Source of the DNA: a virus
Reading direction: 5' to 3' (one strand)
DNA: 32,924 nt
IMG/VR virus record: IMGVR_UViG_3300020421_002088
Location: 1-32,924 of that record
In this document: piece by piece, positions 1 through 32,924 of the stretch
Position numbering within the stretch: the stretch's first letter is position 1
How the letters are laid out: the number at the start of each line of letters is the position of its first letter
Notes under the pieces: model-generated
Seen by the model: the letters and a program-made list of their open reading frames with translations, nothing else
Databases searched by the model: none
What the model was told of the DNA's origin: nothing
Made by a program: the position numbers and the translations under genes

Positions 1-1232
1 ACGTCACCTACTTTGTATCCTAAACGTTTTAAATTTTTGATCATGTGTTGTGCTTCTATATCTCCACCAAAGAAGTTTAACATAATATCCTGATCACCCA
101 TGTTAGCATCATCTGGAGTAGTTGTAGCTATGTTGGCCATGTTACGTCCTAGTTTCATAAAGTCGTAATCTGTAGCATCTGAATCTACTGAAAAGCTATT
201 CTTTGGTAACGGAATTAAGTCACCTTCCTTTGCCATCTTAGTTGCTGTTGCATACATGACTGCCTTAGCATCATCACCATAACGTTTCTTAAAGTCTTTT
301 GCATTTTTCTTCATGCCCTTTACAAAACGTTCTTTGTCTTTTTCTTCACCTTTAGTCAATGATCTCTCCGTCGCAGGTTTTTCAAAATATTGTTTTAAGT
401 TGTTTGCAGTTCTCTCAAACTTATGATCCTTGTGTTTAAATCCTACACCACCTGAGGCTTCCCACTTGCTTACATTTTGACCAAAGTCGTCAATTAGTAT
501 GTTTGGTGTACCGTCTGGTTGTGTTGCGTATTGGCTTTTGTTTGCACTTATAATAACTTCCTTAGGTGGAAAAGCTGTTAAGTGTTTCTTTACCCATTCA
601 CGTTTGCTAGGTTCAACTCTTTCATCATCGGACATAGGAGCACTTAATATCTTGTACTCTCCTTTTAGTTCCTTAATGATGTTTAATAAGTTTTGATGAT
701 TTGCAGTTGGTTTAAGATCTATCCAAAAGTCTTTTGTATCTCTAATTTTTTGTAGTGCGGCAGGAACATCTTTGATTTCCTTCCAATCGTCCACACCTAG
801 TAATTTTGTCCAAGCATCAAAAAAGTCTACAAGCACACCGTCCATATCAACATAAATTTCAGTTGCACTTGATATCTGTGTAGCATCTGCTTCGTTGGCT
901 TTGTTGTTGCCTTTGTTTTTAAAATCAAACCTATTGTTAGGTCCTGTGCCTTTCTTATGTACTAAACCCATTGGCTTAATTGTTTGAGGCATAATTTTCC
1001 ATTCGTTCCATATTTCTTTCTTTGACTCTGCCATGCCCAAATTAAATAAAGTATTTGGATCACTATTTTTATGAGCCTTCTTGTGCATATTATAAGCTGG
1101 AATTCCTTTTTTGTCAACCTTTAATCCTAGCTTGGCCGCTTGTTTCTTGATTTCGTCAGGTCCTACATCTGCTGTTGTATTAACACCGGGCACAATTAAT
1201 CCACCATTTTCATATAGTTGACGTAGTTTCAT
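1..1232 (-). CDS. HAD-superfamily 5'(3')-deoxyribonucleotidase-like protein, C-terminus cut by window edge
   Basis: The reading frame opens at an ATG (1230-1232) and stays open to base 1, so only the C-terminus is missing. Around residue 128 it carries the HAD motif I YVDMDGVLVDFF, with both aspartates, and later NILIDDFG, which fits the late acidic motif of the phage/NT5C-type nucleotidases. These enzymes dephosphorylate deoxynucleoside monophosphates, so a role in nucleotide-pool adjustment is plausible. About 125 residues precede the HAD core. The region after the core is Lys-rich and contains VMYATATKMAKE, which I recall from other marine phage proteins. The N-terminus MKLRQLYENGG resembles that of the protein at 1550-2578. 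The start overlaps the upstream stop as TAATG, suggesting translational coupling. The HAD assignment is strong; the exact substrate is inferred. Confidence 0.82.
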   Translation of the reverse strand, partial: MKLRQLYENGGLIVPGVNTTADVGPDEIKKQAAKLGLKVDKKGIPAYNMHKKAHKNSDPNTLFNLGMAESKKEIWNEWKIMPQTIKPMGLVHKKGTGPNNRFDFKNKGNNKANEADATQISSATEIYVDMDGVLVDFFDAWTKLLGVDDWKEIKDVPAALQKIRDTKDFWIDLKPTANHQNLLNIIKELKGEYKILSAPMSDDERVEPSKREWVKKHLTAFPPKEVIISANKSQYATQPDGTPNILIDDFGQNVSKWEASGGVGFKHKDHKFERTANNLKQYFEKPATERSLTKGEEKDKERFVKGMKKNAKDFKKRYGDDAKAVMYATATKMAKEGDLIPLPKNSFSVDSDATDYDFMKLGRNMANIATTTPDDANMGDQDIMLNFFGGDIEAQHMIKNLKRLGYKVGD

Positions 1233-1453
1233 TACTTCTTCTTTCTACCTCTAAACTTTGGAGTACCTGTCATATAAGGTTTGCTAAACCAAAGTTTAAA
1301 CCATTCCTTATCTCCAGGCTTGACGCCCATTTCTTTTTCTTTTTTACGTACCGCAGTTGCAGTTATGCTAGGATTCTCGTCTACTTGAAAAGGAGTGTAA
1401 CCTTGAAATTGTCCTATCCCTGCTAGTCTCTGTAGTGTTTTTATATCGTCCAT
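1232..1453 (-). CDS. Small basic protein, unknown function
   Basis: This 73-residue protein begins MDDIKTLQRLAGIG and ends in a strongly basic tail (PKFRGRKKK). Its centre reads ATAVRKKEKEMGVKPGDKEW. I do not recognise a domain. It starts inside the 3' part of the gene at 1368-1553, in another frame, and its stop overlaps the ATG of the HAD gene (TAATG). The only ribosome-binding candidate is AAGAAG directly against the ATG, so translation probably depends on coupling. The basic C-terminus resembles those of the proteins at 1550-2578 and 2910-3284 in charge, suggesting nucleic-acid or virion contacts; that is inference. Confidence 0.68.
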   Translation of the reverse strand: MDDIKTLQRLAGIGQFQGYTPFQVDENPSITATAVRKKEKEMGVKPGDKEWFKLWFSKPYMTGTPKFRGRKKK

Positions 1454-1553
1454 CTTCTTTATAAAGTGTTTCTTTGTATCTGTGTTTAAAACTTCTAATA
1501 CGTATTTTCAAGTTGTCTATTTTATCATCTATCGACATCTCTTCAAACGTCAC
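1368..1553 (-). CDS. Small charged protein with GTG start, unknown function
   Basis: A GTG at 1551-1553 overlaps the TGA of the upstream nucleotidyltransferase gene (GTGA) and has GGGAGAAAG just upstream, so I choose it over the longer in-frame extension. The 61-residue product starts MTFEEMSIDDKIDNLKIRIR and is predicted helical and charged. The last roughly 27 residues overlap the gene at 1232-1453 in another frame and look less protein-like (Ser/Thr/Arg-rich). Either this is a true 86-nt overlap, or the original gene was shorter or is joined to the next frame by a shift. Function unknown. Confidence 0.5.
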   Translation of the reverse strand: MTFEEMSIDDKIDNLKIRIRSFKHRYKETLYKEDGRYKNTTETSRDRTISRLHSFSSRRES

Positions 1554-2578
1554 TTCTTTCTCCCTGACTTCATGTTTGCACACCAGTGATACATCTTAGC
1601 TTTTTCACCACTGGCTTTTTTAGCCTTCGCTCTTAAACTTGTAACTGAACCTTTACAACTTGCTCCTGATCTTTTTACTCTACCGGGTCTGCTTTTACCT
1701 TTTTTTTTACCGTCTGCAAAGTTTTCGTTTTGTTTCCAAACAAAATCTATACCTATGTTTTTAAATAGGTTAGCTGTCTTACTTGCACTTTGAAGAGCTT
1801 TGTTCATTAGTTCTTGATTTTCTTTTTCTTGTCCATCGTAAAAACGTAAAAATTTATTTGCTTCTTTAGGTGCTACATATATCTTACCACCTACTGTAAT
1901 TTCATTTGAGTCTGCGTTCCAGCTTAATGGAAAAGGTTTACCATCGCTTCTACTTGCTATGTTATTAAGTACATCTAGTTTAGGCTTTTGTTGTTTAACT
2001 ACTAACTCTTGTAAACTTTCTTCTATGCCCATTCCTGCTCTAACTTTGTTGTACATCATTTGAGCTAGTTTTTCATCTCCAGCAACACCTGTTTTAAAAG
2101 TTTCAAAGTCACCTTCTGCGGCCGCGGCTTTAAGTTTACTTGCACTCATACCTTCAGCACCTTCGGCATCTGGATCACGTTGTCCTGCACTTACTATATT
2201 AATTGAATTAAAATTATAATCTTTTCCGTTGTAGTCATTTAATAATTTTTCAAATGATGCAACTCTATCTGATCCTGCTACATAAATGATATCTGTGTAG
2301 CCTGCTTTTTCTAAATGCTTCATAGCATCTATGATTGTTTTAACTGTTTGGTTTCCTATCTCAATACCTGTAAAACTTTTTTGTGCAAAGAAAACTTTCT
2401 CTGCAAAACTTAAAGGATCTGTTTTAGGTTTTTGAGTGTGTGTTAAGAATAGAAAAGGTTTACCGTCTTGTCCCTTTACAACGTCAACTAGTTTTGCGTG
2501 TCCAATGGTTGGAGGATTCATTCGCCCGAAAGCAAATACGGCAGTTTTAGGAGCCTCGAATAGTTCCCTCAGAAACAT
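1550..2578 (-). CDS. Cytidylyltransferase-like nucleotidyltransferase with basic Cys-containing tail
   Basis: The 342-residue protein has the nucleotidyltransferase signature FGRMNPPTIGHAKLV near residue 17, where TIGH fits the HxGH ATP-binding motif. Later come YVAGSDRV and EGMSASKLKAAA, the latter matching the ISxxxxR-type second motif region. Such Rossmann-like enzymes transfer a nucleotide to a small substrate (NMN, FMN, glycerol-phosphate, pantetheine-phosphate families); the substrate cannot be told here. Residues from about 190 form a second region, and the last 55 residues are very basic with two Cys (SCKGSV, HWCANM). The N-terminus MFLRELFEAP looks like a detachable leader (see findings). 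The start overlaps the previous stop (TAATG) with GGAG upstream. Confidence 0.87.
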   Translation of the reverse strand: MFLRELFEAPKTAVFAFGRMNPPTIGHAKLVDVVKGQDGKPFLFLTHTQKPKTDPLSFAEKVFFAQKSFTGIEIGNQTVKTIIDAMKHLEKAGYTDIIYVAGSDRVASFEKLLNDYNGKDYNFNSINIVSAGQRDPDAEGAEGMSASKLKAAAAEGDFETFKTGVAGDEKLAQMMYNKVRAGMGIEESLQELVVKQQKPKLDVLNNIASRSDGKPFPLSWNADSNEITVGGKIYVAPKEANKFLRFYDGQEKENQELMNKALQSASKTANLFKNIGIDFVWKQNENFADGKKKGKSRPGRVKRSGASCKGSVTSLRAKAKKASGEKAKMYHWCANMKSGRKK

Positions 2579-2916
2579 TAATAATCTCCATCTCTGATCA
2601 ACTCCATTTCTTCTCCATATAACTTTTCAACTATTGCAGTATAATCTTCTTTAGTTAAAAGTTCTTCTGGACTTTTTGGAATATCGTATTTAGAGCAGTA
2701 ATGCTTACAACCTTTTTCTATCATAGGTGCTAACATCTCTCTTTGATCAAGTGTTTCACCCTTCTTTAATTTATCCTGCATTAATGCCATCATTGGATAA
2801 TATTGTTTACGATAGAACATAGGATCGTTTCTCATGTGTTGACATAAGTCTTCAACAACATTAAAGCCTAAATCTTCTTCGTGCTTGTCATCTGTAAATT
2901 CAACTAGTTTTACCAT
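2578..2916 (-). CDS. Conserved-looking acidic phage protein, unknown function
   Basis: I start at the ATG 2914-2916 (MVKLVEFTDD) rather than a TTG 15 nt upstream, because TGGAG lies 8 nt before the ATG. The 112-residue product is acidic, apparently all-helical, and contains a Met/Tyr-rich stretch (FYRKQYYPMMALM) and a Cys pair (KGCKHYCSKY). I do not recognise a family, although the composition resembles small structural or morphogenesis proteins of T4-like marine phages. It overlaps the upstream gene by 7 nt and the downstream start by one base, so it sits in a tight operon with the nucleotidyltransferase. Confidence 0.75.
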   Translation of the reverse strand: MVKLVEFTDDKHEEDLGFNVVEDLCQHMRNDPMFYRKQYYPMMALMQDKLKKGETLDQREMLAPMIEKGCKHYCSKYDIPKSPEELLTKEDYTAIVEKLYGEEMELIRDGDY

Positions 2917-3284
2917 TTGCGGCAACTCCAATATCTTGCTTTTGTTCTTGGACCTGGATTATCGCAGTTATGTCTAGCTCTGAATGATCTGCGTCTTGCA
3001 GGGTTTGATTTTTTAATCTTCATATTAGGATCACCAAAGTTTACTTTTTTAACGTTCTTAGTCTTTGGATCTTTGACGTATACTTTGAACTTCTTGACAT
3101 CGCCTCTCATTGGCTTGCCTAGTTTAACTTTACGTCCTTGGTATTCTGCTTCGTCTACGATCTCATCTTCGTTGAACCACATATCACCATATGCTATGTA
3201 GAAATCATCACCTTCGTAGGTTTCTTCAACCCAGCGGTTTTGTTCCTCTGTTTCTTTTAAATAATCTTTAAATGTTTTAGACAT
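2910..3284 (-). CDS. Small protein with Arg/Cys-rich C-terminal module, unknown function
   Basis: This 124-residue protein starts MSKTFKDYLKETEEQNRW behind AGGAG and a GATAAATA late-promoter octamer. The middle (DDFYIAYGDMWFNEDEIV) looks beta-rich. The last about 35 residues are very basic, with ARRRSFRARHNC followed by KARYWSCRKW; two Cys among Arg and Trp suggest a small nucleic-acid- or metal-binding module. I remember similar endings in other marine T4-like phage proteins but cannot name a family. As the first gene after a late promoter it is likely a virion or assembly component (inference). Confidence 0.78.
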   Translation of the reverse strand: MSKTFKDYLKETEEQNRWVEETYEGDDFYIAYGDMWFNEDEIVDEAEYQGRKVKLGKPMRGDVKKFKVYVKDPKTKNVKKVNFGDPNMKIKKSNPARRRSFRARHNCDNPGPRTKARYWSCRKW

Positions 3285-3305
3285 AGAATACTCCTATACT
3301 AAGAG

Positions 3306-3313
3306 TATTTATC
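3306..3313 (-). promoter_or_regulatory. T4-like late promoter octamer GATAAATA
   Basis: The minus strand reads GATAAATA here, one base from the T4 late consensus TATAAATA. The downstream ATG is at 3284 with AGGAG between them. If initiation occurs about 6 nt after the octamer, as in T4, the leader is about 15 nt. Confidence 0.7.
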
Positions 3314-3324
3314 ATAGTTTAAAG

Positions 3325-3597
3325 CTAGACGGAAATTTCGATATCGAAGTTATTGTGGCCTAAATCGAACAATTTATTAGCTAATCGCTCTGCTATAACA
3401 GTAGATTCTTCATCATTTAGCTGTTTATGTAGTTCTACAGCTAATACAGTACCACCATCTATAGTATCGTATGTTTCGTAGCTAGTTTCGTCTTCTAGCA
3501 AGGCCTCATCAGCACATTCTAGTACAGTATCTACTAGATAATCATCTACTTCGCTTATAGCTTTGTTATCCCATACAATATTAATAAAGTTCTTCAT
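3325..3597 (-). CDS. Small acidic protein, unknown function
   Basis: A 90-residue, strongly acidic protein (start MKNFINIVWDNK; ADEALLEDETSYETYDTIDGG in the middle). It probably folds as alternating helix and strand; the C-terminus ends FDIEISV. AGGAT precedes the ATG. No family is recognised. It lies between a beta-rich putative virion protein and a late-promoter-led gene, so late expression is likely if transcription reads through from 3951-3958. Small acidic phage proteins of this kind are often DNA mimics or host-protein inhibitors, but nothing in the sequence specifically supports that. Confidence 0.72.
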   Translation of the reverse strand: MKNFINIVWDNKAISEVDDYLVDTVLECADEALLEDETSYETYDTIDGGTVLAVELHKQLNDEESTVIAERLANKLFDLGHNNFDIEISV

Positions 3598-3606
3598 GTT
3601 ATTATC

Positions 3607-3945
3607 CTAGTGATTCAATAAAATGCTCTGTACAGTACCTGACGTAAACGTTACGTGTGCTCTTACCCATACAAAGTTACCTGTAAAATTGTAAAAGTAG
3701 CTACCTTCTGTGCCGTTAGAGTCAGTTCCATCAATGTCAAAGTAATCAGCTTCTGCAGGATCAGTTGCAAGTGTACCTTGCATTTTTATAGTACCATTAA
3801 AACCTGATACGTTATACTGTACTGTGTGAAAGCCATCTGCTCTACCATAGTAACCGTCACCTTTAAACTTGGTACCTGTTACTGTAGCAGAAGTAGAGTC
3901 TCCTGCGTGTACTTGATTTGACATTATTGTTTCTGAACTGCTCAT
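3607..3945 (-). CDS. Beta-rich putative virion/tail-associated protein
   Basis: The 112-residue product is Gly/Thr/Ser-rich with alternating hydrophobics (FHTVQYNVSGFNGTIKMQG, GNFVWVRAHVTF) and resembles a small beta-sandwich such as those found on phage tail fibres or as head decoration. The first ATG (3943-3945) has no Shine-Dalgarno sequence and lies exactly 5 nt after a GATAAATA octamer, so a T4-like late transcript would start on this ATG. An internal Met at residue 8 (MSNQVHAGDS) is the alternative start, also without a clear ribosome-binding site. Family unknown; structural role inferred from composition and late promoter. Confidence 0.72.
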   Translation of the reverse strand: MSSSETIMSNQVHAGDSTSATVTGTKFKGDGYYGRADGFHTVQYNVSGFNGTIKMQGTLATDPAEADYFDIDGTDSNGTEGSYFYNFTGNFVWVRAHVTFTSGTVQSILLNH

Positions 3946-3949
3946 ACTA

Positions 3950-4114
3950 CTATTTATCCGAATAATCCATTCCAGGGTACTGGTACTCTTTTGGTACTTT
4001 TCCCCACCCTACTGCTCTATCCCAGTCACGTTGTGTATAGTAATATGGTTTAGGTTCAAAGGGTATGTCTTTTTTTGCTTTTTTCTTTCCAAATACTTTA
4101 GTTTTCTTCTTCAT
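3950..4114 (-). CDS. 54-residue basic protein, unknown function
   Basis: This short gene fills what otherwise looks like an empty gap. ATG is at 4112-4114 and TAG at 3950-3952. The product starts with a Lys-rich head (MKKKTKVFGKKKAKKD) followed by an aromatic, proline-containing stretch (FEPKPYYYTQRDWDRAVGW) and ends MDYSDK. Coding is supported by the perfect fit between the two neighbouring genes and the protein-like composition. Its last codons encode SDK-stop and at the same time form the GATAAATA octamer of the next gene. Upstream there is no Shine-Dalgarno sequence but a GATAAGTA octamer exactly 5 nt before the ATG. Function unknown. Confidence 0.66.
   Translation of the reverse strand: MKKKTKVFGKKKAKKDIPFEPKPYYYTQRDWDRAVGWGKVPKEYQYPGMDYSDK
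3951..3958 (-). promoter_or_regulatory. Late promoter octamer GATAAATA overlapping the upstream stop
   Basis: Minus-strand GATAAATA lies inside the last codons of the 54-residue gene (GAT AAA TAG). It is 5 nt before the ATG at 3945, which would place the T4-type start site on the initiation codon. Confidence 0.62.
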
Positions 4115-4119
4115 ACAAG

Positions 4120-4127
4120 TACTTATC
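4120..4127 (-). promoter_or_regulatory. Possible variant late promoter GATAAGTA
   Basis: GATAAGTA on the minus strand overlaps the TAA of the gene at 4123-4782 and lies 5 nt before the ATG at 4114, the same geometry as at 3951-3958 and 8412-8419. It differs from the T4 consensus at two positions, so the call is weak. Confidence 0.35.
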
Positions 4128-4782
4128 TTGTTGAGGGTTGGTATACGAGCTTATCGATCCGCATTATATTGTCATTTAAGAACAATCTAACGATAGTAAG
4201 TATGCCATCATTCTTAACATATATGTATTTGCCCTTTAAATTACGTTCCTGTTTTAGGTCACGTATTAGTCTGTCTCCAGCTCTAATCTTGTCCTTATTT
4301 TTTATACAGTAATCAGCAAAGTTAGGATCAGCAGTACCATTTAGATATGCTTTAAATTCATACTCAATTGGTTTGTTTACAACAATAGTATTCTTTTCTA
4401 AGTTAGGCATACTAGGTTCCCATAACCAAGGAACATCTTTTAGTTTCTTAGCTATTACCTTTAACCATTGTACGTTGTTGGAGTATATGCCTAGACGTGA
4501 TCCTTCACATCTTAACATAAAGTCTTCTTTATCTTGGAAGTGACTTATTAAAACTTTAAGATCAAAGAAATCATCTTCAGTAATATCAGTTTCTCTTTGC
4601 GAGTATCTGTGAAACTTTAATCTTAATGGCTGTCCTTGTCCACTCTTAAGTTCTAATCCGTCAATGATATCTCTAGCATTCTCTAGTCTTTTGTTTCTAA
4701 AGATATGTGTAGCGGAATTGTATACGCCTAACTTGTAGGCGTACTTGTCCCAAAACAGTTTGTTACTAGTTCTTTTGATCAA
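4123..4782 (-). CDS. Unknown protein translationally coupled to the ClpA-like gene
   Basis: The 219-residue protein starts at TTG 4780-4782, with AAGGAG 10 nt upstream inside the end of the Clp gene; the two genes overlap by 17 nt. It is basic and Trp/aromatic-rich, with no membrane segment, Cys cluster or recognisable motif. Recognisable stretches are NKLFWDKYAYKLGVYNSATH near the start, VPWLWEPSMPNLE mid-protein and GKYIYVKNDGILTIVRLF near the end. Because it is coupled to an unfoldase, an adaptor or a substrate-recognition role is one possibility, but I see no direct evidence. No family recognised. Confidence 0.75.
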   Translation of the reverse strand: MIKRTSNKLFWDKYAYKLGVYNSATHIFRNKRLENARDIIDGLELKSGQGQPLRLKFHRYSQRETDITEDDFFDLKVLISHFQDKEDFMLRCEGSRLGIYSNNVQWLKVIAKKLKDVPWLWEPSMPNLEKNTIVVNKPIEYEFKAYLNGTADPNFADYCIKNKDKIRAGDRLIRDLKQERNLKGKYIYVKNDGILTIVRLFLNDNIMRIDKLVYQPSTR

Positions 4783-7024
4783 CGGTTTCTTGCTCCTTGA
4801 TTTTATCGATATTTAATACAAATTTATCGTCTTTAATATCGATATTTAATGTACCACCATCTTTTAAATCACCAAACAAGAGTTTCTTAGATAAAGGAGT
4901 CTTAATGTCCTTGTCAATTACACGTTGTAAAGGTCTTGCACCCATCTTAGCATCAAAGCCTTTATCAACTAACAAGTCTATTGCATCGTCACTTACAGTT
5001 GTTGTAACACCTTTTTCAGTTAGCATAGTTTTTAGTTCTACTAGGAACTTGCCAACAATTTTTATCATTGTATTCTTTTCAAGTTTATTAAATGTCATTG
5101 TTCCATCAAGTCTATTTCTAAACTCTGGTGCAAAGAATTTTTTCAACTCTGTATCTTCGTATTCTTTTACAACATCACCAAAGCCAATAGCATTACTTTC
5201 AGCTTCTTGTGAACCTAAGTTAGTAGTTAGGATTAATACAATGTTTCTACAGTCAGCAGTTTTGCCATTTGAACCTGTAACAAAACCATTGTCCATAATT
5301 TGTAGTAGTAAAGAACTTACATCAGGATGTGATTTCTCAATTTCATCTAACAATAATACACAGTTAGGATTTTCTTGAATCTTTGTAATTAACAATCCTG
5401 CATTTTCTTCAAAGCCTACATAACCTGGAGGTGAACCTATTAGTTTGGCAACACTATGTTTCTCTTGATACTCTGACATATCAAATCTAACTAGCTTAAC
5501 TCCTAGCTGACTAGCAAGTTGTTTTGCTGTTTCAGTTTTACCAACACCAGTTGGACCCATGAATACAAATGATCCAATTGGTTTGTTTTCTGGTTTAAGT
5601 CCTGCTTGAGCAACAAGTATCTTGTCAACAATCTCATCAATTGCTTTGTCTTGTCCATAAATCTCACCTTTAAGATTCTTTTCAAGTTTAGCTAGATTGT
5701 TAGTTTCTTTTTCTTTAACTTGCTCTTCAGGTAAGTTTACTGCTTTTGCGAGTTCAAACTGAACTTCTTCTTCTCCAATTACTTTTTCAGCTTTTGGATC
5801 TTTTAAATTAAATCTACTACAAGCACAGTCAATCAAATCAATTGCTTTATCTGGCAGTTTCTTATCTGCTTGATACTTAACACTTAATTTAATAGCACTA
5901 TCAATAGCTTGTTCTGTGATAGTTGTACTATGAAACTCCTCATAATACTTTTTAATACCTTCTAAGATATCTTTAGTTACTTCTTTACTTGGCTCGTCAA
6001 CAGTTACTCTAGCAAACCTACGCATTAATGCACGGTCTTTCTCAAAGTACTTTCTATATTCTTCCCAAGTTGTACTTGCTACTACTTTAATATTGCCTTT
6101 AGTTAGTACGGGCTTTAACATATTAGCTAAATCGTTGGAACTTTGTCCGCCACCTGCACCAGCACCATTCATCATATGTGCTTCATCAATGAATACAATA
6201 GTTTTACCACGTTTCTTTAGTGCTGACATAACAAGTTTAAAACGTTCTTCAAAGTCACCTCTGTATTTAGAACCTGCTAACATACTTCCTATGTCTAAGT
6301 TGTAAACACTATACTCTAATAAAAACTCTGGAACTGTCTTGTTGACGATGTTCCAGGCAAGGCCTTCAGCAATAGCTGTTTTACCTACACCTGGATCACC
6401 CACTAGCAAAACGTTATTCTTTGCACGTCTACCTAAAGCGAGTGCAATAGAATCTAATTCGTCTATACGTCCTATAACAGGATCAATTTTACCTTTGTCT
6501 ACTTCTGAATTAAGATTACTTGTAAATGAACGTAAAGCTCTAGTAGCCATACCCTGCATTTCTTCATCTTCATAGCTGTCTGCTACTTCATTGCTCAAGT
6601 AGTCTGCAAACTTATCTTTATCAATGTTGCATTTACTGATATGATAGTATGACCAGCTTTTCTTTTCATTCATGATGCTTAAAAATACATCTGAACAATC
6701 AATATGATTACGTCCACTAAACAATACTTGCGTAAATGCTCTGTTTAACACTCTTTCAACTGCGTGTGTTTTCTTAGGCTTATACTTTTTAGCCTGTGCT
6801 TTGTCTAGTTGAATTGTTTCTGTTTGTGTTTTTAAATAATTCTCTACGTTCTTTTTAAGGAACTCTGGATCTGCACCATAGCCTTCTATAATTTTAGCAA
6901 AACTATCTTCGCATAACATCGCAAATAGTAAATGTTCAATAGTTACATACTCGTGATGTAATTTCTTTGAAACATCTACTGCTTTATCAAAAACTAACTG
7001 TAACTGTTCACTCGGTTCAACCAT
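4766..7024 (-). CDS. clpA: ClpA-like AAA+ unfoldase with ClpP-docking loop
   Basis: At 752 residues it is the length of ClpA and contains an N-domain (about 1-150) and two AAA+ modules. D1 has Walker A GDPGVGKT (209-216) and Walker B TIVFIDEAH (275-283). D2 has GPTGVGKT (490-497), CVLLLDEIEKSH (555-566) and the arginine-finger region FRNRLD (635-640). There is no ClpB middle domain. Residues 613-615 are IGF, the position and type of the IGL/IGF loop by which ClpA/ClpX dock on ClpP. No ClpP is encoded here, so the protein probably works with host ClpP. It overlaps def upstream by 8 nt and the TTG-start gene downstream by 17 nt, in a DnaJ-deformylase-Clp run. Family call certain; partner inferred. 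Confidence 0.95.
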   Translation of the reverse strand: MVEPSEQLQLVFDKAVDVSKKLHHEYVTIEHLLFAMLCEDSFAKIIEGYGADPEFLKKNVENYLKTQTETIQLDKAQAKKYKPKKTHAVERVLNRAFTQVLFSGRNHIDCSDVFLSIMNEKKSWSYYHISKCNIDKDKFADYLSNEVADSYEDEEMQGMATRALRSFTSNLNSEVDKGKIDPVIGRIDELDSIALALGRRAKNNVLLVGDPGVGKTAIAEGLAWNIVNKTVPEFLLEYSVYNLDIGSMLAGSKYRGDFEERFKLVMSALKKRGKTIVFIDEAHMMNGAGAGGGQSSNDLANMLKPVLTKGNIKVVASTTWEEYRKYFEKDRALMRRFARVTVDEPSKEVTKDILEGIKKYYEEFHSTTITEQAIDSAIKLSVKYQADKKLPDKAIDLIDCACSRFNLKDPKAEKVIGEEEVQFELAKAVNLPEEQVKEKETNNLAKLEKNLKGEIYGQDKAIDEIVDKILVAQAGLKPENKPIGSFVFMGPTGVGKTETAKQLASQLGVKLVRFDMSEYQEKHSVAKLIGSPPGYVGFEENAGLLITKIQENPNCVLLLDEIEKSHPDVSSLLLQIMDNGFVTGSNGKTADCRNIVLILTTNLGSQEAESNAIGFGDVVKEYEDTELKKFFAPEFRNRLDGTMTFNKLEKNTMIKIVGKFLVELKTMLTEKGVTTTVSDDAIDLLVDKGFDAKMGARPLQRVIDKDIKTPLSKKLLFGDLKDGGTLNIDIKDDKFVLNIDKIKEQETVDQKN

Positions 7025-7556
7025 ATAATTTAGTATCCTTAACTTGTCTTGATATTCGTTTCATTAATTTGTTCTGCTTCTTCTTAGCCATATCTAATCT
7101 CAATTTACTTACTCTATCTATGTAGTTGATTCCGTATAGATGATCATATTCATGACCAAAGATTCTCGCATTCCAACCTGTTAACTCTATTGTACACTCT
7201 TTTCCGCTAGAGTCAAGACACTCTGTTACCAATCCAAGTGGTCTTTTAACTTTAACGTATAGTAATGGAAAACTTAAACAGCCTTCCTCACCTTCAATCA
7301 TCTCTTCTGACACTTGCGTAATTTTAGGATTGATAATTGCAAAAGGTTTGTCATCTTCATAACCTTCCAAGCCGTTTGGTTTGATAATAAAAATTTGTGC
7401 ATTAAGTTCAACTTGGTTTGCCGCAAGTCCAACTCCTTGATTCTTATCCATGATCTCAATCATTTGTTCTTCGATCTCTTTAGCATTGAGCTTATCGAAA
7501 TCAAATGGATCTACTTTTCTTTCTAACCAACTATTTGGGTGATATATCAATTTCAT
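7017..7556 (-). CDS. def: Peptide deformylase
   Basis: All three deformylase motifs are present in the 179-residue protein: GVGLAANQ (41-48), EGCLSFP (91-97, metal ligand Cys93) and HEYDH (135-139, two His ligands plus catalytic Glu136). It removes the formyl group from N-terminal methionine of nascent proteins in the cytoplasm. Marine T4-like phages are known to carry deformylases; some are shorter at the C-terminus, whereas this one keeps a basic C-terminal helix (MAKKKQNKLMKRISRQ). The start lies inside the end of dnaJ (26-nt overlap), and its end overlaps the Clp gene, so the three are probably co-translated. Active-site residues are intact. Confidence 0.96.
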   Translation of the reverse strand: MKLIYHPNSWLERKVDPFDFDKLNAKEIEEQMIEIMDKNQGVGLAANQVELNAQIFIIKPNGLEGYEDDKPFAIINPKITQVSEEMIEGEEGCLSFPLLYVKVKRPLGLVTECLDSSGKECTIELTGWNARIFGHEYDHLYGINYIDRVSKLRLDMAKKKQNKLMKRISRQVKDTKLYG

Positions 7557-8406
7557 CTTTTATCTTTGCCAGTCTTTCTCTAATTTGTTCATTTGTAATG
7601 TTTGGTGTTATACCAATAACCTTCATAAACAAGTTACCTGTTCTACCACTTCTTTGGTCTGGTAAGCCTTGTCCACTTATACTAAAAGTTGTACCTGAAT
7701 TGGAGCCTGGAGGAACACTAACACTTATTTCTTTACCGTGTAATGTTTTAACTCTGATGTTTGTGCCTAGTAATAGATCGAATACACTAACGTTTCTCTC
7801 TATATATAAATTTATGCCGTCTACCTCATAGTCAGGATGTCTTCTGACTCTTACTTTTACAAACAAATTACCTCTTGGCATATTTGGAACTTGGTCTCCG
7901 CCCATTCCTGAGTAACGTATAGTATCTCCTGGACGTACACCTTTTGGTAATGTAATATTAACTGTTTGTTCCTTGCCACTTGGCAGTCTATATGTTGCTA
8001 TTACTTCTTTACCATGTATAATATCTTCTAATGTAATGTCTGCGGCGATAGTTATATCTTGATTACGCATTTGTCTGCGTCCTTGAAATGGATTAGCTTG
8101 TCCAAATCCTTCGCCAAAGAATGTGCTAAACACTTCTTCAAAACCATTACCGCCCATGTTAAAATGGAACTGTTGACCTTGGTGTGTTCTGTGCATTTTT
8201 TGTGGATCAGTAGTACCAAACTGATCATACATCTGTTTCTTTTCAGGATCAGATAGTGTTTGGTATGCTTCGTTTATTTCTTTGAATTTGGTATCGTCAC
8301 CACCCGTGCGATCAGGGTGATGTTGCATACTTTGTTTTTTGTATGCACTCTTTATTTCTTTACTAGAGGCGTTTCGTGAGACACCTAGGCTGTTGTAATA
8401 GTCCAT
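7531..8406 (-). CDS. DnaJ/CbpA-like J-domain co-chaperone
   Basis: The 291-residue protein has an N-terminal J domain with HPD at residues 30-32, a short Gly/Phe-rich linker (NMGGNGFEEVFSTFFGEGFG) and two C-terminal beta domains (about 118-285; GVRPGDTIRYSGMGGDQ, RHPDYEVDG). The Cys-rich zinc region of DnaJ is absent, so it is a class B (CbpA-type) J protein. It should stimulate host DnaK ATPase and deliver substrates. Start ATG is 5 nt downstream of a GATAAGTA octamer and has no Shine-Dalgarno sequence. It heads the deformylase-Clp run. Confidence 0.94.
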   Translation of the reverse strand: MDYYNSLGVSRNASSKEIKSAYKKQSMQHHPDRTGGDDTKFKEINEAYQTLSDPEKKQMYDQFGTTDPQKMHRTHQGQQFHFNMGGNGFEEVFSTFFGEGFGQANPFQGRRQMRNQDITIAADITLEDIIHGKEVIATYRLPSGKEQTVNITLPKGVRPGDTIRYSGMGGDQVPNMPRGNLFVKVRVRRHPDYEVDGINLYIERNVSVFDLLLGTNIRVKTLHGKEISVSVPPGSNSGTTFSISGQGLPDQRSGRTGNLFMKVIGITPNITNEQIRERLAKIKDEIDISPK

Positions 8407-8411
8407 ACTAT

Positions 8412-8419
8412 TACTTATC
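8412..8419 (-). promoter_or_regulatory. Possible variant late promoter GATAAGTA before dnaJ
   Basis: The minus strand reads GATAAGTA between the stop of the holin-like gene and the dnaJ ATG, 5 nt before the ATG. There is no ribosome-binding site in the 20-nt gap. It would give a leaderless transcript under T4-like rules; weakly supported. Confidence 0.35.
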
Positions 8420-8426
8420 AGCTAGT

Positions 8427-8762
8427 TTACTTGTCAGACTTCTTGCTGGTTCCAGTGTATAAACCAAACCATGCCGCACCTGCACCAACTACAATACTAA
8501 TCAAACCTGATTGTTCCATAGTAGGTTGCGGTAAGTTCATATACCAAATTACACACTTGTATAAAAGTACAATGTAAACAGTTAAGAATAATCTTGGAAA
8601 AATTCTCCAAGCATCAACGGCTCTTGCCATATGAATTAACTTTGCATACGGGTTAGGACCTAGGTCCTTAACAGAGGTGTCTACTTCCAACTCTACATTT
8701 ACTTTTTTCTTGACATCTGCCACAGGCTTTGCCCCCTTATCTAATTTATCTTTTTCGTCCAT
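8427..8762 (-). CDS. Two-helix membrane protein, holin candidate
   Basis: The 111-residue protein has a charged Lys/Asp-rich N-terminal half, then two hydrophobic segments: about residues 57-77 (FLTVYIVLLYKCVIWYM) and 86-103 (GLISIVVGAGAAWFGLY), ending GTSKKSDK. Size, two transmembrane helices, charged ends and position near lysozyme and spanins fit a class II/III holin that would release the signal-less lysozyme encoded at 10648. I see no family motif that proves it. It overlaps the upstream MscS-like gene by 17 nt and has no obvious Shine-Dalgarno sequence. Confidence 0.72.
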   Translation of the reverse strand: MDEKDKLDKGAKPVADVKKKVNVELEVDTSVKDLGPNPYAKLIHMARAVDAWRIFPRLFLTVYIVLLYKCVIWYMNLPQPTMEQSGLISIVVGAGAAWFGLYTGTSKKSDK

Positions 8763-9180
8763 TTTTTATATCTTTTATATCGTTTGAATTTTTTTCTATT
8801 GCGTCTGTTTGTGCCTTATCAATCATTGCCTGCATTCTACGTCCTTTTTCTGCATCTGAATCAAGATGTAAATCTTTATTAATTATCTTTTCAAGTTTAT
8901 GAAATTTTAATCTATCGTTCGGAATAAATCTCCAAACATATCCTTTGTCACTGTAAACACCAAATACACTTTCACGTAACCCAATCTTTACAATTATTGC
9001 ATCACAGTCATCTAATATAATATGATCGCCTTCGTTAAAAGCAGGATTAAATTTAAACTTTAATCCAGACATTAGGTTAACTGCAAAGTCCTTAAACCAG
9101 AAAGCCGCCGATATGGATATTAGTATAGCAATCCACGGGGCTAATATATCTGTAAGTTCCATTCCTAATTGGTCAAACAT
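8746..9180 (-). CDS. Small MscS-like membrane protein
   Basis: This 144-residue protein has one N-terminal membrane helix (about 12-30, ILAPWIAILISISAAFWF). It is followed by a region resembling the beta domain of MscS channels: NPAFNEGDHIILDD, then IVKIGLRESVFG and WRFIPNDRLKF, matching the family pattern PF-x-x-GD ... G-x-V-x-x-I-G-L-R ... IPN. The C-terminal 50 residues are charged and helical. Full MscS has three helices and about 280 residues, so this is a minimal version. Located between a one-helix protein and a holin candidate; possible roles are ion permeability during lysis or osmotic balance (inference). Confidence 0.78.
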   Translation of the reverse strand: MFDQLGMELTDILAPWIAILISISAAFWFKDFAVNLMSGLKFKFNPAFNEGDHIILDDCDAIIVKIGLRESVFGVYSDKGYVWRFIPNDRLKFHKLEKIINKDLHLDSDAEKGRRMQAMIDKAQTDAIEKNSNDIKDIKNGRKR

Positions 9181-9181
9181 T

Positions 9182-9463
9182 TTACTTCTTCTTTTCTATC
9201 TTCTTTAAACGTGCTTCTAGCTCGTCAATCTTTTTAGTTACGTATGGATATTTCTTTCTCCAAGCATCATCTGGTTGCTGTAGCCAAGTCCAACCCCATC
9301 GTTCAACAAGGTAGTCTGCTATGCGGTCAAAGTGGCCGTACATCCAAAGTCCAAGTCTTGTTGATTTAAAATAAGTTGAAAAAGCAAGACCAAATAAAGA
9401 CCCTACAAGAGCTGTGTAGATCCACAGTCTATCTGTAGCCATTCTTTCTATCATTTCCCACAT
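9182..9463 (-). CDS. One-helix membrane protein with C-terminal coiled coil
   Basis: The 93-residue product has one hydrophobic segment (about 14-31, IYTALVGSLFGLAFSTYF). A Trp-rich stretch follows (VERWGWTWLQQPDDAW), then a charged coiled-coil tail (KKIDELEARLKKIEKKK). GAGGAG lies before the ATG, and a GATAAATA octamer lies further upstream. It is the first gene of the transcript that includes the MscS-like protein, the holin candidate and the chaperone genes. Family not recognised; a membrane-associated accessory of the lysis region is the best guess. Confidence 0.75.
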   Translation of the reverse strand: MWEMIERMATDRLWIYTALVGSLFGLAFSTYFKSTRLGLWMYGHFDRIADYLVERWGWTWLQQPDDAWRKKYPYVTKKIDELEARLKKIEKKK

Positions 9464-9486
9464 ATATACTCCTCGTATTATATGTG

Positions 9487-9494
9487 TATTTATC
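9487..9494 (-). promoter_or_regulatory. Late promoter octamer GATAAATA
   Basis: Minus-strand GATAAATA between the o-spanin gene's 3' end (9500) and the ATG at 9463, followed by GAGGAG. Predicted leader about 17 nt. Confidence 0.7.
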
Positions 9495-9499
9495 TGATA

Positions 9500-9895
9500 T
9501 TACTTGTCTTTGGAGTTGGGTTTGTTCTTAGTACCTTCGTAGTACTCTTTGTAAGACTTGATTATTTCGTCTTGTTGTAGCATATAAGCACGTATTTGTG
9601 CGAAGTTTTTAGCTAATGCTTCGTAGCCATCATCTGTTAAGCCAAATAATACAGGATCAATGCCACCTGCTTTAAGTTTTTCAAACACTTCGTCAGCATT
9701 ATCAGACGTAATAATAGTCCATTTAAGTTCTTCTAATTTAGGTGTTAACGGTGCAGGTAATTCAAGAGGTTGTCTATCTTCTTTTACTGAGAAGATTTCT
9801 AATTGTTTTACTGCTGTACCGCAACTAGTAAGGAACGTAGTTAGGGTTAGCAATACTAGGACACTCAGAATTGATTTCAGACTTCTTAGTTGCAT
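9500..9895 (-). CDS. Outer-membrane lipoprotein, o-spanin candidate
   Basis: The 131-residue protein starts with a basic n-region and hydrophobic stretch followed by a lipobox, FLTSC-G, with the lipidated Cys at 25. Ser-free Gly-Thr after the Cys is compatible with outer-membrane sorting. The mature part includes a Pro-containing stretch (PLELPAPLTPKLEEL) typical of Rz1-like proteins and a helical C-terminus. The gene starts inside the 3' end of the i-spanin candidate in another frame (71-nt overlap), the usual Rz/Rz1 layout. Together they would fuse inner and outer membranes at the last step of lysis. GGAGAAAGAG precedes the ATG. Confidence 0.83.
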   Translation of the reverse strand: MQLRSLKSILSVLVLLTLTTFLTSCGTAVKQLEIFSVKEDRQPLELPAPLTPKLEELKWTIITSDNADEVFEKLKAGGIDPVLFGLTDDGYEALAKNFAQIRAYMLQQDEIIKSYKEYYEGTKNKPNSKDK

Positions 9896-10310
9896 TTTTC
9901 TCTTTCTCCGTTAATGGACTGCCCATAGCAATTTCGCTACATCTCATTGCATTGGTACTTCCTTTATTAATTATCTTCTCTACGGACTCAGGCCTCTTCG
10001 TTGCGAGATCACCAATATCACGTACTTCGCCTTTTCCGTTTATTTTATTAAACTTTTTATCCAAAGCCTTAAACTCTGCTAAAAGAACTTTGTTTTGTTT
10101 TTCTATTTCTGCTTTAATTTTAGTCATTGCTTCAAAGTCTGCTTTCATCTGTGTAATAACAGCCTTTTGACTTTCAACACTTTGTTCTAACTTTAGATTG
10201 TTAGCTTCTGATGTAGCCAAGTCTGCTTTTAGATTCTTTACATACATAAATCCTCCGCCAGCACCTGCTAACACTACTAACATTAATGCAATTTTTATAG
10301 AACTAAACAC
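9825..10310 (-). CDS. Inner-membrane i-spanin candidate
   Basis: A GTG start (10308-10310) follows GGAGAGCAAGA. The 161-residue protein has an N-terminal membrane anchor (about 5-24, IKIALMLVVLAGAGGGFMYV) and then a long periplasmic coiled coil (about 27-95, ADLATSEANNLKLEQSVESQ onward). It ends in a less structured tail with two Cys (MRCSEI, NSECPS). This architecture and the overlapping lipoprotein gene are those of Rz-type spanins. It overlaps the ACP-like gene upstream by 8 nt. Lysozyme lies two genes further upstream, completing a lysis group. Confidence 0.84.
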   Translation of the reverse strand: MFSSIKIALMLVVLAGAGGGFMYVKNLKADLATSEANNLKLEQSVESQKAVITQMKADFEAMTKIKAEIEKQNKVLLAEFKALDKKFNKINGKGEVRDIGDLATKRPESVEKIINKGSTNAMRCSEIAMGSPLTEKEKNATKKSEINSECPSIANPNYVPY

Positions 10311-10527
10311 TCTTGCTCTCCACTAATTTAATAAAGTCGCCAACTGTCTTTACGTTAGCTTCTTCTTCACTTGAAATGCTTGTACCTGTTGCTTCTTGTA
10401 TCGCAATGGTAAGTTCAACGATATCAAAGTCGTCAGCACCTAAGTCATCTATCAAAGATGCACTTGGTACGACCTTAGACGCATCAACGTCTAAATGTTC
10501 TGCTATTGCTTTAACTACTTTTTCCAT
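10303..10527 (-). CDS. Acyl-carrier-protein-like protein lacking the phosphopantetheine serine
   Basis: The 74-residue protein matches bacterial ACP along its length: acidic, four-helix pattern, SASLIDDLGADDFDIVELTI around the normal attachment site, and the closing VKTVGDFIKLVE. In ACP the core motif is GADSLDxVEL with the prosthetic group on Ser. Here the codon for residue 33 (10429-10431) reads GAC, so the serine is Asp and the next Leu is Phe. It therefore cannot be phosphopantetheinylated at this site and is unlikely to carry acyl chains. It sits between lysozyme and spanin genes, overlapping both neighbours. GAGGAAGAAG precedes the ATG. A decoy or regulatory partner of host ACP-binding enzymes is possible (inference). 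Confidence 0.85.
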   Translation of the reverse strand: MEKVVKAIAEHLDVDASKVVPSASLIDDLGADDFDIVELTIAIQEATGTSISSEEEANVKTVGDFIKLVESKSV

Positions 10528-10651
10528 CTTCTTCCTCGTAACGTGGATGGTCGCAAACCACTACTTCTATTGGTTTGTTATCACCGTCTTTAAACTCTTC
10601 GATTAATCTGCCTTCGTGTGCTCTACCACAGTTTTGGCAGTATTTAATCAT
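10511..10651 (-). CDS. 46-residue Cys-containing protein, possible zinc-binding
   Basis: An ATG at 10649-10651 overlaps the lysozyme stop (ATGA), and the frame ends at TAA 10511-10513 inside the start of the ACP-like gene. The product begins MIKYCQNCGRAHEGRLIEEF and ends with an acidic stretch. Cys5 and Cys8 form a CxxC knuckle; Cys33 and His35 (VCDHP) could complete a metal site. The tight overlaps with both neighbours and the ordered Cys/His support a real gene. It may be a small zinc ribbon; function unknown. Confidence 0.68.
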   Translation of the reverse strand: MIKYCQNCGRAHEGRLIEEFKDGDNKPIEVVVCDHPRYEEEDGKSS

Positions 10652-11157
10652 ACTAACTTTTTGGCTAACTCTGTAGTTTCGTCGACTCTTCTAGTCCAAC
10701 CTCTTCCGAACGTATCGAAAGTACTCAAAGACTCATAATACTTTTGTCTTTCAGCTTGAAAATTTTCAATAGTTGACTCTATGCCGTGTGCTTCAACATA
10801 CTCAGCCACCTTCGCTAATGTATTAGGACCAATGCCTCCGTCAGCAACTGTACCAATCATTGTTTGTAAGTATTTTGCTGAACGTCCTGGGCCTGCGTTA
10901 ACACCAAAGTCGAATACACATAAGTCTAAACCACCTGGTAAATCGTCGCCCTTCATTTTGTCCCAATATCCTTTTTTATAAATCGGTGCAACATCTTCAA
11001 CTGTTAAGTCTTTCATGTCTTTAGTTCCACCGTGTTCTTCATAAACTCTTTTTGTAACACCTAAGTTTGTTTCTCCGCCTGGATCTTTAGGGTGATTTAC
11101 ATATCCACCTTCGTGGTGCAGAATAGTCTCCAAGCACTTGTCGTAATTTGATTGCAT
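10648..11157 (-). CDS. GH108-type endolysin (lysozyme)
   Basis: The 169-residue protein has the glycoside hydrolase 108 signature HHEGGYVNHPKDPGGETNLG, with catalytic Glu16. Its C-terminal part contains the peptidoglycan-binding-like stretch FQAERQKYYES followed by FGRGWTRRV, as in the PG_binding_3 domain usually fused to GH108. It hydrolyses peptidoglycan glycan strands. There is no signal peptide or signal-anchor, so it needs a holin; the two-helix protein at 8427-8762 is the candidate. AAGGAAT precedes the ATG. Full length for the family. Confidence 0.93.
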   Translation of the reverse strand: MQSNYDKCLETILHHEGGYVNHPKDPGGETNLGVTKRVYEEHGGTKDMKDLTVEDVAPIYKKGYWDKMKGDDLPGGLDLCVFDFGVNAGPGRSAKYLQTMIGTVADGGIGPNTLAKVAEYVEAHGIESTIENFQAERQKYYESLSTFDTFGRGWTRRVDETTELAKKLV

Positions 11158-11159
11158 TT

Positions 11160-11873
11160 TTAATTCCTTTTAGTTACGGCTGTGTATCCATTATTGGAAA
11201 TAAGTATCTTATCTCCATACTTTTCAATATCATAGTCGCCTAAGTATTTAGTAAGGTAAATTGTTTCCGCCCAAGAATTGACATCGTAGGACTCTGTAAC
11301 TGACTTGTTAATATCTTCAGTTTTACCAAAATCAACAACTTCTAGTTTTAGATCTCCACTGAATTTTTTCTTAAATGTAATGCTGTCCTGCAACATTTCA
11401 ATACTGTCCAAGTAGCTTTTGTTAAAAAAGTTCTTGTAGTTTTCCATGTTGTTTTCATTTACTTTGATATCGTAAGCATCATTGTCTAATGGTACTGTGT
11501 TTGTAACTGATTCAACACTTACATCATTGCTTTTGAAACTTTTGTAATATCTAAAACGCATTTTGTCTAAGTCAGCTAGTTTTTGAACACCATCTACAAC
11601 TTCTACAACCTGCTCTGGACATTCCTTGCAACGTTCCATTTCAACAAATACTTTATATGTACCATCTGGTTGTTCACCTGATGTTACGTCAGCATCTAAT
11701 ACAAAAGGATAACCTTTTTCTATAAAGTTCATTAAGTCGTTTGCTGATTCTCTTGTTCTTGCTGAAAAGCTCATTACAACTATGTTTTTGTCATCACCCA
11801 TTTTTGATTTAAACGAGTCAACTTCAAATACATCGTAAATTAATTCTCTAAGATCGCCTGTTTGTAATCCCAT
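11160..11873 (-). CDS. Conserved-looking phage protein, unknown function
   Basis: The 237-residue protein starts MGLQTGDLRELIYDVFEVDS and contains KNIVVMSFSARTRESANDLM and, at about 82-86, a CKECP motif within an acidic surrounding. The C-terminal half is helical and charged. It reminds me of uncharacterised virion-associated proteins in T4-like cyanophages, but I cannot name a family. Its ATG overlaps the previous stop (TAATG, with GGAG upstream), so it is coupled to the gene at 11873-12391. Late transcription from 12419-12426 is likely. Confidence 0.8.
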   Translation of the reverse strand: MGLQTGDLRELIYDVFEVDSFKSKMGDDKNIVVMSFSARTRESANDLMNFIEKGYPFVLDADVTSGEQPDGTYKVFVEMERCKECPEQVVEVVDGVQKLADLDKMRFRYYKSFKSNDVSVESVTNTVPLDNDAYDIKVNENNMENYKNFFNKSYLDSIEMLQDSITFKKKFSGDLKLEVVDFGKTEDINKSVTESYDVNSWAETIYLTKYLGDYDIEKYGDKILISNNGYTAVTKRN

Positions 11874-12391
11874 TAAACTGCTCCGCCTTCTGCACTTACT
11901 TCTGCATCTTGTGGAACGTCATCTACTGCTGGTTGTGTTGATGCTACTGCTGGTTCTTTTACGAAATCTGTTTGTTCTTTGTAACCACTGTATATATTAA
12001 GTATTAAATCCTTAGGCATTGTAATTTCTACACACCAAACAGGATGTCTGTCTAGCTTACCTTTTTTAGATCCTGGTCTAATATCATCTGGTTTACGTAT
12101 CTTACGTGGTTTAATTACTGAAGTCTTTTTATATGCTACTTTACAATCGTAATCTAATAGCCTTTTGCCTCCCATAGGGTCTGGCATTTTATCCATAGGC
12201 CACATAAATTCACATGACACCCAATGACGCTCTATATTAGGGCCTGATACTAATTCACCATCTTCCCAGTTCTCGTACACATATAGATCTAATTCATCTA
12301 AAACACGTTCGAAGTCTTTTAATATACTAAAAGCGGTATCGCTTTCGTATATGCCCTCTACGTTTTTAACTATGTCCATTACATCATGCAT
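11873..12391 (-). CDS. Conserved-looking phage protein with Ala/Pro/Val-rich tail, unknown function
   Basis: The 172-residue protein starts MHDVMDIVKNVEGIYESD; I keep the first ATG because AGGTG lies at suitable distance, although the Met at residue 5 is possible. The middle has a basic stretch (KKTSVIKPRKIRKPDDIRPG) and WCVEITMPKDLIL. The last 30 residues form an Ala/Pro/Val/Glu-rich flexible tail. No family recognised. It is the first gene of the late transcript that continues into the unknown at 11160 and the lysis genes. Confidence 0.8.
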   Translation of the reverse strand: MHDVMDIVKNVEGIYESDTAFSILKDFERVLDELDLYVYENWEDGELVSGPNIERHWVSCEFMWPMDKMPDPMGGKRLLDYDCKVAYKKTSVIKPRKIRKPDDIRPGSKKGKLDRHPVWCVEITMPKDLILNIYSGYKEQTDFVKEPAVASTQPAVDDVPQDAEVSAEGGAV

Positions 12392-12418
12392 CTTGTTTTC
12401 ACCTATACCTTATACACT

Positions 12419-12426
12419 TATTTATC
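12419..12426 (-). promoter_or_regulatory. Late promoter octamer GATAAATA
   Basis: Minus-strand GATAAATA upstream of the ATG at 12391; predicted leader about 21 nt containing AGGTG. It probably drives the two unknowns and the lysozyme-spanin genes. Confidence 0.7.
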
Positions 12427-12428
12427 CG

Positions 12429-12438
12429 GTTTCGAAAC
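12429..12438. repeat. 10-bp perfect palindrome GTTTCGAAAC
   Basis: A self-complementary 10-mer lying 2 bp upstream of the leftward late-promoter octamer, in the -35 zone. A possible protein-binding site; short enough to occur by chance. Confidence 0.35.
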
Positions 12439-12444
12439 ATAAGT

Positions 12445-12462
12445 GAGCAGTTATGTCTGCTC
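12445..12462. repeat. Inverted repeat GAGCAG-6 nt-CTGCTC
   Basis: Two 6-nt arms separated by TTATGT could form a hairpin. No T-tract follows on either strand, so it is not a typical terminator. It lies midway between the two divergent promoter octamers and may be an operator or RNA structure. Confidence 0.35.
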
Positions 12463-12470
12463 CGTATCCT

Positions 12471-12478
12471 GATAAGTA
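12471..12478 (+). promoter_or_regulatory. Possible late promoter GATAAGTA for phoH
   Basis: The plus strand reads GATAAGTA followed by an AT-rich TTATTATAG. It is the same variant octamer seen before 4114 and before dnaJ, here oriented toward phoH with a leader of about 75 nt. Confidence 0.35.
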
Positions 12479-12560
12479 TTATTATAGACGCACTAAAGAG
12501 TTGTGTGTTTGCAACTTTAAGGTGCCTTTATAGTAGATTAACTCATAAAGGAGATACTTA

Positions 12561-13274
12561 ATGGGTGCAAAACGTGCCAAAAGGCGTTACGAACAGCAAC
12601 GTTCGAATATTATTAACTTCAATACACATCAATCAAAACAAGTACAAATACTACCCAGAAATAAAAATCAAGAAACATATATGCTAAAACTGTTAGACCC
12701 GAGAAAAGACATAGTCTTTGGTATTGGTCCAGCGGGAACCGGTAAGACCCTACTTGCGGTCCAGGTGGCTATTAAGAATTTTAAGGACGGGTTGGTTGAT
12801 AAAATTGTTATTACTAGACCAGCTGTGTCTGTTGATGAAGACCTTGGGTTTTTACCAGGAACCATGGAAGATAAAATGGCTCCTTGGACAAGACCTATCT
12901 TTGATGTATTCAAAGAATACTACTCCCCAAGAGAAGTAGAAGGTATGATTCAAGAAGGCGTAGTAGAGATTGCTCCATTGTCATATATGCGAGGAAGAAC
13001 ATTTAAGAAAGCATTCATTGTAGCAGATGAAATGCAAAATGCAACTCCAAGCCAAATGAAAATGCTGTTAACTAGGATAGGTGAGAAATCATATATGGTA
13101 GTTACAGGAGATTTGCGTCAGGCAGACAGAGAATCAAACAACGGTCTTTTAGAATTTGTAAAAAAACTAGAGGGATATAGAGAAACTTCATGTATCGATA
13201 TTGTAAGATTTCAACATACTGATATTGAAAGACACAAAGCGGTTAGTGAAGTATTAGATATTTACGGGGATTAG
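12561..13274 (+). CDS. phoH: PhoH-like P-loop ATPase
   Basis: The 237-residue protein has Walker A GPAGTGKT (56-63) and Walker B AFIVADEMQN (151-160), the PhoH signature; VTGDLRQAD follows near residue 190. PhoH proteins are cytoplasmic ATPases, frequent in marine phages; the bacterial gene is linked to phosphate starvation and RNA metabolism, but the phage role is unproven. AAAGGAG stands 7 nt before the ATG. It is the only plus-strand gene in the window. It is convergent with the gene at 13271, the stop codons overlapping by 4 bp with no terminator. Confidence 0.95.
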   Translation: MGAKRAKRRYEQQRSNIINFNTHQSKQVQILPRNKNQETYMLKLLDPRKDIVFGIGPAGTGKTLLAVQVAIKNFKDGLVDKIVITRPAVSVDEDLGFLPGTMEDKMAPWTRPIFDVFKEYYSPREVEGMIQEGVVEIAPLSYMRGRTFKKAFIVADEMQNATPSQMKMLLTRIGEKSYMVVTGDLRQADRESNNGLLEFVKKLEGYRETSCIDIVRFQHTDIERHKAVSEVLDIYGD

Positions 13275-14035
13275 GCTTCGTCGCCAGGAAGATCTGTGTC
13301 GTGTGAATCAACAACATAGGTTTTCTTGGCGTGTTGCCACTTAGACCATCCGTTGAATGTAATCTTGTTGGTTTGAATTATAGCATTATGCCTATCAACG
13401 GCAGTTTTGCTTAATGCACTTGTACGTGCAGTTACTTTTTCACGTTTAATAGGTATCACTTGTACTAGTGGTTCACCTAATTTAATTCTTGTAACTTTCT
13501 TTTCCAGTAACATGATGTTAATAGGACTGATCAAAGCACCCAAGTCATGATCTATTACACCTGGTATAGCTTCATAGTTTCTACCTTCAAAGAAAAACAT
13601 AGGCAAATACAGTAAACTCCAATCCTTAGGTTGCCATATCTTCCAAGGACAATCTAATTTTACTGCTGACTTAACACCAAACTTCTGCATAACAGAACTT
13701 ACTTCATTGTGTACTTGATCTGCTGGGTGAAATGCACTATTGTATTCAGGATCAGAATATCTAGTTTCAACCATCTGCCCATCTTCGCTTGGGATAATTT
13801 CCATATCGCACCAAGCAGGAATAATAAAGCCTGTTTTCATATAGTCGCCTATACCCGGACAAGCCTTTATAGTTTGATCGCTGTCTATTTTGTGTTGTTT
13901 CTTATCAGTAAACGTAGGCATTTGTTTCCAAGGGCCTGGCATAAATTCTGAAGCAGGTTTAATGGGTGCATATTTACGTACAGCCCAATTCTCTGTTTCA
14001 AAATTTACTACTGCTTTTTGTTTTTTATTAAACAT
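13271..14035 (-). CDS. Conserved-looking phage protein, unknown function
   Basis: The 254-residue protein is rich in Trp and Pro (EFMPGPWKQMP, CPGIGDYMKTGFIIPAW, CPWKIWQPKDWS), with LPMFFFEGRNYEAIPGVIDH and KLGEPLVQVIPIKRE. The pattern suggests a beta-rich, possibly double-stranded beta-helix-like fold, and resembles uncharacterised proteins of marine T4-like phages. No catalytic motif is evident. It starts inside the thyX end (8-nt overlap) and its stop overlaps that of phoH from the other strand. Confidence 0.82.
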   Translation of the reverse strand: MFNKKQKAVVNFETENWAVRKYAPIKPASEFMPGPWKQMPTFTDKKQHKIDSDQTIKACPGIGDYMKTGFIIPAWCDMEIIPSEDGQMVETRYSDPEYNSAFHPADQVHNEVSSVMQKFGVKSAVKLDCPWKIWQPKDWSLLYLPMFFFEGRNYEAIPGVIDHDLGALISPINIMLLEKKVTRIKLGEPLVQVIPIKREKVTARTSALSKTAVDRHNAIIQTNKITFNGWSKWQHAKKTYVVDSHDTDLPGDEA

Positions 14036-14687
14036 CTATACTTTTCATTAATGGAAATATGTCTGCAATAACTTCGGCACAGGCATGAGCAATTTCCATG
14101 TGTTCTTTTTGTGTGCCATTAGCACCACGTAGCTCAATATAATGTACCCAACTTCTTAAAGTACCATTCATATATAATTTAGTCTTAGTCAAGCCTTCTG
14201 GTAGTACGACTCTGGCTTGTTCTTTGGCTATTCCATTTCTAATTGCCCAGTCGTATGCTTTTTTGGAAGTAGCAATTACTTCTTTTTGCATATTACCCCA
14301 TGCCATTTCTAATTTTTGATCATGTACTTCAATTGAGTTTTGTCTATTCTTTGTATCTTGCAGTCTTGGCTCTCTATATGTAAATGCTTCTTCCATATCT
14401 TGTGGGTTTGCATAACGTTGGCTAAACTCCTGAAAACTAAAACTTCTATGTCGTACTATTTGATGTGCAATATCTCTTGTTGTTTCTATTTCTAAACAAG
14501 CACTAACCATTTCTAATGGCGACCAGTGTTTGTGTTTTACTAGATACTTGATTAGTTTTTCACTAGTTTCCTTGTTCATCTGATTACTTGGATTGCTTAC
14601 TCTGGCACAGTAGGCAATTAGTTCTTGCAAGTCACTTAAATCTGTATTGTCAGGCGCCTTGCTATAAGAGATTATTTTTACTGACAT
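14028..14687 (-). CDS. thyX: Flavin-dependent thymidylate synthase
   Basis: The 219-residue protein carries the ThyX signature RHRSFSFQEFSQR (79-91), matching RHRxxSxxxxSxR, and further conserved stretches VLPEGLTKTKLYMNGTLRSW and a C-terminal helix. ThyX methylates dUMP to dTMP using methylenetetrahydrofolate and FAD/NADPH, supplying thymidylate for AT-rich phage DNA. It is full length. Start ATG has GGAT upstream. The neighbouring ferredoxin and parvulin genes are in the same run; whether the ferredoxin donates electrons is unknown. Confidence 0.95.
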   Translation of the reverse strand: MSVKIISYSKAPDNTDLSDLQELIAYCARVSNPSNQMNKETSEKLIKYLVKHKHWSPLEMVSACLEIETTRDIAHQIVRHRSFSFQEFSQRYANPQDMEEAFTYREPRLQDTKNRQNSIEVHDQKLEMAWGNMQKEVIATSKKAYDWAIRNGIAKEQARVVLPEGLTKTKLYMNGTLRSWVHYIELRGANGTQKEHMEIAHACAEVIADIFPLMKSIDV

Positions 14688-14690
14688 TTT

Positions 14691-15014
14691 TTATCCTGTT
14701 CTATATATAATGTGTACACCAAATGGTGTTACTATAGGGTGAGCCCCCATTTCGCCTTTAGGTATTGATTGACAGGCTGTTGAAAATTCTATTACCATGT
14801 CTTCTGGTAAAAACCAACCTAAATCTCCACCCGATCTCTTTCCACTTGGACAAGCACTATTTTCCTTTGCGGCGATCTCAAAAGAATACTTGCCATCTTG
14901 AATATCTTTTTGTACACGTTCAGCATCTTTCATAGCAAACGCAATACCTCTACTATGTGTGCTATTGGTTGCACCGGCATAAGAAAAAAGTATATGTGAT
15001 GCTCTCATTTTCAT
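14691..15014 (-). CDS. Parvulin-type peptidyl-prolyl isomerase (PpiC-like)
   Basis: The 107-residue protein is a single rotamase domain: MRASHILFSY at the N-terminus (first conserved His), AAKENSACPSGKRSGGDLGW in the middle, and TPFGVHIIYRTG at the end. It should catalyse proline isomerisation in the cytoplasm, as no signal peptide is present. The size matches E. coli PpiC (about 93 residues) with a small insertion near residues 14-22. AGGGAG lies before the ATG. It lies between fdxA and thyX and adds a third folding factor to the genome. Confidence 0.92.
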   Translation of the reverse strand: MKMRASHILFSYAGATNSTHSRGIAFAMKDAERVQKDIQDGKYSFEIAAKENSACPSGKRSGGDLGWFLPEDMVIEFSTACQSIPKGEMGAHPIVTPFGVHIIYRTG

Positions 15015-15016
15015 AG

Positions 15017-15340
15017 TTAATCTCCCTTACCTGGTTTATCCGACATCTCAATATTAACAGCCGGAATTCTATCAGCCAACACATCTTCATCTCGCTTCTG
15101 TGTTATTTGTGGCCATTCTACACTATATTTACTATTCCAGTTAAACCAAGTACCATCGTCTTGAGATTCTTCTATGATAGCATCTACTGGACATTCTGGA
15201 ACACATACTCCGCAGTCAATACATTCGTCTGGATTAATTACAAGCATATTTTCGCCTTCGTAAAAACAGTCAACCGGGCAAACTTCAACACAATCCATGT
15301 GTTTACAATTTACACATTTGTCATTTACTAGGTACGTCAT
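15017..15340 (-). CDS. fdxA: 7Fe ferredoxin, FdxA type
   Basis: The 107-residue protein matches bacterial FdxA in length and Cys pattern. Cys9, 17 and 50 (with Cys12 as the extra, non-ligand Cys) fit the [3Fe-4S] site, and Cys21/40/43/46 the [4Fe-4S] site, with the phrases [18 protein letters not shown] and [19 protein letters not shown] Cys at position 25 also follows the family. It carries electrons at low potential in the cytoplasm. Cyanophage ferredoxins are usually plant-type 2Fe-2S, so this type suggests acquisition from a proteobacterial host. Stop and neighbours are tightly packed; GGAT precedes the ATG. Confidence 0.95.
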
Positions 15341-15341
15341 G

Positions 15342-15587
15342 TTATACTATCCAGTTATATATACCCCTCAAAGCTAGTAACAGATAAAACAACTCCATTA
15401 AAGCACGTGGTACGTCTTTATCTTTTATACCCATATATATCCAGATCATGCAACTAAAACAAGCTACTAACCAGCCCATCCATTGTACGGCAGGATTACC
15501 CCCACTTAAAATAAAGGCACCAACCATAGCTAGTACAAAGCCTAGCCATCTCCAACCATCAATCTTATGATAATATCTGATCTTCAC
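15342..15587 (-). CDS. Small three-helix membrane protein
   Basis: GTG start (15585-15587) with CAGGAG upstream, inside the end of the oxygenase gene. The 81 residues hold three hydrophobic segments: [33 protein letters not shown] and a C-terminal [19 protein letters not shown]. The ending is reminiscent of PnuC-type nicotinamide-riboside transporters, which end in a similar aromatic stretch, but the protein is much too short for that. A small cyanophage-type membrane protein of unknown role is the safe call. Confidence 0.8.
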
Positions 15588-16167
15588 TTTCAGACTCCTG
15601 TATCCATGTGGTTAAGATATACTTGTTTGTATTTCCAATTGGTGGATTACCTCTGTGTGTATGAGACCAATCAGCTGGCCATAATAATAATCTATTTTTC
15701 TTTGGTGCAAATCTTTTATTTTGATATAAGAATTCTGTTTCACCTGCTTCGTCAATGTCATTTAAATACAGTTGTGCTACAACTCGTCTATCGTTGTTAG
15801 TACCACCAGTTTCGAAATGCCAATCATGAAATCCACCACCTGGCTTAATACGTTTCATTTTTAGTCCGTCAGCACTCATGCGTGTATTTTTTAATATGCT
15901 AAATTTATTTGTATATATAGGCCAGACAGTTTCCCATAGTACTCTGTAAAACTCTTGTAAAAATACTCCACGAACTTGATGTACTATATGCGGTTCTATA
16001 AACTGTACTTCGTCCATATCTCGTTCATGTCCTGGAACAAAGTCTTTAGTAGATTGTATAAAGCCTGTTTTATCTAGTTCTTCAAAATACTTTATGATAT
16101 CTGTTATATAATTTTCAGGAAGGACGTTATCAAAAATGCCTACAAACCCGTCGAACTTGGTATCCAT
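15565..16167 (-). CDS. 2OG-Fe(II) oxygenase
   Basis: The 200-residue protein has the phage-type oxygenase motif GGGFHDWHFETGG, giving the metal triad His117-x-Glu119 with a distal His in SHTHRGNPP (169/171). Lys182, or a nearby basic residue, is the likely 2-oxoglutarate anchor. The core strands AQLYLNDIDEAGETEF and KNRLLLWPADWSHTH are typical. Substrate unknown: such phage enzymes may hydroxylate proteins, nucleotides or DNA bases. AAGG precedes the ATG; the end overlaps the membrane-protein start by 23 nt. It follows the clamp loader directly. Confidence 0.88.
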   Translation of the reverse strand: MDTKFDGFVGIFDNVLPENYITDIIKYFEELDKTGFIQSTKDFVPGHERDMDEVQFIEPHIVHQVRGVFLQEFYRVLWETVWPIYTNKFSILKNTRMSADGLKMKRIKPGGGFHDWHFETGGTNNDRRVVAQLYLNDIDEAGETEFLYQNKRFAPKKNRLLLWPADWSHTHRGNPPIGNTNKYILTTWIQESESEDQILS

Positions 16168-17082
16168 TTATAACCTTGCTAGTTTAATTAATGTCGCCGC
16201 TAAATTGATCTCTGGATCTACGACTAGTGTGTGATCTACTAGTCCTTGTTTAATTATGATAACTGCCTTGTCCTGCGTTTCTTCGTCACCAAACAGATCA
16301 ATATTATCATATAGCCATCTGTAAACTTCTTCCATCTCTTCTGCTCTAGCACTTGCACAAACAAGTTTACGAGCTTCACTGATCTTACCTGCTTTAAACA
16401 GTTCGACCATTTCAAGTTTCCAGTCAGCTTCATTCTTATCGCTTTCATTGGGTGCAAGTAGTTTACCATCTTGCGAATTCATTTGTACTGTATTAATACA
16501 TTTACGTAAATCAGGATAACTTGCTTTTACATACGTGTCTAGTGTATTCAAGTCTGGAGTAACACCTTCTGCAATAAGTATCTCTGCCACCCTTGCAGTA
16601 AACTCATTCATATCTACTTTAGCAATATGAAAACCTTGACAACGACTGTGCAAAGCAGGAATAATACGGTTGGGGTAATTGCAAGTAAGAATAAACCTTG
16701 AAGTGGTGTGATATTCTTCCATAACGCCACGTAACGCCGCCTGAGCATTAGGGGACAAGTAATCAGCTTCATCAAGTAATACAACTTTAAATGCTCCAAA
16801 TGGTATCATCTGTACAAAGTTAACAATCTTATCTCTAACATCATCAACAGAGTTTGTACGAGATGCGTTAATCTCTAATACATCTAAATCATTAATTTCT
16901 AATTCGTTGAATAGTAACTTTGCAAGTGTAGTCTTACCAATACCTGCGTTACCGGAAAATAACAAGTGTGGAATAGTTTGTTCTTTGATCCACTGTTTGA
17001 CCTGTGCCTTTTGATGTTCATCTCTAAATACGTAACCATCAACAGTCTTAGGACGATACTTTTCTACCCATAGTTCTTTCAT
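16168..17082 (-). CDS. Sliding-clamp loader large subunit, T4 gp44-like
   Basis: The 304-residue AAA+ protein opens with LWVEKYRPKTVDGYVF, typical of clamp-loader ATPases. It has Walker A GNAGIGKT (44-51), Walker B VVLLDEAD (100-107) and the SRC arginine-finger motif (146-148, LHSRCQGF). Length and order match gp44/RFC small subunits. It loads the gp45-like clamp at primer ends during phage replication. A gp62 partner is not recognisable next to it; the 60-residue protein upstream is too small. It overlaps that gene by 4 nt (ATGA). Confidence 0.95.
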   Translation of the reverse strand: MKELWVEKYRPKTVDGYVFRDEHQKAQVKQWIKEQTIPHLLFSGNAGIGKTTLAKLLFNELEINDLDVLEINASRTNSVDDVRDKIVNFVQMIPFGAFKVVLLDEADYLSPNAQAALRGVMEEYHTTSRFILTCNYPNRIIPALHSRCQGFHIAKVDMNEFTARVAEILIAEGVTPDLNTLDTYVKASYPDLRKCINTVQMNSQDGKLLAPNESDKNEADWKLEMVELFKAGKISEARKLVCASARAEEMEEVYRWLYDNIDLFGDEETQDKAVIIIKQGLVDHTLVVDPEINLAATLIKLARL

Positions 17083-17261
17083 TTACCTAAAAACCTCCTC
17101 GCCGCATCAATTGGATTACGTAGTCCGTCATATGTCTTTTCAATAAAGCCTATATGTTTAGTTAGTCTAGCATCAATTGAGTCAATGCTATCCTGAAGTT
17201 TATCAATTTTTTTATTTAATTTCTTGATTTGCTCAAGAACTAATACATCACTTGCGTCCAT
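17079..17261 (-). CDS. 60-residue coiled-coil protein
   Basis: I start at ATG 17259-17261 (MDASDVLVLEQIKKL), with AAAGGA 8 nt upstream, not at the in-frame TTG one codon earlier. Residues 8-45 form heptad-like helix (KKLNKKIDKLQDSIDSIDAR), followed by GLRNPIDAARRFLGK. It overlaps the cytidylyltransferase gene by 14 nt and the clamp loader by 4 nt. Function unknown; position hints at a clamp-loader accessory, unproven. Confidence 0.75.
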   Translation of the reverse strand: MDASDVLVLEQIKKLNKKIDKLQDSIDSIDARLTKHIGFIEKTYDGLRNPIDAARRFLGK

Positions 17262-17661
17262 CAATTATCCTTTGCCTTAAGTTACTACTGCTAAATGAAT
17301 GTTGTCTTTTATTATAGTATATTTCTATACCTTTGTCAACACAAATCTGCTTTCCAGTGAAGTCTTTGGTTTTATATTCTTCACCAATAAATCTTTTATC
17401 AATATTGTAGGTTAAAAGTATGTCTTCTAAGTCCTTTTCAGTTTCATAAGGAATGATTTCATTAACATACTTACATCCTGATAATTGAACATAACGTTCA
17501 AATACACTTTGGATTGGTTTATTTTTTTCGGGTCTATCAATTGAAGGATCTGATTGCAATCCTACTATCATATGTTCACACTTACTACTAGCTTCTTTAA
17601 GCATAGCAACGTGTCCTGTATGAAATAAATCAAATGTACTAAAAGTAATACCTACTGTCAA
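17248..17661 (-). CDS. Glycerol-3-phosphate cytidylyltransferase-like protein (TagD type)
   Basis: The start is TTG 17659-17661 with TAGGAG upstream; it overlaps the cupin stop (TTGA). The 137-residue protein has GITFSTFDLFHTGHVAMLKE with HTGH at 14-17, then RFIGEEYKTKDFTGK and HSFSSSNLRQRI, the standard TagD-type motifs. It should couple CTP to a phosphorylated polyol or sugar to give a CDP-activated group. The adjacent cupin suggests a small envelope- or glycan-related module. Full length. Confidence 0.92.
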   Translation of the reverse strand: MTVGITFSTFDLFHTGHVAMLKEASSKCEHMIVGLQSDPSIDRPEKNKPIQSVFERYVQLSGCKYVNEIIPYETEKDLEDILLTYNIDKRFIGEEYKTKDFTGKQICVDKGIEIYYNKRQHSFSSSNLRQRIIDGRK

Positions 17662-17984
17662 TGTTTTCTCCTACCGTCAAATACGCAAACAAAATAACAA
17701 CCTAAAGGACCTGCATGAACACGATGAAATACTCCATCTTCAATTAATATTACATCACCTTCATTAACATTTACGGTTTTATCATCTAGTTCCATTCTAC
17801 CAGAACCTTTGACAAAGTAATAAACTTCTTCTTGTCCTTCGTGCTTATGTCCGCTAGTTGATTTGGTTGCTTTTAAATCCGTGCTACTTACTACAAGATT
17901 GGTTAGTGTTGTATTATCCTTTACAACATATCTTTCATCTTCTTTGGCAATACTACCACCAATATCTTGTATGGTTAACTTCAT
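17658..17984 (-). CDS. Cupin-fold protein
   Basis: I start at the ATG 17982-17984 (MKLTIQDIGG), which overlaps the stop of the small membrane protein (ATGA); the longer frame runs through that gene and is not needed. The 108 residues contain cupin motif 1, SGHKHEGQEEVYYFVKGSG (His46, His48, Glu in 52-53), and motif 2, GDVILIEDGVFHRVHAG (His87). It is a single-domain metal-binding cupin such as those of sugar isomerases or epimerases. Substrate unknown; partner with the cytidylyltransferase by position. Confidence 0.9.
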   Translation of the reverse strand: MKLTIQDIGGSIAKEDERYVVKDNTTLTNLVVSSTDLKATKSTSGHKHEGQEEVYYFVKGSGRMELDDKTVNVNEGDVILIEDGVFHRVHAGPLGCYFVCVFDGRRKH

Positions 17985-18151
17985 TGTTTTTTGGCACCAC
18001 GTTCCTGTCCAATACCCATCAGTATCAATATCACATACAATATAGGCCAAGCCCACCCTTGTAAAAAGCCAATTATATGCAGTACCATTAATACGATACC
18101 AGTGGCTCCAGTGGTTCCAATACCCTGTAATTCAGTTGTTGGAAGTTTCAT
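17981..18151 (-). CDS. 56-residue membrane protein, unknown function
   Basis: The ATG at 18149-18151 follows TAGGAG and a near-consensus sigma70 promoter; the TGA overlaps the cupin ATG. The sequence starts MKLPTTELQGIGTTGATGI and has one or two hydrophobic segments (IVLMVLHIIGFLQGWAW and PILYVILILMGIG), ending QERGAKKQ. The two helices joined by a short turn give a hairpin topology. Perfect coupling on both sides supports a real gene. As the first gene after a host-type promoter, it may act early at the host membrane; role unknown. Confidence 0.78.
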   Translation of the reverse strand: MKLPTTELQGIGTTGATGIVLMVLHIIGFLQGWAWPILYVILILMGIGQERGAKKQ

Positions 18152-18164
18152 ATAATCTCCTAGT

Positions 18165-18180
18165 TTGTATTATTATACAA
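18165..18180. repeat. Inverted repeat TTGTAT-4 nt-ATACAA across the -10 box
   Basis: A perfect 6-bp-arm inverted repeat covers the -10 element and the predicted start site of the sigma70 promoter. The position is that of a repressor operator; AT-rich composition makes chance possible. Confidence 0.4.
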
Positions 18181-18200
18181 TAAAGATTATTAAAAGTCAA
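18172..18200 (-). promoter_or_regulatory. Near-consensus sigma70 promoter
   Basis: On the minus strand TTGACT (18195-18200) is followed after exactly 17 bp by TATAAT (18172-18177). The -35 box contains the TGA stop of the oxygenase-like gene. The leader would be about 14 nt and contains TAGGAG. This is the only host-type promoter I could find in the window. Confidence 0.75.
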
Positions 18201-18748
18201 GCATATAATCCAGAAAAAAGGAAAGATATACTAAATCTTGGAGTAATCTTATTTGGCTTTAATTCTTTATGTACAGTTCGAGCGGGGAAGGCAATACATC
18301 TACCTTTTTTGAATTCTACTGTTTCGAAAATAGTTTTACCATCTCTATGATAAAATTCCATTCCACTATCACCTTGTAACATATAATAAACTACCCAATT
18401 GGACTTATCAGAATAAACCATCTTACCTGAAGCATCAGTATCGTATGGTTCGTCAAATGCAATTATATCAGGATAATGTTCTTGTGTTGACATAATTGTT
18501 TTGACATTTAATAAGGTTAACAATCCTGCTTTTCCAAACAAAGGAATCTTTGCTTTGATGTCGTGTCTTTTGAAATTAATTGCACACCAAAGGGCTTTTA
18601 TTTCCCAAGGTAAATCGTTTAGGTTTGGCCAATGTGAACTAAATCCTTTTTCACCGAATACTACTGGTTGGTGCGGTAAGGTAGCTTCGCATTGTTCTTG
18701 TAGCCATTCAGGAACAGCATCGTCCATTACTATAATATTATTTGACAA
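18197..18748 (-). CDS. Degenerate 2OG-Fe(II) oxygenase paralog
   Basis: TTG at 18746-18748 follows AAGGAG inside the end of its paralog; the longer upstream extension overlaps that gene and is rejected. The 183-residue protein aligns throughout with the 18738-19334 product (DDAVPEWLQEQCEATLP against DDVIPKWLHQKAVETVP; GDSGMEFYHRDGK against GDSGMNFYNNDSE; ISFLFSG against VGFIFSG). Where the paralog has LHVD, this protein has IAFD (Ala97, Asp99), so the first metal His is lost. The distal His160 and Arg171 remain. It is either inactive, uses another ligand, or acts as a partner subunit. Confidence 0.8.
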   Translation of the reverse strand: MSNNIIVMDDAVPEWLQEQCEATLPHQPVVFGEKGFSSHWPNLNDLPWEIKALWCAINFKRHDIKAKIPLFGKAGLLTLLNVKTIMSTQEHYPDIIAFDEPYDTDASGKMVYSDKSNWVVYYMLQGDSGMEFYHRDGKTIFETVEFKKGRCIAFPARTVHKELKPNKITPRFSISFLFSGLYA

Positions 18749-19334
18749 TTTCTTCTTGCTCCTTTTTAAATATAGGCATGATAACTCCTCTATCTCTAGC
18801 AAACTTAGATGACCTACCACTAAAAATAAATCCTACTGTTACTCTTGGACTTGCTTCTTTAGGCGGTTGTCCTTCATGTATCATTGCACTTGGAAATACT
18901 ATACATCTAGCATCTCCATAATCAACACTATGTTTTAGTTCGCTATCATTATTATAAAAGTTCATTCCACTATCGCCTATAACTGAATAAACCATAGTAT
19001 ATGCCTTTGTATCTCCTTGTGTGTCAACATGAAGACCACCTATATGGTCCTTAGTCGTCAAGTTAACTTGGATCTGGTTAAGCTGTATGTCACCAACATC
19101 GGGATCGATAAGGTGTTTTTGTTCTTCAAATGCCATCCATAGGGCTTGTAATACCCAAGGTGCATCATCTATTTCTTCGTGTTTCCAGGCATCACTAAAG
19201 AACTGATATCCTTGGTCAGGACCTAATCCTCTGTGTCCCCATTTAAGTGGAAGGTAGGGTACAGTTTCTACTGCTTTTTGATGTAGCCATTTTGGTATGA
19301 CATCATCTAATACTTTGATTGTTTCTACGTCCAT
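18738..19334 (-). CDS. 2OG-Fe(II) oxygenase
   Basis: The 198-residue protein shows an oxygenase core with IGGLHVDTQGD (His102-x-Asp104), distal His153 (SAMIHEGQPP) and Arg164 (SPRVTVGFIFSG) as 2-oxoglutarate anchor. A basic C-terminal tail (SSKFARDRGVIMPIFKKEQE) is absent from the neighbouring paralog. The ATG lacks a Shine-Dalgarno sequence; ATTAAATA stands 5 nt upstream. Substrate unknown. The next gene starts within its last codons (11-nt overlap), so the pair is translated together. Confidence 0.85.
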   Translation of the reverse strand: MDVETIKVLDDVIPKWLHQKAVETVPYLPLKWGHRGLGPDQGYQFFSDAWKHEEIDDAPWVLQALWMAFEEQKHLIDPDVGDIQLNQIQVNLTTKDHIGGLHVDTQGDTKAYTMVYSVIGDSGMNFYNNDSELKHSVDYGDARCIVFPSAMIHEGQPPKEASPRVTVGFIFSGRSSKFARDRGVIMPIFKKEQEEIVK

Positions 19335-19358
19335 GACAGTATTTAATCTGCCAGGCTT

Positions 19359-19772
19359 TTATAAGTCACCTTCTTGGCGGTTCTCTGAATAATGGACATC
19401 AAATTCTCCACCTGGATATCTTGCTTTTAGTTTGTTAACGTTTTCTTCTATTACTTCGTTAGGGTCCAAACCAAGAGCACGGCAAGAACTAATCCAATAC
19501 CACATAATGTCACCAAGTTCTCGTTTACAGTGAAATACAGTCTCATCATTAAGAGGTTTGCCTTGGAAGATACATTTTTTAATAATTTCATTAAATTCTC
19601 CTGTTTCTGATGATAACCCAATGCCACCAGTTAGCAATAAGGACATATTAACGTTAGGGTTTTTTGCTTCAAGCTCTTTAGTTGCATAAAACATTTCTGA
19701 CAACTGGTTGCTTTCTTTACTCGTTACTTCTTGTACAAATTCTTTGTACTTATTAAGATCTACTTTAGGCAA
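19359..19772 (-). CDS. MazG-like nucleotide pyrophosphohydrolase
   Basis: TTG start (19770-19772) with AAAGGA upstream. The 137-residue protein has the all-alpha pyrophosphatase pattern: SSETGEFNEIIKK (Glu56, Glu59) and KRELGDIMWYW (Glu85, Asp88), giving the ExxE...ExxD metal site. Such enzymes hydrolyse NTPs or dNTPs to monophosphates; cyanophage MazG has been proposed to alter (p)ppGpp or dNTP pools. It is a single domain, as in phages, rather than the double-domain bacterial MazG. It lies downstream of the co-chaperonin gene. Confidence 0.9.
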   Translation of the reverse strand: MPKVDLNKYKEFVQEVTSKESNQLSEMFYATKELEAKNPNVNMSLLLTGGIGLSSETGEFNEIIKKCIFQGKPLNDETVFHCKRELGDIMWYWISSCRALGLDPNEVIEENVNKLKARYPGGEFDVHYSENRQEGDL

Positions 19773-19785
19773 GGTAGTGTCCTTT

Positions 19786-20214
19786 CTATTCTTTGATAAA
19801 ACTCTGTGGGTCTATCGATGGTTGTGATAAGTCTGTGGAATGTCCGATGCCGTCATCATCTGGCATCTCTTTGCTATAAAGCAAAATGTCTTTATTGTCT
19901 ATAAGCCTTACTTCAATATCACCTAAGTCTGGCTCATCAAGTTTTACCCCTCTACTCCAACGTCCATGATCTACGTAGATCCAATCACCTACTTCATATT
20001 CGTCTTTGTTTTCAGGACCTTTGGCATACACTCTACACCAACGTGAGCGAACACCTCTTTCCAGCCCATCATCACTTGTAATGATGATTCCGCCTTTAGT
20101 AGTTCTTTCACCAAAGTTCATGTCATATGCTAGTACACGATCTCTGATAGGACGCAACTTGCCCTTCATAGTAGGTTTGAGCTTAGGCCCTGCACCTAAT
20201 GATGAAGTATCCAT
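19786..20214 (-). CDS. GroES/gp31-like co-chaperonin
   Basis: The 142-residue protein has LRPIRDRVLAYDMNFGERT at about residue 20, followed by a flexible GGIIITSDDGLERGV that fits the mobile loop binding GroEL. Later segments (WCRVYAKGPENKDEYEVGDW, IYVDHGRWSRGVKLD) match the GroES barrel. GroES is about 97 residues; here about 18 N-terminal and 30 C-terminal residues are added. As with T4 gp31, it probably replaces host GroES to fold the capsid protein with GroEL. AGGAAT precedes the ATG. Confidence 0.85.
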   Translation of the reverse strand: MDTSSLGAGPKLKPTMKGKLRPIRDRVLAYDMNFGERTTKGGIIITSDDGLERGVRSRWCRVYAKGPENKDEYEVGDWIYVDHGRWSRGVKLDEPDLGDIEVRLIDNKDILLYSKEMPDDDGIGHSTDLSQPSIDPQSFIKE

Positions 20215-20218
20215 ATTC

Positions 20219-20650
20219 CTATTTTCCTTTTTTTACAAAATTACCATCGGCATCTTCAACCCATTCAGCACCTGTTTCAACTGCTTCTTGGTCAATTTCT
20301 GCCATCTCATCTTCTACTGCTGATTTCTTAGGTGCCGCCTTTTTTACAGGTGCAACTTTTTCTTCAGCAACTTTAGTTTGTGCTATTGTAGTTTCTGCAT
20401 CTGCTTCTGCAACGCCTTGTCCTGGAACTTCATCCGGAACAGCCTGAGGATGATCTCTATAGTACTCTGCTAAAACATCTTCGCGTTTCTTAATAATCTT
20501 ACCACCTGGGCCTAATTCATCACCACGTGCATTTACACGGGCATTTCCTACAGCCGGAGTAAGTTCATTTCTTTGTCTAAGCAAATCCATATCTACAGCT
20601 TTTCCCTGCATGGTTTTATATTGCTTTCGACCGCTTTGTTTTACTGCCAT
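20219..20650 (-). CDS. Conserved-looking basic/Ala-rich phage protein
   Basis: I choose the ATG at 20648-20650 (MAVKQSGRKQYKTMQGKAV), with AGGAGA upstream and a GATAAATA octamer before it; a longer in-frame start would precede the promoter. The 143 residues contain DLLRQRNELTPAVGNARVNA and GDELGPGGKIIKKREDVL. A long Ala/Lys/Glu/Val linker (VAPVKKAAPKKSAV) follows, with an acidic end. It resembles unannotated late proteins of T4-like marine phages; a virion or scaffold role is likely but unproven. Confidence 0.8.
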   Translation of the reverse strand: MAVKQSGRKQYKTMQGKAVDMDLLRQRNELTPAVGNARVNARGDELGPGGKIIKKREDVLAEYYRDHPQAVPDEVPGQGVAEADAETTIAQTKVAEEKVAPVKKAAPKKSAVEDEMAEIDQEAVETGAEWVEDADGNFVKKGK

Positions 20651-20672
20651 AACGTTTCTCCTATTATATACG

Positions 20673-20680
20673 TATTTATC
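20673..20680 (-). promoter_or_regulatory. Late promoter octamer GATAAATA
   Basis: Minus-strand GATAAATA overlaps the TAA stop of the DnaE-like fragment. The ATG at 20650 follows with AGGAGA between; predicted leader about 16 nt. Confidence 0.7.
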
Positions 20681-21197
20681 TAAGGAACTCACGCCAGTCT
20701 AGTCCAAACTGGATTGAGTCTATCTTATGTATTCCAATTAAGAATAGCACATAACTAGCCGTACTACTACCACGTCCTACTCCCCATACAATATTGTTTT
20801 CACGCATATAGCTTACCAAATATACCATATAACGTAATAAATTGAGCATATCTCTTTTCTCAAATTCTACTAATTCTTCATCTACTCTTACAATCTGCTC
20901 TGGTGTTTCACATTTTTCTTCCAAGAATCTATAAACATCTAAGTTCTTGTATTCATCTGGCATAAACCATTCTGACTGTAATGTTTTATCAAATTGGTCT
21001 TTGTCAACATCTAATGGAATATATTCCTTTAGTGTATCCATACCATTTTCTTTTGCGTGTTGATTGAACTTTTCTATGTCATCACTTGGATCACACAATA
21101 CCACATGACACTTATCAATATTTCCTGTGTAGATCATATTGAGTAAATCTTTGTTCGAGAATCGTGGTATACCTAGTTCGTCAGTTTTCATCAGCAT
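20676..21197 (-). CDS. Truncated DNA polymerase III alpha (DnaE)-like protein
   Basis: The last about 80 residues of this 173-residue protein read like the start of the DnaE/PolC palm. A helical stretch with YLVSYMRENNIVWGVGRGSS is followed by STASYVLFLIGIHKIDSI, matching GPGRGSAAGSLVAYxLGITDxDPL. It then ends DWREFLR, where DnaE continues LFERFL. The catalytic Asp residues of the polymerase lie beyond this point and are missing, so it cannot polymerise. The N-terminal half (VVLCDPSDDIEKFNQHAKEN) is unassigned. Two Met (1 and 3) are possible starts. It may bind DNA or nucleotide, or interact with the polymerase; unknown. Confidence 0.75.
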   Translation of the reverse strand: MLMKTDELGIPRFSNKDLLNMIYTGNIDKCHVVLCDPSDDIEKFNQHAKENGMDTLKEYIPLDVDKDQFDKTLQSEWFMPDEYKNLDVYRFLEEKCETPEQIVRVDEELVEFEKRDMLNLLRYMVYLVSYMRENNIVWGVGRGSSTASYVLFLIGIHKIDSIQFGLDWREFLR

Positions 21198-21206
21198 TAT
21201 TATATT

Positions 21207-21431
21207 TTACTCGATGTTGATTAATTTGTCAAGATCTGAATTGGATCCATTTAACCGTTTTTTCTCTAAACGGGTATGTCGTTCCAGCTTGTACATATCG
21301 AGTAGTATGTTAATTTGGCTTTTTGCGGCAGGGTTACGTGTTTGAAAAAATTTCTTGGTTAGTAAAACAATCTTTTCGTCTAATTGTTCATCTGAGAGAT
21401 TAGCAGTATCTTCGCCTAACGGATGATCCAT
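21207..21431 (-). CDS. Small helical protein, unknown function
   Basis: A 74-residue charged, helical protein starting MDHPLGEDTANLSDEQLDEK and ending DLDKLINIE. AGGAT precedes the ATG. The helix FFQTRNPAAKSQINILLDMY is amphipathic. It resembles small conserved proteins of T4-like marine phages of unknown role. It sits between the fibre-like gene at 21452 and the DnaE fragment. Confidence 0.75.
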   Translation of the reverse strand: MDHPLGEDTANLSDEQLDEKIVLLTKKFFQTRNPAAKSQINILLDMYKLERHTRLEKKRLNGSNSDLDKLINIE

Positions 21432-21451
21432 AATTTAATCCTGTGTAGTTA

Positions 21452-22018
21452 TTAACTAAAGACGCCAACGTACTCAGCAAACACAGTTGTTCCACCGTCA
21501 GCAGTCCAAAAATCTAATACCATTGGGTTTACGTTTGAATCTACTACACATGGACTTGGAAAGCCTGGACCATATTTAATTGTTCCACCGCCTGATGTTG
21601 CCCAAGTTACTGTTCTTGCAGTACTGTCACCTAGTGTGTCTAATAACACTAGTCTAATCTTACCTACTTTGTTGCTTGTTGGCCAATCAGCAAATGTAAG
21701 TGTAATTGAGTTACCAATAGTAAATGTTTGATAGTTACCATTTGTAAATGATACGTTTTGTGGACTTGTTACAGTTCCACCTGGATATACTTTTTCAGTG
21801 TTAGCTATTAAGTTTGCTCCGCTAACGTCATTTCCTAGAAAGTTGTTCGCGGCATTTAACTTTGCAGTATCAGTTTGTAATGCTTCGATTTCACTCTTAG
21901 CCGCTGTAAAATTGTTCTTAATAGTGTTGAAGTTATTTCTAAATCCTTGCGAGTCATTATCCTGACCTGCTATAGGAAATGTTGCGTCAACACCTGTACT
22001 ACTAATATTACTTGCCAT
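21452..22018 (-). CDS. Small tail-fibre-like structural protein
   Basis: The 188-residue protein begins with a segment typical of phage fibre proteins (PIAGQDNDSQGFRNNFNTIK then NNFTAAKSEIEALQ), a helical trimerisation-type region. A beta-rich C-terminus follows (FTIGNSITLTFADW, KIRLVLLDTLGDSTARTVTW). The first part is related in pattern to residues 10-35 of the 26465-27169 product. The ATG follows GAGAGGAA and a GATAAATA octamer. Probable late virion protein; exact place in the tail unknown. Confidence 0.82.
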   Translation of the reverse strand: MASNISSTGVDATFPIAGQDNDSQGFRNNFNTIKNNFTAAKSEIEALQTDTAKLNAANNFLGNDVSGANLIANTEKVYPGGTVTSPQNVSFTNGNYQTFTIGNSITLTFADWPTSNKVGKIRLVLLDTLGDSTARTVTWATSGGGTIKYGPGFPSPCVVDSNVNPMVLDFWTADGGTTVFAEYVGVFS

Positions 22019-22040
22019 TTTTGTTCCTCTCTAGTGTATA

Positions 22041-22048
22041 TATTTATC
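22041..22048 (-). promoter_or_regulatory. Late promoter octamer GATAAATA
   Basis: Minus-strand GATAAATA between the 3' end of the large fibre gene and the ATG at 22018; GAGAGGAA in a predicted leader of about 16 nt. Confidence 0.7.
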
Positions 22049-22052
22049 CACG

Positions 22053-25000
22053 TTAAACATTAAAGCTATAATTCCCGAAAGGAATATACTGCTCGTTGCT
22101 GTTTCCTGTTGTATTATCTATGACATATCTGTCAATTTCGAAGTCTAATTGACGGAAATCAAACCCGTTATTCTGTATATTAAGCAGTATTTGGGCACTT
22201 GTACCAGGCTTACAATAGCATAGTGGAATAGCAGTTACATATCCTAGTTCTTCTACTGAATTGGTCTGTGCAGTTGACATCCATAATGGTAAGAAGTTCT
22301 GTTCTGTAGTACCTACTTTACTTAAATTTTCACGCATATTTGTGATGTTACTAATGTATCTGCTTTGGTCATTTGGATCACTGATATTAACGGCAGTACT
22401 TGATACTTTAATAGGTGTACCATCTGGTCTAAATCTAAATGGATCACTTGATGTAGTTGCAATCTGTCCAGCAGTTAGAACTGCACCAGTTCTAGTAGTT
22501 ACTTGAATAATACCATTAGCGTCAATAATTATACTACCACCGTTTCTTGCTAGAACAGATAGATCGTTTCCGAACGCCCTAACAATTACATTTCTACCAA
22601 TTGAGTTTTCAATAGTGAATACTGCCAATCCTGCACCTTCCTTAGATGCATCATCTCTAGTTTCGTATTCAACACTATCAACAGTAATTTTTTTATTACT
22701 TCTAATAGTATCCTTTGTTCTTACTTTTAGTGTACCACTGTTTATATCACTTGGGTCAATTACTTCAACATAAACTACTTCATATATAGTTGTGCTAGTT
22801 CCTGACTTTTGGGCAACGGCTGTTTTGATTGCACCCATTTTAAATCTTTTTCTTTTATGGTTTAATCTAGTTGCCGCGATATAGTTTCTAATTTCTTTTG
22901 TTTCCAATCCAGAGTATACAAGCATCTTAACTTCTTTTTGTAATCCAAATTCTGGGTCATTTGGTCTATAAATTGATCCTGGTGTAAACACGTTAGGGTC
23001 ACCAATGAAGTTGCTGTATGCAGACCTCTGTGTAGCTTTAAGAAGGGGTTTTACGTAGAGGTTACTGTATGTTACGTTGTCTGGATCACTTACTACAATG
23101 TTGAATTCTCTAGTAGTTGCACTAAATCCAAATCTATCTCTAGCTCTTACTGTGAAACTAAATTTTCTGTCAATGCTTGTTGTACCACCGTCCAAACTAA
23201 AATTGTTTGCATCAATAGTTGTTAATCCTAAATCGGTTCCTGTAGCAAATTGTCTTACCTTACCAACTATTTCACCATTATGGTTAAGTTTTAATCCTGG
23301 TGGTAAAGTTCCTGCTGTTACGTCATATAATAATGCTGTATCAGTTACAGTTGTTGTGGCACTAACGGCAAACGTACTAATAAAGTTTGCATTGATGCTA
23401 CCAAGTGCCTCCGCAGTATTCCAAGTAATTGTACTTTCAACTTCTCCTAATACTCTTACTGTAAATGTTTTTTCTTTTTCAGCATATAAACTTTGATCTA
23501 TAAATCTCTGTGCTGAAACTGTAAATTTGTATTCTTTAGTTACCGCAGGCATATAAGGTACACGACCTGCAATCTCACCAGTTGTAACATCTAGTGTCAT
23601 ACCTGGTGGTATTGTACTTGTTGAGTTATCTGGATTAGTTGCTTTTAATAAGTATCTTAATTCTCCTACAAGTGAGTTAGGATCAAACACATCTAAGAAA
23701 ATAGTTACATAGTTGTTTGCTCTTTTGAAACCTAAGTCCGCAGGAGTTAACCACATAGGTGTTCTAATGAACGTGTTGTCCGCAGTAAATATACCTGTAC
23801 CTATTTGCATGATAGTATTATCTGCACGTAGGAAGTCATCACCTACTAAAAATATTTGAAACTTTCTTTTTGTAATTGTATCGCCATCACTTACACTTAC
23901 AGTAAATTCATATGTTCTGTTTAACTTCTTAGGACTCTGTGTCTTAATAGCATAGTCGTACCCTTGCGTATCGTAGTAATAACTTTCAAAACCGTTTGCA
24001 CTTCTCATACCAAAGTCAAACGCATATGAGTCAAACTGTGCCATATCGTAAAATCCATTACCACTTCTTTCATCAAGTGCTAATATAGGATCTACAATAC
24101 CAACTAACTTACCATCTGTGGTTAGCGTTATTCCTGGAGGTAGCGTACCGTCGCCATCACCAATATAATATTCCAAAGTTTGCCCTGTTGGTAAATCTGC
24201 GTCTATGGCTGAAAGTTGAAAGTCTACTACACTACTATCTAAAATGTAAAAACTATTATTAGGTCCTAATGGTAGTTTACCTTCTGCTGTTGTCCATACA
24301 GGAATGTCAGGTCCTTGTATTTCTATCTTAAGTGTTCTATCTCTAACACCATCATTGTTTTTAGCTCTTAAAACAAATTCATATTCTGTATCTCTAGATA
24401 CTTCAAATGGTGTACCTACAACCTTGTTGTCTACCAAACGCATACCTGGTGGAAGTTCTCCACTAATAAGTGTAATTACGTCTGTGTTTAAGTTAATGTC
24501 TGTTACGGAACCTTGCTCTAAAAATATGTTAGGTGCAGATGCTTGAGTATATCCTAAGAACAATCCAATAATGTTCTTCATGTAATCTTCTACACCATGA
24601 CCTGCTGGTGTCTTGTAGTGTGTAACTTGACCTGCAAGGTATGAGTAATAATAAACTCCAGTTACACCATAATATATTCCTCCTGCGTCTGGAATAATAT
24701 TTCCTGTGTATCCTTGTGACTTTGCTACTTCATAAACACTTTCTTGAGCACCTAAGAAACTATAACCAAATGCGTGTGAGCCACCTGCATAAGGAATAGT
24801 TGTATCAGCTGTTCCGTGTATGTTTAAAAACTTTCTTCCTGTTGTTGGAGTCTTTGCAGTATTGTATTCTGCTGTTGTAATTCCAGTTTCACCTGATGGA
24901 ATGTAAAATGTATCATTTCTAAACATAGGGTCAAAGAATTGTGTGCCTATGGTACAGATAACATCTATTGCTGTGTCATCTATTTGTACGTAAGCTCTGT

Positions 25001-25535
25001 TAGCCAATGCCGCACCATTACTAAAACCAACTAGTCTTATTTTAGTGTTATCTACGTTACTAAACAATTTTAGTTGTGTAATTAAATCTTGTAAAAATTC
25101 TATATCTGGTGCTTTTGTATTTTCGTGTGCAACATTCCATTCGTTGTTGTAACCAGTTGGAGCAACAAGAATATGATCACCTAAATAATTTTGCCAACTA
25201 CCTATTTCATTAGTACCATTACCACCAGCACCGTGTAGTAAAATTGCAACAGGAATACGTTTATCATTGAGTGCAGTAATAGTAGGTATTCTGATTGCTA
25301 TTGGATAAGTGTAAGTAACAGAATTACCACCTTGTGTCCAAGTCTTTTCAATGTTTATTACAGTTGTATTTGATATCCTACTTTGTGCAGGAAAGCTGAT
25401 TTCTGTAGTACCAGGGTCAAACCCTGTTCCACTAGATGATCCTGGAGCAATAGGTAATGTGATAGTAGTAGTAACTCTTTCCTGTAGAGTTGCTAACTTA
25501 TATCCTGATTTTTGTGTCCACTGTGGTACTGCCAT
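22053..25535 (-). CDS. Large tail-fibre protein with inserted esterase/depolymerase domain
   Basis: The 1160-residue protein begins MAVPQWTQKSGYKLATLQER. Residues about 85-330 form an alpha/beta hydrolase of the PHB-depolymerase/LpqC-esterase type: ILLHGAGGNG (98-107, oxyanion), GFSNG (170-174, nucleophile Ser172), Asp244 in HGTADTTIPY and His313 in PAGHGVEDY. From about 335 to 860 follow repeated Ig-like (He_PIG) domains, recognised by ISGELPPGMRL, GTLPPGITLTTDGKLVG, STIPPGMTLDVTTG and TAGTLPPGLKLNHNGEIVG. The C-terminal 290 residues are a different, fibre-like region. AAGGAT and a late octamer precede the ATG. It likely binds and hydrolyses a surface ester or polymer during adsorption. Confidence 0.88.
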   Translation of the reverse strand: MAVPQWTQKSGYKLATLQERVTTTITLPIAPGSSSGTGFDPGTTEISFPAQSRISNTTVINIEKTWTQGGNSVTYTYPIAIRIPTITALNDKRIPVAILLHGAGGNGTNEIGSWQNYLGDHILVAPTGYNNEWNVAHENTKAPDIEFLQDLITQLKLFSNVDNTKIRLVGFSNGAALANRAYVQIDDTAIDVICTIGTQFFDPMFRNDTFYIPSGETGITTAEYNTAKTPTTGRKFLNIHGTADTTIPYAGGSHAFGYSFLGAQESVYEVAKSQGYTGNIIPDAGGIYYGVTGVYYYSYLAGQVTHYKTPAGHGVEDYMKNIIGLFLGYTQASAPNIFLEQGSVTDINLNTDVITLISGELPPGMRLVDNKVVGTPFEVSRDTEYEFVLRAKNNDGVRDRTLKIEIQGPDIPVWTTAEGKLPLGPNNSFYILDSSVVDFQLSAIDADLPTGQTLEYYIGDGDGTLPPGITLTTDGKLVGIVDPILALDERSGNGFYDMAQFDSYAFDFGMRSANGFESYYYDTQGYDYAIKTQSPKKLNRTYEFTVSVSDGDTITKRKFQIFLVGDDFLRADNTIMQIGTGIFTADNTFIRTPMWLTPADLGFKRANNYVTIFLDVFDPNSLVGELRYLLKATNPDNSTSTIPPGMTLDVTTGEIAGRVPYMPAVTKEYKFTVSAQRFIDQSLYAEKEKTFTVRVLGEVESTITWNTAEALGSINANFISTFAVSATTTVTDTALLYDVTAGTLPPGLKLNHNGEIVGKVRQFATGTDLGLTTIDANNFSLDGGTTSIDRKFSFTVRARDRFGFSATTREFNIVVSDPDNVTYSNLYVKPLLKATQRSAYSNFIGDPNVFTPGSIYRPNDPEFGLQKEVKMLVYSGLETKEIRNYIAATRLNHKRKRFKMGAIKTAVAQKSGTSTTIYEVVYVEVIDPSDINSGTLKVRTKDTIRSNKKITVDSVEYETRDDASKEGAGLAVFTIENSIGRNVIVRAFGNDLSVLARNGGSIIIDANGIIQVTTRTGAVLTAGQIATTSSDPFRFRPDGTPIKVSSTAVNISDPNDQSRYISNITNMRENLSKVGTTEQNFLPLWMSTAQTNSVEELGYVTAIPLCYCKPGTSAQILLNIQNNGFDFRQLDFEIDRYVIDNTTGNSNEQYIPFGNYSFNV

Positions 25536-25557
25536 ATCAAATCCTTAAACTTTACAG

Positions 25558-25565
25558 TATTTATC
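25558..25565 (-). promoter_or_regulatory. Late promoter octamer GATAAATA
   Basis: Minus-strand GATAAATA in the 44-bp gap before the ATG at 25535, with AAGGAT in a predicted leader of about 16 nt. Confidence 0.7.
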
Positions 25566-25579
25566 GGAATTGATGGCTA

Positions 25580-26455
25580 TTAATATGCTCTTTGTTGTTT
25601 AGTGCTAGGCCCAACAATGTATGGATATACGGGCTGTAAACTAGAATCTACACTAACATGATAACAATATGTACCGTTAACATACTCAGGTGTTTTTTCA
25701 AATCTACCATTGAATTCATCTAATAACCCTGTACCTATTTGATACTCGTGATCGTTAATAAATGTTCCTGCTGTTTTGGCACCGTACAAGTATCCTCTAC
25801 CTGTTGGTTCTGTTGAGTAGTATTGATATGAGCTTGTCATTCTAACTACTACTGATGATGGGTCATTGTAGTCTGAATAGCCATAAGGTCCGTAAATAGG
25901 ATAACCGTCAAAACAATATCCTAAAATCTTACTGTGTCCATCTGCGTGTCTAAAGTGATCTCCGCTGAAGTTACTTCCTGTGTAATACGTAGCGGCCGGT
26001 GAAGCACTTGTTACCATTGCTGTACTCCAACCTGCTGTTGATTCACTTGAACCTGTTGGTAAGTTTAAAAACTGCCCTGACATATAGTGATATTGTCCAT
26101 CAGTTTCTGGCCAACCACCTGCGTCATCTCCGCCGTAGTTTGTTCTAAATTGAACTGCGTTATATTCGAATCCTGTTCCTGGTGCATCTGCTGTTGGATC
26201 TAATCCTGGAGGAACTTGTCCTACTCCTGCACTTGGACTAAAGAAAACAACACCATTGTTAAAGATACCTAATGGAGTAAGTGAAGTCACTAACTGCGGA
26301 TTACTTGTATTTTCTCCACCTCTGTAAGTAAATGAATAATTATATGATTGTCCAGATACAACATTTGCACTTGGTGAAAAAGCATTTTGTCCGAATGGCT
26401 TTCCAAATGCCGCCGGATTAGGTAAACCGTTTGATGTAATTGTTAGTGTTGCCAT
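25580..26455 (-). CDS. YHYH-domain tail-associated protein
   Basis: The 291-residue protein has features of the YHYH family: QYHYMSG, DGHSKILGYCFDGYPIYGPY, LDEFNGRFEKTPEYVNGTYC and a terminal PYIVG. One copy of the motif reads YCYHV. The function of this domain is unknown; metal binding through the His residues is possible. The N-terminus (NGLPNPAAFGKPFGQNAF) and the Gly/Ser/Asn-rich composition fit a virion surface protein. GGAT precedes the ATG. It lies between two fibre genes and probably shares the transcript starting at 27187. Confidence 0.82.
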   Translation of the reverse strand: MATLTITSNGLPNPAAFGKPFGQNAFSPSANVVSGQSYNYSFTYRGGENTSNPQLVTSLTPLGIFNNGVVFFSPSAGVGQVPPGLDPTADAPGTGFEYNAVQFRTNYGGDDAGGWPETDGQYHYMSGQFLNLPTGSSESTAGWSTAMVTSASPAATYYTGSNFSGDHFRHADGHSKILGYCFDGYPIYGPYGYSDYNDPSSVVVRMTSSYQYYSTEPTGRGYLYGAKTAGTFINDHEYQIGTGLLDEFNGRFEKTPEYVNGTYCYHVSVDSSLQPVYPYIVGPSTKQQRAY

Positions 26456-26464
26456 TTTTTATCC

Positions 26465-27169
26465 TTAACTTATAACCCCTGCATCAAAGCTTCTAGCATC
26501 TGGTGTTAGTATTGCTCCGAAGTCTATATCAGTTTCGTATATTAACCAATCTGACAAACCTCTAACATCATTACTTAAACTACCAAAGTCAAAACCTGCT
26601 GTGTTAGGTTCAATGTTTCTAATATCAACGCCGTATACTAACCCTTGTACGTTACCAGTTAGTGCACCGCTGAAGTTACTTGCTGTAAGTGTATTTACAT
26701 TAGAAATGTCATTTCCACCAGCATTTAGACTTCCGCCTAGTTCTGGTGTAGTATCTGACTTGACTTCAGCCTGTGAAGCTATTGTTAATACGTTTCCGCT
26801 TACACTTGTATTAGCACCAGCACCACCAAATATATTAAGTGTGCCACCGTCTGCTATTTGCATACTACCACTGTCTGAAACAACGTTTAATTGTTGTAAA
26901 CCACCAGTAGCATTAATTGTAATTCCTGTAGTAGAACTAGTTAGTGTTACATTTGAACCCTGTACTAGTTTCTTCATTTGTAGTTGAGAACCAACTTTTT
27001 GTGCAAAAACACCTTCACCAGTATTACCTAAATTAGTAACAGTTGTACTTTCTGGAGAACGTAAATCTAGATCATCGAAGTTTTGATTAACCTTAATAAA
27101 CGCTTCACGCAGATCATCACCTGTTCCGTCGTTTGCTAGTGTTCCTATGTTTATTGTTTGTAAAGCCAT
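26465..27169 (-). CDS. Small tail-fibre-like protein
   Basis: The 234-residue protein opens with the segment IGTLANDGTGDDLREAFIKV then NQNFDDL, a widespread N-terminal region of phage fibre proteins. It continues with beta-rich repeats (GSNVTLTSSTTGITINATGG, SGNVLTIASQAEVKS) and TPELGGSLNAGGNDISNVN, typical of T4-like marine phages. AGGAAGAG and a late octamer precede the ATG. Likely a short fibre or fibre connector. Confidence 0.85.
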   Translation of the reverse strand: MALQTINIGTLANDGTGDDLREAFIKVNQNFDDLDLRSPESTTVTNLGNTGEGVFAQKVGSQLQMKKLVQGSNVTLTSSTTGITINATGGLQQLNVVSDSGSMQIADGGTLNIFGGAGANTSVSGNVLTIASQAEVKSDTTPELGGSLNAGGNDISNVNTLTASNFSGALTGNVQGLVYGVDIRNIEPNTAGFDFGSLSNDVRGLSDWLIYETDIDFGAILTPDARSFDAGVIS

Positions 27170-27186
27170 TTTCTCTTCCTATACTA

Positions 27187-27194
27187 TATTTATC
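27187..27194 (-). promoter_or_regulatory. Late promoter octamer GATAAATA
   Basis: Minus-strand GATAAATA touching the last base of the subtilase gene stop, before the ATG at 27169. Predicted leader about 11 nt containing AGGAAGAG. Confidence 0.68.
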
Positions 27195-28822
27195 TATTGA
27201 TCGTTCCCGTTAGTGCCTCTAAATCTAATAGGATTTGGACTGCTGTAAGGCCAATGTGCTACCCTATTAGGAGCACCGTATAAACGTGGATAGCTGTTGC
27301 TGTAACTGAAGCTTTCTGCTGTACCACTGTCATATAGTGTTGCGTTAGCATTATTTTTTAAGAAGTCTTTAAATTGTTGTGCAGTTCCACCTGGATTTGC
27401 TTGTAACCATAATGCACCCATTCCTGTTATTTGCGGAGCCGCCATGCTAGTTCCACCTATCTTAGCCATGTAGTGTGTTGAACTTCCTGGATAAAGTTGT
27501 TTAGATCCGTATATACTTGTTTGGCTAGTTGCACTAGAAATATCATCACCTGCGGCAGTAATATCTATTCTTGGTCCACGTTCACTGTCAACTCTTACTT
27601 TTTCATCACTACCATATTGTGTTGTATCCATGTTTGCTACCCATAACGTATCTGTGCTATGTGGTGAACTTGGTCTGTTATAATACACAGGTTGTCCTGC
27701 GGCAACACCTTGTCCGTTATGATATTGATTAATTGTGTAATAGCTGTTATAAATGTCACTGCCGTATTCACCTGATCCTGCTACTCCATACGCACAAGGG
27801 TGATATGCGTTACCGGCCGCCTTAACACAGATAATACCTGCATCAGTTAACATTTCTTGTTCTGTGTCTGCAAAACTATTTTGTGTAGGATGTTTTGAAT
27901 TAACCATTCCATAGTTTACAAACGCACTTGAAAAACTTGCTGGTGTAATGTTTTGATCTACACCTTTAAAAAAGATTGATTGTAATTGTGCACCAGCATT
28001 GTTGCTGTAATACCAACTGTATCCCCAACTCTGATTAACGATAGTAGGACGTCTAAATCCTGTGTTAGGATCAATTGGTTTTCTTAAATGCCATTCTCTG
28101 ATAACATCATAGATATCGTTCATATTCATGGCCGCACTTCCACCAAACAATCTTACTGAAAATAATTGTGCATTCTTGGCCCAACCGTATGTCTTACCTG
28201 CGGCAATACCACAGCAATGACTACCATGAGCACCTGCTCTGTTTGAATCATTAGTTATATTTGTGTAATGGTTAGCAGGCATTGTTCCAGATACACCTGA
28301 TGCCGCATACCAATCTATTTGTTGGAACCTTGTAGTACCATTGTAGTCTTCCCACTCAGGATGTCCTGTAGGATCAACACCGTCATCTTGTATAACAATG
28401 TCTACGCCTGTTCCATCTAGTGTGTAAGTATAATCTCCTGAGAACGTGCTACTTGCCGCTTGATTGGCTTGCCACTCTTGAAATAAGTGTCTATACAATC
28501 CCCAGTTCTTATCAGCTTGGTTATCTGTAATTGTTCTTTGGAATTGATCATTCTGTACTGCAAAAGGCTCTGCCGCCTGATCAGTGCTTGAAGGTTCTAC
28601 ATCTTTAATTCTAGGATCGTTTTTAAGTTTAACTGCTTCTTCTGGTTCAAGCATATAACAAGTAATTCTATTGTTAGTTGCTTTTGCGTGTGAAACATCA
28701 CAAGTTCTATCAGGAATGATATTAGAATCAACACTAGAATCACCTGACGTGTCTTTTTGTAGTAACTGATCTATTTCAGCTACATCGGTTCCCTTGTTTG
28801 TTATAACTCTAAATTCTTCCAT
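27194..28822 (-). CDS. Subtilisin-like (S8) protease, catalytic residues intact
   Basis: The 542-residue protein has a short prodomain-like segment (about 1-80; YMLEPEEAVKLKNDPRIKDV resembles the I9 inhibitor end). The catalytic domain follows, with Asp146 (DIVIQDDGVD), His202 (GAHGSHCCGIAAG), Asn338 (KAAGNAYHP) and Ser459 (GGTSMAAPQITG). No signal peptide is present, so it acts in the cytoplasm or within the virion. It overlaps its paralog's stop (TAATG). The C-terminal 50 residues continue with fibre-like Ser/Asn composition. Possible roles: processing of fibre proteins or proteolysis at the cell surface. Confidence 0.93.
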   Translation of the reverse strand: MEEFRVITNKGTDVAEIDQLLQKDTSGDSSVDSNIIPDRTCDVSHAKATNNRITCYMLEPEEAVKLKNDPRIKDVEPSSTDQAAEPFAVQNDQFQRTITDNQADKNWGLYRHLFQEWQANQAASSTFSGDYTYTLDGTGVDIVIQDDGVDPTGHPEWEDYNGTTRFQQIDWYAASGVSGTMPANHYTNITNDSNRAGAHGSHCCGIAAGKTYGWAKNAQLFSVRLFGGSAAMNMNDIYDVIREWHLRKPIDPNTGFRRPTIVNQSWGYSWYYSNNAGAQLQSIFFKGVDQNITPASFSSAFVNYGMVNSKHPTQNSFADTEQEMLTDAGIICVKAAGNAYHPCAYGVAGSGEYGSDIYNSYYTINQYHNGQGVAAGQPVYYNRPSSPHSTDTLWVANMDTTQYGSDEKVRVDSERGPRIDITAAGDDISSATSQTSIYGSKQLYPGSSTHYMAKIGGTSMAAPQITGMGALWLQANPGGTAQQFKDFLKNNANATLYDSGTAESFSYSNSYPRLYGAPNRVAHWPYSSPNPIRFRGTNGNDQ

Positions 28823-30366
28823 TAGTTATTACCACTCATTTTAAATCCTGACGGTCCTGTTGTATCTAAACCTTTTTTCTTACTAAACGTTTTGCTTTTA
28901 TTTAAGTTACCAAGATAAGCAATTCTGTTTGATGTTGCATCTGGACTCATTAAATTTCTGTTGTTGTTAAAGAACGTAGATGGATTACTTTCATCTGTTG
29001 AACCTTGATATAGTTGTCCTTTAAGACTGTTAGTATGCCACCAGTTACGTAATTGTGCAGGAGTAAATCCTGGATTTAATTGTAATACTAAACAGCTCAT
29101 TCCTGCTACATTAGGAGTACTCATTGATGTTCCTGTTAAATTATATATTGCTGATGAGCTTGTATTATATGCACTAACAATATTTGTTCCTGCCGCATAA
29201 ACATCAACTCTTGGTCCTTTATCACTTCCTGATTGACAAGCTTCTGAACTTGAATATAATGCACTATCTAAGTTACCACATACAATAGTATGAGGACCTA
29301 TGTTACCTGCACCTCTATTGTAGTATATAGGATTACCTGCTGTAATTCCTCCTGAGTTTACACTTCTTGTAATATAGTTGTTATAATCTACATCTCCTGA
29401 GAAACATAATTTTTGTGCTTGGTTACCTGCACTCTTATGATAGTGTACACCTTCGTCTTGCATTTCTTCTACTTCTGCCATCAAGTTATAAATCTGTGCA
29501 TTGAATCTATTTGAACTATCTCCAATCATTCCATACTGTGAACTTTTAACAGAACCAACACTTGATCCTCTAAAGTTAATATCTGTAATGTTTGAGAAGT
29601 ATGATTTGTAACCCCAACTAGCACTTACCACAGTTGGTCTTTTAAATCCTGTGATTGGATTAATAGTTTTTGCTTTGTGAAATTCTTTGATAGCATCAAA
29701 CCAATAGCTTGAGTTTACAGTATTCATATCCAAACAAAATATGTTTGCGTTCTTGGCCCAACCATATGTTTTACCAACTGCCGTTCCGGCACAGTGAGTA
29801 GCATGATAGCTTGAACCTGATGAACTGCTATAATCTAATGTTGCTATTGACCCACAGTTAGGAAGTGTATTCCATTGAAACTGTTGTAGACGACTGTTGC
29901 CATCTTTGTCTTGCCATTCTTGATGATCGTATCTAAATTTTGTTTCTTGGTGTATGTAATCAATACCACTACCATCTAAATGATAATCATATGATCCACC
30001 TAAATCATTTCCTGTGCTAGATCCCCATTCATTTACTGTTGCTGAGTGTCTTTTAAATCCCCAGTTGTCTCTTGAAGTAGATGTGCTGTTTCTAATGAAC
30101 GTTCCTTCTTGCTCATAGTCTAGCCATTCATCGTCCCAAACCAAAGGTTCGTTGACTCCACCTACTCTTGAATCTTTTAATAATTCTGTTGCTTCTTCAT
30201 CTGTAAGAGCAACCTCTAGCATACGTTTACTGATTGGTCTAGTGTTTACGTTATCGACTACTCTATCTGGAATGTCAGTAATAGATGTTGATGTGTTCAG
30301 TTCATTTAAGAACTGTTCCTTATCTACTCCCTTTTTTAATGAAACGACGTAATGTTTCTCTGACAT
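28822..30366 (-). CDS. Subtilisin-like (S8) protease paralog with altered catalytic Asp
   Basis: The 514-residue protein is a tandem paralog of the 27194-28822 product, sharing prodomain (LTDEEATELLKDSRVGGV), fold and the segment GKTYGWAKNA. His191 (YHATHCAG), Asn315 (KSAGNQ) and Ser414 (GTSMSTPNVAG) are kept. Where the paralog has QDDG, this protein has QETK (140-143), so the Asp of the triad is Glu141 and the following Gly is Lys. Activity is doubtful. It could be an inactive structural partner. AGGAGT precedes the ATG. Confidence 0.92.
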   Translation of the reverse strand: MSEKHYVVSLKKGVDKEQFLNELNTSTSITDIPDRVVDNVNTRPISKRMLEVALTDEEATELLKDSRVGGVNEPLVWDDEWLDYEQEGTFIRNSTSTSRDNWGFKRHSATVNEWGSSTGNDLGGSYDYHLDGSGIDYIHQETKFRYDHQEWQDKDGNSRLQQFQWNTLPNCGSIATLDYSSSSGSSYHATHCAGTAVGKTYGWAKNANIFCLDMNTVNSSYWFDAIKEFHKAKTINPITGFKRPTVVSASWGYKSYFSNITDINFRGSSVGSVKSSQYGMIGDSSNRFNAQIYNLMAEVEEMQDEGVHYHKSAGNQAQKLCFSGDVDYNNYITRSVNSGGITAGNPIYYNRGAGNIGPHTIVCGNLDSALYSSSEACQSGSDKGPRVDVYAAGTNIVSAYNTSSSAIYNLTGTSMSTPNVAGMSCLVLQLNPGFTPAQLRNWWHTNSLKGQLYQGSTDESNPSTFFNNNRNLMSPDATSNRIAYLGNLNKSKTFSKKKGLDTTGPSGFKMSGNN

Positions 30367-30374
30367 AGTAACTC

Positions 30375-32924
30375 CTAGACTATTGTTAAGTTACCTATCA
30401 TGCCCCCGTGAATTGTACACTGGTATACCAATGACGTATCACTTGGTTCATGTGGTACTGTAAATGTTTGTGTTCCTGTTGTTGACCCACTAACACCTTC
30501 TGTAAAAGAACTTCCACCACTGCCTGTTCTAATTGCAAATGGATGTCCTGATCCTGTAGTGTTGTTGAAAATATACGTAGCACCTTTGTACAATGTTAAG
30601 TTTGGATTGTCAGCTGTTGCACTAACACCTGGTCCTGCAAATCTGTATGCACTTGAACCATTTGATGATACTGTGTAGTAGTAAACTGGACCTTGTGTAG
30701 CCGCCCAAGCACTACCATTGTAATAAACCATATCACCTGCATTTGGAGAACTAATACTAATACCACCACTGCCTTCGTTATCAGTGCCGTTAACCCAATT
30801 ACTACCATTGTATTTTAAAACTTGTCCGTTACTTGGTGCTGTTATAGTAACATCTGATAGGTTATCTATCATAATGTTGGCACGTGTAATAGTAATATTA
30901 CCTTCTGTATCACTTGAAGTTGTAATACCTGTACCACCTGCAATCTTGATTGATTCTCCTCTGCTTATTAATTGCATTGAAGAGTCATCAGCACCTATGC
31001 TAAAGCTAAACTGTGATCCTGATCCTACCCAATCACTACCATTGTAGAATACCATGTCACTTGCATTTTGATCAAATACAACATCACCTTTTTGTGGTAC
31101 TAAAGCATTTAATCCATCTTGGTCATAACTTCCTAATCTTAAAGGAGTTCTCTGTAATACAACGGCATTCGCGGCATCAAATATAATGTTACTTGCACTT
31201 GTAAATGTTGGTATACCAGTTCCTGATGTTTGTAATGTATCTGCTGTTACTGTTGTTGCACTTATAGTTGTTGCGGATATGTTTACACCTGTTAATGTAT
31301 CAGTTGATTTATTGTATACTAATCCTGCGTCACCACCAAATGTGCTACCACCATCATTGAATTGTACCTGTGTATCAGACCCACCTGGATTACCTGCTCC
31401 ACCGCCACCTGATGCATTAATTGTAATTGTATCTGTTGATGTATCAGTTGTAATAGTAATGTTTGTACCAGCCGCCAGTGTTAATGTATCTGTTGTTGAA
31501 TCTGCTACAACGTTTGTTTGTCCTGCTACTGCTATTGTGCTGAATAAGTTTTGTGCACCACCGCCACCGCCTGTTTGATCAACCCAATCTAATACGCCTG
31601 CACCATTTGTTTTTAATACTTGATCTGCACTACCATCACCGTCTGGTAAAATAAATGTTGTGTTACCTGATAAAGTTGCTGGTGCTCTAACGGCAGTATA
31701 GTTTCCGTTGTCACCTGCATAGTATCTAGTTTCTGCGGCACTTGCCATCTTGAAGTGTGTGCCAACTGTAATTTCGTTTGATCCGTTATCTAATGTTCCA
31801 CTAACGTTTAAATCTGTTGTACCAAGTGTTGATGCATTAATTACATTTACTCCAAGTGTATTAGTGTTTGGATTGTAATTAAAGTTTGCATCTGTTCTAG
31901 CTGTTTGTTGAGCACCACCGTTGGATCCTACAAACATTGGATATTGTGTTGCGGCACTATTATCAGTTGTTACTTGAATAGTTGCGGCATCAATGTTGTT
32001 TAACGCACGAGGTCTCCATTTGTTTACACTTGCGTTCCAACTTAAAGCATAATCATTTTGTGGAGCAACCGTTGTAACATCAACATCTGATAGATCACCT
32101 ATCTCGCTGATTGAACTTGAAACTGATCCTGGCTCCCATCTACTTAATGCGTTGTTCCAAATAAGGGCTTGTCCATTGTTAGCACCTGTTGTGGTTACAT
32201 CATTAATATCGCCTAAGTTTATTGAAGCAGTAATAATGATATTACCTTCAACATCAGAAGCAGTAGTAATACCACCGCCACCTGTAATTTGCATTGTTTC
32301 ACCGTAGCCAATACTTCTAACTGTTGAATCATCAGCCGCTACTTGTAATAATGTTCCACCACTTTCTTGTGCTAGTGGTATCCAAACACCTGCGTGTGCA
32401 AAGTAGGCTTTACCTGTACCATGTACGTGTGCGAACATACCATGATAGCTAGATGCACTTGGTAAGTCTGCCAATGTTGCGAATACGTTAGCAAAATAAA
32501 CTCTGCCTGTTGTAATAATATCTTTTGTTGTGCTGTTACCTCTGGTTAAAACTGTGTCTAATGTATCTAATTCTGTAACAGTAGCTTTGTATTTGAAAGT
32601 TTGTGAAGCATGATCATAGTATACTACTTTACCATCATCACCAGCCGCTGGATTTGTTACGTTGGCTAATGCTTGTAAGTTTGCACTATTAATACGTGCA
32701 TCTGTTCTAGCATTTGAAAAGTATAAATTAGTTGTACCTTCGTTAACTTGATCCGTTGTAGTACCTGCTGACAAGTAACCAACGTCATTTGCAAAAGCAC
32801 TTAAGGCACTTGGTACTGTTGGAATAATTGGCTTGTTAGCTAAATCATTATAATCACCACTGAACGGATTGTTAAATGATACGTTGTTAATTCTTACGTC
32901 TGTTGCGTTTACTGTTCCTACGTT
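30375..32924 (-). CDS. Tail-fibre protein with cupredoxin-like C-terminus, N-terminus outside window
   Basis: The frame is open to base 32924, so the N-terminus is missing; at least 849 codons are seen. The visible part has fibre motifs (SGDYNDLANKPIIPTVPSAL, TTNLYFSNARTDARI), several modules of the type LSDVxxxxPxxGQxLxYNGSxW, and Gly/Ser/Thr-rich linkers. The last about 105 residues resemble a cupredoxin: a His in SGHPFAIR (30543-30545), then YQCTIHGGMIGNLTIV with Cys (30417-30419), His (30408-30410) and Met (30399-30401), the ligand set of a type-1 copper site. Likely a distal fibre. Late promoter outside the window. Confidence 0.9.
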   Translation of the reverse strand, partial: NVGTVNATDVRINNVSFNNPFSGDYNDLANKPIIPTVPSALSAFANDVGYLSAGTTTDQVNEGTTNLYFSNARTDARINSANLQALANVTNPAAGDDGKVVYYDHASQTFKYKATVTELDTLDTVLTRGNSTTKDIITTGRVYFANVFATLADLPSASSYHGMFAHVHGTGKAYFAHAGVWIPLAQESGGTLLQVAADDSTVRSIGYGETMQITGGGGITTASDVEGNIIITASINLGDINDVTTTGANNGQALIWNNALSRWEPGSVSSSISEIGDLSDVDVTTVAPQNDYALSWNASVNKWRPRALNNIDAATIQVTTDNSAATQYPMFVGSNGGAQQTARTDANFNYNPNTNTLGVNVINASTLGTTDLNVSGTLDNGSNEITVGTHFKMASAAETRYYAGDNGNYTAVRAPATLSGNTTFILPDGDGSADQVLKTNGAGVLDWVDQTGGGGGAQNLFSTIAVAGQTNVVADSTTDTLTLAAGTNITITTDTSTDTITINASGGGGAGNPGGSDTQVQFNDGGSTFGGDAGLVYNKSTDTLTGVNISATTISATTVTADTLQTSGTGIPTFTSASNIIFDAANAVVLQRTPLRLGSYDQDGLNALVPQKGDVVFDQNASDMVFYNGSDWVGSGSQFSFSIGADDSSMQLISRGESIKIAGGTGITTSSDTEGNITITRANIMIDNLSDVTITAPSNGQVLKYNGSNWVNGTDNEGSGGISISSPNAGDMVYYNGSAWAATQGPVYYYTVSSNGSSAYRFAGPGVSATADNPNLTLYKGATYIFNNTTGSGHPFAIRTGSGGSSFTEGVSGSTTGTQTFTVPHEPSDTSLVYQCTIHGGMIGNLTIV
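30807..30989 (-). repeat. Fibre repeat module, second copy
   Basis: About 61 residues (DDSSMQLISRGESIKIAGGT to GQVLKYN) aligning with the copy at 32151-32333: the pairs RGESIKIAGGTGITTSSDTE and YGETMQITGGGGITTASDVE correspond. It is an intragenic duplication at protein level. Confidence 0.75.
32151..32333 (-). repeat. Fibre repeat module, first copy
   Basis: About 61 residues (DDSTVRSIGYGETMQITGGG to GQALIWNN), partner of the copy at 30807-30989. A shorter related LSDV module (GDLSDVDVTTVAPQNDYALS) follows immediately downstream. Confidence 0.75.

Follow-up and report, generated by a model that had tools for sequence, protein, structure and literature searches.

A phage protein with the predicted fold of an acyl carrier protein and aspartate in place of the phosphopantetheine serine

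The attachment serine of acyl carrier proteins (ACPs) has been called strictly conserved, and a study of Plasmodium reports a serine-less ACP outside the Apicomplexa from one chromerid only (PMC8547962). In Plasmodium falciparum and other Apicomplexa the mitochondrial ACP (mACP) has lost this serine; Phe takes its place, or Cys or Gly in Toxoplasma, and the same study describes the Plasmodium protein as essential without phosphopantetheine and as working by protein docking (PMC8547962). Here we describe an ACP homolog that likewise lacks the serine and is encoded in the window, the whole 32,924-nucleotide stretch of viral DNA analysed (IMG/VR record IMGVR_UViG_3300020421_002088). It belongs to a clade of uncultured ocean phages in most of which the serine is replaced by D, E, P, V, I, A or N. 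Whereas Plasmodium mACP is a eukaryotic organelle protein with Isd11-Nfs1 as its partner, the clade ACP is the product of a phage gene. By analogy, the serine-less mACP of Plasmodium would be the closest precedent for the window protein.

Bacterial AcpP of type II fatty acid synthesis shares with the window protein the fold, the size, the acidity, the DDLGAD loop and the first part of helix II, but AcpP has the attachment serine, whereas the window protein lacks it and cannot bear acyl chains at that site. The ACPs of the Prochlorococcus phages P-HM1, P-HM2 and MED4-213 are also phage-encoded but keep the DSL motif, and all three genomes carry an ACP synthase gene, unlike the clade records searched; PMC3037559 reports the synthase in P-HM1 and P-HM2. 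The Eneladusvirus ACP of Erwinia and Serratia jumbo phages, which PMC7760394 places near a spanin-like gene and reports as detected by mass spectrometry in phage ghosts, keeps its serine (GLDSLD), unlike the window protein. Published phage ACPs are otherwise described as products of metabolic genes, for example acpP alongside fabF and fabG in prophages of Roseobacter (PMC8224337). Among the open-access papers that literature searches listed, none reported a serine-less phage ACP.

The window ORF (10303..10527, minus strand, ATG at 10527) encodes 74 residues with a pI of 4.2. The sequence-only reading had described an ACP-like protein here with GAC at the serine position, and ORF and codon are as described. 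The ORF matches Pfam PF00550 (PP-binding) with 34 bits (3.7e-8), above the curated cut-off of 20.8 bits, and the PHROG family 'acyl carrier protein' with 1.5e-10; its sequence also matches solved ACPs, the best at 6e-15. An AlphaFold2 model based on an alignment of 27 sequences (mean pLDDT 90.8) has the four-helix ACP fold, with predicted helices at residues 2–12, 33–47, 53–57 and 62–72, and in a Foldseek search of the PDB with this model holo-, apo- and acyl-ACPs top the ranking with TM scores of ~0.9. On profile matches and model, this is a real ACP fold with Asp at the phosphopantetheine serine.

Asp33 (GAC, 10429..10431, minus strand) lies within codons 29–38, L-G-A-D-[D]-F-D-I-V-E (10414..10443, minus strand), and opens helix II in the model, the position of the phosphopantetheine serine in ACPs. 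A holo-forming ACP has Ser as the first residue of this helix; the window protein has Asp instead. As had been claimed, phosphopantetheine cannot attach to the protein at the usual site, and acyl carriage there is impossible. Relocation of the serine elsewhere in the protein was considered and rejected, since no Ser column is conserved across the clade (43 ORFs) and the most widespread ones, columns 17 and 52, vary or are absent from one group.

Homologs were collected by several searches. The first used the peptide DDLGADDF and returned 31 contigs, in every one of which the site is D or E; this all-acidic result was not trusted because the pattern itself contained Asp, and the search was repeated with the site left open. 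A DNA pattern with NNN at the serine codon matched 45 times (43 non-Ser), with E in 20 cases, D in 12, P in 6, V in 3, and S and I in two each, and a free-residue search gave 62 loci, 59 of them in the clade. Searches that excluded the site found non-Ser residues in 48 of 50 clade loci with the N-terminal half (among 80 of 103 relatives) and in 34 of 38 with the C-terminal half. Serine is absent in 55 of the 59 IMG/VR contigs of the clade, where the site holds E in 20, D in 15, P in 11, S in 4, V in 3, and A, N and I in two each. These counts exclude L030, L031, L141 and L142 (GADDFT), L085 (GADSFD) and L143 (Ser, DSLH). The set of 43 ORFs used for alignment corresponds to 39 proteins; it lacks L232 and the fragment L039, which is cut by a contig end and is among the 59 contigs, and it includes L046, a cut copy of another.

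With 55 of 59 contigs lacking Ser, a private mutation or sequencing error was rejected. Non-Ser is thus the rule in the clade, but Asp is not fixed, and a clade-wide fixation of Asp as a phosphate mimic was rejected because P, V, I, A, N and S occur. The suggestion that Asp mimics the charge of a modified serine fits only the window's own subgroup, group A, and a few other phages, not the clade as a whole: the site is acidic (D or E) throughout only in group A, whereas group C has D, E, V, N, I and P. Four contigs (L114, L126, L127 and L128) keep Ser in very similar proteins, so the loss is not absolute. The clade has support of 96/85 in a protein tree with 40 clade rows; this tree is poorly resolved, with 38 of 79 inner branches left open, and cannot separate retention of Ser from its regain.

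Outside the clade Ser prevails, in 27 of 30 loci of the N-terminal-half search (among 80 of 103 relatives) and in 79 of the best 80 of 215 matches in a genome collection, the sole non-Ser among these best 80 being a phage-like contig binned with Pelagibacter. A further scan covered at least 120 stretches, eight of them already in the collection and the other 112 loci examined; among the matches listed, 102 are putative ACPs with Ser before Leu, three are clade members, two are serine-less ACPs (L327 with E, L349 with D) and five are frames read as non-ACP. L195 is a further serine-less ACP outside the clade, with D at the site, and L030 and L142 are serine-less with D, first found by the Asp-containing pattern. 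The acidic site of L195, L327 and L349, all outside the clade and from site-open searches, hints at repeated invention. The ACP of L142 adjoins a radical-SAM-like gene (PHROG), and that of L349 a gene with a CxxxCxxC motif read by eye.

Residue 33 is the most variable column of the clade alignment, with an entropy of 2.45 bits against 2.28 for the next (43 ORFs), whereas L29, A31, D32, F34, D35 and E38 never vary in these ORFs (L-x-A-D-[x]-F-D-x-x-E). The invariance of residues 27–34 follows in part from the search patterns (DDLGADDF, NNN-codon, free-residue and N-terminal-half), but the same six residues occur without exception in all 38 clade loci of the C-terminal-half search, whose pattern lay elsewhere in the protein. 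The invariant acidic residues around the site are the equivalents of E. coli D35, D38 and E41. The sequence-only reading had the acidic docking surface of helix II retained, which stands for these three residues but not for the far half of the helix, which is less acidic than in AcpP. Relative to E. coli AcpP, several positions beyond E41 differ, the distal acids E47–E49 are not kept, and the equivalents of M44 and F50 are I or V and T or L, respectively (43 ORFs).

Codon parsimony on the IQ-TREE tree places 16 nonsynonymous and two synonymous steps at codon 33, more nonsynonymous steps than at any other of the 72 codons, against 217 nonsynonymous and 315 synonymous steps at all other codons together (P = 3.4e-5 for the single site, 0.0025 after correction by a factor of 72). 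On the FastTree tree the counts are 15 and 3 (0.023 after the same correction). Codons 31, 32, 34, 35 and 38 have no nonsynonymous and one to five synonymous steps. The ratio of 16:2 is indistinguishable from an assumed neutral proportion of 0.75 (P = 0.14), so site 33 looks released and diversifying selection is unproven. Within group A the encoded residue at the site switches only between D and E (six steps on both trees); synonymous divergence is similar there and in group C, with a median pS of 0.38 and 0.33, respectively. The remainder of the protein is under purifying selection, with a median pN/pS of 0.27 in group A, 0.12 in group B and 0.30 in group C. Loss of the serine combined with purifying selection elsewhere, the mark of a docking ACP of the apicomplexan mACP type, is what was found in the clade.

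The window gene lies in a lysis block on the minus strand, which in group A has the order endolysin, 46-residue Cys-rich ORF, ACP, Rz, Rz1. The endolysin (10648..11157) matches glycosyl hydrolase 108 (GH108) by profile and PHROG. The Cys-rich ORF (10511..10651) lies directly upstream of the ACP gene and overlaps its start; it looks zinc-ribbon-like by eye, has no family match above the cut-off and was detected next to the ACP gene in 25 contigs of the 27 in group A; the remaining two break off 14 and 90 bases upstream of that gene. The Rz-like inner-membrane spanin (9825..10310; PHROG) has its best isolate match in Pelagibacter phage HTVC008M, and the Rz1-like outer-membrane spanin (9500..9895; PHROG) overlaps it. 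No GH108 endolysin was detected beside the ACP in L099, L110 and L112 despite available upstream sequence, and the ACP–spanin neighbourhood is kept there. Upstream of the ACP in L003, L005, L006 and L007, two GH108 endolysin-like matches lie side by side, with 37–39% and 71% identity to the window endolysin. A 111-residue membrane-like protein at 8427-8762 is possibly a holin; many group A contigs and some of group B have it close to the lysis block, and partially related sequences occur in 361 phage records, of which 348 are from Vibrio phages.

A spanin neighbours the ACP gene in 35 of the 59 clade contigs, namely all 27 of group A, with a spanin match within 1.2 kb, and eight of the 16 of group B. 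Seven group B contigs have no nearby spanin match (in L116 and L123 the contig ends shortly beyond the ACP on one side), and their neighbours are mostly of unknown function; in L118 an Rz1-like gene lies ~2 kb away. Three of the four Ser-bearing members of group B lie away from spanins, and L126 lies beside them. In all 16 group C contigs the ACP gene adjoins a tail-sheath/stabiliser-like gene, with a virion structural gene on its other side in 14, the remaining two being cut. A dedicated lysis partner was considered; it is weakened by the tail setting of group C and the seven group B contigs without spanin. The link to lysis, from which the earlier reading thought an effect on membrane lipid supply conceivable, is positional at best, as the ACP lies beside tail genes in 16 of 59 contigs. 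HTVC008M has the spanin region but no ACP (no PF00550 match), and the ACP gene is therefore accessory. Because Rz is closest to HTVC008M and contig L232 is binned with Pelagibacter, the host of the window phage is likely SAR11.

Elsewhere in the window, 4766-8406 and 12561-15340 hold cell-like genes, among them Clp ATPase, peptide deformylase, DnaJ, PhoH, ThyX, a PPIC-type prolyl isomerase and a 4Fe-4S ferredoxin. Two overlapping neighbour ORFs at 18197-19334 share similar stretches (DDAVPEWLQ and DDVIPKWLH), apparently a tandem duplication.

No phage ACP synthase was found in 22 related records, mostly fragments and each with one ACP (20 of the clade, three of them Ser-bearing, plus L142 and L143). 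The synthase is present in the three cyanophages with a Ser-ACP and absent in both Vibrio phages with one. Its absence says little, because the host enzyme would suffice for a Ser-ACP, and its use as a marker of Ser-bearing ACPs was dropped, as the three Ser-bearing clade contigs and the two Vibrio phages lack it.

Tentatively, we favour a phosphopantetheine-independent phage ACP that serves as a docking module and most likely competes at host ACP-binding proteins, a competition that we infer. The protein would be made late in infection and remain permanently 'apo'; it would use loop 1 and helix II to dock onto ACP-recognising proteins. Most probably it would compete with host holo- or acyl-ACP at enzymes that also bind apo-ACP, candidates being glycerol-phosphate acyltransferase, fatty-acid enzymes and the host ACP synthase, and the outcome would be slower host lipid synthesis. 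Invariant docking acids around a site that does not need phosphopantetheine transfer are as a docking role predicts. With the serine no longer needed, residue 33 would drift, mostly among residues suited to a helix start, and in group A an acidic residue may mimic the charge of the phosphate or hold a basic patch more tightly. Loss of the distal helix II acids (E47–E49) and of F50 may lower the affinity for standard fatty-acid enzymes.

One review, which cites Keating et al. 1995 and whose wording is not fully consistent, reports that apo-ACP inhibits glycerol-3-phosphate acyltransferase more strongly than holo-ACP and stops E. coli growth (PMC3896788). The stronger, dominant-negative form, in which the late and permanently apo protein would bind host ACP-recognising enzymes or ACP synthase and stop or redirect membrane lipid synthesis before or during lysis, is possible but rather unlikely. 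SpoT, named earlier as a partner, is reported in the same review not to bind apo-ACP (PMC3896788). IscS binding in E. coli needs ACP D35 and D38 and is reported to fail with ACP S36T (PMC13343975); given these reports SpoT and IscS are unlikely partners, unless the acidic residue replaces the arm. Changes at ACP L42, V43, M44, F50 and I54 impair the interaction with several partners (PMC3340395), and because the M44 and F50 equivalents differ in the clade, the protein may bind fewer partners than AcpP does.

It is also possible, though we would doubt it, that the protein binds one particular host or phage protein, as a stable subunit of it or as its activator, in the way shown for Plasmodium mACP with Isd11-Nfs1 (PMC8547962). 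The unvarying stretch around the site (43 ORFs; 38 loci) would suit such an adaptor, as would the spanin neighbour in 35 of 59 contigs, the tail-sheath-like neighbour in 16 of 16 of group C and the ACP in Eneladusvirus ghosts with its gene near a spanin-like gene (PMC7760394), though Ser is kept there. However, the neighbours vary by group among spanins, tail genes and others, and no single phage partner fits.

Inhibition of the host AcpS, in which an unmodifiable apo-ACP would occupy the enzyme and block activation of new host ACP, is improbable. Apo-ACP is the natural AcpS substrate, and the residues D35, D38 and E41, whose equivalents are invariant here (43 ORFs), lie in the ACP–AcpS interface of known structures; against this, several helix II positions beyond E41 differ from E. 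coli.

A virion component, with the ACP fold as a minor structural or injected protein, is very unlikely: the group C gene lies between a virion structural gene and the tail-sheath/stabiliser gene, and ACP was reported in Eneladusvirus ghosts (PMC7760394), but ghost preparations also contain other soluble proteins, and the gene sits in the lysis block throughout group A and in half of the group B contigs.

Least probable is that an auxiliary metabolic gene which once bore Ser now drifts as a functionless remnant, a scenario which the near-neutral 16:2 at residue 33 (P = 0.14 against 0.75) would allow but which is disfavoured by purifying selection on the remaining protein (217:315 steps; pN/pS 0.12–0.30), a frame that is open in the copies read (L039 is cut by a contig end) and the restriction of residue 33 to D or E in group A.

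With the docking reading preferred, the clade is a natural set of phosphopantetheine-independent ACPs, in which the most variable residue stands beside an unvarying stretch used for docking elsewhere. It makes testable which ACP functions need docking alone, and it could reveal a new form of phage control over host lipid metabolism.

Follow-up and report, generated by a model that had tools for sequence, protein, structure and literature searches.

A tandem pair of 2OG oxygenase-like genes in marine T4-like phages, one of which carries a conserved alanine in place of the HxD histidine

Background

Pseudo-partners of 2OG oxygenases are already known, and so is the conserved loss of catalytic residues within the fold, a case in point being JARID2, in which such substitutions go together with an essential non-catalytic role (PMC11241480). 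Fungal meroterpenoid synthesis employs the heterodimeric Fe(II)/2OG oxygenases TlxI-TlxJ and TlxA-TlxC (PMC12141560, PMC11880133); TlxI is devoid of the 2OG-binding Arg, and in its presence TlxJ reaches an efficiency of 1.63 instead of 0.02 per min per uM (PMC12141560). In the prolyl hydroxylases OGFOD1, Tpa1 and Ofd1, a catalytic double-stranded beta-helix (DSBH) is followed by a diverged, metal-free DSBH, thought to have arisen by duplication (PMC4396695). As for the iron ligands themselves, the H679A variant of human AspH has a kcat of about 0.18 vs 0.24-0.31 per second, while its Km for 2OG is up about 100-fold (PMC8252765).

Here, I describe two overlapping genes, A and B, in a stretch of 32,924 nucleotides (IMG/VR record IMGVR_UViG_3300020421_002088; hereafter the window), which is part of the genome of an uncultured, T4-like marine phage. 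2OG oxygenase genes without an assigned function are numerous in marine phages. No report of a natural HxD-to-AxD member of the superfamily, or of a phage pseudo-oxygenase, was found in the open-licence literature.

Results

The window encodes the clamp loader gp44, ThyX, MazG, a GroES-like protein and a ferredoxin, together with baseplate and fibre genes. In related viral contigs the order is constant, namely fibre - p188 - ... - GroES - MazG - A - partner - optional cargo - gp44, and the oxygenase-like pair is always found at one site, between MazG and gp44. A variable cargo site (window 15565-18056, and its equivalent in L003-L072) fills the interval separating the pair from gp44 and a short stretch past it; genes for a cupin, a cytidylyltransferase and canonical P4H-like proteins have been gained and lost among contigs in the MazG-gp44 segment, and in L065 a P4H gene sits between A and a third paralog, M. 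The clamp loader gene (window 16168-17082, minus strand) is nearest to those of PA5oct-like Pseudomonas jumbo phages (56%) and not to those of cyanophages. An assignment to cyanophages by way of psbA was discarded, no psbA being present in eight related records, one of them of 200 kb.

The two genes overlap and are homologous, with the coordinates and the contrasting motifs (LHVD in A, IAFD in B) given by the original prediction, and its residue numbers for B (Ala97, His91) fit a protein of 183 aa started at TTG, in which the other motif residues are Asp99, His160 and Arg171. The relevant features are:

18738 to 19334, minus strand: gene A, small 2OG-Fe(II) oxygenase-like protein of 198 aa, HxD...H...R intact
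19023 to 19031, minus strand: HxD codons of A (His102-Val103-Asp104)
18876 to 18878, minus strand: distal His153 of A
18843 to 18845, minus strand: Arg164 of A, predicted to bind 2OG
18197 to 18748, minus strand: gene B, diverged paralog of 183 aa, TTG start, AxD replacing HxD
18452 to 18460, minus strand: AxD codons of B (Ala97 GCA, Phe98, Asp99 GAC), at the HxD position
18476 to 18478, minus strand: His91 of B (CAT), ancestral
18269 to 18271, minus strand: distal His160 of B, retained
18236 to 18238, minus strand: Arg171 of B, retained, predicted to bind 2OG
18524 to 18544, minus strand: B-specific insert PLFGKAG
18410 to 18454, minus strand: B-specific segment DEPYDTDASGKMVYS following the AxD site
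18738 to 18748, minus strand: 11-base overlap of the end of A and the start of B
18759 to 18767, minus strand: Shine-Dalgarno-like AAAAAGGAG, within the A codons for FKKEQ

The HxD of A stands in the context ...DHIGGLHVD..., and the AF2 model of the protein (pLDDT 88) is a DSBH with VIA Z 14-15.5 to ALKBH3, AlkB and PHD2. Cyanophage rows were left out of the input to structure prediction. Besides the modelled fold, the HxD is present in 29/29 A proteins and the distal His and the Arg in 28/28. With the Pfam model 2OG-FeII_Oxy_3 (PF13640), A scores 17.4 bits and B 17.0 bits, both short of the curated whole-protein cut-off of 27 bits; the sequences being too divergent for this model, membership in the superfamily rests on fold and motif. 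A presumably hydroxylates some substrate, for which the products of the nearby fibre genes at 21452-26455 are only candidates. Most A homologs (including those of L003, L007, L011, L013 and L031) bear an insert of 60-70 aa in the loop past the GDSGMxF strand; it is missing from the window A and from that of L009, and L030 has a short form.

B is a paralog of A (29% identity over 188 columns, E 7e-30), and a profile of B matches the profile of A plus M with a probability of 100% (E 3.5e-41); an independent origin of the two genes, which would have undone the original prediction, is thereby set aside. In this profile alignment, made separately, Ala97 (context ...EHYPDIIAFD...) pairs with His102 and Asp99 with Asp104, and a one-residue insertion stands directly before them. 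The AF2 model of B (pLDDT 68) is also a DSBH and reaches Z about 15 against PHD2 and similar folds (165 residues, rmsd 3.2), although its AxD region is weak (block pLDDT about 52-63). B thus has the fold, the distal His and the 2OG-binding Arg of the superfamily (11/11 for each residue), yet not the complete 2-His-1-carboxylate iron triad.

At the junction, AAAAAGGAG lies 10 bases upstream of the TTG start of B, and the same sequence is found at A-B, A-M and M-B junctions in several relatives. Translation of A and B is likely to be coupled.

The related viral contigs yielded 58 distinct proteins, which fall into the groups A, B and M. At the first position of the motif, His is present in 29/29 A and 17/17 M proteins (46/46 together) and Ala in all 11 distinct B proteins, so Ala97, for which the original prediction had suggested a conservation check, is fixed in B. 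A sequencing or annotation artefact was rejected, AxD being common to 11 distinct B proteins from 13 other contigs and the window. The Asp of HxD/AxD, the distal His and the Arg are kept in all A, M and B proteins wherever the sequence reaches, and in B each of Asp99, His160 and Arg171 is found in 11/11; the original prediction had rightly noted that the distal His and Arg remain.

The idea that a single ligand has been lost with the rest conserved did not hold. A and M taken together show 44 columns with a conservation of 95% or more; 22 of these are retained by every B protein, 6 are retained in part and 16 are changed in every B, the GHRGLG motif of A and M being among the positions so altered. 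B has also gained two conserved inserts, PLFGKAG and DEPYDxDxxGKMVYS. Because about half of the A/M-fixed columns are kept anyway, the retention of the Asp, His and Arg is near background and says little on the function of B.

Use of a halide had also been considered for B. The 2OG halogenases lose the Asp of the HxD; in the SyrB2 type it is replaced by Ala or Gly with both His kept. In B it is the His that is lost, Asp99 being kept in 11/11, and halide use finds no support in the sequence.

The reading frame of B is open in all 11 distinct copies, and about half of its columns are invariant. Pairwise dN/dS by the Nei-Gojobori method, in which some dS values are near saturation, is 0.08-0.31 for B except for one near-identical pair, comparable to about 0.04-0.27 for A. 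Values well below 1 indicate that B is under purifying selection and hence maintained, as had been proposed.

In a maximum-likelihood tree, A and B are each set apart by a branch with strong support (100/97 and 100/100), and M by one with weak support (69/81). B joins the M side of the tree through a stem 1.34 changes per column long, its exact sister being unsure since long branches meet there (a warning given by the program). The pair is homologous as claimed, but not the product of a recent A-to-B duplication, which is ruled out by the branching of B with M.

The architectures by contig are 30 A-M, 2 A-M-B and 12 A-B including the window, with one further A cut by the contig end. Downstream of each complete A come M, B or both, and B has A upstream in 14/14 B-bearing contigs, in most of which it replaces M at the position of M; no M was found elsewhere in the whole A-B records, though all of these are fragments. 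The simplest reading of the tree and the architectures would be a duplication of M, or of an M-like gene, followed by divergence to B and by loss of M.

The window A is nearest to that of L009 and the window B to those of L003 and L006, from which it follows that the two genes have been reassorted by recombination; this is evidence against an interface that has closely co-evolved within one particular A-B combination. The A-B stretch (window 18151-19350) is mosaic, with about 75-88% identity to L007/L008 against 90-99% for most flanking stretches; the 3' half of A is most similar to L009, and there is a break near the A/B junction.

No close relative of A, M or B was found in cultured phages, where A has matches of only 24-28% to cyanophages, M matches one phage (two records) at 21%, and B has no match. 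Searches of cellular genomes gave no relative, nor did a sequence search of solved structures below E 0.05. Among phage families, A, M and B all match PHROG 274 best, of which the cyanophage proteins resemble A in having HxD...H...R, all four that were read keeping the HxD His; they differ in being only about 20-28% identical and in not occurring in A-M or A-B pairs. These members (L037:4001-4537, L038:3007-3549, L039:2992-3561 and L040:2992-3510) are labelled 'DNA endonuclease V' or hypothetical. The endonuclease label seems to be wrong, as they look like 2OG oxygenases.

Discussion

The reading to which I give roughly an even chance is that B is, in the manner of TlxI, a partner of A whose own catalysis is lost or impaired. 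It is supported by the fixed AxD, by purifying selection, by the constant adjacency of A and B, by AAAAAGGAG and the start overlap, and by the DSBH fold; moreover, A/M-fixed residues have been lost beyond the His, and TlxI/TlxJ and OGFOD1/Tpa1 offer precedents. Against it, Asp99, His160 and Arg171 are kept in all B proteins, which a pure scaffold need not do, A and B recombine, and AspH H679A is active despite the equivalent loss of a His.

At the MazG - pair - gp44 site, phages of this lineage carry an A-M pair whose HxD...H...R sites are both intact; B, a branch of the M side, gave up the HxD His together with the GHRGLG motif on its long stem and now occupies the place of M in most B-bearing contigs. 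On the favoured reading, B alone would turn over substrate poorly or not at all; it might be kept as a partner or regulator that, like TlxI with TlxJ, stabilises A or shapes the pocket for its substrate, and coupled translation would provide A and B in matched amounts.

The step from a lost ligand to a non-catalytic protein, as made in the original prediction, is not a safe one, since AspH H679A keeps a near wild-type kcat. B may accordingly be thought of as a still active 2OG oxygenase that holds iron through Asp99 and His160 only, with water or another group as third ligand and at the high 2OG of the cell, and its Asp99, His160 and Arg171 are indeed conserved in 11/11; AspH, too, has two protein ligands only, and its H679A variant keeps its kcat (PMC8252765). 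I consider this unlikely, however, as GHRGLG and several other A/M-fixed residues are lost in B, its cofactor residues, three in number, are kept at about the background rate, and no natural enzyme with a His-to-Ala change in the HxD was found in the open-licence literature. The proposal that B is a naturally evolved active oxygenase, or the active half of an A-B enzyme, binding iron by one Asp and one His, a ligand set that is not known to be used naturally, is rather more doubtful still.

B could instead have an independent function in binding, for example in sensing 2OG or a nucleotide or in inhibiting a factor of the host, and would then have nothing to do with the activity of A beyond being co-transcribed with it. 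The conserved B-specific inserts PLFGKAG and DEPYDxDxxGKMVYS would suit such a role, as would the independent recombination of A and B and the nature of the MazG-gp44 segment as a cargo site. Yet no B without an upstream A occurs in the 14 B-bearing contigs, and the starts overlap with the Shine-Dalgarno-like sequence inside A, so that an independent role appears improbable.

It is far harder to believe that His91, shifted by the one-residue insertion, replaces the lost ligand and re-wires B into a 2-His-1-Asp site. His91 is invariant in B (11/11) and only six residues before Ala97, the insertion adjoins the site, and the model of B is poor there (block pLDDT about 52-63); but the same His is found in 29/29 A and 16/17 M proteins beside an intact HxD, where it probably has another role, which on the sequence evidence argues against a B-specific replacement ligand, and the profile alignment sets Ala97 opposite the HxD His. 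The refuting alignment that the original prediction had allowed for, with His91 as the ligand, therefore does not materialise. A decaying pseudogene, to which the long stem and the lost active-site residues might have pointed, was rejected on the purifying selection, the frame being open in 11/11 copies with about half of its columns invariant and dN/dS well below 1.

Related phages apparently preserve the steps of the takeover, namely A-M, A-M-B and A-B, and natural sequences thus allow a test of how much the loss of the catalytic His matters. The outcome would reveal either the conversion of a phage enzyme into a partner or a natural Asp-His iron site.

A second tandem pair of paralogs, two subtilases (Peptidase_S8; E 2e-24 and 3e-20), is encoded in the window at 27194-28822 and 28822-30366, minus strand; they are 32% identical. 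Where the first has QDDG, the motif of the catalytic Asp, the second reads QETK, although its His and its Ser motif GTSM are intact. This pair may thus be another of active and inactive members.

Comparison with known systems

JARID2 shares with B the conserved substitution of catalytic residues, but it is a large multi-domain chromatin protein and not itself the partner in a gene pair. OGFOD1, Tpa1 and Ofd1 differ in that both domains belong to one fused eukaryotic polypeptide, the second being without any metal site.

In AspH, H679A removes the same His that B has lost and leaves an iron site with fewer than three protein ligands; the natural AspH site, however, has both His but no carboxylate, whereas B keeps the carboxylate and one His. 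The nearest case to a site of Asp and His only is that of engineered AspH variants with a single protein ligand.

TlxI-TlxJ and A-B are alike in being paralogs in one cluster of which one is short of cofactor-site residues, and A and B are, like the Tlx genes, neighbouring paralogs one of which is without a complete cofactor site; in Tlx that subunit stays required. TlxI has dispensed with the 2OG-binding Arg and a lid loop; in B the Arg is still there, and it is the HxD His that is gone. Lastly, Tlx is a fungal heterodimer, while A-B would be a putative heterodimer of phage proteins of about 190 aa.
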